From Dehalococcoidia bacterium (GTDB lineage Bacteria > Chloroflexota > Dehalococcoidia > Tepidiformales > Tepidiformaceae): DNA of 45,188 bases. The stretch is taken from the NCBI GenBank assembly GCA_020432105.1, contig JAGQGZ010000003.1:1-45188 (forward strand), written 5' to 3'. Of this stretch, positions 1-45,188 are shown in pieces. Both the position numbers and the translations under genes were made by a program. Every line of letters begins with the position of its first letter. The stretch's first letter is position 1. The notes under the pieces are model-generated. The model was not told the DNA's origin. It saw only the letters and a program-made list of their open reading frames with translations, and ran no database searches.

Positions 1-290
1 TGGAGCGGGCAGTGGTTGTCTGCGGGAGTGGTGTGGGAGCCTCGGTGGTGGTGAACAAGATCCCCGGGGTACGGGGTGCCTTATGCCATGATTCGTTCAG
101 CGCCCGGCAGGGTGTGGAAGATGACGACATGAACGTGCTCTGCCTTGGGGCCCGGATTATCGGGCCTGAGCTCGCGAAGGAAGCTATTCGGGCGTTTGAG
201 GGAGCCCGGTTCTCCGGCCTCGAGCGCCACGTGCGGCGCAGCGACAAGATCGACGCGATCGAGGCGCGGTACTTCAAGCAACGGGGTTAG
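1..290 (+). CDS. rpiB: Ribose-5-phosphate isomerase B, C-terminal part
   Basis: This is the last ~95 residues of a RpiB/LacAB-family sugar-phosphate isomerase, which interconverts ribose 5-phosphate and ribulose 5-phosphate in the non-oxidative pentose phosphate pathway. The reading frame is open from base 3, so the gene starts outside the window; the full family protein is about 145-150 residues. Visible hallmarks are the active-site loop VCGSGVG with its catalytic Cys, the phosphate/substrate segment ALCHDSFSAR with the conserved His, and NVLCLGARIIG. Its TAG stop overlaps the stop of the convergent small gene at 287-517. Transaldolase and Pgi further along serve the same sugar-phosphate network. 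Confidence 0.93.
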   Translation, partial: ERAVVVCGSGVGASVVVNKIPGVRGALCHDSFSARQGVEDDDMNVLCLGARIIGPELAKEAIRAFEGARFSGLERHVRRSDKIDAIEARYFKQRG

Positions 291-517
291 TCGGCAACCA
301 CCATCGAGAGAGCCGGCATAGGCAGCCGGACCGTGATCGCTTCGTCTACCTGCAAGGTTGTGCGCAGGGAGACCCTGGAGCCGATCCGCCCGGTCTGACC
401 GGTGTCTGCGCCTTCGGCATCAAGCGGTTCGGCCAGGAATAGTGCCGCAACGCTGAGCAGGCCGATGGGAATGAGGAATCCTGCGGCTTTCCGGAACATG
501 ATGGTCATCGAAGTCAT
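287..517 (-). CDS. Small secreted or membrane-anchored protein, unknown
   Basis: A 76-residue protein that I do not recognise. A short polar N-terminus is followed by one hydrophobic stretch (about residues 10-29, AAGFLIPIGLLSVAALFLA), then a polar tail with a predicted beta-rich C-terminal half ending in LPMPALSMVVAD. This looks like a signal anchor or signal peptide plus a small external domain. I chose the ATG at 517 over the longer frame start at 640 because GGAAGGA lies about 6 bases upstream and the extra N-terminal residues are basic and low in hydrophobicity. The start at 517 also leaves a 114-bp divergent gap to the hydrolase at 632. Confidence 0.6.
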   Translation of the reverse strand: MTSMTIMFRKAAGFLIPIGLLSVAALFLAEPLDAEGADTGQTGRIGSRVSLRTTLQVDEAITVRLPMPALSMVVAD

Positions 518-631
518 AGCGGTCCTTCCAGGTGTTCTGCAGGTAAGACCGGCAGGTACCGGGTTTCTTACACGTGCTCGTCTTTTCGGCTCCTGAACGG
601 CGATTGGGCCGGGCCGACGTACACTCGTCCC

Positions 632-2038
632 ATGCGCCAAATCCTGCTGGCTTTTGCTGCCCTCCTGGCGGTGCTCCTGGCTGCTGCCTGCGATTCAGGC
701 GAGACCAGCAGCCCGGCCGGCAGTCCGGATGTGGCGAACGGGAGTGCGACGGCTGCCGTCACTGGTTCCGGTGATACTGCGACTGCGACGGTGCCGTCGG
801 CAGACTCGCCGACGTTGGCCCCCGATGGCTATCCAAAGCTGGGGGCGTACACCGGGATCGCACACGTGTTGGGCGACCCTTCATTCCAGCCCTTGCCTGG
901 AGCAACTGCCCACTTCGGGACGTTGAATAACGCCATGTACCGAGTCGAAATCCCGGATGAGTGGAATGGCGACCTCGTCGTCTGGGCCCACGGGTTCAAA
1001 GGTTTTGGGAAGGAACTCGACGTTGACAGTCCTCCGGCAGCGTTGCGCGAACTGATCATCCCGCGCGGGTACGCCTGGGCGGCAAGCAGCTACAGCGAGA
1101 ATGGCTATGCACCGGGAGTTGGTGCAGACGACACTCTCGCGGTCCGCAACTTCTTCATCGAGGAGTTCGGCGAACCGGAGGCGATCTACCTTGTCGGGGC
1201 GTCGATGGGGGGCAATGTCGTGGCGCTCTCGCTCGAACACTTCCCCGGGGCCTACGACGGAGCGCTCGCCATTTGCGGGGCAGTAGGCGGGCAGACGCAA
1301 ATTGACTACCTGGTTTCGTGGGCACACCTGGCTGCGTTCTTCGCCGGTACGGAACTCCCTCTCGAGGACGGGCCACTGGCCGTGACGCTGACACTCACCG
1401 GTGAAGTTTCGGACGCCCTCGGTGAGCCCGATGCTCCGACGGTCGCGGGTGAGCAGTTCGCGAGCACGATCAGGATGCTCACCGGTGGTCCCCGGCCGTT
1501 CTTCCAGGAGGGGTTTGTGGAGCAGTACCTGCTCAACTTCGGCTACATCCTCAGCGATCCGGGACTGGAGACAGCGACCGCGAGAGCCGCCACGAACGCC
1601 GAGACCGAGTACGCGATCGAACCCGGGCTGGGCATCACGGCGGATGCGATCAATGAAGGAGTGCATCGGCAGACCGCGGATCCAGGGTTCCGGAACGCGG
1701 CAGACTATCCGGACAAGGTGCCGACAGCCGGCAACCTTTCCGCTCCGCTGCTGACGTTGCATGGCACCGGCGACCTATTCGTACCGATCTCGCAGGAGAT
1801 CGAATACCGGGCGAGCGTGGAGGCTGCAGGAAAGACTGACCTCTTAGTGCAGCGAGCGATTCGCGCACCGGGCCATTGTGACTTCTCGGCGGAAGAGATT
1901 ACGCAGGCGTTCACAGACCTCACTGCCTGGGTGATGGAGGGAGTGCGCCCCGGCGGTGACGACCTTACGGGCGATCTTAGTGCTATCGGCCGGGCGTTCA
2001 CCAACCCCCTGCGCCCGGGTGACCCGGACCTGGAGTAG
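632..2038 (+). CDS. Alpha/beta-hydrolase lipoprotein
   Basis: A 468-residue exported hydrolase. The N-terminus is a lipoprotein signal peptide with the lipidated Cys at residue 20 (LLAAAC), followed by a Ser/Thr/Ala-rich linker to about residue 65. The rest is an alpha/beta-hydrolase fold. GASMGG gives the nucleophile Ser191, HGTGD gives a likely acid Asp381, and APGHCDF gives a likely catalytic His415. WAHGFKGFG near residue 118 fits the oxyanion-hole region. The substrate cannot be told; an esterase or peptidase acting outside the membrane is likely. No clear ribosome binding site precedes the ATG, so it may be leaderless. It is followed by a HAD-like gene 42 bp later. Confidence 0.82.
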   Translation: MRQILLAFAALLAVLLAAACDSGETSSPAGSPDVANGSATAAVTGSGDTATATVPSADSPTLAPDGYPKLGAYTGIAHVLGDPSFQPLPGATAHFGTLNNAMYRVEIPDEWNGDLVVWAHGFKGFGKELDVDSPPAALRELIIPRGYAWAASSYSENGYAPGVGADDTLAVRNFFIEEFGEPEAIYLVGASMGGNVVALSLEHFPGAYDGALAICGAVGGQTQIDYLVSWAHLAAFFAGTELPLEDGPLAVTLTLTGEVSDALGEPDAPTVAGEQFASTIRMLTGGPRPFFQEGFVEQYLLNFGYILSDPGLETATARAATNAETEYAIEPGLGITADAINEGVHRQTADPGFRNAADYPDKVPTAGNLSAPLLTLHGTGDLFVPISQEIEYRASVEAAGKTDLLVQRAIRAPGHCDFSAEEITQAFTDLTAWVMEGVRPGGDDLTGDLSAIGRAFTNPLRPGDPDLE

Positions 2039-2080
2039 GGTTGCCCAAAGACGCTGTGCCCGGCCATGCTGGCGGAGCAC

Positions 2081-2479
2081 ATGAACATTTTCTTCGACGT
2101 TGACGACACCATCATCAGTTGGGATGTTCGCCTTCGGCCCGGCGTAGATGAGATCTTCCAGCAGTTACGCGAGGATGGCCACACCCTCTACCTCTGGAGC
2201 GGCTACGGACCCCGTTGGGAGGTGGTTCGCCGCTTCGACCTGCATGAGCACATCATCGATTGCTTCTGGAAGCCGCTACATAACCATCATGCTCGCCTCG
2301 ACGAACTGAAAGTGCCGTTCGTGCCGGATTACACGGTGGACGACCACGTGGAGATCATCCAGGCGTTTGGCGGCAGCTTGATCAAGCCCGCACCGATGCG
2401 GTTGGAGCGTGACCGTGAGATGTGGCGCGTCTATGACGAGATCAGGGCGTTTGCGTCGAAGCCGGGAGCGGGCGAATAG
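2081..2479 (+). CDS. HAD-like hydrolase, small
   Basis: A 132-residue cytoplasmic protein of the HAD superfamily. Motif I is present at the N-terminus (FFDVDDTII, nucleophile and acid Asp pair), and LYLWSGYG fits motif II with the Ser. DYTVDDHVEII in the second half may be the acidic motif IV. It has no large cap domain, so it is a minimal HAD phosphatase-like fold, and the substrate is unknown. I chose the ATG at 2081 over 2066 because GGAG sits 5 bases upstream and the DVDDT motif then lies close to the N-terminus as usual. The stop codon TAG overlaps the proposed AUA start of the histidine phosphatase that follows. Confidence 0.72.
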   Translation: MNIFFDVDDTIISWDVRLRPGVDEIFQQLREDGHTLYLWSGYGPRWEVVRRFDLHEHIIDCFWKPLHNHHARLDELKVPFVPDYTVDDHVEIIQAFGGSLIKPAPMRLERDREMWRVYDEIRAFASKPGAGE

Positions 2480-3033
2480 CTGGCAGCGTCATCTTTGTAC
2501 GGCATGCCATGCCGGAGATTCAGAAGGACGTGCCATCGAGCAGGTGGCGCCTTACAGAGTCCTCGAAGGAGGACTGTGTGTTGCTGGCGCATGCATTGCC
2601 GGCCAAATTGGCGCCGGTGATCTACCACAGTGACCAGCTGAAAGCGGCGGAGACGGCACTCGTGATCGCGCTAAGACGAGGACTGCAGATGGTGCGAGAC
2701 ACGAGGTTGGCGGAAGTCGACCAGTCGGCAAGCGGCTGGCTCGATGATTACGAGTCCGTGGCCATGCGATACCTCGAGACAGGTGAATCGCCGGGTTGGG
2801 AAGCGCAGCCATCGGTGGTGGCCCGGATGGATGCGGCTGTCGGCGATGCCCTCGCTGCCCAACCGGACGATGGCGCCGTGGTGCTTGTCGGGCATGGGCT
2901 TGCGCCGACGCTCTGGCTGCACAGCCGGAGCCCATTTGATGACATCGCGGCGTTCTGGCGTGGGCTGACGCTGCCAGATGCCTGGCAGCTGGATCTTGAA
3001 TCGGGCGAATTGGCACGCGTCGAGCGATTCTGA
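2476..3033 (+). CDS. Histidine phosphatase family protein (no standard start codon)
   Basis: A phosphoglycerate-mutase-like histidine phosphatase of about 185 residues. The catalytic phosphohistidine motif is VIFVRHA (His at 2503-2505), and the second active-site His is in VVLVGHGLAPTLW. The nearest ATG (2509) lies after the catalytic His, and no ATG, GTG or TTG occurs in frame between the upstream stop at 2434 and that motif. The best candidate is ATA at 2476: it overlaps the HAD stop as ATAG and has GGGAG seven or eight bases upstream. A frameshift fusion from the upstream gene (this frame is -1 to it) is the alternative. The substrate is unknown. Confidence 0.72.
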   Translation: MAGSVIFVRHAMPEIQKDVPSSRWRLTESSKEDCVLLAHALPAKLAPVIYHSDQLKAAETALVIALRRGLQMVRDTRLAEVDQSASGWLDDYESVAMRYLETGESPGWEAQPSVVARMDAAVGDALAAQPDDGAVVLVGHGLAPTLWLHSRSPFDDIAAFWRGLTLPDAWQLDLESGELARVERF

Positions 3034-3085
3034 TCCCCGGGCGCTCTCGCGGCTGTGGTATTGTCGCCCCCGATTGGAGGCGGGC

Positions 3086-3218
3086 ATGTCAGAACTCACG
3101 CCGATCGTGGTTGCTCATTCCATTGTTGAGCTGGCTGGAGATAGAGAATGCCCTGGTGGTCAGGCAGCGCACGTATTACGACCAGCTGGTGACCCTGACG
3201 GGACTCGGACTTCTTTAG
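3086..3218 (+). pseudogene. Possible small ORF with a one-base frameshift
   Basis: An ATG at 3086 sits 5 bases after a perfect GGAGG, and its frame begins MSELTPIVVAHSIVELA. That frame then runs on antisense to nuoB without resemblance to a protein. The frame that takes over near 3138 reads EIENALVVRQRTYYDQLV and stops at 3218, exactly where the stop overlaps the nuoB stop, as at other convergent junctions here. Removing one G at 3137/3138 joins the two into a 43-residue protein. The product is unknown to me. It may be a decayed gene, a base-calling error or a programmed shift. Confidence 0.35.
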
Positions 3219-3877
3219 TCCTTGAAGGCTTCGCCGGTGTAGGGATGGCCGTAGCCCGTATACGGCGGCCAGAGACTCTCGAGTTCCTTGCGGATCGGGT
3301 CGCCATCGGGCAGGTAGCGGTGAAACTGGGGCTCGACATCGCGGCGTTGCCACTTCTTGCCGAGCGTATCCTCGCTGATCTTGTCCTGGAGGAGCATGAG
3401 ACCGGTGAGCAGGGACTCGGGCCGGGGCGGACAGCCGGGAATGTAGACATCGACCGGAAGCAGAGTGTTCACGCCGGGTGTGACGCTATAGGCGTAAGCG
3501 AAGGGACCGCCCATGGTCGCGCATCCACCCATGGCAATGGCCCATTTCGGCTCAGGCATTTGCAGCCAGATGCGCCGAACAGCCGGGGCCATCTTCCAAG
3601 TAACCGTACCGGGGACGATAAGGAGGTCGGCCTGCCGCGGCGAGGCCCGGAAGATCTCCGCCCCGAAGCGCGCGATGTCGTAGCGCGGTGTCGCGGTAGC
3701 GATCATCTCCATTGCGCAGCAGGCGAGACCGAACATGGCTGGCCACAATGACGATCGGCGCGACCAGTTGAGAACCTGGTCCACGCTGGTGATGAGGAGG
3801 TTTGACTCGACCTCGTCCTCAACGTTCGTGTCCAGGTGGAGCGGGAGGGGCTGGTAGACCTTGGTGCTGTCAGCCAT
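3215..3877 (-). CDS. nuoB: NADH-quinone oxidoreductase subunit B (NuoB), lone copy
   Basis: This is the 220-residue subunit of respiratory complex I that holds the terminal 4Fe-4S cluster N2 next to the quinone site. All four ligands are visible: the tandem Cys pair C53-C54 in GLACCAME, C119 in GGCATMGG and C149 in IPGCPPRPE. The ATG at 3877 is preceded by an in-frame TTG at 3880; neither has a strong ribosome binding site. No other nuo gene (A, C, D, H to N) lies in the window. The upstream genes on this strand are a zinc ribbon and ribD. It could be a dispersed complex I gene or part of another NuoB-like oxidoreductase. Confidence 0.93.
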
Positions 3878-3916
3878 CAATCGTGCAGTCTATCACAATC
3901 CCTCGGTTCGTCGGCA

Positions 3917-4129
3917 CTAGCGTCCGCGCCCGCCTCCGCCGTGGAATTGGCCGTCATTGATCGGTTCATCGATGAACAGATCGCCGTTGCGGATCTTGAT
4001 GTTGTACCCGCAATCCGGGTTGGTGCAGACCCATGCCTTGTAATGGATTGGGGCCCCCTGGCTCCCGAAGTCCGAGAATGGGACAAGGTCCCCATCGCCG
4101 CATTTCCTACACTCTGGAAACTGATACAC
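3917..4129 (-). CDS. Small zinc-ribbon protein
   Basis: A 70-residue protein with two Cys pairs, C7-x2-C10 (ECRKCG) and C35-x4-C40 (CTNPDCG). These form a likely zinc ribbon, followed by a segment of polar residues and a Gly/Arg-rich tail. The start is supported by a GGAGGAGGGG purine run a few bases upstream of the ATG. The function is not known to me; proteins of this kind often bind nucleic acid or act as small metal-binding adaptors. It lies 66 bp after ribD and 39 bp before nuoB on the same strand, so the three are probably cotranscribed. Confidence 0.72.
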   Translation of the reverse strand: MYQFPECRKCGDGDLVPFSDFGSQGAPIHYKAWVCTNPDCGYNIKIRNGDLFIDEPINDGQFHGGGGRGR

Positions 4130-4195
4130 GCCACCCCTCCTCCGATGCTTGGCGGGATACTAGCAGTAAGCCCTTTACCGGCACAATACGCCCTT

Positions 4196-5338
4196 TCAGC
4201 GCAGGGTCATGGGCTGCCAGCGGCCCGTGTAGCCGCGGATGAGGATGTCGTCGTCAATCCGCTCGCTGAGGACCTCGTGGAGAGTTGGCGCCGATGCCAG
4301 GGTGGAGGCACCGAAACCACCGATGGCGGGCAAGCCGTCTCCACCGATGAGCCTGGGTGCGATGAATGCCCAGACCTCGTCGGCGAGATCTTCGTCGAAC
4401 ACGGAGCCAAGCAGACTGGCGCCACCTTCGATCCAGGCTGACAGGATCCCGCGCCTGCCAAGTGCCTGGAAGAGCTGGTAGAGGTTGACGCCGGTCACCC
4501 CCGGTTCGAGGAGGATGACTTCCGCTCCGGCAGCGACGAGGTCCGAACGCCAAGCTGCGTCTGATTCGCTCACGGTTGCGACCACGACCTTTCCGGGTTC
4601 AGCCAACGTCCGGGCCGTAAGGGGTGTGCGCCCGCGAGCGTCGACGATGACCCTGAGCGGTTGACGGATAGCCACTCTGCCCCCTGGTCGGGCCGTAAGT
4701 GCGGGGTCGTCGGCGAGCACCGTCCCGCTGCCGGTGATGATGGCGTCGACGCGGGCGCGCTCTTCGTGCACGCGAGCGCGAGCAGCATCCCCGGTGATCC
4801 ACTTCGAGTCACCGCTGGCCGTGGCAATACGGCCATCCAGGCTCGCGGCGAACTTGGCGATGACATAGGGGAGCCCGGTTTCGCGGTGCTTGAGGTAAGG
4901 GCGCAGCTGCCTAGTGGCTGCCAGCGCACCGTCGCCGGTTTGGACTTCAACGCCGGCCGAACGCAAACGGGCGATTCCTGCACCGGCAACTCGGACGTCG
5001 GGGTCTTCGAGGGCGACTACAACCGCTGCAACACCGGCGTCGATGATGGCGTCCGAACAGGGGGGCGTCCTTTTTCCCTCGAAGGGGGCACAGGGTTCGA
5101 GCGTGCAGTAGAGCGTAGCGCCCCGGGCAAGCGAGCCGGCGGCCTCAAGTGCGACCCGCTCCGCGTGCCGGCCCGGGGGTGGCTCGGTGGCGCCGTAGGC
5201 GATAATGCGGCCCTCGCTGACGATGGCTGCGCCGACCCAGGGATTGGGGCCGGTAAGGCCACGGATCGGCGAGGCAGCATTAAGGGCGGCGCCCATCCCG
5301 GTCGATGGCGCCGTGGACACTACTTCCGTGCCTTCCAC
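4196..5338 (-). CDS. ribD: Riboflavin biosynthesis deaminase/reductase RibD
   Basis: A bifunctional cytoplasmic enzyme. The N-terminal cytidine-deaminase-like domain (to about residue 145) deaminates the pyrimidine intermediate. The C-terminal RibG/DHFR-like domain (about 155-370) reduces the ribosyl side chain with NADPH. Zinc ligands are visible in GRHAE (His58, catalytic Glu60), EPC (Cys83) and TPPC (Cys94); the reductase domain starts at YVIAKFAASLDGRIAT. The GTG at 5338 overlaps the end of the DinB gene by 19 bp, and an ATG at 5296 (residue 15) is an equally good start by homology. The other riboflavin genes are about 36 kb away at 40958-43255. Confidence 0.92.
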   Translation of the reverse strand: MEGTEVVSTAPSTGMGAALNAASPIRGLTGPNPWVGAAIVSEGRIIAYGATEPPPGRHAERVALEAAGSLARGATLYCTLEPCAPFEGKRTPPCSDAIIDAGVAAVVVALEDPDVRVAGAGIARLRSAGVEVQTGDGALAATRQLRPYLKHRETGLPYVIAKFAASLDGRIATASGDSKWITGDAARARVHEERARVDAIITGSGTVLADDPALTARPGGRVAIRQPLRVIVDARGRTPLTARTLAEPGKVVVATVSESDAAWRSDLVAAGAEVILLEPGVTGVNLYQLFQALGRRGILSAWIEGGASLLGSVFDEDLADEVWAFIAPRLIGGDGLPAIGGFGASTLASAPTLHEVLSERIDDDILIRGYTGRWQPMTLR

Positions 5339-5796
5339 AGGTCTCGCGTGAGTTGGGCTTCCCCGACGTGCTCGCGGAGGTGAGCGAGGCCGCGGAGGAT
5401 CGCCTCGTAGCCGGTTACGCGAACCTGGTCGGCGACATCGGCGAAGAATGTTTCTCGCGTGAGGGTCTCGTCGGTACCGGCATCGGCCTCCTTCTTCAAT
5501 GAGGCGAGGTAGGTGTCGATATCGGCCTTGAGTTCTGCGGTGGTCTTCGCCTTATCGACAAATGCTTCCTCTCGCTCCCCGGCCCGGTAGTCCTTGAGCG
5601 AGCGTTCGATGCCACAGCCGACCTGAAGCCAGAAACGCGAGGCGCCGATGGAGTGGGTTACCAGCACCTGGATCGTGTTGCCGGCTCCTTCAGGCTTCCA
5701 ATGCAAGGCCTCGGGGGGCAGGTCGTCGAGGACGGCTCGATAGAGGTCGAAGGAGAGGGCGGCGACGTTGTAGGAAGCCTGGTAGGCAGGATGCAT
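5320..5796 (-). CDS. DinB-family four-helix protein
   Basis: A 158-residue all-helical protein of the DinB/YfiT-like metal-binding superfamily. The usual histidine pattern is present: His48 in VLVTHSIGASRFWL in the second helix and the HLREHVGEAQ segment in the last helix, which would form a mononuclear metal site. Family members include thiol-dependent S-transferases (bacillithiol or mycothiol type) and uncharacterised proteins, so the reaction is open. It is first in the minus-strand run DinB-ribD-zinc ribbon-nuoB, and it starts 78 bp from the divergent ECF sigma gene. Confidence 0.82.
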   Translation of the reverse strand: MHPAYQASYNVAALSFDLYRAVLDDLPPEALHWKPEGAGNTIQVLVTHSIGASRFWLQVGCGIERSLKDYRAGEREEAFVDKAKTTAELKADIDTYLASLKKEADAGTDETLTRETFFADVADQVRVTGYEAILRGLAHLREHVGEAQLTRDLWKARK

Positions 5797-5874
5797 TGGT
5801 CGATCCTATGACTCTGGGACCGGCATGCAAGCGAGAAGCGTGGGCTTCCTCGATGGTGTACGTTTCTTGCAGAG

Positions 5875-6567
5875 ATGAGCGACGGCACTTCGGCTTCGGC
5901 GATCCTCCTTTCGGATGATGACACCGCGCTCGTCGCACGCCTGCGAGAGGGCGAGGCGGAAGCCTTTGAGGAGCTCGTCGACAAGTACCACAGTGCGCTC
6001 GTGCGCTTCGCCCGGTTGTATGTGCCGACGCATGAACTGGCCGAGGATGTGGTGCAGGAGACGTGGATGGGCGTCCTCCGTGGGCTCGATCGATTCGAGG
6101 GCCGATCGTCGCTGAAGACGTGGATCTTCCGGATCGCCGCTAACCGCGCCCAGACCAAAGGCAAACGTGAAGCACGGACGGTACCTTTCGCGGCTCTCGC
6201 TTCGACCGAGGCAGGGCAGGAAGAATCGGTTGAGGTCGATCGGTTCTTGCCGCCAGATCACGCGGAGCGCCCCAACTTCTGGTCAACTCTCCCGCTGGAC
6301 TTCGACAATCAGCCGGAGGCGCGGTTGCTTTCGGACGAGACGTTCGCCGAGATACGGAGGGCGATCGATACATTGCCTCCGATGCAGGCGACGGTGATTA
6401 CCCTTCGCGACCTTCAACAGTGGTCGTCGACGGAGGTGCGCGAGGCGCTGGACATTACGGAGGCGAACCAGAGGGTGCTGCTGCATCGGGCCCGCACCAA
6501 GGTTCGCCGGGCGATCGAGGATTATTTCGCCAGGGCGAATGGAACGGGAGCGCCGTCCGATGCCTGA
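5875..6567 (+). CDS. ECF-type RNA polymerase sigma factor
   Basis: A 230-residue sigma-70 family factor of the extracytoplasmic-function type. Region 2 lies at about residues 27-95 (FEELVDKYHSALVRFARLY, then AEDVVQETWMGVLRGL, the core-binding and -10 recognition helices). Region 4 lies at about 165-220 (LPPMQATVITLRDL, HRARTKVRRAI), where the -35 element is bound. A longer than usual acidic linker of some 60 residues separates them. The next gene overlaps it and encodes a zinc-finger anti-sigma factor, so the pair forms a regulatory unit. The triggering signal is not visible. Confidence 0.93.
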   Translation: MSDGTSASAILLSDDDTALVARLREGEAEAFEELVDKYHSALVRFARLYVPTHELAEDVVQETWMGVLRGLDRFEGRSSLKTWIFRIAANRAQTKGKREARTVPFAALASTEAGQEESVEVDRFLPPDHAERPNFWSTLPLDFDNQPEARLLSDETFAEIRRAIDTLPPMQATVITLRDLQQWSSTEVREALDITEANQRVLLHRARTKVRRAIEDYFARANGTGAPSDA

Positions 6568-6805
6568 GCGGATGACCTGCCCGGTACTTGTCCAACTGGT
6601 GACCGAATACCTGGAAGGGGTGATGCCCCCAGAGGATGCCGCACAATTCGAAGAGCACCTGGGCCGCTGTCCCCCGTGCGAGGTGTACCTCGTCCAGTTT
6701 CGAAAGACGATCGAGATATGTGGCCGTCTCCCGGAAGAGGTATTACCGGTAGAGGTGAAAGAGACCTTGCTGGCTGCCTTCGAGAACTGGAAAGCTAACC
6801 GCTAG
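6560..6805 (+). CDS. Zinc-finger anti-sigma factor, soluble
   Basis: An 81-residue protein with the zinc-binding anti-sigma (ZAS) pattern His33-x3-Cys37-x2-Cys40 in EEHLGRCPPC, preceded by CPVLVQLVTEYLEG, the first helix of the mycothiol-sensing-type fold. It has no hydrophobic segment, so it should be cytoplasmic, unlike most ZAS proteins that span the membrane. It probably binds and holds the ECF sigma factor encoded upstream; a redox signal through the Cys pair is possible. The ATG at 6560 overlaps the sigma gene by 8 bp; an ATG at 6539 would add seven residues. The stop overlaps the convergent pgi stop in CTAG. Confidence 0.85.
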   Translation: MPERMTCPVLVQLVTEYLEGVMPPEDAAQFEEHLGRCPPCEVYLVQFRKTIEICGRLPEEVLPVEVKETLLAAFENWKANR

Positions 6806-8301
6806 AGTTTCGCGGCGTACTGCTCGAGTTCGGCCAGCGTCGTTCGGTTGATCCGTCTCCCCAGCGAACGCAGCGAGTCGAGATCGCCGAGGGCCTGTGC
6901 CGCGTGCAGTTCGCCGAAGGTATAGCCAGCACCGGGAATAGGGACGTCTTCGGCAGGCACGTCGGTCAGCTGCAGGAAGATGCCGGTATTTGGCCCGCCC
7001 TTGTGATACTGCCCGGTCGAGTGCAGGTAACGGGGGCCGAAACCGGACGTGGTGGCGACGTCGTAATGGGCAGAGAGCCTGGCCCGCACCCTTGCGAGGC
7101 GGGCATCGTTGGCATGGTTCCGCGGCAGGTAGGCGAGAATCCCGATGTAGTCACCGGCGGAAACATCCACGAGCACGTCGTCGATGCCGGGCGTGGTGGA
7201 ATCCACGTTGGCGCCGCCGAGGATGGCGGCGGTTGCGTCTTTGGCGGATTGCACGGCCGGCTGGTCGAAGGGATTGAGTTCGAGGATGTGACCGGCGATG
7301 GCGGTTGCGAATTCCCAGTTCCACCAGTCGAGTGCGGCCGGATGGTCTACGGCCGGGTTGCGGGGACTGCCCGGGCCAAAGTCCACAAAGAGCCGGTCGT
7401 TGCCCTGGGCCGGTCCCGTCTCGCCCTCGATGGGGAGAATACCTTTGCCTTGCTTACCGGTGGACTCCGAAAGCAACTGTTCCAGCCATGCGCCGAACGG
7501 CCGGAGATGCGATGGGCTGAGGATTGTGAGCTTGTCGCGACCGCCCGCGGCAGCCAGTCCCATTCCCACACCGCAGCGCACCGCGACGTTGTGGCCGGGA
7601 TCGTCGCGACGGGTGTCGCGTGCGGCATCCTTCGCCGCGTTTAGCATGGCCCGGATGTCGCAGCCCATGAGTGCTGCCGGTACGAGTCCGAAATAGGTGA
7701 GGGCCGAATAGCGGCCGCCGACTTCCGGGTCGTTGAGGAAGACCTTGCGGAAGCCACGATCGGTAGCTATGCGTTCCAGGGAGGAACCGGCGTCCGTGAT
7801 GGCGACGTATTGCCGGCCATGGGGAACGCGGTCCCAGAAGTATTCGAGCTGAGAGCGCGTCTCAACCGTTGAACCGGACTTGCTCGAAGCGATGAACAGC
7901 GTCCGCTCCTCGTCGATATTGCGGACGATCCGGAGGAGTTCGTCCGGGTGCGTGGTGTCGAGGACGATGATTTCGAGCGCCCCGGGCGCGCTCCCCAGCA
8001 CCTGTTGCATGACTTCCGGCGCCAGGCTCGAACCACCCATGCCCAGGAGCACGGCCGTGGTAAAACCGGCCCCCCAGGTGTCATGGGCGAACGTTTCGAG
8101 TGCTTCAACCTGTTGGAGCATTGATTCCGGGGCGCGGAGCCAGCCGAGCCTGTCGGCGCATTCGGCAGGCTCAGGTGACCAGACGGTGTGGTCGCCTGCC
8201 CAGATTCGACCGACAACGTCTTCTGCGCGAACGCGGGCGAGGCGGGCGTCAATCGCTTCGGCGAAGCTGGCCGAGCTCACCGTATCAAGGATTTCGGTCA
8301 T
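6802..8301 (-). CDS. pgi: Glucose-6-phosphate isomerase
   Basis: A 499-residue isomerase of glucose 6-phosphate and fructose 6-phosphate, with two SIS sugar-phosphate domains. Visible elements are LLGMGGSSLAPEV near residue 87, the phosphate-binding loop SKSGSTVETRSQLEYF and GVGMGLAAAGGRDKLT. The sequence type resembles the isomerase half of the transaldolase/isomerase fusion proteins (TalPgi) more than E. coli Pgi. It overlaps the end of the transaldolase gene by ATGA, so translation is probably coupled. The two enzymes link glycolysis to the pentose phosphate pathway. Confidence 0.93.
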   Translation of the reverse strand: MTEILDTVSSASFAEAIDARLARVRAEDVVGRIWAGDHTVWSPEPAECADRLGWLRAPESMLQQVEALETFAHDTWGAGFTTAVLLGMGGSSLAPEVMQQVLGSAPGALEIIVLDTTHPDELLRIVRNIDEERTLFIASSKSGSTVETRSQLEYFWDRVPHGRQYVAITDAGSSLERIATDRGFRKVFLNDPEVGGRYSALTYFGLVPAALMGCDIRAMLNAAKDAARDTRRDDPGHNVAVRCGVGMGLAAAGGRDKLTILSPSHLRPFGAWLEQLLSESTGKQGKGILPIEGETGPAQGNDRLFVDFGPGSPRNPAVDHPAALDWWNWEFATAIAGHILELNPFDQPAVQSAKDATAAILGGANVDSTTPGIDDVLVDVSAGDYIGILAYLPRNHANDARLARVRARLSAHYDVATTSGFGPRYLHSTGQYHKGGPNTGIFLQLTDVPAEDVPIPGAGYTFGELHAAQALGDLDSLRSLGRRINRTTLAELEQYAAKL

Positions 8302-9398
8302 GCCGGGGCGAGGGCTTCCTTCAGGTTGGCCTCGATTGCCGTGAGAAGTGACTGGAAGTCATTCTCGAAGGCAGCGAGGCCGTCGACCAGCAGGCTATCG
8401 GTTACGGCATCAATATCGATGCCCGCCGTCCGCAACGACTCCAGGGTCTTCTCGGCGCCAGCCATGTCTTCGCTGGTCATCGTTGCTACCTCGCAGTGGT
8501 CGAGGACGGCCTGGAGGGTCGATTCGGGGAGCGTGTTCACCGTGTGGGGTGCGATCAACGATTCGACGTAGAGGACGTCGCGGTAGGCCGGGTTCTTCGT
8601 GCTGGTGGACGCCCAGAGCGGGCGCTGCACGCGGGCCCCGGCGTCGGCAAGGCGTTGCCAGTCTGCGCCGGAGAAGATTTCCGAAAAGCGGCGGTAGGCG
8701 TGGCGAGCATTGGCGACAGCCGCCTGTCCGCGAAGAGGCGAGTCAGTGGGGAGCTGGCCATCGACGGCCGTATCTACGCGCGAGACGAAGAACGAGGCCA
8801 CGCTCGCGACCCTGGAGAGGTCCTCGCCGCGGGATAGCCGTTCCTCGAGCCCGGCGATGTAGGCGGCGGCGGTACGCTCGTAAACCCCCACCGAGAACAA
8901 CAATGTTTGATTGGTGTTTACACCGTCGGCGATGAGGCGTTGGAGAATCTCGACGCCCTCTTCGGTGCCCGGCACCTTGATCATGAGATTCGGGCGGTCG
9001 ATGAGATCGTGAAGGCGATGGGCTTCGGCAACCGAAGCTTCGACGTCGTGCTCGAGACCGGGGGGCAATTCGAAGGAGACGAAGCCGTCGGCCCCCTCAG
9101 TATCGCGATAGACCGCAAGCATGGCGTCGCATGCGGCGATAATGTCAGTCGCTGCGAGGCTCACGAAGGCCTCGTAACGATCGGAGACGCCGCGTTCGGC
9201 CAGCTTCACGATGTCGCTGGTATAGAGATCTGAGCCGGTGATGGCCTTGTTGAAGATGCTGGGGTTCGAGGTGATCCCGGTAAGGTGGCGGGCGTCGATG
9301 AGCCGCTGAAGCTCACCCGAGTGAATGAGGTCCCGGCCGAGGAAGTCGAGCCAGATGGACTGCCCGGAATCCATCAATTGATGTACGCGATCATCCAT
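8298..9398 (-). CDS. tal: Transaldolase
   Basis: A 366-residue class I aldolase that moves a dihydroxyacetone unit between sugar phosphates. The Schiff-base Lys is in LMIKVPGT (Lys141), and SIWLDFLGRDLI and GITSNPSIF are the usual N-terminal family motifs. The length matches the longer actinobacterial type. I chose the ATG at 9398 over the frame start at 9425 because GGGGG lies about 7 bases upstream and the protein then begins MDDRVHQL. It is the first gene of a two-gene operon with pgi. In several actinobacteria and Chloroflexota the same two activities are one fused polypeptide. Confidence 0.95.
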   Translation of the reverse strand: MDDRVHQLMDSGQSIWLDFLGRDLIHSGELQRLIDARHLTGITSNPSIFNKAITGSDLYTSDIVKLAERGVSDRYEAFVSLAATDIIAACDAMLAVYRDTEGADGFVSFELPPGLEHDVEASVAEAHRLHDLIDRPNLMIKVPGTEEGVEILQRLIADGVNTNQTLLFSVGVYERTAAAYIAGLEERLSRGEDLSRVASVASFFVSRVDTAVDGQLPTDSPLRGQAAVANARHAYRRFSEIFSGADWQRLADAGARVQRPLWASTSTKNPAYRDVLYVESLIAPHTVNTLPESTLQAVLDHCEVATMTSEDMAGAEKTLESLRTAGIDIDAVTDSLLVDGLAAFENDFQSLLTAIEANLKEALAPA

Positions 9399-9501
9399 GC
9401 AAAACCCCCAAACGCTGCCACCCACGATAGCGCAGGGGTGGCGCCGTGGGGAGTCTCAACGTTCAGGCATGGCCCGGAAGTTATGGCTGGAGCCGCATGG
9501 C

Positions 9502-9894
9502 CTAGCCCATCGTCTGAACCTTCTCCGGCTCGATGCGGTAGATCACGCGGGTCTCGGAGTCGGTGAGGTTCGGGTAGGTATCGACGCCCATGTACTTCTT
9601 TGCGAGCTTGTTGATGTGGTCGACGGCGCCGTGTGTCTCGGCCGCGACGACCCTTCCGCGAACCTGGATGTAGCGGTAAGGATTGTCCGGGTCCTGGATG
9701 GAGAGGGCGATGGCCGGCGACCGTTCGATGTTTCGGTCCTTTTGGCGGCCTCTTGCACTGTTGATGAGAATGTGCGTGCCATCGTAGTCGACCCAGACAG
9801 GCGTCACTTGCGGTGAGCCGTCGGGCATCAGCGTGGCGATGTGCGCGAAGCTCTTCTTGGTGAGGATGTCGGCGTGCGAAGTCGGGATGGTCAA
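9502..9894 (-). CDS. PPOX-class (F420- or flavin-dependent) oxidoreductase
   Basis: A 130-residue split-barrel flavoprotein of the pyridoxamine-phosphate-oxidase-like superfamily. Typical segments are FAHIATLMPDGSPQVTPVW at the N-terminus, GRQKDRNIERSPAIALSI in the middle and YRYIQVRGRVV in the barrel, as in the PPOX-class F420-dependent family. The cofactor (F420 or FMN) and substrate are uncertain. The start is TTG at 9894: AAGGAG lies 7 bases upstream and the N-terminus then matches the family, whereas the longer frame start at 10011 adds a Pro/Thr-rich stretch that reaches toward the divergent thioesterase gene. Confidence 0.85.
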   Translation of the reverse strand: MTIPTSHADILTKKSFAHIATLMPDGSPQVTPVWVDYDGTHILINSARGRQKDRNIERSPAIALSIQDPDNPYRYIQVRGRVVAAETHGAVDHINKLAKKYMGVDTYPNLTDSETRVIYRIEPEKVQTMG

Positions 9895-10027
9895 GGGAGT
9901 CTCCTTGTACTTGCTATTGCAACCAGTCGGGCCGGGGGCTGCTGGCGTTACATGCGCCACGCTCCACCTCGCTGGAGGAGTGCATGTGGGTGCCCTGTAG
10001 ACGCCTGGCATCCGTAGAATCCGGCCA

Positions 10028-10432
10028 ATGACCCAACCAGCTACGCGTCCGCCGTTTGAAGAGGATCTGTTTCATCGCTATCTCGGGCTCACGCTCGATG
10101 AGATACGCCCGGGCTTTGCGCGGGTCCGCCTGAAATTCGGAGAGACGACTCCGCGCGGTATAGGTGGCAGCGTGCACGGAGGTGTACTGGCGGCGATGGT
10201 CGATATCGCCATGCTGCGGGCGGTGATTGCAGATCTGAGGCCCGACGACCAGCTTGCCGGGACGGCTGACCTGAACATCACCTATATGCGGCCGGCTCAC
10301 GGTCCGACGGTAGACGCCGAGGCGACGGTCTTGCGGAAGGGCAGGCAACTGGCTGTGGTAGAGGTCGAGATCTTCGATGCCCAGCGGCGCCTCTGTGCCA
10401 AGGGCCGGGTGTTGTACGCCTTCCGCCGTTAG
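10028..10432 (+). CDS. PaaI-type hotdog thioesterase
   Basis: A 134-residue single hotdog domain. GSVHGGVLAAMVDIAM is the PaaI/4HBT signature at the start of the long helix, with the HGG turn and an acidic residue (Asp) in the active-site helix, followed by LNITYMRPA on the central strand. It probably hydrolyses an acyl-CoA or arylacyl-CoA thioester in the cytoplasm; the substrate is unknown. It starts 133 bp from the divergent PPOX gene, and its stop overlaps that of the convergent lipoprotein gene in TTAG. Confidence 0.87.
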   Translation: MTQPATRPPFEEDLFHRYLGLTLDEIRPGFARVRLKFGETTPRGIGGSVHGGVLAAMVDIAMLRAVIADLRPDDQLAGTADLNITYMRPAHGPTVDAEATVLRKGRQLAVVEVEIFDAQRRLCAKGRVLYAFRR

Positions 10433-11163
10433 CCGTCCTCGGGGCCTAAATCGGACTCGATGTCTTCGCCATCGAACGTGGCATTGACGTAGACAAGCAT
10501 GCGGCGGGCCAGGTCTATGCCAAGGTCTGTGTCCTGGGTGCCATCAAGTCCGCCCTGGACCACAGCATGGACAACGCGACCGGTGCGAAAGCAGACGACC
10601 GTCTCGATGAACTGACCGAAACTGATGTTCCCGACCTCAAAGGTCGTTGTTGAAAAGAAGCCTGTTGATTCGGAGCCGAGACGGGGAACATCGAACTCAT
10701 CAAGCTGTTGGTCGTCGGCGATGAGCAGGCCGCAGGCGTGGATGCGGAGGGCGTTGGAGGCGGATTCTTCATCGAGGTAGATGGTGGAATGCGCTTCGAT
10801 TTGCTGCAGCCGGCCGAGATGCTCGAACCAGCGATCCCAGGTGAAAAAGGTGAGATGCCCGAGCTGCCGTCCCTGAGCTTCCAGCTGGATCTGTTTCTGA
10901 CCGGCGTCGACTTCTGGAAGGGTTTCCTGGAAGGCAGCTGCCCACTCTTCGTTGGTGAAGAAGTCGCTGAATGATGGGTCAATTCCGCGCACCGGAATGT
11001 CGTCCGGTTTCAGGGCCATGGCTTCGAGGTCGAGGTCCTCGGGGGCGAACTCGGTGGGGTAGGAGCTTCGGGAGGTCCCACCGTCATCGTCGCCGCCCAG
11101 GAGACCGCAGGCTCCGAAGATGAGGGCGAGGAAACAGAGCGCGAGGATGGCAAGCCGCGGCAT
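10429..11163 (-). CDS. Lipoprotein of unknown function
   Basis: A 244-residue protein with a clear lipoprotein signal peptide (hydrophobic run, then LIFGAC, lipidated Cys at residue 19) followed by an acidic Gly/Asp/Ser linker. The remaining ~200 residues look globular, with mixed alpha/beta content (LGHLTFFTWDRWFEHLGRL, VVCFRTGRVVHAVVQGG). I recognise no catalytic motif. It is expected at the outer face of the cytoplasmic membrane, perhaps as a binding or structural protein. It is a single-gene transcript between a convergent thioesterase and a divergent SnoaL-like gene. Confidence 0.75.
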   Translation of the reverse strand: MPRLAILALCFLALIFGACGLLGGDDDGGTSRSSYPTEFAPEDLDLEAMALKPDDIPVRGIDPSFSDFFTNEEWAAAFQETLPEVDAGQKQIQLEAQGRQLGHLTFFTWDRWFEHLGRLQQIEAHSTIYLDEESASNALRIHACGLLIADDQQLDEFDVPRLGSESTGFFSTTTFEVGNISFGQFIETVVCFRTGRVVHAVVQGGLDGTQDTDLGIDLARRMLVYVNATFDGEDIESDLGPEDG

Positions 11164-11259
11164 CGGCCAATCGTAGCGTATTCAAAGGGCAGGGCAGACG
11201 GCCCCGGCGTCGTGCTTTCGGTGTAGATTTGCTGCACCACACTTAGCAGGAGCAGGTGC

Positions 11260-11640
11260 ATGGCGTTAACGATTGAGGACAAGCTGGAGATCCACGAACT
11301 CTACACGCGCTACAACCACGCAATCGATTCCGGCGACGGGCCCGCGTGGGCGGCGACCTTCACACCGGACGGCGTGTTGGAGACTTCAATCGGTTCTCCA
11401 TCCGGCACGAAGGAGCTGATCGAGTTCTGTGACACACTCAACGCCAATTACCGGCCTCGCCATTGGGTGAACAATCTCCTTCTCGAGGAAACGCCGACGG
11501 GGGTGACCGGGCGTTGCTACCTGATGGGCCTGCTGCTTGGTGAGCAGCCGGGGATTAGCAATACCGCGATTTACGAGGACGAGATCGTGAGGACTCCCAG
11601 CGGCTGGCGGTTCGCCCGTCGCGTCGTGAATAACGATTAG
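11260..11640 (+). CDS. SnoaL/NTF2-like protein
   Basis: A 126-residue cone-shaped NTF2-like fold of the SnoaL-4 type. The N-terminal helical segment IEDKLEIHELYTRYNHAIDSGD, then WAATFTPDGVLE, is characteristic and is shared with polyketide cyclases, dehydratases and ring-hydroxylating dioxygenase small subunits. HWVNNLLLEE and a final strand GWRFARRVV fit the sheet. Asp/His residues in the pocket could be catalytic, but the substrate is unknown. It is followed 19 bp later by a two-helix membrane protein and then glycerate kinase on the same strand. Confidence 0.82.
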   Translation: MALTIEDKLEIHELYTRYNHAIDSGDGPAWAATFTPDGVLETSIGSPSGTKELIEFCDTLNANYRPRHWVNNLLLEETPTGVTGRCYLMGLLLGEQPGISNTAIYEDEIVRTPSGWRFARRVVNND

Positions 11641-11659
11641 CGCGGCCTGGGCCCGGTAG

Positions 11660-11842
11660 ATGCGGCTCTTTCTCCTGCTCCTGATCGTCACCGGCGGTGC
11701 GGCACTGGTCGTTGCGGCGACCGTCTTCCGTTCCGAGGGCGCGGTCAGGACGTTGAAGAAGCTGCGTCTCGTTGGCTTCGCCTACGTTGCGGCGATCGTT
11801 GCGGTGGCGATCTGGCGCGTCTGGCAGCAGGGCGGGCTGTAG
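11660..11842 (+). CDS. Small membrane protein with two helices
   Basis: A 60-residue protein made almost only of two hydrophobic helices (about residues 2-21 and 38-54), joined by a basic segment (RSEGAVRTLKKLR) that would sit on the cytoplasmic side. I do not recognise a family. It ends in TAG directly followed by the TTG start of glycerate kinase, so it is translationally linked to that gene. Its function is unknown. Confidence 0.6.
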   Translation: MRLFLLLLIVTGGAALVVAATVFRSEGAVRTLKKLRLVGFAYVAAIVAVAIWRVWQQGGL

Positions 11843-12934
11843 TTGCGCGTGCTGGTTGCCCCGCAGGAGTTCAAGGGCTCACTGACGGCAGCCGAAGCGG
11901 CGGAGGCAATCGGCGCAGGAGTGCGGCTGGCACTGCCGGGCGTGGAGGTTGACCTGCTGCCGCTATCGGATGGCGGTCCGGGATTCGTCGATGCGATGGA
12001 AGCAGCTCTTGGTGGGACGCTCCAGACGTCGCCGGCGGGTGACCCGCTTGGGCGCCAGGTGGCTGCCCGGTGGCTCCTGGCGCCGGACGGCACCGCCTAT
12101 GTCGAGGCGGCCCAGGCGAACGGGCTGCTCCACCTCTGGCCGGATGAACTGGCCCCCCTCGAGGCATCGACGCATGGCGTTGGGGAGTTGTTGCTGGCCG
12201 CGGCCATTGAAGGTGCTGCCCGAATCGTTGTCGGAGTGGGCGGGAGTGCTACCACTGATGGTGGTATTGGGATGGCCCAGGCCCTGGGTGCCCGCCTGGC
12301 GTTTTCCCCCGGTTGGACGCTCTTGCGGGGAGGTGGTTCCCTCCCCGCGCTGGAGAGCATCCGCTGGACGAGGCCCGAGTTGCTTGCGGGCATCCCCATC
12401 ACCGTGGCGACGGACGTGACGAATCCACTCCATGGACCGTCGGGTGCTGCAGCCGTGTTCGCCCCCCAGAAGGGGGCTTCGGAAGGCGAAGTCGAACTCC
12501 TGGAGCGAGGTTTGAAGCGCTTCACCGAGGTCGTCGAACGGGACCTTGGCGTTCGCCTGGGGGATCTCGCCGGGGGTGGCGCCGCCGGGGGTCTTGCTGC
12601 CGGCATGTATGCATTCCTCGGGGCCACTATCGAAAGTGGATTCGACGTGGTCGCCCATGCCACGGGCTTCGGCGAGCGGTTGAGCCGGGCAGATCTCGTG
12701 ATTACCGGCGAAGGGAGCTTCGACGACCAATCCCGGCAGGGTAAGACCACCGGGCGGGTGATCGCTACGGCCGAAGCTGCCGACATCCCCTGGCTGGTCC
12801 TGGCGGGCGTGGTCGACGACGAAGCCACGAACGTGCGTTCGTTGACGCAGATCGCGGGTCCCGGACGTGATCCGATGTCCGATGCGGCTGCGCTCTTGGC
12901 GGAGCTGGCGGCCGCGGCAGTGGCGGACGCGTAG
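11843..12934 (+). CDS. glxK: Glycerate kinase
   Basis: A 363-residue kinase of the GarK/GlxK type that phosphorylates D-glycerate, feeding it into glycolysis. Typical motifs are MRVLVAPQEFKGSLTA at the N-terminus, LPLSDGGPGFVDA, VGVGGSATTDGGIGMAQALG in the middle and ITGEGSFDDQSRQGKT near the C-terminus. The start is TTG, immediately after the stop of the small membrane protein. It stops 7 bp before the convergent CitE-like gene. Whether 2-phospho- or 3-phosphoglycerate is made cannot be told from the sequence; members of this family usually make 2-phosphoglycerate. Confidence 0.92.
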   Translation: MRVLVAPQEFKGSLTAAEAAEAIGAGVRLALPGVEVDLLPLSDGGPGFVDAMEAALGGTLQTSPAGDPLGRQVAARWLLAPDGTAYVEAAQANGLLHLWPDELAPLEASTHGVGELLLAAAIEGAARIVVGVGGSATTDGGIGMAQALGARLAFSPGWTLLRGGGSLPALESIRWTRPELLAGIPITVATDVTNPLHGPSGAAAVFAPQKGASEGEVELLERGLKRFTEVVERDLGVRLGDLAGGGAAGGLAAGMYAFLGATIESGFDVVAHATGFGERLSRADLVITGEGSFDDQSRQGKTTGRVIATAEAADIPWLVLAGVVDDEATNVRSLTQIAGPGRDPMSDAAALLAELAAAAVADA

Positions 12935-12941
12935 CGAGTGC

Positions 12942-13781
12942 CTAGGAGTTGGAGTGGCCTTCTTCGAGGCCGGAAGCCTGCAACGTTTGCACGGCTTTCC
13001 GGGCTGTGGCGGCGTCGGCCACCTCGGTGTTCAGCCGACCAACCAGCAGACCCTCGGCGCGGGCAGCGGCGTAGACCTGGCTGATTGCACGGGCACGCTC
13101 GACCGCGCTTTCGGTGGGTGTGAACGCGGCATTGGCGGTGGCCACGGCGTTGGTGTCCCGGAGGATCGCCCCGGCAAACCCGTACTGGGCATGGCTCCGA
13201 AGTTCAAGGTGTGCACCGGCGACGAGCGGGAGTCCATCGATGGATCGGGCAGCGGCAACCACGAGGCCGCGGGCATAGGAGAAGCGCGGCCCGTGTTCCT
13301 CGGCCCGGCCGCCGACATGGTCTGCGTAGGCATCGGCGTCGAATACCAGTCCGGTGACCCGCGGTGCGGCCGCTGCAATTTCCGCTGCTCGCAGGAGGCC
13401 ACGGGCAGTGTCGATGACGGGAAAGAGCTTGAGGGTCCCGGGCTCGATATCGCGCCCGTGCTCGAATTCGCGTAGCAACACGGTGGCGTCGCGAACATCC
13501 TGTGGCTCCCCGCAATGCGGCAAGATGATGCCCGCGCAATCCGGGGTGACGATGGCGTCGAGGTCGTCGCGAAGGAGCTGGGTGCGGGGATGATTGACGG
13601 TGACCAGCACTCGCTTGCCCTGGGCTGCGATTGCGGACATCTCACGCGTCGCCGCGAGCCGGAGACTGCCCACGGCCCGAGAGGCATCGTTGAGGACGAA
13701 CAGCACAGCATCGGCTTCCGATGCCTGGACGGAATCCAGGTCGGCGATGCTGTCCCGGGCGAGAATGCTACGCAGCCTCAT
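12942..13781 (-). CDS. CitE-like HpcH/HpaI-family aldolase or lyase
   Basis: A 279-residue TIM-barrel protein of the citrate lyase beta-subunit (CitE) / HpcH-HpaI family. Supporting segments are KRVLVTVNHPRT (Arg for the CoA or carboxylate), AGIILPHCGEPQDV, LKLFPVIDTARGLLRA (the acidic/IETA-like strand) and VTGLVFDADAYADHVG, which carries the acidic metal ligand region. Such enzymes act on malyl-CoA, citramalyl-CoA or similar hydroxyacyl-CoA esters. No CitD or CitF partner is nearby, so a role in citrate lyase is unlikely. It starts 2 bp after the DinB gene and is last in the trxA-led run. Confidence 0.8.
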   Translation of the reverse strand: MRLRSILARDSIADLDSVQASEADAVLFVLNDASRAVGSLRLAATREMSAIAAQGKRVLVTVNHPRTQLLRDDLDAIVTPDCAGIILPHCGEPQDVRDATVLLREFEHGRDIEPGTLKLFPVIDTARGLLRAAEIAAAAPRVTGLVFDADAYADHVGGRAEEHGPRFSYARGLVVAAARSIDGLPLVAGAHLELRSHAQYGFAGAILRDTNAVATANAAFTPTESAVERARAISQVYAAARAEGLLVGRLNTEVADAATARKAVQTLQASGLEEGHSNS

Positions 13782-13783
13782 TG

Positions 13784-14323
13784 CTAGACCCGTCCCCCGA
13801 TGTAGCCACCAACCACGACAGGGGGTGGGGTGAGGGCGGCAAGGTGGAGATCCTGCTTAAGGGCCATGATGCCCTGCAAGTGGTCGAGGGCGTGGCGATA
13901 CATCAACTCGGCCAGCCACTGGCAGGTTAGGGGCCCCCAGCGCGTGTCCGTCCGGTGCCGGCTCCAGGTGCTGTCGCCCATCTGCTTAAAAATCACCAGT
14001 TCCTCATCGCGCATGCGGACGAGGTCTTCGAGCAACCGCTGAGCCGTCTCGTCGGGGTCGTAGCGTCGTTCGTGCCAGTCGCGGCGGTTGTAGTCGAGGG
14101 GGTCGAGCATCTCGGGAACGGTGGCCCAGCGGAGGAGGGGGAGGTAGACCTCTCTCTCCATATCGGCCAGGTGGGAGAGATGTTCGTGGATAGTCCACTC
14201 GTCCGTTGCCGGACGGTAGTGCACTTCTGTGTCGTTGAGTCCTCGAACTGCCCAGCTCAGATCATCGGTGAGCGACCGCAAGCGGCTGGTGAGTTCGGCC
14301 CGGTAGATGGAAGTTTCGCCCAT
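13784..14323 (-). CDS. DinB-family four-helix protein
   Basis: A 179-residue DinB/YfiT-like protein, the second of its type in the window. The His pattern is HEHLSHLADMEREVY in helix 2 and YRHALDHLQGI in helix 4, which suits a three-His metal site. The start at 14323 is supported by a GAGGAGAGG purine run about 10 bases upstream; the longer frame to 14449 would overlap the FmdB-type gene and adds a basic unstructured stretch. A role as a thiol transferase or stress protein is possible but not shown. Confidence 0.82.
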   Translation of the reverse strand: MGETSIYRAELTSRLRSLTDDLSWAVRGLNDTEVHYRPATDEWTIHEHLSHLADMEREVYLPLLRWATVPEMLDPLDYNRRDWHERRYDPDETAQRLLEDLVRMRDEELVIFKQMGDSTWSRHRTDTRWGPLTCQWLAELMYRHALDHLQGIMALKQDLHLAALTPPPVVVGGYIGGRV

Positions 14324-14405
14324 GCGCCTGCCTCTCCTCGCCGGGCCCCGCCTCCCCGCGTTGTGGTGCCAAGTATAGGGGGATTGGCCTACCTGACGAT
14401 CCGCG

Positions 14406-14711
14406 TCAGGCGTCTTCTTTGCTTGGAAGATCCTTTGAGAGTTCCTCATAGACCCGCGAGTTGCGGGCGATATCAGGGGAGGGGGCGTACATCGACTCTA
14501 CCTCGCTGCCCCAGCGTGCCTCCGCCTGCTCGAGCTTTTCCCCTTCGGTGTACTGGCGGACAAACGGGCTGAGGATGCGCTCCATGCTGTGACCGCGCGA
14601 GCCTTTCTCGGCTTTTGGGCACGCCGGGATCTTTGCCTCGGCATTCAGTGAGCGGACGAGGACCTCTTCCCTCGCACCGCATTTCGTACAGCGATATTCG
14701 TAAAGCGGCAT
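14406..14711 (-). CDS. FmdB-type zinc-ribbon protein, one Cys replaced
   Basis: A 101-residue protein with the FmdB regulatory zinc-ribbon N-terminus MPLYEYRCTKCGAREE (first Cys pair C8, C11). Normal members have CPxC as the second knuckle. Here only one Cys is present (IPACPK), and the second half reads KAEKGSRGHSMERIL, so a His or no ligand replaces the fourth Cys. The acidic C-terminal tail (SPDIARNSRVYEELSKDLPS) is longer than in minimal members. Its function is unknown; it sits between trxB (33 bp) and a DinB gene in a likely operon. Confidence 0.78.
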   Translation of the reverse strand: MPLYEYRCTKCGAREEVLVRSLNAEAKIPACPKAEKGSRGHSMERILSPFVRQYTEGEKLEQAEARWGSEVESMYAPSPDIARNSRVYEELSKDLPSKEDA

Positions 14712-14744
14712 GACGCCTAGCCTACCATTTCTACGGGCGATCCT

Positions 14745-15680
14745 TCACCCGCCCAGGTGGTTGAGGTATCGCTCGGCGGTGATTGCGGCGGTGGCACCGT
14801 CGCCGGCGGCGCTGATAAGTTGCCGGGCCGCCAAACTTCGCAGGTCGCCGGCTACAAACAGCCCGGGGCGTGAGGACCGCATTTCGAGGTCGACAATCGC
14901 GTGTCCGCCCTCGTCCATATCGACAAGTCCCCGCAACAGGTGGCTGTTCGGCGTCTGGCCGATGAAGATGAACACCGCAGCGACCTCCATAGGTTCCTCG
15001 CGTCCGGTCTTCACATTGCGAAGGCGGAGACGCTCCACCTCTGCCTCACCTTCGATTGCTTCGACGGTGGTGTCCCAGGTGAAGTCGATGGTTGGTGAGG
15101 CGAAGGCCTTCTCCTGGAGGATGGCACCGGCCCGGAGTTCGTCGCGGCGGTGGATGACGTGGACCCTGGAGGCGTAACGGGTAAGGAAAAGTGCTTCGTC
15201 AATGGCGGCATCACCGCCACCGACCACGGCAACCTCCTGGTCTTTGAAGAAGGCGCCGTCGCAGGTGGCGCAGTAGCTCACGCCTTTGCCGGTGAATTCC
15301 GTTTCGCCGGGGACATTGAGATGGTTGTAGTCGGCACCGCCGGTCGCAATCACTGCTCGCGCGGTGTCCGTGCCTTCTGCCGTCTCGATCTCGAAGGTCC
15401 CGTCGGGCTGGGGCAAGACCGCATTCACTTCTACATAGCGCATCTCGGCACCGAAGTGCTCGGCTTGCCGGCGCATTCTCTCGGCCAACTCGAAGCCGTT
15501 CACACCGTCGGGGAACCCGGGATAGTTGTCGACGCGGTCTGTGGTGCCGATCTGCCCCCCGGTGACCGCTTTTTCGTAGACCACGGTGCGTCGGCGCGCC
15601 CTGGCGGCATAGATCGCCGCCGTCAGTCCCGCACCGCCGCCACCGATGATCGCGACGTCGACCGCTTCGTGGTTAGTCAT
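14745..15680 (-). CDS. trxB: Thioredoxin reductase
   Basis: A 311-residue FAD- and NADPH-dependent enzyme that reduces thioredoxin. Visible are the FAD Rossmann motif VAIIGGGGAGLTAAIYAAR (residues 9-27), the redox-active CATC (Cys137-Cys140), the NADPH motif VAVVGGGDAAIDEALFLTR, the HRRDELRA segment typical of NADPH-binding types and the second FAD motif GLFVAGDLRS. The ATG at 15680 has AGAGG upstream; the longer frame start at 15713 lies inside the hairpin after trxA. It is downstream of trxA but separated from it by a terminator-like hairpin. Confidence 0.96.
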   Translation of the reverse strand: MTNHEAVDVAIIGGGGAGLTAAIYAARARRRTVVYEKAVTGGQIGTTDRVDNYPGFPDGVNGFELAERMRRQAEHFGAEMRYVEVNAVLPQPDGTFEIETAEGTDTARAVIATGGADYNHLNVPGETEFTGKGVSYCATCDGAFFKDQEVAVVGGGDAAIDEALFLTRYASRVHVIHRRDELRAGAILQEKAFASPTIDFTWDTTVEAIEGEAEVERLRLRNVKTGREEPMEVAAVFIFIGQTPNSHLLRGLVDMDEGGHAIVDLEMRSSRPGLFVAGDLRSLAARQLISAAGDGATAAITAERYLNHLGG

Positions 15681-15698
15681 GTGTTTACCTCTGTGACA

Positions 15699-15730
15699 CA
15701 AAAGAGGCGGCACCCACCGGGCACCGCCTC
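15699..15730 (-). terminator. Intrinsic terminator or attenuator between trxA and trxB
   Basis: On the minus strand, GAGGCGG (15730-15724) pairs with CCGCCTC (15710-15704) over 7 perfect base pairs with a 13-base loop. The stem is followed at once by TTTTGTGT. This has the form of a rho-independent terminator directed from trxA. It lies only about 20 bases before the trxB start, so it may reduce, rather than stop, read-through into trxB and keep thioredoxin in excess. Confidence 0.65.
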
Positions 15731-15756
15731 CTGTCTATACTCGCCAGCCCGGGCGC

Positions 15757-16083
15757 CTAGGCGAGGGCAGCTTCGAGGCGCTTCTTGAGGTCGCTCTTGG
15801 GGCGGAACCCGACGATCGTGTCGTGCAGTTCGCCACCCTTGAAGATGAGCAGTGATGGAATGCTGCGGATGGAGAACTGGGTTGGAATGGAAGGGTTCTC
15901 GTCGGTGTTCATCTTGAAGAAGTTGACCTTGCCGGCATATTCCTCGCTGAGTTCCTCAACCACCGGTGCAACCATGCGGCAGGGCCCACACCAGGGAGCC
16001 CAGAAGTCGACCAGTACGGGGAGGTCGCTCTTAATCACTTCGGATTCAAAGGTGCTATCAGTAATGTCGCGGGGTGCCGCCAT
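15757..16083 (-). CDS. trxA: Thioredoxin
   Basis: A 108-residue classical thioredoxin with the active site FWAPWCGPCRM (Cys32 and Cys35), the cis-Pro segment SIRSIPSLLIF and the C-terminal helix SDLKKRLEAALA. It reduces disulfides in cytoplasmic proteins and is itself reduced by TrxB encoded downstream. AAGGAG lies 7 bases before the ATG. It is first in the minus-strand run that continues with trxB, the FmdB-type protein, a DinB protein and the CitE-like protein. A short palindrome sits just before its ribosome binding site. Confidence 0.97.
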   Translation of the reverse strand: MAAPRDITDSTFESEVIKSDLPVLVDFWAPWCGPCRMVAPVVEELSEEYAGKVNFFKMNTDENPSIPTQFSIRSIPSLLIFKGGELHDTIVGFRPKSDLKKRLEAALA

Positions 16084-16095
16084 GTGTATCTCCTT

Positions 16096-16107
16096 GGTAC
16101 TTGTACC
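16096..16107. promoter_or_regulatory. Palindrome next to the trxA ribosome binding site
   Basis: GGTAC and GTACC arms separated by two bases form a 12-bp palindrome directly upstream of the AAGGAG of trxA. It could be an operator or a small mRNA hairpin that affects trxA translation. No regulator is known, and a palindrome this short can occur by chance. Confidence 0.25.
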
Positions 16108-16210
16108 GGAAGCTGCGTTGCGTACGAAGGTTCCGTGTGCCTATGCAGTCTAGGGTACGGGCGAAGGCGTTACAGGGGCCATCCGGTGAATCTGATATCG
16201 CACGGGCGGC

Positions 16211-16234
16211 GTTCAGTTTGTTAGGATTCTGAAC
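16211..16234. promoter_or_regulatory. Inverted repeat upstream of the HNH gene
   Basis: GTTCAG (16211-16216) and CTGAAC (16229-16234) form a 6-bp inverted repeat with a 12-base spacer, in the divergent region between trxA and the HNH nuclease, 22 bp before the HNH start. It is a possible operator or transcript hairpin. Only the repeat itself supports this. Confidence 0.25.
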
Positions 16235-16255
16235 GAAAGCGAGTTCGGAAGGTCT

Positions 16256-16783
16256 ATGGCGCCTTCATCTGTGTTGGTCCTGAACCAGAACTACGAACCG
16301 CTCAACGTGTGCAACGTCAGGCGTGCGTTGATCCTCGTCCTTCGTGGCAAGGCTGAGGTCATCGAAGCGGGCCGCGAGGCCTGGCATTCGGCGACGGTGG
16401 CGTTCACGCTGCCTTCGGTTATCCGCCTGGTGCAGTACATACGGCGTCCGCGGCCCAAGTTGCGGCTCACCCGGCGCGAGGTATTCAACCGCGATAACTG
16501 GGTGTGCCAGTACTGCGGCCGTCCGGGAAAGGACCTCACCCTGGACCACGTGATGCCACGCCACAGGGGCGGCCCCCATACCTGGGAGAATCTCGTGAGC
16601 GCCTGCAAGCAGTGCAACCACCGCAAGGCCGGCCGAACACCGTCCGAGGCAGGTATGCGGCTGCTCCAGGAGCCGATCGCGCCACGAGTGGCTCTCTACC
16701 ATGCCTTCTTTCCCTACCTGGGCAGTCAGCTGGAGTGGCGGAAGTTCGTGCCCGGCTATGACCACGGCGTGGCCGCAGGCTAA
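16256..16783 (+). CDS. HNH endonuclease
   Basis: A 175-residue HNH nuclease of the type found widely in Actinobacteria, Chloroflexota and Cyanobacteria next to housekeeping genes. The N-terminal domain (LVLNQNYEPLNVCNVRRALILVLRGKAEV) is characteristic of the stand-alone family. The nuclease core holds a structural zinc (CQYCG, Cys84/87; CKQC, Cys117/120), catalytic DH in LTLDHVMPR (Asp97-His98), Asn112 and His122 of NHRKAG. It probably cuts DNA with a divalent metal. It is not linked to a phage or restriction system here. The next gene overlaps its stop codon (TAATG). Confidence 0.92.
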   Translation: MAPSSVLVLNQNYEPLNVCNVRRALILVLRGKAEVIEAGREAWHSATVAFTLPSVIRLVQYIRRPRPKLRLTRREVFNRDNWVCQYCGRPGKDLTLDHVMPRHRGGPHTWENLVSACKQCNHRKAGRTPSEAGMRLLQEPIAPRVALYHAFFPYLGSQLEWRKFVPGYDHGVAAG

Positions 16784-17286
16784 TGCCTCACAACGACGAC
16801 GAGGGTGTCCCTGCAGTCGATGCTGAACTCCGCGCCAGCATCCTCGCTGAGGCTGTCGAGATAGCGCGGGGGCAACCGGGTGGGACGCTCGCAACGCTCC
16901 ATTCGGAGGATGGGACTCCCTACGTCACGTTCGTCTTCTTTCACATGACCGATCGGGGTGAGGTGATTTTCGGGAGCCAGCCCGGTCCCCAGCACACACG
17001 GAACATTGTGGGTACGCCTGAAGTCTCATTCCTTATCGACAACCGGGAGATCCTCCCGGAGGACTGGACTCGCTTTGACCGGGTGATAGTGGAGGGCACG
17101 GCCAAGGCAGTCGCCAAGGACGACCAACGCTACGAGGATCTACTCGATGCACTTCGCGGCAAGAATCCGCTTGCGGCACGGTTCACGGCGGAAGGAATCC
17201 TGTTCCGCGTGGAGCCCCGTCGCCTGATGATGCGGAAAGGTGTGCACACCGAACGCCAGGTGCTCGAATTTCCCACGGAAGACTGA
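16783..17286 (+). CDS. Pyridoxamine-5-phosphate-oxidase-like flavoprotein
   Basis: A 167-residue split-barrel flavin-binding protein, HugZ/PPOX-like. Segments GGTLATLHSEDGTPYVTFVFF, LIDNREILPEDWTRFDRVIVEGTA and the C-terminal strand GILFRVEPRRLMM fit the family. Members bind FMN, heme or F420 and have varied roles, so none can be assigned. Its ATG overlaps the HNH stop by one base, so the two are translationally coupled. A 33-bp gap separates it from folC. Confidence 0.75.
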   Translation: MPHNDDEGVPAVDAELRASILAEAVEIARGQPGGTLATLHSEDGTPYVTFVFFHMTDRGEVIFGSQPGPQHTRNIVGTPEVSFLIDNREILPEDWTRFDRVIVEGTAKAVAKDDQRYEDLLDALRGKNPLAARFTAEGILFRVEPRRLMMRKGVHTERQVLEFPTED

Positions 17287-17319
17287 AGTGCGGCTGCACG
17301 GGCGCACTACAATAGCGGG

Positions 17320-18657
17320 GTGAATTACGCCGAAGCGCTGGAGTTCCTGGCCTCCTTCAACGACATGGAGCGCGGAATCCAGAAGTCCGCCAACCCGGTG
17401 ATGAATCTGGAGGGTATGCGCTCTTTGCTGGCGCGGCTCAACGACCCACAGGCAGGACGCAAGACCGTTCACGTTACGGGTTCCAAGGGCAAGGGAACCA
17501 CAGCATCAATGATCGAATCGATGATCCGGCATAGCGGATACACCACCGCGCTGTTCACCAGCCCCCATTTGCACTCGTACAACGAACGTATCCAGATCGG
17601 CGGAGATCCCGTTTCCAACGAGGAGTTCGCGGCGGGCATCGAAGCTATTCGGCCGGCCGTAGAAGCGGAAGCTGACCGGGGTACATCTCCGGTCTCGACG
17701 TTCGGCGTGCTTACGGCCCTCTTTTTCTGGCTGGTGCGAGCCCAGGCCCGGCCGGTGGAATGGCAGGTCGTTGAAGTGGGCCTCGGCGGAAGCTTCGACG
17801 TAACCAACGTCCTCGGCCCACCCGAGGTGGCGGTCATCACGCCGATCTCGTTGGAACACACGCAGATCCTTGGCGGAACGCCCGCCGAGATCGCGGCGGA
17901 CAAAGCCGGCATCGTGAAGGAGGGCAGTGTCTGTGTCCTCGCCCGCCAGGATGACCCTGATGTTGTGGATGTGGTGACAGCCCGGTGCGAGGAAGTGGGC
18001 GCGACCCTCGTCAACGTTGGCGAGAGCTACGCATCGGAAGTAGTTGAAAAGCACGTCTACGGCCAGGCCTTCACGGTTGAGCACTCCGGCATCACGCGTG
18101 AATTGCGCACACCAATGCTTGGCCTCGCGCCGATCGAGAATGCGACGACGGCAATCGCGGCGATCGACGCTGCCATTGCTGGCGGGGCGGACATCCCGGA
18201 GCCGGCGATTGCTAATGGACTGGCCCGTTGCCGTGTCCGCGGGCGGCTGGAAGTGATGGGGCGGGCCCCCCTGATAGTTGCGGATGGAGCCCACAACGGG
18301 GCCAGCGCCGGGGTCCTGGCCGAGTCGCTGCGAACGTACTTCGACTGGAAGCGTTGTTTCTTCGTGATAGGGGTGACAGGGGACAAGGACCCGCGCAGTA
18401 TCGGCATGAAGCTGGCCTCGCTGGCGGACCTGATTGTCTGCACGCGCTTCAACAATCCACGGGCGATGGATCCCTACCAGTTAATCCAGGAGGTTGGGTT
18501 CCTTGGTGCCCCGGCGGTGGCGGAGGAGTCGGTTGCGGAAGCGATGGATACCGTACTTGGGCATGCTGATGCTGCGGACATGATTTGCGTAACGGGTTCG
18601 CTCTATGTGGTTGCGGAGGCACGCGAGTACGTGCTCGGTGAGGGCATCGGCTCCTAG
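17320..18657 (+). CDS. folC: Folylpolyglutamate synthase / dihydrofolate synthase
   Basis: A 445-residue Mur-ligase-family enzyme that adds glutamate to dihydropteroate and to reduced folates using ATP. The N-terminal P-loop VTGSKGKGTTASMIESM (residues 52-68), LFTSPHLHSYNERI, ITPISLEHTQILGGTPAEIAADKAGI (carbamylated-Lys/Mg region) and LIVADGAHNGASAGVL in the C-terminal domain are all typical. The start is a GTG at 17320. The next gene, metF-like, uses folate substrates, so this is a small folate module. Confidence 0.94.
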   Translation: MNYAEALEFLASFNDMERGIQKSANPVMNLEGMRSLLARLNDPQAGRKTVHVTGSKGKGTTASMIESMIRHSGYTTALFTSPHLHSYNERIQIGGDPVSNEEFAAGIEAIRPAVEAEADRGTSPVSTFGVLTALFFWLVRAQARPVEWQVVEVGLGGSFDVTNVLGPPEVAVITPISLEHTQILGGTPAEIAADKAGIVKEGSVCVLARQDDPDVVDVVTARCEEVGATLVNVGESYASEVVEKHVYGQAFTVEHSGITRELRTPMLGLAPIENATTAIAAIDAAIAGGADIPEPAIANGLARCRVRGRLEVMGRAPLIVADGAHNGASAGVLAESLRTYFDWKRCFFVIGVTGDKDPRSIGMKLASLADLIVCTRFNNPRAMDPYQLIQEVGFLGAPAVAEESVAEAMDTVLGHADAADMICVTGSLYVVAEAREYVLGEGIGS

Positions 18658-18696
18658 GACATTTACGTAGCCGTTGCGCCACGGCACCCTGTTGGG

Positions 18697-19521
18697 ATGG
18701 CTTTGAAGGAGATGCTGGCGGCGGAGGACGTGTTTGTCGCGCTGGAGATCACGCCACCGAAGACACCCAGGCCCGAGGTGTTGCTCCGCCGCGCCAGCCT
18801 GTTGGCGGAGATCACGACGACCATCAACGTGATTCAGCGGCCGGGCCGGCAGTCCAGCCTCGATGCTTCCTGCGAGTTGCGGGCGGCAGGCTACGAACCC
18901 GTCTGGCACCTGGTGGCCCGGGGTGAAGATGCCCACGACCTTCCTGCCGCTATCGAGCGGGCGACCGCTGCTGGCGTCGATGACGTGCTGTGCATCCTCG
19001 GCGATCGGCCGGGAGAGGCGGCAATGAGAGTCCGGGACATGGTCGCAGCCGTGGGGAAGGGAATCCCGGGGGCCTGCGTCGGCGCGACGATGAATCAGTA
19101 CGCCGTGACGGAGAGTGCGATGGCGAACCTCTACGGCAAGATCGAGGCGGGGGCGACGTTCGTCGAGACGCAGCCGGCGTTCGGCCTGGAGCGCCTCGCA
19201 GCAGTGGTTGAGCCTGCCCGCAAGCGGTTCCCGGACACCGGATTCGTCGCGATGGCAATGCCGCTGGTAACGCCGGGAGCGGCATCGCGGATGGAGGCAC
19301 GCCTCGGGTTCGCCATCCCTGAGTCGTATCGCGAGCAAATTGCGCGGGGGCCGGAAGCTGCGTGGCGAGCCTTCGCCGAGAACCTGGGGACGCTCCGTGC
19401 TTCCGGGCTCGTCTCGGGGATTGCGATCATGACGCCGGAGATGGACCCGGGGCCAACGACCGCTGCCCGCATCCGGGATGCGGTGGTCGCCGCGGGACTT
19501 GCACGGGTAACCGCACACTAG
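18697..19521 (+). CDS. metF: Methylenetetrahydrofolate reductase family protein
   Basis: A 274-residue TIM-barrel flavoprotein of the MTHFR family, which reduces 5,10-methylene-THF to 5-methyl-THF for methionine synthesis or one-carbon metabolism. Visible are FVALEITPPKTP with the catalytic Glu (residue 17), CILGDRPGE on the fourth strand, GATFVETQPAF and AMAMPLVTPGAASRM. The sequence is divergent from E. coli MetF, so a related folate activity is possible. It follows folC by 39 bp. The SAM-riboswitch gene set at 25.5-27.6 kb, which may make homocysteine, would consume its product. Confidence 0.85.
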   Translation: MALKEMLAAEDVFVALEITPPKTPRPEVLLRRASLLAEITTTINVIQRPGRQSSLDASCELRAAGYEPVWHLVARGEDAHDLPAAIERATAAGVDDVLCILGDRPGEAAMRVRDMVAAVGKGIPGACVGATMNQYAVTESAMANLYGKIEAGATFVETQPAFGLERLAAVVEPARKRFPDTGFVAMAMPLVTPGAASRMEARLGFAIPESYREQIARGPEAAWRAFAENLGTLRASGLVSGIAIMTPEMDPGPTTAARIRDAVVAAGLARVTAH

Positions 19522-19551
19522 GTACCGCTCCCGCCGTTACACTTGCGAACG

Positions 19552-20154
19552 ATGAACCGTGCCAGGCTTGCCTCGGACTTCGCCGCCCAGCAGTCGCGGC
19601 GCTTCGATGATCTCGCCGAAGACATGTCGAAGACTGCCGCGGTCGACCGTGTGGCCGCCGACTTCTACGTGGCGATGGCGGCGGCGGCGAGCGCCAGCTA
19701 TGTGTTTTCGCTTGGGGACGCCCTGGCCTACCCATCACTCCGGGTGGCAACTGGATTTGGAACCGTGGGACGGCTGGACCTGGTGTTGAGTGACCCGGAC
19801 CTGGCGAAGATCGCAGAGGCAGCCCTCAGGCCGCTCGACCTCGGGGAGTCGGTGCGAGTGCACCGGGGTACACCTGCGCAGGTAGTACCCGGCATCAACG
19901 GGCCGTATGACCTCGTGATGGCTCGAACCGAGCCCGCGATGTTCCTGGAGTTGTATGACTATGTTGTTCGCCTGCTGCGGACGGGCGGGTCGTTGCTGTT
20001 GGGCCCCTGGCACCGTGCCGGCGACGATGGAGATGAGGATCAGCCCCGTCCAGAGGGTGAGGCTGAACTGTTGGAGCGGCTGGCCGAGGATTCCCGGTTC
20101 GTCGCTTACCTTCCTGCAACCGAATCGCCCTTGATCGCGGTTCGCCGCCGCTAG
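19552..20154 (+). CDS. Methyltransferase-like protein (class I SAM fold)
   Basis: A 200-residue protein that resembles the O-methyltransferase (catechol O-methyltransferase-like) branch. The helix MAAAASASYVFSLGDALAYPSLRVATGFGTVGRLDLVLSD, the LVMARTEPAMFLELYDYVVRLLRTGGSLLLGPWHR segment and its final strands fit the C-terminal half of a Rossmann SAM fold. The glycine-rich SAM-binding motif I (normally ExGxGxG) is weak (TGFGTVG), so it may be inactive or bind another ligand. I chose the ATG at 19552 over a TTG at 19543. Confidence 0.6.
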   Translation: MNRARLASDFAAQQSRRFDDLAEDMSKTAAVDRVAADFYVAMAAAASASYVFSLGDALAYPSLRVATGFGTVGRLDLVLSDPDLAKIAEAALRPLDLGESVRVHRGTPAQVVPGINGPYDLVMARTEPAMFLELYDYVVRLLRTGGSLLLGPWHRAGDDGDEDQPRPEGEAELLERLAEDSRFVAYLPATESPLIAVRRR

Positions 20155-20187
20155 CCGATCTCAACGATTCTGCCGACCATCACCGGG

Positions 20188-21252
20188 ATGGAAAGCTGTA
20201 GCTGTTGCGGAGAAGGAAGAGTGGCTGTGGCCGCACTTCGCCGCTTTCCCCCGACAGCCGATGCAGTCGAAGCAACGGTCGCGCGCCTTTGTGCGGAGTG
20301 TGCTCCGTGGCTGACAGGCCTGCTCAAGGCTATCGTCCGGGGACAGGCGGAGACGTCGAGCCTGTTCGGGCTGCCGCTGGGCGCCGATCGGGCGCTCGTG
20401 TTCCCCGGGCAGTGCACGCTCTGCCGCTCGCTGCCATCGACGGGGACGGCAGGATTTGAGTGCCGTCCGCTCGTCAACTCCTTTGAAGGCTGGCGCCGGG
20501 TAGACCTCTGCCCTGCCTGTGATGCTTGGCTCACGTCGATCGCCCGGGACGGCCGTTCGGCCCGCGGGAACGCGAGCCGGCTTATCGACGGGCCATATGG
20601 TGAGTGGCCACACCCGAACCTGCGGTTCCTTCACGTTGCTACCAACGTCCGTGATGAAGGCATTGCTACGGCAATCCGGGACGCCTGTGCGGCGATGGGC
20701 GTGGAAGTGGGCAGTCCGGCAGAGGTGGCACCGGGCGCCATCCTGTTTGTCGAAGTTGGCCCCGGCATCGACCAACATGGCATGAGTCCTGGCCCGTTTG
20801 CGGCCTCGGTTGCTGTGGCACCCCTGAACGGACGGGCGCAGCTCGTAGAGGCTCTGGCGACCGGTGCGACTGACTGGCTGACGGCTCCAGTTACACCTCA
20901 GCAGGTGACGGCTGCACTCACCCGTGTGCCTGCGCGCTGGCAGCACCCGGTTGAATACGACCCATTCACCGCGCTCCCGACCATCCGGGACCTGCCGCGG
21001 GAGCGCCCGGTGCTCTTTGTGGAACCGGCACGGGGGACAGACCTTTTCGAGCTCGTCTGGCTGCTACGCAGGCATTCCCGGGGGTACGACGACCTGGTTT
21101 CCTGTGGGGCGAGCCAGATTGCGTTTTTGCCCAGGGTGCGGGCCGAAAACGTGGGCTACATCGTGACCCGGCTGGGGATGCTACTGGACGGTCGCTGCAG
21201 GATTACGGAAAGGCCTTCGTATGCGGGCTACCGCCTGGATGCAGCGGGTTAA
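20188..21252 (+). CDS. Zinc-finger protein with degenerate receiver and GGDEF domains
   Basis: A 354-residue multi-domain protein. Residues 1-115 hold Cys knuckles (CSCCG, LCAECA, CTLCRS, LCPACD), probably two zinc sites. Residues ~145-250 look like a response-regulator receiver: the final GATDWLTAPVTPQQVTAAL matches the GADDYLxKPF turn but has Ala for the conserved Lys, and ILFVEVGPG has Glu where the phosphorylated Asp belongs. Residues 257-345 look like a shortened GGDEF domain: YDPFTALPT matches the DPLTGLPN entry motif, and CGASQIAFLP replaces GGDEFxxLLP. It should lack diguanylate cyclase activity and may act as a binding or scaffold protein. Confidence 0.68.
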   Translation: MESCSCCGEGRVAVAALRRFPPTADAVEATVARLCAECAPWLTGLLKAIVRGQAETSSLFGLPLGADRALVFPGQCTLCRSLPSTGTAGFECRPLVNSFEGWRRVDLCPACDAWLTSIARDGRSARGNASRLIDGPYGEWPHPNLRFLHVATNVRDEGIATAIRDACAAMGVEVGSPAEVAPGAILFVEVGPGIDQHGMSPGPFAASVAVAPLNGRAQLVEALATGATDWLTAPVTPQQVTAALTRVPARWQHPVEYDPFTALPTIRDLPRERPVLFVEPARGTDLFELVWLLRRHSRGYDDLVSCGASQIAFLPRVRAENVGYIVTRLGMLLDGRCRITERPSYAGYRLDAAG

Positions 21253-21338
21253 CCGGCCAGGCCGAGGGACTTCCCCGACATTCGCGCCGCATTTTCTGGG
21301 CAATACTCCCTGCATCAAACCGGGAGACGGCGCGAGCG

Positions 21339-21803
21339 ATGTACCTTCTCCGTGAGCAGCGCGACCGTTCGCTACTGACGTTAGAGCTTTCCGGCCATAT
21401 GACTACAGATGAGGCCGTAGCGATGATCTGTTTCGCCGCGGAAATGGTGCGGACGGATGGTCTCAAGGCCGTTCGCGTGGACACCCAGGCGCTTGAGTTC
21501 GGTCCCGACCGCCCCGGGGCAGTTGCGGCTGTGCTGGCAGCACTTACTCCCGGGGGCGTTCGCGTGGCCGTCATCGCCCCGGAGTCGCAGCTGCGGCAGT
21601 GTGCGAGGATACTGCGGCTCGCACACCTGGAAGACGCTGCAGTCTTCTCTTCTCCCGGCGAAGCGGAGAATTGGCTGGCTGAGCGGATCGGGCACCGACG
21701 GCAGCTTCCGCCGACGGCACGCCGGCACGTAGACGACCTGCTTGGCGTTGCGCCCGCGCCGGACCCTTCAAGTGCACCGGCGAGGCATATTGGTGCGGCC
21801 TGA
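21339..21803 (+). CDS. STAS-like (SpoIIAA-like) protein
   Basis: A 154-residue protein with a ~115-residue alpha/beta domain of STAS/SpoIIAA-like appearance: the strand SLLTLELSGHMTTDEAVAMICFAAEMV, then LKAVRVDTQALEF, VRVAVIAPESQ and AAVFSSPGEAENWLAERIG. The C-terminal ~35 residues are Pro/Ala-rich and probably disordered. Such proteins often take part in partner-switching regulation or dock to membranes. It lies 86 bp after the degenerate receiver/GGDEF gene, so the two may act together. The family call is tentative. Confidence 0.5.
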   Translation: MYLLREQRDRSLLTLELSGHMTTDEAVAMICFAAEMVRTDGLKAVRVDTQALEFGPDRPGAVAAVLAALTPGGVRVAVIAPESQLRQCARILRLAHLEDAAVFSSPGEAENWLAERIGHRRQLPPTARRHVDDLLGVAPAPDPSSAPARHIGAA

Positions 21804-21841
21804 GGCTTGCCCGCTCGTCCTGACCGTTCCATTCTTGCGGC

Positions 21842-22255
21842 ATGACTACCTACGACGAACTCCAGGTTGGCGATAGCGCCTCCTTCACCAAGACGATCTC
21901 CGAAGCCGATATCTATCTTTTCGCCGGGATCACGGGTGACATGAACCCGGCCCATGTTGACGCTGTTTCGGCAGCCGAGGGGATGTTCAAGCAGCGCATT
22001 GCCCACGGGATGCTGACCGCTTCCTTCATTTCCACAGTGATTGCGATGAAGCTACCGGGTCCCGGGACCATCTACGCGGGCCAGGACCTCCAGTTCCGGG
22101 CGCCGGTATTCATCGGCGACACGGTGACGGCCACAGTGGAGTGCACTGAGAAGCTGGATGAGCGGAAGTGGGCGAAGTTCAAGACGATGGTGACCAACCA
22201 GGATGGGAAGGCGGTGGTGGTTGGCACGGCAACGGTGATCCCGCCTTCTGCCTGA
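21842..22255 (+). CDS. phaJ: MaoC-like (R)-specific enoyl-CoA hydratase
   Basis: A 137-residue single hotdog hydratase of the MaoC/PhaJ type, which hydrates trans-2-enoyl-CoA to (R)-3-hydroxyacyl-CoA. The hydratase motif is complete: FAGITGDMNPAHVDAVSA (catalytic Asp and His), then FKQRIAHGMLTASFIS. LQFRAPVFIGDTVTATVECTEK is the typical C-terminal half. It may serve fatty acid or polyhydroxyalkanoate metabolism, but no PHA synthase is in the window. The gene symbol is given by family and the pathway is not proven. Confidence 0.85.
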   Translation: MTTYDELQVGDSASFTKTISEADIYLFAGITGDMNPAHVDAVSAAEGMFKQRIAHGMLTASFISTVIAMKLPGPGTIYAGQDLQFRAPVFIGDTVTATVECTEKLDERKWAKFKTMVTNQDGKAVVVGTATVIPPSA

Positions 22256-22274
22256 GGGCGCCCGCCAAACGACG

Positions 22275-22787
22275 ATGACTGCCGAGCCGGGACGCCGGCG
22301 CCGCCGCCTCGATGAACCTGGCAGGGATGGAGGAAATCGGTCGGGCTGCCTGATACTGGGTGCCGTTTTGGGAGTCCTGGTGGGGATCATGTTCGCGCTC
22401 TACGGGCTGCCGCCGATTCTCCGGGCCATCTACGGTGAGGAGACCATAGCGGCCGGGGAAACCTACGAAGGCGACGGGCGGGTAATCCGGGTCGTGAGCG
22501 TTGACCGGGTTACTGAGCCTGAGCTGTACCTGGTGACACTTGCAATCACTTCCAACAAGACCTGGGACGTGGGCCGGGAGACCTTCCAGCTGGAAATCAG
22601 CACGCAGGATGAGTGGATCCCGGCAATGGAGGCGGACGGGCGCCCGGCGACCTCCTTCGACTTCGTCCTGGGTGAACCGCGTGAGCTGCTCCTGCAATTC
22701 GAAGCGCCGCTACGCGTGGATGCCCGTCCGGTGGAACTGCACGTGACGGACCCGCGCCTCGCGTTCGAACTCGAGGGAATTGAATGA
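22275..22787 (+). CDS. Single-pass membrane protein, unknown
   Basis: A 170-residue protein with a basic cytoplasmic N-terminus (RRRRR near residue 7), one transmembrane helix at about residues 26-48 (LILGAVLGVLVGIMFALYGLPPIL), and a ~120-residue external domain of beta character (RVIRVVSVDRVTEPELYLVTLAI, PVELHVTDPRLAFELEG). This resembles DUF4352-type immunoglobulin-like extracellular domains in outline, but I cannot confirm that. It overlaps the start of mug by ATGA. Confidence 0.65.
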   Translation: MTAEPGRRRRRLDEPGRDGGNRSGCLILGAVLGVLVGIMFALYGLPPILRAIYGEETIAAGETYEGDGRVIRVVSVDRVTEPELYLVTLAITSNKTWDVGRETFQLEISTQDEWIPAMEADGRPATSFDFVLGEPRELLLQFEAPLRVDARPVELHVTDPRLAFELEGIE

Positions 22788-23341
22788 GCGCCGAGGAACT
22801 GCACCTGCCGAGATTGCTGGGCCCGGGGCTCCGCTATGTGTTCATTGGCTTCAACCCGGGGATCGAATCGGCGCGGCGGGGACACTACTATGCGTTTCGC
22901 GGCAACGTGTTCTGGCGGCAAATGCACGAGAGCGGGCTGGTGCCCCACCCGGTGACGCATGAAGACGACCGCGACCTGTTCGAGAACAGCGGTATTGGTT
23001 TCGTCGACCTGTGCAGCCGGCCGACCGTCGCGGCCAAGGACTTATCCCCGGCGGAGCTGCGTGAGGGAGCAATGCGCCTGTTGGGCGAACTGGTCGAGCA
23101 CCGGCCGAAGGTCGCGGTGTTCGCCGGGCGAGGGGTGTTCAACACGTTTGGGCGGCACGCACTCGGACTCAGTGCGGGGCAGCTGCGAGGGCGAAGCGAC
23201 GGTGCTCAACCGGAACGACTGCCCGGGGACGAGACCGGGAAGACGGTCCTCTACGTGATCCCGTCGTCGAGCGGCCTCGCCAGTGGTTGGCACCGGGAGC
23301 GGTTGGAACTGTTGCGACGGCTGGCGAGAGACTACCGTTAG
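22784..23341 (+). CDS. mug: G/U mismatch-specific uracil-DNA glycosylase
   Basis: A 185-residue member of uracil-DNA glycosylase family 2 (Mug/TDG), which removes uracil or ethenocytosine from mismatched DNA. The active-site loop IGFNPGIESARRGHYYAFRGNVFW matches the GINPG motif, with Asn as the key residue. GFVDLCSRPT and AVFAGRGVF follow. The last loop reads VIPSSSGLASGW where classical Mug has NPSGLN, so the DNA-intercalating part differs slightly. Its start overlaps the upstream membrane-protein gene by 4 bases (ATGA), implying coupled translation. Confidence 0.87.
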   Translation: MSAEELHLPRLLGPGLRYVFIGFNPGIESARRGHYYAFRGNVFWRQMHESGLVPHPVTHEDDRDLFENSGIGFVDLCSRPTVAAKDLSPAELREGAMRLLGELVEHRPKVAVFAGRGVFNTFGRHALGLSAGQLRGRSDGAQPERLPGDETGKTVLYVIPSSSGLASGWHRERLELLRRLARDYR

Positions 23342-23395
23342 CCCACTACCACCACAGGCAGCCCACGCGCGGCCAGCGGCCAGAGGAGACCAAGC

Positions 23396-23854
23396 ATGAC
23401 GACGGGGCGAGCATTCCAGGACCTTTACCAGGAGAAGTACGCACACTGCTTTGGCTGCGGCCGCTTGAACGACCATGGGCTTCATATCCAGAGCTTCTGG
23501 GACGGAGACGAAAGCGTGTGCACGTACGAGCCGGAAGCCTTCTATACCGGTGGCTATCCGGAGAATCTCTACGGTGGCCTGATCGCTTCGCTGATGGATT
23601 GCCACTCGGCCGGCACCGCCATGGCCGCAGCCGTCCGTGCCAGGGAATCGGACCCCTCGCTCCCCGCGCCCGAGCGGTTTGTGACAGCTTCGCTGAAGGT
23701 GGACTACCTGGCGCCAACGCCCGTCGGACCGCTTGAAATCCGCGGAAAGATTCGCCAGGTCGATGGTAGAAAGACATGGATCGATGTGTCAGTCCATGCG
23801 AACGGCAAGGAGACGGCCCGTGGCGAAGTGCTCCAGGTACAGATCCCGGTGTAA
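23396..23854 (+). CDS. PaaI-type hotdog thioesterase with CFGCG motif
   Basis: A 152-residue hotdog protein. The N-terminal HCFGCGRLNDHGLHI (Cys18, Cys21) is characteristic of a thioesterase subgroup in which the FGCG segment precedes the fold. YPENLYGGLIASLMDCHSAGTAMAAA is the hot-dog helix with the HGG-like turn replaced by YGG. FVTASLKVDYLAPTPVGPLEI is the central strand. It probably cleaves acyl-CoA esters. An alcohol dehydrogenase gene follows directly. Confidence 0.83.
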   Translation: MTTGRAFQDLYQEKYAHCFGCGRLNDHGLHIQSFWDGDESVCTYEPEAFYTGGYPENLYGGLIASLMDCHSAGTAMAAAVRARESDPSLPAPERFVTASLKVDYLAPTPVGPLEIRGKIRQVDGRKTWIDVSVHANGKETARGEVLQVQIPV

Positions 23855-23857
23855 GTG

Positions 23858-24856
23858 ATGCGTTCGGCACGCCTCCACGCCCCCGCCACCATCGAAACGC
23901 GTCCACTCCGTCTTGAGACGGTGCCTGACCCAAGACCCGGCCCGGGGGAGGTACTTATACGCGTCGCGGCCTGCGCTGTGTGCCGGACGGACCTCCAGTT
24001 AACAGAGGGAGACATCGAGCCGAGGTATTCGCCGTCGATCCCGGGACACCAGGTGGTGGGGAGGGTGGAGGCCATGGGCGCCGGTGTGGCTGGTCTCGCG
24101 GTTGGTCAGCGTGTCGGTGTCGGCTGGCTGGGGTCGACGTGTGGATCGTGCCGGTACTGCACATCGGGCCTGGAAAACCTTTGCCCGCAGGCACGCTTCA
24201 CGGGGTGGGACCGGGATGGGGGATTTGCCGAGTGGATGACGGTGGATGCGCGGTTTGCCCTCCCGCTGTCCGGGGAGCTGGCTGACGTAGAGGTAGCTCC
24301 GTTGCTGTGCGGGGGTGTCATCGGCTACCGATCGCTACGTGTGTCGGGTATTGAGCAGGGTGGCAGGCTCGGGCTGTTCGGGTTCGGTGCGAGCGCTTCC
24401 CTGGCTATCCAGGTGGCGGTGGATTGGGACTGCGAGGTGTACGTGGCGACGCGTTCGGAGGCGGAGCAGCGAAGGGCGCTAGACATGGGTGCTGCATGGG
24501 CTGGCGATTACACAGAGACACCACCGGTGCAGCTGGACGCGGCGATCACGTTTGCGCCGGTGGGTGCAGTCGTGATTCGGGCACTGCAGGCCCTGAGGCC
24601 GGGTGGGATCGTAGCGATCAACGCCATTCACCTCGACCGCATGCCGGAGTTTGACTATGAGGATTTGTGGCTGGAGCGGCAGATCCGGAGTGTTGCCAAC
24701 TTCACCCGGCGTGACGCGGCGGAATTCCTCGCGCTGGCAGCGGAGATCCCCGTTCGGACGAGTGTTCAGCCCTATGCACTGGAAGGCGCGAATGAAGCGC
24801 TGATCGACCTCAAGGCCGGGCGGATTTCCGGAGCGGCTGTTCTCGAGATCGGCTAG
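23858..24856 (+). CDS. Zinc-dependent alcohol dehydrogenase
   Basis: A 332-residue medium-chain dehydrogenase (MDR superfamily, AdhA-like). Catalytic zinc ligands are Cys42 (CAVCRTDL) and His64 in PGHQVVG, where Gln replaces the Glu of the commoner GHE. The structural zinc is bound by CGSCRYC and the Cys in ENLCP (C95, C98, C101, C109). The Rossmann domain (GRLGLFGFGASASLAIQVA) binds NAD(P). It interconverts an alcohol and an aldehyde or ketone. The ATG at 23858 is the second codon after a GTG at 23855. The stop overlaps the convergent gene in CTAG. Confidence 0.9.
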   Translation: MRSARLHAPATIETRPLRLETVPDPRPGPGEVLIRVAACAVCRTDLQLTEGDIEPRYSPSIPGHQVVGRVEAMGAGVAGLAVGQRVGVGWLGSTCGSCRYCTSGLENLCPQARFTGWDRDGGFAEWMTVDARFALPLSGELADVEVAPLLCGGVIGYRSLRVSGIEQGGRLGLFGFGASASLAIQVAVDWDCEVYVATRSEAEQRRALDMGAAWAGDYTETPPVQLDAAITFAPVGAVVIRALQALRPGGIVAINAIHLDRMPEFDYEDLWLERQIRSVANFTRRDAAEFLALAAEIPVRTSVQPYALEGANEALIDLKAGRISGAAVLEIG

Positions 24857-25281
24857 TCGCCCGTCCCGGTCTGGTTGAAGCTCTCGATGACGAGATTGAA
24901 CTCTTCGGTGGCGACGTCACGCATTTCGTCGACGAGTCGCTCCAACCGGTGCATGAGGAGTGGGCCTGGGTGGCCGGCTTCTTCCCTCGTCTGCCAGAGA
25001 TGGATCATCAGTTCAGAAAGGGCGACGGCGAGGTGTTCAAGCGCGGGGACGAGCCGGGGTTCTCGCTCCGCAATCTCGTGTTCGATTCCCTCGGGTGCGA
25101 CGAGCGCAACAACGTGCTGCTCCACCGCGAGGACGCACTGGCCAAGTGCTGATCGGAGTGAAGGCCGCCAGGTGGGACTCGTCCTGTCGGATTCCAGGGC
25201 ATGCTGCAACGATGTCGCTGCCCGGAATATCGACTCCTTCAAGTCGGTGGGCTGATACCCGCCGGTGCTTGCTGCGCTCAC
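24853..25281 (-). CDS. Helical protein of unknown function
   Basis: A 142-residue protein, almost all helical by appearance (LEHLAVALSELMIHLWQTREEAG, HRLERLVDEMRDVATEEFNLVIESF). It has no signal peptide or membrane segment, and I see no catalytic motif. A four-helix bundle is plausible. Its TAG stop shares CTAG with the alcohol dehydrogenase stop. It starts about 115 bp before the promoter of the SAM-riboswitch operon on the other strand. I cannot assign a family. Confidence 0.62.
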   Translation of the reverse strand: MSAASTGGYQPTDLKESIFRAATSLQHALESDRTSPTWRPSLRSALGQCVLAVEQHVVALVAPEGIEHEIAEREPRLVPALEHLAVALSELMIHLWQTREEAGHPGPLLMHRLERLVDEMRDVATEEFNLVIESFNQTGTGD

Positions 25282-25395
25282 CGGGGGGCACTCCCATCAC
25301 CGGCCCTTGCCAGGACAGGTATCTCGAGTGATGGCCCTGACGTTTCACAGGCACTCTGGTCGAACCCTTGACGGTGAGCAGGGAATATCAAGAGG

Positions 25396-25424
25396 TTGAC
25401 CTCCGCATGTGTTGTCCGGATAGT
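25396..25424 (+). promoter_or_regulatory. Likely promoter of the SAM-riboswitch operon
   Basis: TTGACC (25396-25401) resembles a -35 element, and 17 bases later GATAGT (25419-25424) is a fair -10 element. Transcription would start near 25431, about 118 bases before the riboswitch. The call rests on matches to sigma-70 consensus only. Confidence 0.4.
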
Positions 25425-25547
25425 GCGCCGAGTTTCGGGCCCCTGGCATGGGCCGATCGATCCCGAAATGAAGGCCCGAGCGGGGCCCACTTCCCATAAC
25501 CGGTTCCCGCTCGCTACCATGTTGGGCAACACCACTGGGGTGTCCGC

Positions 25548-25657
25548 ACTTATCCAGACGGGGTTGAGGGAACCGGCCCTTTGAGACCCGGGCAACCTGC
25601 CGACCATCGCGGCACAGGTGCCAATTCCGGCCTCCTGCGGGAGAAAGATGAGCGCGA
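25548..25657 (+). promoter_or_regulatory. SAM-I (S-box) riboswitch
   Basis: The core is recognised by its conserved sequence in the right order: CTTATCCAGA at 25549, GAGGGAACCGGCCCTTTGA (25566-25584), CCCGGGCAACC (25587-25597), AGGTGCCAATTCC (25616-25628) and a closing GAGAAAGATGAG. These match the S-box kink-turn, P3 and J4/1-P4 consensus of SAM-I riboswitches. Binding of S-adenosylmethionine should lower expression of the thrC-like/NIL/MoaD genes that begin 169 bases downstream. SAM-I elements usually control methionine, cysteine or SAM metabolism, which bears on the role of this operon. Confidence 0.93.
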
Positions 25658-25694
25658 CGACGCTCCGGACGGCCCAGGGTAAAAGGAGACAACT

Positions 25695-25727
25695 GTGTCG
25701 CTTTTGGGCCGAATGGTCATGCGCTAG
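25695..25727 (+). CDS. Possible leader peptide, 10 codons, Met-rich
   Basis: Between the riboswitch and the thrC-like gene lies AAAAGGAG (25681-25688), a strong Shine-Dalgarno, followed after 6 bases by GTG and nine more codons (SLLGRMVMR) to TAG. With the initiator, three of ten residues are Met. The ORF overlaps alternative pairings: GGCCC at 25671 can pair with GGGCC at 25706, or CCAGGG (25674-25679) with CCCTGG (25743-25748). This would suit an expression platform coupled to translation. It may also be a chance ORF. Confidence 0.4.
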   Translation: MSLLGRMVMR

Positions 25728-25825
25728 CCCCTACCGAGGGGGCCCTGGACTTACCCGCGTGCAGTACCGGTTTTCACTGGTGCAGCCTCACGCTCCTCCC
25801 GAGCAATTTTGGAGACACTATCCGC

Positions 25826-27070
25826 ATGACATTTGCAACCAACCTCCGCTGTCGCGAATGCAGCCGTGACTACCCACTCGAGGCCATCCACGTTTGTGAC
25901 TTCTGCTTCGGTCCGCTGGAAGTGGCCTACGACCACGAGGCGATAGCCCGGACGGTGACCCGCAAGCGCATCGAGTCGGGCCCGGCGAGCCTCTGGCGCT
26001 ACCAGGACTTCCTGCCGGTGGATGCCGAAAACGCGATCGATATCGGCGCGGGTTACACCCCGCTGATCCACGCGAAGAACCTGGGCAAGCTGCTGGGCCT
26101 GCCGAAGCTCTACATCAAGAACGACACCATGAACCCAACGTGGTCGTTCAAGGATCGTGTAGTGGCGGTTGCCAGCAGCCGCGCCCGCGAACTTGGGTAC
26201 GAGAAGCTGGCCTGTGCCAGCACGGGAAACCTGGCCAACAGCGTTTCGGCGCATGCGGCCGCGGCAGGGATGGAGGCCGTGGTCTTCATCCCCCACGACC
26301 TCGAGGCCGGGAAAGTCCTCGGCTCGAGCATCTACGACCCGACACTGGTGAAGGTGCGGGGCAACTACGACGACGTGAACCGCCTTTGCGCTGAGCTCTC
26401 CGGGAGCTACAACTGGGGCTTCGTGAACGTGAACGTGCGCCCCTACTACTCAGAGGGCTCGAAGACGCTGGGGATGGAGGTTGCCGAGCAGCTCGGCTGG
26501 AAGGCCCCGGACCACTGCGTCGTGCCGATTGCCAGCGGTTCGCTGTTCGTGAAGATCCGCAAGGGATTGAACGAACTCGCGAAAGCCGGCCTCATCGAGG
26601 AGCCGAAGACGCGGATGAGTGGTGCCCAAGCCGATGGCTGCTCACCGGTCGCCGTTGCCTGGGAGGAAGGGTCGATGAACTTTCGCCCGCAGCGCCCGAA
26701 CACGATTGCCAAGTCGCTGGCAATCGGTAACCCGGCCGACGGATACTACGGTCTTGTCCAGCTGAAGGAGACAAACGGAGCCTGTGGGAAAGTCACCGAC
26801 GATCAGATTATCGATGGGATGAAACTGCTGGCAGAGTCCGAGGGTATCTTTGCCGAAACCGCCGGTGGGGTGACGATTGCTTCGCTGCGGCAGATGGTCG
26901 AGCGTGGGGATATCCATCCCGACGAGACGACGGTGGCGTTCGTTACCGGCGCAGGTTTCAAGACGGCCGAGGCTGTAGCCCCGCACCTGAACGCACCGCT
27001 TGAGGTGGAGGCGAACCTCGAGAGCTTCGAGGCGGCTTACCATGCCCGGCAGCCCGTGGAGGTTGGATAA
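25826..27070 (+). CDS. thrC: Threonine-synthase-like PLP enzyme with N-terminal zinc ribbon
   Basis: A 414-residue fold-type II PLP enzyme. The N-terminus is a zinc ribbon (CREC, Cys9/12; CDFC, Cys24/27). The PLP Lys is in NPTWSFKDR (Lys109); most threonine synthases have PTGSFKDR or similar. ASTGNLANSVSAHAAAAG binds the phosphate of PLP. Threonine synthase converts O-phosphohomoserine to threonine. The control by a SAM riboswitch and the two following genes (NIL domain, sulfur carrier) make a related reaction, replacement of the phosphate by sulfide to give homocysteine, a serious alternative. The ATG is preceded by TTTGGAGACAC. Confidence 0.9.
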   Translation: MTFATNLRCRECSRDYPLEAIHVCDFCFGPLEVAYDHEAIARTVTRKRIESGPASLWRYQDFLPVDAENAIDIGAGYTPLIHAKNLGKLLGLPKLYIKNDTMNPTWSFKDRVVAVASSRARELGYEKLACASTGNLANSVSAHAAAAGMEAVVFIPHDLEAGKVLGSSIYDPTLVKVRGNYDDVNRLCAELSGSYNWGFVNVNVRPYYSEGSKTLGMEVAEQLGWKAPDHCVVPIASGSLFVKIRKGLNELAKAGLIEEPKTRMSGAQADGCSPVAVAWEEGSMNFRPQRPNTIAKSLAIGNPADGYYGLVQLKETNGACGKVTDDQIIDGMKLLAESEGIFAETAGGVTIASLRQMVERGDIHPDETTVAFVTGAGFKTAEAVAPHLNAPLEVEANLESFEAAYHARQPVEVG

Positions 27071-27072
27071 AC

Positions 27073-27315
27073 ATGGCAAGCAAGCGAGTTAGGTTCACGT
27101 TTCCCGAGAACCTCATCAAAGAGCCGCTCATTTACAACCTTGGCAAGGAGTTCGCGGTAATCACGAACGTCCGAATGGCCGATGTAGATGAGCACACCGG
27201 CTGGGTCGTCCTCGAGCTAGAGGGCGAGTCCGGCGAGATTGACCGCAGCCTCGATTGGGCCCGTGCGAAGGGCGTGCGCGTCGACCCGGTGACGGGTGAC
27301 GTCGTCGAGGGATAG
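27073..27315 (+). CDS. NIL-domain protein
   Basis: An 80-residue stand-alone NIL domain, the ferredoxin-like alpha/beta fold first seen at the end of MetN methionine ABC transporters and in ferredoxin-linked homocysteine synthesis proteins. Supporting segments are VRFTFPENLIKEPLIYNLGKEF, ITNVRMADVDEHTGWVVLELEG and IDRSLDWARAKGVRVDPV. It may bind methionine or a partner protein and regulate or assist sulfur transfer. It starts 2 bp after thrC and is followed by a sulfur-carrier gene, an arrangement tied to sulfur amino acid synthesis. Confidence 0.88.
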   Translation: MASKRVRFTFPENLIKEPLIYNLGKEFAVITNVRMADVDEHTGWVVLELEGESGEIDRSLDWARAKGVRVDPVTGDVVEG

Positions 27316-27324
27316 GACATCACC

Positions 27325-27344
27325 GGGGGCGGGCGACCGCCCTC
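27325..27344 (+). other. Hairpin between the NIL and sulfur-carrier genes
   Basis: GGGCGG (27327-27332) and CCGCCC (27337-27342) form a 6-bp stem, extendable by a G-U and a G-C pair, closed by a GCGA (GNRA-type) loop. No T run follows, so it is more likely an mRNA-stability or processing hairpin than a terminator. Confidence 0.4.
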
Positions 27345-27367
27345 GATCACTACGCGAGGAACAAAAC

Positions 27368-27646
27368 ATGGCAATCAAAGTCCGTATACCGCAGCCGCTC
27401 CGGGGGCTTACCGGCAACGAATCCGTCGTGGATGGTGGAGGTGCCTCGCTGAGCGCCTGTATCGCCGATCTCGAGTCGCGCTTTCCCGGCGTGAAGGAGC
27501 GGGTCTTGGACGATACCGGTGAACTTCGGCGGTTCGTCAACGTCTATATCAACGGAGACGACGTCCGTTTCATTGACGGCCTCAATTCGCCCCTGAAAGA
27601 CGGTGACGAGGTGAGCATCGTTCCGGCGGTGGCCGGCGGCGCTTAG
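27368..27646 (+). CDS. MoaD/ThiS-like sulfur carrier protein
   Basis: A 92-residue ubiquitin-like beta-grasp protein: MAIKVRIPQPLRGLTG at the start, VNVYINGDDVRF in the middle and LKDGDEVSIVPAVAGG at the end, as in MoaD, ThiS and CysO. It ends in Gly-Gly-Ala, so the Gly-Gly needed for adenylation and thiocarboxylate formation is covered by one extra Ala that a protease would have to remove. AGGA lies about 8 bases upstream of the ATG; a longer frame from 27296 overlaps the NIL gene and is unlikely. Given its neighbours, it probably delivers sulfide to the PLP enzyme. Confidence 0.88.
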   Translation: MAIKVRIPQPLRGLTGNESVVDGGGASLSACIADLESRFPGVKERVLDDTGELRRFVNVYINGDDVRFIDGLNSPLKDGDEVSIVPAVAGGA

Positions 27647-29415
27647 TCGACAAGGGCCCGGGCAGCTTCGGCAATGTCGTTGAGGATCTTGCCGCCGCGT
27701 TCGGCCGGGTCCTGCATCTCGGGCAAGTAGTAATCGCGGATGGCGATAGGAATGAGCCGCACGCTGGCCATCCTGTCGGGCCAGAAGATCACCTCGGTCA
27801 TGACGCCCTCGGTGTGTTCGGGTGTGTGCACCTGGTCGTACACGAGATTGCCCATGGCGTAGATGATGAAGCCGCCGCCGATCGACTCGGAAGCCTGGAC
27901 GTGGTGGGCCTGGTTGCCGAAGACGACATCGGCGCCGGCGGCGATGGCCGCGCGCGCCGCCTTAATGCTTCGCGGGCTAGGTGTGTGCGTGTCTTCCGTT
28001 CCGCTGTTGAGAAGGACCGCCACAAAATCCACATCGTCCCGGGCCTTGAGTTCTGAAATCAGCCGGCTGAACCGGGTGAGCTGGAGACCTTCCGCGGGCT
28101 GGAAGAAGGGGGCTTCGCCACCCCCGTCGGCCACCTCGTCGTCGTAGCTGTCATCGAGGGGCGAAGTCCCGACCTCGTCCTCAGCGGCGTGGAGGACCAC
28201 GGGTGCTACGTCGTCGAAGGCAAGGACACCGATGCGGATGCCCCTGGATTCGAAGATAGCTGCCGCCTGCGCCTCGGCGAGGTTGTTACCACCGCCGATT
28301 GGGACGATTCCCGCTTCATTGAGCACCTTGAGCGTGTTGAGGAAGGCATCGCTGCCGCAGTAGCCCACGTCACCACAATCGAAGACGTGATTGGTAGCCA
28401 CGGTCATGCCATCGAATCCCGCGACTTGGAGCATTTCGACCGAAGCTTCGGGTGAGGTGAGGTTCGTCGTATCGATGCAGCGATAGGCCTCAGAAAAGTC
28501 CTGGAGGCTGGTATCGAGGGAGCCAAGAGCGATGTCGGCAGCGGCGAGGTACTGACCAACTTCGCCGCGAAAGGGCGCCCCGTAGTCCCCGGTGGCTTCG
28601 ATTGCCGCAAGCGAGCAGCGGACGGGGATAGTGTCGCCGGTTCCGACCACGCGGATCGCGGCCGGTGGCTTCCACGCGAGTGCCGCCGTGAGTTCTTCGA
28701 GCCGGGCTTCGGCACGAGGGGTTCGGATATCGATGCCGGTGCGTTTCAGGAACGGCCAGGCCCCGTCGACTGCGTCACCACGAACGGGGTCGACCCGGCC
28801 GACGGCGATGGAGTTCATGGGACTCCGCACTTCGGTCAGCGGCACGAGGGCAACGATCCCGCTTCCGGAAACGAGAGCCTCCCGCAGTCCTTCGTAGTCT
28901 TCGAATGAGGCGACCTCAGCGGCAGGTGCGGCGGCGCCAATCCCACCGGCAATCACAGCCAGGGTGACAACAAGGTCGCGTCCGCCGACCTCCTGCCAGT
29001 TGCCGATTGCTCCCTTCGCCAGGGCGATCGCCTGTTCGGAGCTCACATTGCTGACGCCGGTGGCGGGATCGGTGACCAGCACCTCGACACCCGTGATGAT
29101 GCCGTCCGGGTCGTCGCGAACGAACTGGATATCGGGCCGCTCGTCCCCTACAGCGGCGACAAGCCCGAGTTCTGCTGCCCCTTCGGGCGCCTGGCCTACG
29201 TAGACGAGGATGTCGCCCTGTGCCGGGGATGGCTCGGGAGTGCTCGTGGGGCCGGTCGTTGGGGTTGGGAGCGAGGGTAGCGGGCCGGCCGGCGCGGCGG
29301 TGTCACCACTCAGCAGGGCGGCGAGGACGGCGAGTATGCCAACGAAAGTAGAAGCGAGGCCGAGGACGAACCCCCAGAACCACGGGTGGCTCCTGTTCCA
29401 GGAGCTATCAAACAT
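27643..29415 (-). CDS. CapA-type metallophosphatase with PBP-like domain, membrane-anchored
   Basis: A 590-residue protein with one N-terminal transmembrane helix (about residues 10-37), a Pro/Thr/Ser linker, a domain of about 190 residues that looks like a type II periplasmic-binding fold (GRDLVVTLAVIAGGIGAAAP), and a C-terminal CapA domain. CapA marks are RVVGTGDTIPVR (GDxxxxR), DIALGSLDTSL, ATNHVFDCGDVG and GADVVFGNQAHHVQ. CapA/PgsA proteins take part in poly-gamma-glutamate capsule synthesis or related surface polymers. The start at 29415 puts the membrane helix near the N-terminus; the longer frame overlaps the HDOD gene. Confidence 0.8.
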   Translation of the reverse strand: MFDSSWNRSHPWFWGFVLGLASTFVGILAVLAALLSGDTAAPAGPLPSLPTPTTGPTSTPEPSPAQGDILVYVGQAPEGAAELGLVAAVGDERPDIQFVRDDPDGIITGVEVLVTDPATGVSNVSSEQAIALAKGAIGNWQEVGGRDLVVTLAVIAGGIGAAAPAAEVASFEDYEGLREALVSGSGIVALVPLTEVRSPMNSIAVGRVDPVRGDAVDGAWPFLKRTGIDIRTPRAEARLEELTAALAWKPPAAIRVVGTGDTIPVRCSLAAIEATGDYGAPFRGEVGQYLAAADIALGSLDTSLQDFSEAYRCIDTTNLTSPEASVEMLQVAGFDGMTVATNHVFDCGDVGYCGSDAFLNTLKVLNEAGIVPIGGGNNLAEAQAAAIFESRGIRIGVLAFDDVAPVVLHAAEDEVGTSPLDDSYDDEVADGGGEAPFFQPAEGLQLTRFSRLISELKARDDVDFVAVLLNSGTEDTHTPSPRSIKAARAAIAAGADVVFGNQAHHVQASESIGGGFIIYAMGNLVYDQVHTPEHTEGVMTEVIFWPDRMASVRLIPIAIRDYYLPEMQDPAERGGKILNDIAEAARALVD

Positions 29416-29464
29416 AAGGCCATGTTCAGGTGGTCCGGGCTCTCCGACAAGCGGCGGTGAGGGA

Positions 29465-30337
29465 CTACGCTGCGCCCGCGTACCAGCGCTGGGGAGTGCC
29501 CGATGCGCTCTCGATGAAGGCGAACGAACGATCGAGGAGATGATCGATGCCGCCGCACATCGTCTCGACGCGGTCAAGCTCGGGAGGAATCGGGACGAGT
29601 TCGGCGTCCTCCACGTCAAAGCCGCAATAGAGGCCGTAGTGAAGTACGAGGGCGTTCGCAAGGGCGACGACGCCTTCGAGTCCATCGTGCTCGGGTGAAA
29701 GGCCTTCCCTGTGGTGGTGAGCTACGGCGTCTACCAGGTGAGTTGGGAACTTCCACTTCTCGCCGAGAGCGAGGCCAATCTCATCGTGGGCGTAGCCGGT
29801 TGTCTCAAGTTCGGCAACGTGAAGTGGTGTGCCCTGGATTGCCATGACGACGGCACTGCGGAACTCGTGGGGCATCACCTGGCGGAGGACGAGACGGCCT
29901 ATGTCGTGGAGGATGCCGGCGGTGAAGGCGTCTTCGGGGCGGGCGGCACGAGTCTTCTTCGCGATCGTCTCGGCGGCGATTGCGACTGCGACGCTATGGC
30001 CCCAGAAGAGGTCGATATCGAAGACATCGTCGTCGATGCGGCGGCCGTTGAAGCTGTTCATCAGGCTGGCCCCAACGGCGACCTGGCGGACCTGTTTCAT
30101 GCCCAGGACGACCACCGCTTCGCGTACGGTGCTGACCTTCCGGGCAAATCCGTAGTAGGCCGAGTTGCTGATCCGGATGAGCTTGGCGGTCAGCGCCTGG
30201 TCGCTGCTGAGCACCTGGGCCATGTCCAGCGCACTCGAGTTGGCGTCGTCGGCCATCGTCATCACGCGAGCGGCGACAGCGGGCAGCGGCGGCAGGTCCT
30301 CGACCCGCTCCAATAGTTGGCGAGCGTCATTCCCCAT
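29465..30337 (-). CDS. HDOD-domain protein
   Basis: A 290-residue protein with an HDOD domain (about residues 10-215), a relative of HD-GYP phosphohydrolases used in signalling. Visible are LPPLPAVAARVMTMADD, the helix LTAKLIRISNSAYYGFARKVSTVREAVVVLGMKQVRQVAVG, and FTAGILHDIGRLVLRQVMP with the HD pair. Many HDOD proteins have lost catalytic metal sites and act in two-component or c-di-GMP pathways. It is upstream of the CapA-type gene with about 50 bp between them and likely cotranscribed. Confidence 0.92.
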   Translation of the reverse strand: MGNDARQLLERVEDLPPLPAVAARVMTMADDANSSALDMAQVLSSDQALTAKLIRISNSAYYGFARKVSTVREAVVVLGMKQVRQVAVGASLMNSFNGRRIDDDVFDIDLFWGHSVAVAIAAETIAKKTRAARPEDAFTAGILHDIGRLVLRQVMPHEFRSAVVMAIQGTPLHVAELETTGYAHDEIGLALGEKWKFPTHLVDAVAHHHREGLSPEHDGLEGVVALANALVLHYGLYCGFDVEDAELVPIPPELDRVETMCGGIDHLLDRSFAFIESASGTPQRWYAGAA

Positions 30338-30683
30338 CGCCTTTAGTATCGACGCCCGGCGGGCCCTCTAAACCGCTACCGGCCCCAAGATCGGCGAATT
30401 TGGGAGACTATCGCCCGGCTCTATGGAGGAAACCCCGTAGGGAGGTGGCGAATTCATCGAACACTTCCTATGGACGCCGTGGCCGGTCGGCACAGCGGGT
30501 GGATGCGGGTGCTGCCGGTGCGGGATGTGGCCAGCGATCCAGTCCATCGGTTGTTCCTTGAACGGTTGGTGAACGGTGCCGGCCGTCGCCGCGACGGGAG
30601 TGTGTTTGGACTGACAGTCGAACCTGATTCCGGTACCGTAGCGTTCACGGGCCCCCGAACCCCCAGCCGCAGGAGGTCATCCA
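30338..30683. other. Intergenic region between HDOD and VWA genes
   Basis: This 346-bp divergent gap holds the promoters of both neighbours. A plus-strand frame (30470-30751) and a minus-strand frame (30454-30684) are open, but neither has a suitable ribosome binding site, and the first runs into the VWA gene. Near the right end is the strong AGGAGG (30671-30676) of the VWA gene. I see no repeat or RNA element with confidence. Confidence 0.5.
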
Positions 30684-32903
30684 ATGCCGTACCGCTATCG
30701 CTACTCCCTCTGGGACGGTACCCAGGAAGTACCTCCGCTCGACGCCGATGAGATCCTCGAGAACCTTACCGAAGACCTGATGAACTTCGGTGACCTGCAG
30801 CACGCGATGCGGAACCTGATGCAACGGGGCATGCGGAATCCTGACGGCGACCGGACACAGGGCCTCCGCGATCTACTGCAGCAACTTCGCCAGCAGCGCC
30901 GCGAGCAGTTGGACCGGTTCGACCTCAGCTCTATCTTCGACGACCTGAAGCGTCAGCTCGACGAGATCCTGGAGATGGAGCGGAGCACCATCGATCGCCG
31001 GCTGGACGAGGTCGGCGGCAGCCAACCGCGAGATGAACAGGCCGACGGCCAGTCGGGCGAGCCGGGTGAAGGTACCGAGGGTGGTGGTCAGGATCAGAAG
31101 GGTGGCGAAGGTAGCGAGGGCCAGCAGGAGCCATCCGCTGCTGGTGGCCAGCAGTCGCCGTCAGGCCAGCAGTCACCGGGGGGCCAGCAGGGTGGCCAAC
31201 GTGGGCAATCGCAGCCTGGGCAGCAATCGCCGGGCAGCGACCAGGAGTTTGCGGAGATGCTCCGCAATATCGCCAATAAGAAGCAAGACTTCTTGCAGAA
31301 CCTGCCTGAGGACGTCCCGGGCCAGGTGAAGGAACTGCAGAACTACGAGTTCATGGATCCGGAGGCGCAGGCCCGGTTCAACGAACTCCTCGAGTCGCTG
31401 AAGAAGTCGATGATGGACAGCTTCTTCAAGGATATGTACGACCAGATCAAGGACATGTCGCCGGAAGACCTGCAGCGGATGAAGGATATGGTCCGGGACC
31501 TGAATCAGATGCTGCAGGACCGGATAGCCGGTAATGAGCCGGACTTCGACCAGTTCATGGAGCAGTACGGAGATCTGTTCGGAGATAACCCGCCGCAGTC
31601 ACTCGACGAGCTGGTCGCGCAGATGCAACAGCAGATGGGGCAGATGCAGAGCCTGATGGACAGCATGTCGGGCGATATGCGCCAGCAGTTGCAGGATCTG
31701 CTGGCGGATAAGGTGGGTGACCCTGAGCTTCAGCAGGGCCTTGGCGAACTCGCGCAGAACCTGGAGTACCTCTACCCGATGCGCGACCTCCGCAACCAGT
31801 ACCCCTTCCGGGGTGAGGAGGAGATCGACCTCCAATCGGCCATGCAACTGATGGACCAGATGCAGTCGATCGATGAGATCGAGCGGCAGCTGGAGCGCAC
31901 GCAGTATGGCGGCGAAATCGAGGATATCGATGCCGACAAGCTCGAGGAGCTTCTCGGGCCCGAAGCCCGTGAGACCCTTGAGCAGCTGAAGAACCTGCTG
32001 GAGATCCTGGAGCAGGCCGGGCTCATCCGAAAGAAGGGCCAGAACTGGGAACTAACGCCCAGGGCCACGCGCAAGATCGGCCAGAAGGCCCTTGCCGAGA
32101 TCTACTCCCAGCTGAAGGGCGACACCTTCGGCAAGCATGAGGTGCAGAAGGTGGGCGCGGGGGGCGACCGGGCGGAGGACTCCAAGAAGTACGAGTTCGG
32201 GGACCCGTTCCACCTGGATATTCAGAAGACGATTATGAACTCGATGTACCGGGAGGGTCCCGGCACACCGTTGCGTCTGCACCCGGACGACTTCGAGGTG
32301 GAGCGCACGGAGCTGATTTCGCAAACGGCGACCGTGATCATGCTCGACCGCTCCTGGTCGATGGCGTTGCGTGGGAGCTTCCAGAGCGCGAAAAAGGTGG
32401 CCCTGGCGCTGAACAACCTGATCAGTTCGCAGTACGCGCGCGACAGCCTCTACATCATTGGCTTCAGTGCCTATGCCAGCGAGTTGAAGGCTGAAGACCT
32501 GCCGTACGTGCGTTGGGACGAGTCGGTGCTGGGCACGAATATGCACCACGCGCTGATGATCGCGCAGAAGTTGCTCGCCAAGCACACGAACGGGACCCGT
32601 CAGATCATCATGATCTCCGATGGCGAGCCGACGGCCCACCTGGACCATGGCAAGAGCTACTTTGCCTATCCGCCAAGCCCGATCACGATTCGTGAGACCC
32701 TGAAGGAAGTGAAGCGATGCACCCAGAAGGGCATCACGATCAACACCTTCATGCTCGACCGGAACTACTACCTGAAGGAATTCATCAACCAGGTGGCCCG
32801 AATCAACAAGGGCCGGGTCTTCTATACGACGCCGGACAAACTGGGCGAGTACATCCTCGTCGATTACGTGGCGTCGAAGAGGAAGCGGGTAGCAGGCCGC
32901 TGA
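30684..32903 (+). CDS. VWA-domain protein with coiled-coil and low-complexity linker
   Basis: A 739-residue cytoplasmic protein. A helical N-terminus (to about residue 105) is followed by a Gly/Gln/Ser/Pro-rich stretch (about 112-190, repeats such as GGQQSPSGQQSP), a long helical region rich in Met, Gln and acidic residues (about 190-480), and a von Willebrand A domain (about 545-739). The MIDAS motif is LDRSWSM (Asp555, Ser557, Ser559), with MISDGEPTAH as the later Asp motif. Such proteins often work with a MoxR-type AAA ATPase as metal-chelatase or chaperone complexes, but none is adjacent. AGGAGG lies 7 bases before the ATG. Confidence 0.87.
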   Translation: MPYRYRYSLWDGTQEVPPLDADEILENLTEDLMNFGDLQHAMRNLMQRGMRNPDGDRTQGLRDLLQQLRQQRREQLDRFDLSSIFDDLKRQLDEILEMERSTIDRRLDEVGGSQPRDEQADGQSGEPGEGTEGGGQDQKGGEGSEGQQEPSAAGGQQSPSGQQSPGGQQGGQRGQSQPGQQSPGSDQEFAEMLRNIANKKQDFLQNLPEDVPGQVKELQNYEFMDPEAQARFNELLESLKKSMMDSFFKDMYDQIKDMSPEDLQRMKDMVRDLNQMLQDRIAGNEPDFDQFMEQYGDLFGDNPPQSLDELVAQMQQQMGQMQSLMDSMSGDMRQQLQDLLADKVGDPELQQGLGELAQNLEYLYPMRDLRNQYPFRGEEEIDLQSAMQLMDQMQSIDEIERQLERTQYGGEIEDIDADKLEELLGPEARETLEQLKNLLEILEQAGLIRKKGQNWELTPRATRKIGQKALAEIYSQLKGDTFGKHEVQKVGAGGDRAEDSKKYEFGDPFHLDIQKTIMNSMYREGPGTPLRLHPDDFEVERTELISQTATVIMLDRSWSMALRGSFQSAKKVALALNNLISSQYARDSLYIIGFSAYASELKAEDLPYVRWDESVLGTNMHHALMIAQKLLAKHTNGTRQIIMISDGEPTAHLDHGKSYFAYPPSPITIRETLKEVKRCTQKGITINTFMLDRNYYLKEFINQVARINKGRVFYTTPDKLGEYILVDYVASKRKRVAGR

Positions 32904-32904
32904 G

Positions 32905-33834
32905 TCAGGGCCCCTCCCACCAGCGAAGCACACGCAATGCTCGCAGGGTGTTCCAGCGGCTGGGCTTGCCAATCGGTTCCATCTCCAACCACTCCTTACC
33001 GCTGTGCCTGTTTTGCCGTGGCCACGTTCCGTCGGGCCTTCGCCTGGAGCGCACAAGCTCGATGCCTTCGGCGAAGCGTTCGTCCCGGTCGGCTCCGGTG
33101 GCCTGCAGGTAGTCCAGCCCGCGCAGCACGTCGTAGTACCAGCCGTGTGGAAACGAGAACTGCTTGAAGCTCGACTTCACAACGTGGCCCTTCGTATGCG
33201 ATCGGAAGAGCCGATGGGCTGCCAGGAATTCCCGGCCCGGCAGTTCTCGTTCGTGGGTTGTGGTCGCCAGCCCGCCACCGGCGGACCGGTACGCCGCCAG
33301 CCCTTCCAGGACGTTTATTGTCGTGTGGAAGGACGAGTGCGTCGCTCCCCGGGGGCGCTGGCAGTTCCAGCCCCCATCGGCCATCTGCTCTCTCAGGAGA
33401 CAGTCGACAATCGGTTCCGTTCGCTCGTCGACCACACCGAAGCTAGCGGCAATGGCGAGCAGCATCCCGCTGATGCATGTTTCCCCCGTACGCGCCCTCA
33501 GGGTGTAGTCCACTCCACCATCAGACCGCACGCCTTTGGCCAGAAGGAGGTCGACTCCCCGCTCTATGCCCTCGGTGGCGAAGGGCCCGAGTTTGCTGAG
33601 CAATTGCAGCGAGTAGTGAGTGGACGTCCACTTCGGGTTGTAGAGTCCATTTGCCCACATCGCGGTTTCGACATCCTGCTCGGCCAGTAGCCGGCTCCCC
33701 CAGCCAGTTGTAGACACCCTGGCCCGTTCTTCGTTCACGGCTGCATCGGGAAGCCCCTGCAGATCGCGCATCACCTGCCAGCGAATGGACGGGTCGCCCT
33801 CCAGGAGCCAATCGAGCAGGTGTCCGTCGGCCAT
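32905..33834 (-). CDS. Prenyltransferase/squalene-cyclase-like alpha-toroid protein
   Basis: A 309-residue protein built of alpha-alpha hairpins of the terpenoid cyclase/prenyltransferase toroid type. QW-like repeats are visible: MADGGWNCQRPRG near the middle and RPDGTWPRQNRH near the C-terminus, with WTSTHYSLQLLSKLG and THSSFHTTINVLEGLAAY. It is half the length of squalene-hopene cyclases (about 630), so it is a single toroid, and I see no DxDD protonation motif. It is probably not a classical cyclase; the substrate is unknown. It starts 7 bp after the GntR-type gene. Confidence 0.75.
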   Translation of the reverse strand: MADGHLLDWLLEGDPSIRWQVMRDLQGLPDAAVNEERARVSTTGWGSRLLAEQDVETAMWANGLYNPKWTSTHYSLQLLSKLGPFATEGIERGVDLLLAKGVRSDGGVDYTLRARTGETCISGMLLAIAASFGVVDERTEPIVDCLLREQMADGGWNCQRPRGATHSSFHTTINVLEGLAAYRSAGGGLATTTHERELPGREFLAAHRLFRSHTKGHVVKSSFKQFSFPHGWYYDVLRGLDYLQATGADRDERFAEGIELVRSRRRPDGTWPRQNRHSGKEWLEMEPIGKPSRWNTLRALRVLRWWEGP

Positions 33835-33841
33835 GGAGACT

Positions 33842-34186
33842 CTAGGGGAAGTCGCTGCCCGGTACCGACTCAGGGTCGTCTACCAATTCTGACCATCGAC
33901 GGGCAAGGACATCGAGTGGCGGCGCCGGGGGCTTCCACGGTATGCCGCGGACGATGGTGCCACGATTGGGTACGTGTTCGACGAGTCCCTCTGATTCCAA
34001 GCGCCGGAAGGCCTCACGCACCGGTGTTTGGGAGACGCCGAGTTGGGTCGCGACATCCTCCTGGCGGAGATGCTCACCTTCGGCGACGCGTCCGGAAATG
34101 ATGGCATTCTGGAGCCAGGCGTAGACCTGGTCGGCCTTCGTGTTCCCGAGCCGGCGTTCGATCGCCATGGAGCCAGCATAACCCAT
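33842..34186 (-). CDS. GntR-type winged-helix regulator without effector domain
   Basis: A 114-residue (or 108 from the ATG at 34168) transcription factor consisting of the GntR winged helix-turn-helix: VYAWLQNAIISGRVAEGEHLRQEDVATQLGVSQTPVREAFRRLESEGLVEHVPNRG. Only about 35 residues follow, so the FCD or other ligand-binding domain of this HutC/FadR-type family is missing. It may bind DNA as a small dimer. It lies 44 bp from the divergent vapB and just upstream of the toroid gene, so it could control either. Confidence 0.88.
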   Translation of the reverse strand: MGYAGSMAIERRLGNTKADQVYAWLQNAIISGRVAEGEHLRQEDVATQLGVSQTPVREAFRRLESEGLVEHVPNRGTIVRGIPWKPPAPPLDVLARRWSELVDDPESVPGSDFP

Positions 34187-34230
34187 CGCGATCGGCCATC
34201 GACCGGTGCCCTACGTGATACCCTACATGG

Positions 34231-34467
34231 ATGAAGAAGACGAGTGTGTACCTGGGCGAGGAAGACGAGGCCCGTCTCAAGCGGTTGGCTGAGCGCGGCG
34301 GACTGTCGTTTGCGGCGATCGTTCGAGCGGCGCTACGAGAGTATGAGCACCGCCACGAACAGCCGCGGATCTCGCTACTCGCTGGCCAATTTGCATCGGG
34401 CGGAAAGCCGGTATCCCAGATGACCGCCGAAGAGTTCGATGCGCTCCTTGAAGGGTTTGGTGCGTGA
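34231..34467 (+). CDS. vapB: Ribbon-helix-helix antitoxin (VapB-type)
   Basis: A 78-residue antitoxin. The N-terminal ribbon-helix-helix (KKTSVYLGEEDEARLKRLAERGGLSFAAIVRAALREYEHRH) would bind the operator. The C-terminal tail with MTAEEFDALLEGFG would wrap the toxin. An alternative ATG at 34227 is out of frame. It overlaps the toxin gene by GTGA, giving coupled translation. Together with the neutralised toxin it should repress its own promoter. Confidence 0.86.
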   Translation: MKKTSVYLGEEDEARLKRLAERGGLSFAAIVRAALREYEHRHEQPRISLLAGQFASGGKPVSQMTAEEFDALLEGFGA

Positions 34468-34898
34468 CCATTGTCGTCGATGCGGCGCCTATCATCGCTC
34501 TTGCGGACCGCGAAGACCCCTGGGCATCGGCCGTACTCTCATACATAACCGATAGCCGCGAACTGCTTGTACTTCCGCAAATGGTGGTCGCCGAGATCGA
34601 CTACCTTCTCCATTCGCGGTTCGGGCCCCGAGCAAGCCGCCTCTTCCTCCAGGAGTTGGTGTTCGCGACATATGCCGTTGAGTGTGTTGAGGCTGATGAC
34701 TTTTCGACCATCGCTCTCCTGTCCGACCGCTACCGCGACCTGGCGCCGGGTCTGGCTGACCTTTCCGTGGTGGTGCTTGCCCACCGCTTCCAGACAAACC
34801 GGATACTCACATTCGACCAACGGCACTTTCGGACGATGGCCCCAATCTCGGGAGGCGCCTTTGAGTTGCTGCCTATGGACGACATGCGAGATCGGTAG
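34464..34898 (+). CDS. vapC: PIN-domain toxin ribonuclease (VapC-type)
   Basis: A 144-residue PIN-domain RNase. The acidic catalytic residues are visible in MTIVVDAAPIIALAD (first Asp), LPQMVVAEIDYLL (Glu), GLADLSVVVLAHR (Asp) and ILTFDQRHF (last Asp). VapC toxins cut specific RNAs, often tRNA or rRNA loops, when the antitoxin is degraded. Start GTG overlaps vapB. A hairpin 45 bp after the stop probably ends transcription. Confidence 0.9.
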   Translation: MTIVVDAAPIIALADREDPWASAVLSYITDSRELLVLPQMVVAEIDYLLHSRFGPRASRLFLQELVFATYAVECVEADDFSTIALLSDRYRDLAPGLADLSVVVLAHRFQTNRILTFDQRHFRTMAPISGGAFELLPMDDMRDR

Positions 34899-34942
34899 CG
34901 CTACCCGGCAAACGCCTGCCTCCACCGGGGGCACTTCTATCG

Positions 34943-34972
34943 GCGCGGGCACTGGCTTGCCCGCGCGTTTGT
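34943..34972 (+). terminator. Intrinsic terminator after vapBC
   Basis: GCGCGGGCA (34943-34951) pairs perfectly with TGCCCGCGC (34958-34966) over 9 bp with a 6-base loop, followed by GTTTGTGG. The T run is short, so termination may be partial. It lies in the 163-bp gap between the convergent vapC and cimA. Confidence 0.55.
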
Positions 34973-35061
34973 GGACAGGCTTTGGACGCTCCACACGCGC
35001 GACGCGGCACCGGACTGGCGGGTGCTGTTCGGTACCGTGCCACTCTTCGGGGCCAGCGTGA

Positions 35062-36702
35062 CTAATGTGCCGCCGGGGCCGCGGTCTCGGTGCTGGCGAG
35101 GCCCCCGCCGGCACTCGCCAGGAGCAGGGCATATTCGAGGGCATCGGCAAGTGCGAGCCAGCTGGCTTCGATGATGTCCGTGCTCGACCCCACCGTCGTC
35201 CAGTACTGGTTGCCGTTGGTGCTTTCGATGAGCACGCGCACCTGAGCGCCGGTGGCGGCCTGGCTATCGAGGATGCGGACCTTGTAGTCGACGAGTTTCA
35301 TGCTGGCGACGCTGGGGTAGAACTGGATGAGGGCCTTACGGGCGGCGAGGTCGAGGCTGTTGACGGGACCGTTACCCTCGGCAGCGGTGTGTTGAAGCGT
35401 GCCATCGACACGGAGTTTCACCATCGCCTCGGCGAGCATCTCGCGCTGGCCGTCGCCGTTCCTGGAGGAGTTGCTCCGCCGTTCGACGATGACGAAGTCG
35501 TCGAGTTCAAACGGCACGCGATAGTTCGGCAGTGTCCGGCGGACGAGGAGTTCGAAGCTCGCTTCGGCGCCCTCGTACTGGTAACCCATGCTCTCTTTCT
35601 GCTTCACAGCAGTGAGTAGCTGGCGGATCTCGTCGTCGGTGAAGGGGTAGTCGATTCGCAGCTCATCCAGCTTCATCCGGAGGTTTCTCTGCCCGGCGAG
35701 CTCGCTGACGAGCACGCGGCTCTTGTTGCCGACGGTCGCCGGGTCGATGTGCTGGTAGGCGGCTTCATCCTTGAGGATGCCGGCGACGTGGTAGCCAGCT
35801 TTGTGGGCAAATGCACTGGAGCCGACATAGGGTGCCTGGGGATTGGGAACCATGTTGGCCAGTTCAGAAACGTAGTTGGCCACTTCTGTGAGACGTGCCG
35901 CCTGTTCATCCTCCACTACGTCGAGGCCCATCTTGATCTTGAGGTTGGCGAGGACTGTGAGGATGTCGGCGTTGCCGCAGCGCTCGCCATAGCCGTTGAC
36001 GCAACCCTGCACCTGCCAGATACCCGCTTCGACGGCTGCTAGCGAGTTCGCCACAGCGAGGCCCGCATCGTTGTGGCAGTGGATGCCAAGCCGGGTGTCG
36101 GGCACGCGCTGCTGGACAGCCTCGATGGCCTGGAGCATTCGACGCGTCGTCATTCCGCCGTTGGTATCGCAGAGGGCGAGGACGTCGGCGCCGGCGCGCG
36201 CCGCCGTGGCCAGGCACTGGAGGGAATAGTCGGGGTCGTCATGGAAGCCGTCGAAGAAGTGTTCGGCGTCGAAGTAGACGGTCTTTCCCAGGCCTTTGAA
36301 GTAGCGGACAGTCTCGGCGATCATCGCAAGGTTCTCTTCGCCGCTGGTTTCGAGGACCTTTGTGGCCTGGTACATGGAGGCCTTGCCAACGAGCGTGACG
36401 CCGGGGGTTTCGGCGGCAACGAGGGACTGGATGTTGGCGTCGGTTTCGCAGGTTGAGCCGGGCTTGCGGGTGCCCCCGAAGGCGCTGACCCGGGCGTTCT
36501 TCAGCTCGACCGTCTTCAGCCGGCGGAAGTACGCTTCGTCCTTGGGGTTGGAGCCGGGGAAGCCGCCCTCGATCCATTCGATGCCAAGCTCATCGAGCTT
36601 CTTGGTAATTCGGATCTTGTCCTCGACGGAGAGGGAGATGCCCTCCATCTGCGAACCGTCGCGGAGAGTGGTGTCATAGAGCTGGACTCGGTCGGTGGCC
36701 AT
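35062..36702 (-). CDS. cimA: (R)-citramalate synthase
   Basis: A 546-residue enzyme of the isopropylmalate/citramalate synthase family. It condenses pyruvate with acetyl-CoA to citramalate, the threonine-independent route to isoleucine. The TIM barrel begins LYDTTLRDGSQMEG (Arg14, Asp15), and GIHCHNDAGLAVANSLAAVEAG and GCVNGYGERCGNAD are its metal and active-site segments. The C-terminal part is the regulatory LeuA-dimer-type domain. The sequence type, length and YVGSSAFAHKAGYHVAGIL match the CimA subgroup rather than LeuA. If a citramalate route exists, threonine is not needed for isoleucine, which relates to the question of what the thrC-like enzyme does. Confidence 0.92.
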   Translation of the reverse strand: MATDRVQLYDTTLRDGSQMEGISLSVEDKIRITKKLDELGIEWIEGGFPGSNPKDEAYFRRLKTVELKNARVSAFGGTRKPGSTCETDANIQSLVAAETPGVTLVGKASMYQATKVLETSGEENLAMIAETVRYFKGLGKTVYFDAEHFFDGFHDDPDYSLQCLATAARAGADVLALCDTNGGMTTRRMLQAIEAVQQRVPDTRLGIHCHNDAGLAVANSLAAVEAGIWQVQGCVNGYGERCGNADILTVLANLKIKMGLDVVEDEQAARLTEVANYVSELANMVPNPQAPYVGSSAFAHKAGYHVAGILKDEAAYQHIDPATVGNKSRVLVSELAGQRNLRMKLDELRIDYPFTDDEIRQLLTAVKQKESMGYQYEGAEASFELLVRRTLPNYRVPFELDDFVIVERRSNSSRNGDGQREMLAEAMVKLRVDGTLQHTAAEGNGPVNSLDLAARKALIQFYPSVASMKLVDYKVRILDSQAATGAQVRVLIESTNGNQYWTTVGSSTDIIEASWLALADALEYALLLASAGGGLASTETAAPAAH

Positions 36703-36784
36703 CGGGTACCTCAGGGAAGCGAATGCGCGGTGGGACGCGGAGGGGAAAGGGACGAGGGGCGTGCCGGGTACGCGCTAGATGCCG

Positions 36785-36807
36785 GCCCCGCGGGATTGCC
36801 GCGGGGC
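36785..36807 (-). other. Strong hairpin in the cimA leader
   Basis: GCCCCGCGG and CCGCGGGGC arms of 9 bp with a 5-base loop form a very stable hairpin about 80 bases before the cimA start. No T run follows on the minus strand, so it is not a standard terminator. The rest of the 301-bp gap (36703-37003) shows no gene. It could be an attenuator-like or mRNA-protecting structure. A leader ORF with repeated Ile, Leu or Val codons is not seen. Confidence 0.4.
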
Positions 36808-37003
36808 GTATGTCACCTTCGAGCCTGTGTGCGTTGCTGCCACGGCGTTATGGTAGCCGAGCTCTGCCTAACCGGCCAAAGGGCGAACCGCTGCTGCTGA
36901 CATCGCGTGGGGTCTGCCGCATACTGCCGAATGCCTCCAAAGCGACTGCGCGCACGAGAACGCCTCGGGCGTCTTCGGTCCCGTACCCGTCTTGTGGCCC
37001 GGT

Positions 37004-38452
37004 TCAGACTCCCAGGGCCCTGTCCAGCGGAGCCAACTGCTCCGTCGTTGGCTCCGCTCAGCAGAACCATGCTTCGGTCAGACCCGGCACCGGGCGTTGC
37101 GGCCGGGGTGCGACACTCGCCGCTTTGTTCGGTGCCGCTGACGGCATGGGGCCGACCAACTGTCTCACCGCCGCGAAGGTCTCCTCCGCCGGGACCGGGT
37201 GCTCGTCGTGGGTTGAGGCCGCAGCCGCGGTCAGGTCGGCCAGTTGGGCCTGCAGGGCATCGACCCGTGGGTCCGGGTTGTGCCACGTGTAGGTCAGCCC
37301 ATCGGCGTCGAAGCCGTCCAGCAGGCCCTGCGCGGCTGCAATTTCGATCAACGGCGAACCGGGCGGCAGGAGCAGCCGCAGCGCATACTGCACCGGCTGC
37401 ACATGCCGAACGAGGCCGCGGCGTTCGACAAAGTCCAGTGTCTCCACAATATCGTCGAGCGACGTCCATGGGGTAAACGCCATCCATGTCGGCCGAAGGA
37501 AGAGCCCGGCGTCTTCGGCGAGATCGAGTGCGCGCTCAATGTCGTCGGGCGTGTGCCCCTTTTCGAGCATGCCCAGGATTTTCGGGTTGAGAGACTCGAA
37601 GGCAGAGGTCACGAACAGGCAGCCAAGTTCCCGCAACCGGGGGAGAGCGTCCGCGTGCTCGACGAGGTGTTCCACCTTGATGGTCGCGTCAAATGTCAGG
37701 TCCGGGTGGCGGCGATGGAACTCCTCGGCGATAGCGAGCGAGTGCGGCCGCGCGTTGAAGAAGTCAGGATCGCCAAAAGTGATGTGGCCGGCCCCCGCCG
37801 CGACTTGCTGGTCGATGTCGGCGAGCACGACCTCCGGCTGGACGAGCCGCAACCGGCCACCGTAGATCGGCGTGATAGGGCAATGGGTGCAGGTGTGGGC
37901 GCACCCCCTGCTTGCTTCAACGTAACCGGCCGGGACCTCCCTGGACCCGTGGACCAGGCGAGCATACCGGTCGAGCCCCGGGAGGCCCGAACGGTCCGGC
38001 ACCGGGTAACGCTGACGAGGGAATGCGAGTGCAAGTTGGCCTTCGCTCGCCGGCGAATTGGAGGAGGCGACGGCCGCGGCAAGCTCGCAGAGCCGTGGTT
38101 CGTATTCGCCACCGGCCACCGAGTCCGCGAGACCCTCCTCATGGAGTCGTTCGCGGAGCGGCCAGGCGTAGAGACCGTAGAAGGCGATATGCGCTCGGGG
38201 ATTAAGGGCACGCACGCGTCGAGCGAATGCCACGCCCAGGCGCGCCGCCGTGTGCATGGGGACGGAGATGCCGACCATGGCCGCCCGCCTCAGGAGTTCG
38301 ACGTCGGCGTCCTGAGCGGCGAGATCGAGGCATGCGACTTCATGGCCACGCGCGCGCAAGGCTGCTGCGGGCGCGGCCAAGCCTAGCGGCTGGTGCCCCG
38401 ATTCATACGTCGAGACGAGGACAATTAGGGGGCTGGCAGTATCAAGACTCAA
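37004..38452 (-). CDS. CUAEP-tail radical SAM selenoprotein (UGA read as Sec)
   Basis: A 482-residue protein if the UGA at 37060-37058 is decoded. Residues 1-120 resemble a cobalamin-binding Rossmann domain without DxHxxG; residues ~175-400 are a radical SAM barrel with the 4Fe-4S motif RGCAHTCTHCP (Cys184, Cys188, Cys191). In the naive reading it ends AWFC. The next codons give Sec465-Ala-Glu-Pro, the tail of the group annotated CUAEP/CCAEP-tail radical SAM (seleno)proteins, and then 14 residues to a second TGA. A perfect hairpin starts at the UGA. The start is TTG at 38452 without a clear ribosome binding site. The reaction is unknown. Confidence 0.85.
37026..37060 (-). promoter_or_regulatory. 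Bacterial SECIS-like hairpin at the UGA codon
   Basis: Beginning with the A of the UGA, AGCGGAGCCAAC pairs with GTTGGCTCCGCT over 12 perfect base pairs, with the 9-base loop GACGGAGCA. The loop starts with G and contains GG, as bacterial SECIS elements usually do. The loop lies 11 bases after the UGA, closer than the usual spacing of about 16 or more. It would recruit SelB with Sec-tRNA. No T run follows, so a terminator is less likely. Confidence 0.7.
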
Positions 38453-38861
38453 GCCAGATCACGGTACCACGCGCGGGCGGTGCCCCGCAGGGGGCAGGGC
38501 AAGCGGCGAAAAGGGCCCGCGGAGCCGGGGCCCAGGCGGCTCCAGCGATTGTGTGAGGGGCACCCTGTTGATAACTATGAGTGAATCGTGTGGCGCGAGC
38601 CGACGGCCGGTTGCTAGTCGGAGACGTACGTGGGTGTCGCGTTCGTGAGGTAGTCAGCGGCGTCATCCTACCCATAGGTCACTTCATCGGAGCCGATAGG
38701 TGTCGAGGTGCGGCGGCTAGCGCAGGTCCCACGTCCTACCTCTGGGAACCATTGTGGGCCCCGGTTCGTCTTGGTAGGTGAGACGGACCCGCGGGTGGCC
38801 GGTTGTGACAACAGGCCCCGCTTCCGATCGGCTCATCCGCGGGGCCCGTCCGTTCGCTGCG
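38453..38861. other. Long non-coding gap with a nested hairpin
   Basis: This 409-bp gap between the radical SAM gene and the metallo-beta-lactamase-fold gene has no convincing ORF. At 38735-38778, CCTACC pairs with GGTAGG and, inside it, GAACC pairs with GGTTC, separated by symmetric 5-base internal loops around a 13-base loop. It may belong to the 5' leader of the radical SAM gene (minus strand) or be a small RNA. I looked for a tRNA-Sec (selC) here and found none. Confidence 0.35.
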
Positions 38862-39905
38862 CTAAACGGGAAGCCAGTACTGGTGGCGGTCGCGCATCAC
38901 GCGAGAGAGCTTGCCTTCTTCGAAGAGGAACTCCAGGTGGGCCAGGGTTTCGCCGACCGCCGCACGCTGCATCCAGGGCTCGAAGTCGGTAAGCATACCT
39001 GTCGCCCACTTCACGCGGCCGGCGACCTCCCAGGCGTTCGAACCGCCCCTATCAACGCACCTGAGCATCTCTTCCAGGCGCTCCTCGTGGTGGGTGTGGA
39101 TCTCCTTGATCCGCTTCTTCAATTCCGGGATGCCGAATTCGTGGGCGGGGTAGCAGTAGTCCACGTCCAGGGCATCGACGATGGCCAGGGAGCGGATGTA
39201 GTCGCCGAGGGGGCTGCCGTGCGTCTGGGTGTTGATGCTCACGTTCGGCGTGATCGTGGGGAGGATGTGGTCGCCGCTGAAGAGGATCTTGCGGTTGGGT
39301 TCGTAGAAGCAGATATGTCCCGGCGAGTGGCCAGGGGTCCAGATGACGTCGAGCTCGAAGTCGCCGACCCGAATCGTTTCGCCGCCTTTCACCTCCTCGT
39401 CAGCAGGGACGGCGGCGACCTTGTCGAGCATGCCCATGGAGCCCCGGGACATGCCGGGCGCATCCATAGGGGGCACGCCATTGATCTCCATGAACTTCGA
39501 CATGCCTTCGGTGAGGCCCTTGGGAGCGAGGTAACGGTCCTTGATCACTTCCGCATCGGCCTCGTGGATGATCACATCACAGCTCGAGAGCTGCTTGAGG
39601 CGGCCGGCCATCCCGTAGTGGTCCGGGTGGACATGTGTGATGAGGAGCCGGCTCACGTCTTCGGGTGCCGCATCGTGGGCTTTCATGCCTTCGGCGAGGG
39701 CGCTGTAGGCAGCGTCCGTGTTCCAGCCGCAGTCGATGAGGACGGTATCTCCACCTGACTTGATCATGTACGGAAGGACATAGGGGAGGCCTTTGGTGAC
39801 CCGGGGGTTTTTCTCAAGCTCCACGCGCATTTTGCGGGACTGTTCGAGGGTGAACTCGGGGAATGGTGTCAGGAGTTCGAAGACTCCTTCGGCAACCTTA
39901 GTCAT
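38862..39905 (-). CDS. Metallo-beta-lactamase-fold hydrolase
   Basis: A 347-residue MBL-fold hydrolase. The metal-binding motif is LLITHVHPDHYGMAG (His91, His93, Asp95, His96), followed by the His in WTPGHSPGHICFY, the Asp in LFSGDHILPTITPN and the late His in YPAHEFG. The C-terminal ~100 residues are helical, as in MBL enzymes that act on thioesters or lipid-like substrates. The substrate is not clear; a thioesterase or glyoxalase-II-like role is possible. GGAG lies 7 bases before the ATG at 39905; the longer frame to 40508 runs across the divergent membrane-protein gene. Confidence 0.87.
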   Translation of the reverse strand: MTKVAEGVFELLTPFPEFTLEQSRKMRVELEKNPRVTKGLPYVLPYMIKSGGDTVLIDCGWNTDAAYSALAEGMKAHDAAPEDVSRLLITHVHPDHYGMAGRLKQLSSCDVIIHEADAEVIKDRYLAPKGLTEGMSKFMEINGVPPMDAPGMSRGSMGMLDKVAAVPADEEVKGGETIRVGDFELDVIWTPGHSPGHICFYEPNRKILFSGDHILPTITPNVSINTQTHGSPLGDYIRSLAIVDALDVDYCYPAHEFGIPELKKRIKEIHTHHEERLEEMLRCVDRGGSNAWEVAGRVKWATGMLTDFEPWMQRAAVGETLAHLEFLFEEGKLSRVMRDRHQYWLPV

Positions 39906-40001
39906 GGGTACTCCAGTTTGGTTCGTCTGAGTGGAACCGATGCTACAGGAGCGGGGGCGACGACGGGAGGCTGGAGAGCAGGGCGCTGGTAGAGTGCGGC
40001 C

Positions 40002-40451
40002 ATGGCACAGCGATTGCCACTCATCCTTCGAATGGGCGTCATCGCCGCGCTGGTGGCCGCCGGCGGCTGGGCGTTCACAGAGTCGATCGTGACCATCGAG
40101 GGCTCTGTTTCGGAGACCTTGTCCAACCCGATCGAACGATGGGTACAGGTTGGTGGCACGGCGCTCTGTGTGGGTGCGGTCGCGGCACTGTCGTGGTCTC
40201 CGTCGGTGCGGTACGCGGGCATAGCTGCCGCGCTCGCCCTGCTGGTTTCGGCAGGGCTGGCCATCTATGTCTGGTCCGATGTGGAGTCGGTGACGCCCCG
40301 CTCCCTGTTCGCAGCGCGGGATCTTGCCCTCCAGGATTGCGGCGACTGCGAGGCGACGTTGGCCGCGGGCTTCAGCATTGTCGTGGCCGTATTGGCGTCG
40401 ATTGCCGGGGCGCTGGCCGCGGGGTTCATTGCCCTGATGGCGAAGAAGTAG
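40002..40451 (+). CDS. Membrane protein with four helices, unknown
   Basis: A 149-residue integral membrane protein. Four hydrophobic segments can be seen at about residues 8-26, 48-65, 69-90 and 122-146. A short loop DVESVTPRSLFAARDLALQDCGDCEA with a Cys pair lies between helices 3 and 4. I do not recognise a family. It lies 96 bp from the divergent MBL-fold gene. Confidence 0.62.
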   Translation: MAQRLPLILRMGVIAALVAAGGWAFTESIVTIEGSVSETLSNPIERWVQVGGTALCVGAVAALSWSPSVRYAGIAAALALLVSAGLAIYVWSDVESVTPRSLFAARDLALQDCGDCEATLAAGFSIVVAVLASIAGALAAGFIALMAKK

Positions 40452-40531
40452 GGGGTCGTGCCACCGTCGGTTTGTTGGCTTCCCACACCTGACGCCGGTA
40501 GACTCCAACCCCTCCCAAGGAGGTTGTCACG

Positions 40532-40930
40532 ATGATCCGAAAACTGACCATATTGCCGCTGCTGGCCACCCTGCTGCTCGGTGCTTCATTGATGCCGGCG
40601 CGTGCGGATGCGGCGCATGACTTTACCGGTGTCTGGACGTCGGTCGACCCGGTGGATGACAGCTTCCAGGTGATGAGCGTTGGATTTTCCGACAGCCCGC
40701 GGGTGGTGCTCATCGACTTCAATGCAACGGTGGCCTGCGATGGCGGCGGGATCGCAATTGCCAGCGGTCGGGGTTCGGTAAGCGACGGCCACCTGACCGG
40801 GGACTTCCGGGTTCGCTGTCTTGTCCAGGGGATCGTCTCAACCGGAGTTGGATTTGACTTCACCCTGATCGATAACGAGACGCTTTCCGAAGCCGGACCG
40901 AACCCAAACACCTGGGCTCGCCTCTTCTAG
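40532..40930 (+). CDS. Secreted protein, unknown
   Basis: A 132-residue protein with a typical cleavable signal peptide (basic MIRK start, hydrophobic core LPLLATLLLGASLM, likely cleavage after PARADA). The mature ~105-residue domain begins AHDFTGVWTSVDPVDDS and is predicted beta-rich with two Cys (VACDGG, VRCLVQ) that may form a disulfide. The TGVWTSVDP opening recalls lipocalin-like and similar small beta-barrel secreted proteins, but I cannot confirm that. A strong AAGGAGG lies about 8 bases before the ATG. Confidence 0.68.
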   Translation: MIRKLTILPLLATLLLGASLMPARADAAHDFTGVWTSVDPVDDSFQVMSVGFSDSPRVVLIDFNATVACDGGGIAIASGRGSVSDGHLTGDFRVRCLVQGIVSTGVGFDFTLIDNETLSEAGPNPNTWARLF

Positions 40931-40957
40931 TCGGGGCGGGCCACCTCGACTAGAAGT

Positions 40958-41431
40958 CTAGCTCAGCGCTTTGCGCAGGTTCGCCATTTCGATCGCGGTG
41001 GCGGCCGACTCCTCGCCTTTGTGGCCTTCCTTGCCGCCGGCACGTTCCAACGCCTGCTCTGCGTTCTCGGTGGTCAGCACGCCGAAGACGACCGGGACGC
41101 CGGTCAGCAGCGTCACCTCGCGCATGCCATCGGCTGCGCCCCCGGCGACGTATTCGAAGTGCGCGGTCTCTCCGCGGATGACTGCTCCCAGGCAGATCAC
41201 AGCGTCGTAGTGGCCGCTTTCCGCTGCCCAGCGGGCGGCCGCGGTGATTTCGAATGAGCCGGGAACGTGGATAAGGTGGATGCAGTCTTCTTCCACCTCC
41301 CGCTGCCGAAGGGTGTTAATGCAGCCCTCCACCAGCCTGTCCACGACAAAACCGTTCCAGCGGGCGGCAATGACTGCGATGCGGAGCCCGGCGCCCTCGT
41401 GCGAACCTTCGAACTCACGCACGGGAGGCAT
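40958..41431 (-). CDS. ribH: 6,7-dimethyl-8-ribityllumazine synthase
   Basis: A 157-residue lumazine synthase, which condenses the RibD-derived pyrimidine with dihydroxybutanone phosphate. Family hallmarks are LRIAVIAARWNGFVVDRLVEG, LIHVPGSFEITAAARWAAES, VICLGAVIRGETAHFEYVAGGAADG and PVVFGVLTTENAEQALERAGG. The start is the second of two adjacent ATGs (41434, 41431), overlapping the end of ribBA. It is the last gene of ribE-ribBA-ribH. Confidence 0.95.
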   Translation of the reverse strand: MPPVREFEGSHEGAGLRIAVIAARWNGFVVDRLVEGCINTLRQREVEEDCIHLIHVPGSFEITAAARWAAESGHYDAVICLGAVIRGETAHFEYVAGGAADGMREVTLLTGVPVVFGVLTTENAEQALERAGGKEGHKGEESAATAIEMANLRKALS

Positions 41432-42662
41432 CATCCCGGGCCGTGATACTCCCAAGTTCGTCCAGCAGGTGCCCCATGCGGGTTCGCTTCGTCTCGAGGT
41501 AGGAGATGTTGTGGGGATTCGGCGTGACTTCGATCGGGATGCGTTCCACGACCTCCAGTCCGTAGGCTTCGAGCCCCACACGTTTGGCCGGGTTGTTCGT
41601 GATCAGGCGCATCTTCCGGATACCGAGATCGCGAAGGATCTGCATCCCGATGCCATAGTCCCGGCGGTCAGCCGGGAAACCGAGCGCGAGGTTGGCGTCG
41701 ACGGTGTCCATCCCCTGGTCCTGCAGGTCGTAGGCGCGGATCTTGTTGTGAAGCCCGATGCCGCGGCCCTCCTGGCGCATGTAAAGGAAGACGCCACCAG
41801 TTTCCGCGATCATCTTCATCGCAGCGGTCCGCTGTTCACCGCAGTCACAACGCAAGGACCCGAATACGTCCCCGGTCACACACTGGTCGTGGACCCGAAC
41901 GAGGACGGGTTCTTCGGGCATGATCGTGCCCATCACGATGGCCACGTGCTCGTCGGGTTCGGTCCTGCTTCGGTAGGCGCAGATCCGGGCGTCGCCGAAG
42001 GGTGTCGGCAGGTTTGCATCGGCCACGCGTTCGACCAGCGTCTCGGTCGCCAGGCGATGGCGGATCATGTCGGCGGTCGTGAGGATCCGGAGGCCGTGGC
42101 GTCGAGCAAAACGCTTGAGGTCCGGCATCCGCGCCATTGCGCCATCGGCTTTCATGATTTCGCAAATCACCGCTCCCGGATAGAGTCCCGCGAGCTTACA
42201 GAGGTCGACAGAGGCCTCGGTCTGCCCGGCACGGACAAGGACGCCGCCATCGCGGGCGCGGAGCGGAAACATGTGGCCGGGCCGGACGAGATCGATCGGG
42301 CGGGCGTCGGGGTCGATGAGGACCTGGACGGTGCGGGCCCGGTCGCCCGCGGAGATGCCCGTGGAGACGCCGGTCCGGGCCTCAACCGAAACGGTAAACG
42401 GAGTACCGAACTGAGAATCGTTGTCCTGCACCATCATTGGGAGCTGGAGTTCGCGCACGCGGTCCTCGGTGATGGAGGTGCAGATAAGTCCCCGGCCGTA
42501 CTTCGCCATGAAGTTGATGGTGTCGGCGGTGACGAACTGCGCGGGGATGCAGAGGTCTCCTTCGTTCTCCCGGTGCTCATCATCGGTGATGATTACAAAC
42601 TTGCCGCTGCGGAAGTCGTCGATCGCCTCGGGAACGGTTGCCATGATCGGGTCGCGGCTCAT
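41415..42662 (-). CDS. ribBA: Dihydroxybutanone phosphate synthase / GTP cyclohydrolase II
   Basis: A 415-residue bifunctional enzyme. The N-terminal domain (to about residue 205; [30 protein letters not shown]) makes 3,4-dihydroxy-2-butanone 4-phosphate from ribulose 5-phosphate. The C-terminal domain opens the GTP ring: [21 protein letters not shown] holds the three zinc Cys and [18 protein letters not shown] is the catalytic segment. It overlaps ribE by ATGA at the start and ribH at the end. Together these supply both lumazine precursors; ribD is encoded elsewhere in the window. Confidence 0.96.
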
Positions 42663-43255
42663 TTGGGCCCTCCGGGCAGCAGCTCGCGGACGTACTGTTC
42701 GACGTAGCGGGCCATGATGTCGGTTTCGAGGTTGATATTGTCGCCGGGTTCGCGCGTGTGCAGGTTCGTGTTGTCCTGCGTGTACTGGACCAGCGAGACC
42801 GAGAACGACTCCTCGTCCTTGGCGATGATGGTAAGGGAGATGCCGTCGATGCAGATGGGCCCTTTGACGACCATGTGCCGCAGGAGTTCAGGCGGCGCAA
42901 GGAACCGGCCGATGATCGCTTCGCCTTCGGGAGTGAATGAATGCAGTTGGCCCATCCCCTCAACGACACCCCGGACGATATGGCCGCTGAGGCGGTCGTT
43001 GGGGCGGACGGAACGCTCGAGGTTGACGGCGTCTCCCGCTTTGAGTTCCCCGAGGTTCGACCGGCGGTAGGTTTCGGGCATCAGGTTGGCGAAAAAGGTA
43101 TCGCCCTCCAGTTCGGCAACCGTGAGGTCGACGCCATTGATGGCGATCGAGTCGCCGAGATGGGCGTCGGAGGTGACCTCAGGCGCCCGGATAAGGAGCG
43201 TGCCTTCGGCGGACTCCACAACGATGCCGACTTCTTCGACTATTCCTGTGAACAT
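42659..43255 (-). CDS. ribE: Riboflavin synthase
   Basis: A 198-residue alpha-type riboflavin synthase, which dismutates two lumazine molecules into riboflavin. It is built of two similar barrels: [13 protein letters not shown] with [29 protein letters not shown], then [11 protein letters not shown] with [25 protein letters not shown]. The C-terminal [13 protein letters not shown] is the trimer helix. It is the first gene after the FMN riboswitch and has a weak AGGT ribosome binding site, as expected if translation is controlled. Confidence 0.95.
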
Positions 43256-43418
43256 GACCTACTCGCTGCCTCGCAACGACAGCCTTTGGCAGGCATGGAA
43301 GTGATTTCCCGGTGTGTCCATCGATTTCGCCCCTCTCGGTTCGCAATATGAGCCGGGGCGACGAAAGGCGTGCCGCGGACGCGGCGGCGATGGCTGGCGG
43401 GTCCGCCAACCGATCGCT

Positions 43419-43533
43419 GTTCTCTCCCATCCGGACTCTGACCGTCGGCCCCGGAATTCCACCGGATCAGTCCGCCAAAGCGGAGTCGCGGGCTTTACCG
43501 CCGGTGAGGAATTACACCTCGCCCCGAGAACAT
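43419..43533 (-). promoter_or_regulatory. FMN riboswitch (RFN element)
   Basis: On the minus strand the conserved pieces follow in order: GTTCTCGGGGCGAGGTG near 43533, AATTCCTCACCGGCGGTAAAG, GCCCGCGACTCCGC, GATCCGGTGGAATTCC, GGGGCCGACGG and the closing GAGTCCGGATGGGAGAGAA at 43437-43420. These match the RFN consensus. FMN binding should switch off ribE-ribBA-ribH. The ~160 bases between the element and ribE hold GCCGCG/CGCGGC hairpin potential but no terminator with a T run, so control may act on translation. Confidence 0.96.
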
Positions 43534-43541
43534 CTCACCCT

Positions 43542-43570
43542 ATCGTTCGCTTTACCCTAAGGGCTGTCAA
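43542..43570 (-). promoter_or_regulatory. Promoter of the riboflavin operon
   Basis: A perfect TTGACA (-35, 43570-43565) is followed after 17 bases by AACGAT (43547-43542) or, two bases later, CGATAG as -10. Transcription would then start only a few bases before the riboswitch, which is the usual layout. The -10 match is weak. Confidence 0.5.
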
Positions 43571-43583
43571 GGGGTGGCCCGGT

Positions 43584-44219
43584 TCAGCGGGTGGGATCGG
43601 CCACGCCAACCCGCTTCTGCAATTCCACCAGGATGTCGAAGGTTGCATAGGCGTCGGGCAGCGCGCCGTGTTCACCCATGCGGCCGATGCCGAGGCGGTC
43701 GGCGACGTAGCCCAGGTTGAAGCGGTCGATATCGGCATCGCCCTGCAGCACGCGGCGGGCAACAGTCTGGATATCGAGGACGACGGATGAGAAGGGCCAC
43801 TCGGTGTCGGTACGCCGCAGGCTCTCAGTAATGAAGGCAAGGTCCTGGCCGAATCCCCACCCCGCGAAGATGGCGCCACGGCCATCCGCTGCCAGGCGTT
43901 CCATTGCATTCTCGAGTTCGATTGCACCCTTCCACTCGCGGGGGCTGTAACCGACGACCTTGAGGGCTCCAATCTCGGCGTTGCCGATGTGCTTTGGTCG
44001 AATCCGAGAACCCCACGATGAGAGCTCGGCAATAGGGTTGGCAGTGGAAGCGACAACCCATCCGACGTCCAACAGTTCATGCATGGTGGGATTCGGGCCG
44101 CTCATTTCGGCATCGAGGATGAAGAGCCTGCTGCCGTCGAGCGCCCCCGCAGGTACGGGTTCGTCAGCAAACCCGCCGGCATCATCGATCAGTCGAGCGG
44201 CCTGAAGAAGGAAGTCCAG
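43584..44219 (-). CDS. DEDDh 3'-5' exonuclease (CTG start likely)
   Basis: A 211-residue exonuclease-domain protein of the DnaQ/oligoribonuclease type. Motif I is RLFILDAEMSG (Asp and Glu), motif II is IFAGWGFGQDLAFI with the Asp, and the end carries HGALPDAYATFDIL with the His and Asp. It would trim DNA or RNA 3' ends with two metal ions. The only ATG upstream (44372) lies inside the divergent tldD gene. A CTG at 44219 has GGAGG seven bases upstream and fits the family N-terminus, so I use it. Confidence 0.82.
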   Translation of the reverse strand: MDFLLQAARLIDDAGGFADEPVPAGALDGSRLFILDAEMSGPNPTMHELLDVGWVVASTANPIAELSSWGSRIRPKHIGNAEIGALKVVGYSPREWKGAIELENAMERLAADGRGAIFAGWGFGQDLAFITESLRRTDTEWPFSSVVLDIQTVARRVLQGDADIDRFNLGYVADRLGIGRMGEHGALPDAYATFDILVELQKRVGVADPTR

Positions 44220-44334
44220 CCCTGCACCTCCGCGCCTTATTGTGCCGTGGCCGGCTGCAGTTGTCCCTACCGGCGGTCGTTGGCGCCGGATGGCCGGGGT
44301 ACGATGGTGGCAACGCTCTTCACAGGGATTGCCG

Positions 44335-45188
44335 ATGCCGGGACAACAGCCAGATGCCGTCAACTTCTTCAACCAACGCTATGGGATAGACGGGGCGGTG
44401 ACGTCATCGTTGCTGTCGACAGCCCTCGCTCACGGAGGTGACTTCGCGGAGCTCTACTTCGAGAACCGGGCGGGGACCGCCATCGTCTTCGAGGACCAGC
44501 AGGTGAAGTCGGCTTCCCGGAACCTGACCCAGGGTGTCGGCATCCGTGTCGTCAAGGGTGATGCCATCGGCTATGCCTACTCGGAGTCGCTGGAGCTGGA
44601 GGCGATGCGGCGGGCAGCCGAAGTAGCGGGCAGGGTTGCCTCGGAGGAGGAACGCCCCGTGCCTGTTGACGCGACGCCGGTGGCAATCCGGGGTGGCTAT
44701 TACGACGCCGGGGAGCCGTTTGCGAACGAGCCACCGGCCGCAAAGGTGGCGTTGCTTGAACGTGCGGACGCCGCGGCCCGGGCTTACGACCCCTCGATAG
44801 ACCGCGTCGACGCCAGCATCGCCGACGAACTGAAGAACATCATGGTCGCCCGCTCCGACGGGAAGATCATCGGGGACGTGCAACCGATGATCCGGCTCAA
44901 CGTGAGCGCGACGTCGCTGAGGGATGGAGCTCGTCGAGTGGCCCGCACCGGTGGGGGCGGGCGGCTCGGGATGGAGTACTTCGAAGCGGTAACACCGGAG
45001 GAAGCCGCTCGTGATGCGGCAAGGATGGCCGTACTGCAGCAGGACGCAGTGGAGGCGCCGGCCGGCACGTTGCCGGTGGTGCTTGCGGCCGGCGATAGCG
45101 GCATTCTTCTCCACGAGGCGATTGGCCACGGGCTGGAAGCAGACTTCAATCGCAAGGGGACGAGCAACTACACAGGCCGGATCGGGAC
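44335..45188 (+). CDS. tldD: TldD/PmbA-family metalloprotease, N-terminal part
   Basis: The first ~284 residues of a TldD-type protease, cut by the window end; the full protein is about 480 residues. The zinc motif HEAIGHGLEADF is present near 44/45 kb (HExxxH), preceded by the N-terminal domain (FAELYFENRAGTAIVFEDQQVKS, GIRVVKGDAIGYAYSES). TldD acts with its partner TldE/PmbA on peptide substrates such as microcins. The ATG at 44335 is the only good start in frame; AGGG lies several bases upstream. A PmbA partner gene may follow outside the window. Confidence 0.93.
   Translation, partial: MPGQQPDAVNFFNQRYGIDGAVTSSLLSTALAHGGDFAELYFENRAGTAIVFEDQQVKSASRNLTQGVGIRVVKGDAIGYAYSESLELEAMRRAAEVAGRVASEEERPVPVDATPVAIRGGYYDAGEPFANEPPAAKVALLERADAAARAYDPSIDRVDASIADELKNIMVARSDGKIIGDVQPMIRLNVSATSLRDGARRVARTGGGGRLGMEYFEAVTPEEAARDAARMAVLQQDAVEAPAGTLPVVLAAGDSGILLHEAIGHGLEADFNRKGTSNYTGRIG

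Follow-up and report, generated by a model that had tools for sequence, protein, structure and literature searches.

A radical SAM gene in a 45,188-nucleotide stretch of Dehalococcoidia DNA (the whole stretch analysed; here, the window) is interrupted close to its end by an in-frame UGA, which raises two questions: is this UGA read as Sec, and what might an enzyme with Sec beside Cys in its tail do? The gene lies on the minus strand at 37004..38452; the radical SAM protein is not encoded on the plus strand at the same coordinates. From a TTG start codon at 38452, the open reading frame (38452→37058) runs for 464 codons to Cys464, where the residues AWFC are followed by the UGA at 37060-37058, then by the codons for AEP and 14 further codons, and finally by a second UGA, the true stop, at 37006-37004. 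With U entered for each TGA, the translation from 38452 to 36950 is ...VPGLTEAWFC-U-AEPTTEQLAPLDRALGV-U, and the extended protein encoded by 37004..38452 has 482 residues, Sec included. The tail coding segment, C-U-AEPTTEQLAPLDRALGV, occupies 37007..37063 (minus strand), as delimited by the translation and by conserved columns, and the tail from the UGA onward is lost in a standard gene call. A first-pass annotation, made from the letters of the window, had described this arrangement. Its coordinates proved exact, the strand that it left unstated is minus, and in-frame translation bears out both the order of AWFC, UGA, and AEP with 14 codons to follow and the 18 residues that a standard caller was said to drop.

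The extended protein belongs, as far as sequence can establish it, to a family that already has a name. It matches the NCBIfam model NF040546 ("CUAEP/CCAEP-tail radical SAM (seleno)protein") with 591.2 bits (cut-off, 500) over profile positions 1-467 of 468, and the C-terminal C(U/C)AEP motif of this family is present in frame as C-UGA-AEP. Alongside the translation and this match, the gene is defined by Pfam matches to PF04055 (Radical_SAM; 52.7 bits, cut-off 29.5) and to PF02310, an N-terminal B12-binding-like domain (34.9 bits). The CX3CX2C motif of the SAM-binding [4Fe-4S] cluster (Cys184, Cys188, and Cys191; 37880..37903, minus strand) is invariant in 66 homologues and is common to ArsL. 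Because the canonical DxHxxG motif occurs in only 1 of these 66 homologues, use of cobalamin by the enzyme appears doubtful; some cobalamin-dependent radical SAM members bind cobalamin without DxHxxG. The annotation group with a CUAEP or CCAEP tail, which had been mentioned in the first reading of the window, is real: it is NF040546, and its name is also used in public records (Thermomicrobium roseum). Since the family is already modelled and named in NCBIfam and the recoding itself is already curated there, the window gene adds a member to an established group. No open-access paper naming the family emerged from literature searches on CUAEP, CCAEP, and NF040546; two Haft selenoprotein papers outside this search could describe it. 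Novel here is the functional context, namely, the link to a ligase and the correspondence with the ArsL tail, which are undescribed in the open-access literature searched.

For comparison of the tails, 80 related loci from bacterial genomes and one from a relative's genome were collected and added to the window, which gave 81 readable tails; one further tail is interrupted by Ns. Every one of the 81, that of the window among them, has C/U-C/U-(A/S)-E-P at the same position, in the form of CUAEP (56 tails), CCAEP (21 tails), CUSEP (2 tails), or UCAEP (2 tails). Homologues without an AEP tail, which the first-pass annotation had named as evidence against its own reading, are thus not seen among the readable tails, where the only departure is SEP in two. 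Across 66 aligned proteins, the two Cys/Sec columns, together with E460, W462, E467, and P468, are invariant. The 21 CCAEP loci have a Cys codon at the position of the UGA, and at least 12 Sec/Cys state changes are required on a tree that was built without the tail.

A few variants deserve mention in their own right. In the two UCAEP members, from Anaerolineae/Chloroflexi (L021:9995-11389 and L057:1305-2699), Sec comes first and Cys second, and the sequence of the downstream hairpin is unchanged; this suggests that the two positions of the pair are chemically interchangeable. The CUSEP variants, with Ser for Ala, are found at L059:6433-7833 and L062:9986-11407. On the T. roseum plasmid NC_011961.1 (L131:5935-7371), the public record names a CUAEP/CCAEP-tail radical SAM protein and ends it at the UGA, beyond which the frame continues with AEPLEDPSGPV.

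The Sec machinery was sought in the window's genome, which is 81% complete and consists of 399 contigs. Absence of selA, selB, and selC had been put forward at the outset as a sign against Sec, and the genome gives the opposite result: it holds selA (516.6 bits), selB (308 bits for the main part, 329 bits with a neighbouring stretch), tRNA-Sec (selC; 66.8 bits, with anticodon TCA according to ARAGORN), and selD (360 bits, with an in-frame TGA). The TGA in selD (L099; G000:C35:3443-4378) is near the start of the gene, in the context CGG-U-ASK, and makes selD a further probable selenoprotein gene. In a set of 50 host genomes, 28 of the 29 with a Sec tail have a selA match versus 13 of the 21 with a Cys tail (p = 0.0025), and the sole Sec-tail host without a selA match is a MAG.

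A hairpin that probably serves as a bacterial SECIS element follows the UGA. Energy folding of single downstream segments was indecisive (mean z, -0.68 for Sec rows and +0.35 for Cys rows), so covariation was used instead. In a scan of 5-bp helices, pairing exceeds that of column shuffles most strongly for the helix at columns 19-23/31-35 (numbered from the Cys codon), which is paired in 85% of Sec rows and 51% of Cys rows. When the rows are thinned at 80% identity, at least 5 of the 6 pairs are retained in 39/46 Sec rows versus 4/18 Cys rows (p = 4e-6, after thinning). The corresponding element of the window, the probable SECIS hairpin 5'-CGGAGC-AGUUG-GCUCCG-3' (37028..37044, minus strand), has its stem 13 nt and its loop 19 nt from the UGA. 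Compensatory change is visible in the protein too, with Glu-Ala accompanying GGAGC/GCUCC and Asp-Val accompanying GGACC/GGUCC, and the loop is small, AG(U/G)U. The small G-bearing loop and the 19-nt distance from UGA to loop are in keeping with known bacterial SECIS elements. The minimum-energy fold in the window is a longer competing helix, in which AGCGGAGCCAAC pairs with GUUGGCUCCGCU.

These data bear on the simplest alternative, that the UGA is an ordinary stop and that the AEP codons beyond it are there by chance. The standard gene call and the public T. roseum record both end the gene at the UGA, as this alternative would have it, whereas conservation of the tail across many phyla, the homologues with a Cys codon, the covariation of the SECIS hairpin, and the Sec machinery in the genome all speak against it. 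We have rejected it as exceedingly improbable. On sequence grounds, recoding of the UGA at 37058..37060 (minus strand) to Sec465 is all but settled; it is indicated by the alignment of UGA with UGA or Cys codons in homologues and by the selA, selB, selC, and selD genes of the genome. The codon would be read by SelB and tRNA-Sec, guided by the hairpin just downstream, and the sequence strongly supports this step.

With the UGA taken as Sec, the gene neighbourhood offers the best clue to what the enzyme may do. Clustering of neighbouring open reading frames over the homologue loci revealed four recurrent partners: (i) an ATP-grasp enzyme with an L-amino-acid-ligase C-terminal domain (ATP-grasp_4 plus LAL_C2; 41 loci), (ii) the Fe(2+)-trafficking protein YggX (25 loci), (iii) an NfuA-like Fe-S carrier (22 loci), and (iv) DUF169 (8 loci). 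In the window's genome, the ligase is located away from the radical SAM gene, on contig C388, where it adjoins an NfuA-like gene. Near these two genes is also an FGE-sulfatase/EgtB-SenA-like gene (L136:9616-10494; G000:C388). In 99 related genomes, the ligase was found in 8/8 carriers of the radical SAM gene versus 1/91 others (p = 5e-11, uncorrected for genome relatedness), where the carriers include one genome (G018) that has only a fragment of the radical SAM tail, on the same contig as the ligase. Of 29 further carriers in various phyla, most of them picked for having no ligase beside the radical SAM gene, 25 gave a ligase match (24 above 230 bits and one at 154 bits). The ligase thus co-occurs almost strictly with the CUAEP radical SAM gene, a pattern suggestive of a small-molecule pathway. 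The partner ligase also occurs in one related genome (G092:C116:11016-12242) in which no CUAEP radical SAM gene is recognisable.

A functional tie to the neighbours within the window (citramalate synthase, an MBL-fold protein, and riboflavin genes) was considered and rejected, as none of them recurs among the conserved neighbours. The riboflavin genes ribE, ribBA, and ribH follow an FMN riboswitch (40958-43535, minus strand). A SAM riboswitch (RF00162, 73 bits; 25547-25654, plus strand) precedes a threonine synthase gene (25826-27070, plus strand) rather than a methionine or SAM gene.

Other neighbours admit a different emphasis: NfuA, YggX, and aconitase could be signs of stress or iron-sulfur biology rather than of a natural product. 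On this basis the tail cysteines might bind an auxiliary Fe-S cluster or some other metal, or might serve to repair iron-sulfur enzymes such as aconitase, and genes for NfuA-like proteins, YggX, and aconitase do adjoin many homologues. We regard these roles as quite improbable: more than two conserved extra ligands would be needed for a cluster, but C278 (94%) is the sole further cysteine close to invariance, and aconitase matched just 9 of 119 other neighbour proteins, a pattern that could reflect inherited gene order.

Beyond its own family, the extended protein scores next best with ArsL (NF040542, RCCLKC-tail radical SAM; 289.5 bits over residues 10-403, cut-off 450), the closest characterised family, whose enzyme forms a C-As bond; the sequence similarity shows kinship with it. 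In arsinothricin biosynthesis, ArsL has been proposed to transfer ACP to As(III) (PMC8552651), and a passage of PMC12159101 that cites JACS 2024 146:21214 states that ArsL catalyses this transfer. In an alignment of three ArsL-type plasmid proteins with 25 members of the CUAEP family, the two groups had no cysteines in common beyond C184, C188, C191, and the C464-C/U465 pair. The alignment puts this pair on the CC of RCCLKC, across a linker that is about 50 residues longer in the CUAEP family; the correspondence rests on the aligner and the motif, not on continuous similarity.

Should the gene then be called arsL? A straight assignment was rejected, since the score is below the 450-bit cut-off and neither RCCLKC nor an ars cluster is present. 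Around the homologues, probes from the ArsL clusters found no relatives of arsQ, arsN1, or arsR; the only matches were ArsB relatives next to three Thermogemmatispora loci and weak methyltransferase hits at four loci. The ArsL-type plasmid clusters of Alicyclobacillus and Priestia hold an ATP-grasp gene, whose product has only 25% identity with the partner ligase. The enzyme could still act on arsenic, as a selenoprotein form of ArsL whose product, an ACP-arsenical, the ligase would turn into an arsenical dipeptide. ArsL is, after all, the closest other family and shares the tail cysteines, and there may be a precedent for a (seleno)radical SAM enzyme that acts on arsenic in TIGR04167, which we take to be ArsS. 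TIGR04167 is a radical SAM family listed among prokaryotic selenoproteins (PMC13188914). True arsL genes, however, sit in ars clusters, whereas arsQ, arsN1, and arsR are not among the neighbours here, and with a score short of the ArsL cut-off as well, we consider a dedicated arsenic enzyme unlikely.

The Cys-Sec pair itself also invites a purely redox interpretation, in which the tail is a mobile arm that cycles between selenenylsulfide and selenol and either reduces a substrate or rescues the enzyme, without binding a metalloid. Mammalian thioredoxin reductase, with its C-terminal Cys-Sec, is a parallel for such an arm. Adjacent Cys and Sec near a flexible C terminus, the swapped order of C and U in L021 and L057, and the oxidative-damage-linked neighbours YggX and NfuA would all agree with it, but no reductase partner gene recurs among the neighbours, and the same CC pair is found in ArsL, the substrate of which is arsenite (PMC8552651). 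We therefore judge a redox arm to be somewhat unlikely.

Our preferred reading, to which we assign a probability of roughly 0.4, is that the enzyme works like ArsL and uses its Cys-Sec tail to hold a substrate with a soft element, which is converted to an unusual amino acid and then joined into a peptide by the ligase. The ArsL-like mode of action is inferred. The tail would fold back so that a soft thiophilic atom, that of arsenite or some other trivalent metalloid or of a different soft element, is held close to the [4Fe-4S]/SAM site. A radical derived from SAM (possibly, as for ArsL, 3-amino-3-carboxypropyl) would then be joined to the held atom, and the partner ATP-grasp enzyme (C388), an L-amino-acid ligase, would link the resulting unusual amino acid to a second one. 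For the neighbours YggX and NfuA-like protein, the probable role is to deliver or repair the iron-sulfur cluster. No ars cluster accompanies the CUAEP gene, so the substrate may or may not be arsenite. The score below the ArsL cut-off, the lack of arsQ, arsN1, and arsR relatives, the 25% ligase identity, the NfuA, YggX, and aconitase neighbours, and the only moderate model confidence of the tail all count against this reading. In a broader and more speculative form, which we would place on the unlikely side, the CUAEP enzyme and the ligase may constitute an unrecognised pathway, present in many phyla, in which the Sec-bearing tail holds a soft element (not necessarily arsenic) for radical formation of a carbon-element bond; a new amino acid containing the element would result and be made into a dipeptide.

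Sec beside Cys in a conserved radical SAM tail would be unusual, in that it would bring selenium next to SAM radical chemistry. The CUAEP family is widespread and has been curated by name only; it now has a near-obligate partner, which makes its function directly testable with two genes, a defined tail, and a related enzyme, ArsL, of known chemistry. Expression of a selenoprotein can be avoided by use of the Cys-only homologues of Nonomuraea candida and Thermogemmatispora. The T. roseum public record, which stops at the UGA, illustrates how functional tails are lost in gene calls.

Comparison with known systems places the protein at several distances. A sequence search for a solved structure of ArsL or of the CUAEP family returned none, the matches being only AprD4 (6fd2) and 9ccb. 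A confident AlphaFold2 model of the CUAEP protein (pLDDT, 91.9; pTM, 0.92), in which the tail blocks reach 86 and 73 (moderate confidence), was ranked by Foldseek closest to AprD4, OxsB, MgmA, and TsrM. The predicted overall fold is that of the cobalamin-fold radical SAM enzymes AprD4, OxsB, and TsrM (Foldseek E values, 4e-18 to 1e-14; TM-score up to 0.65 by query length), from which the protein differs by its 15-20% identity and by the near absence of DxHxxG (1/66 CUAEP homologues). TIGR04167 (ArsS type) resembles it as a radical SAM family listed for prokaryotic selenoproteins, and is absent from the profile matches of the extended protein up to E = 10. With NF040546 it agrees in the whole protein and in the tail, and no defining feature differs; the model assigns no function. 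Compared with ArsL, it has a longer linker, an AEP tail in place of RCCLKC, Sec, and no ars cluster, whereas homology over residues 10-403, the CX3CX2C motif, a C-terminal Cys-Cys that aligns with Cys-Sec, and the ATP-grasp gene of some ArsL clusters are features that link the two.
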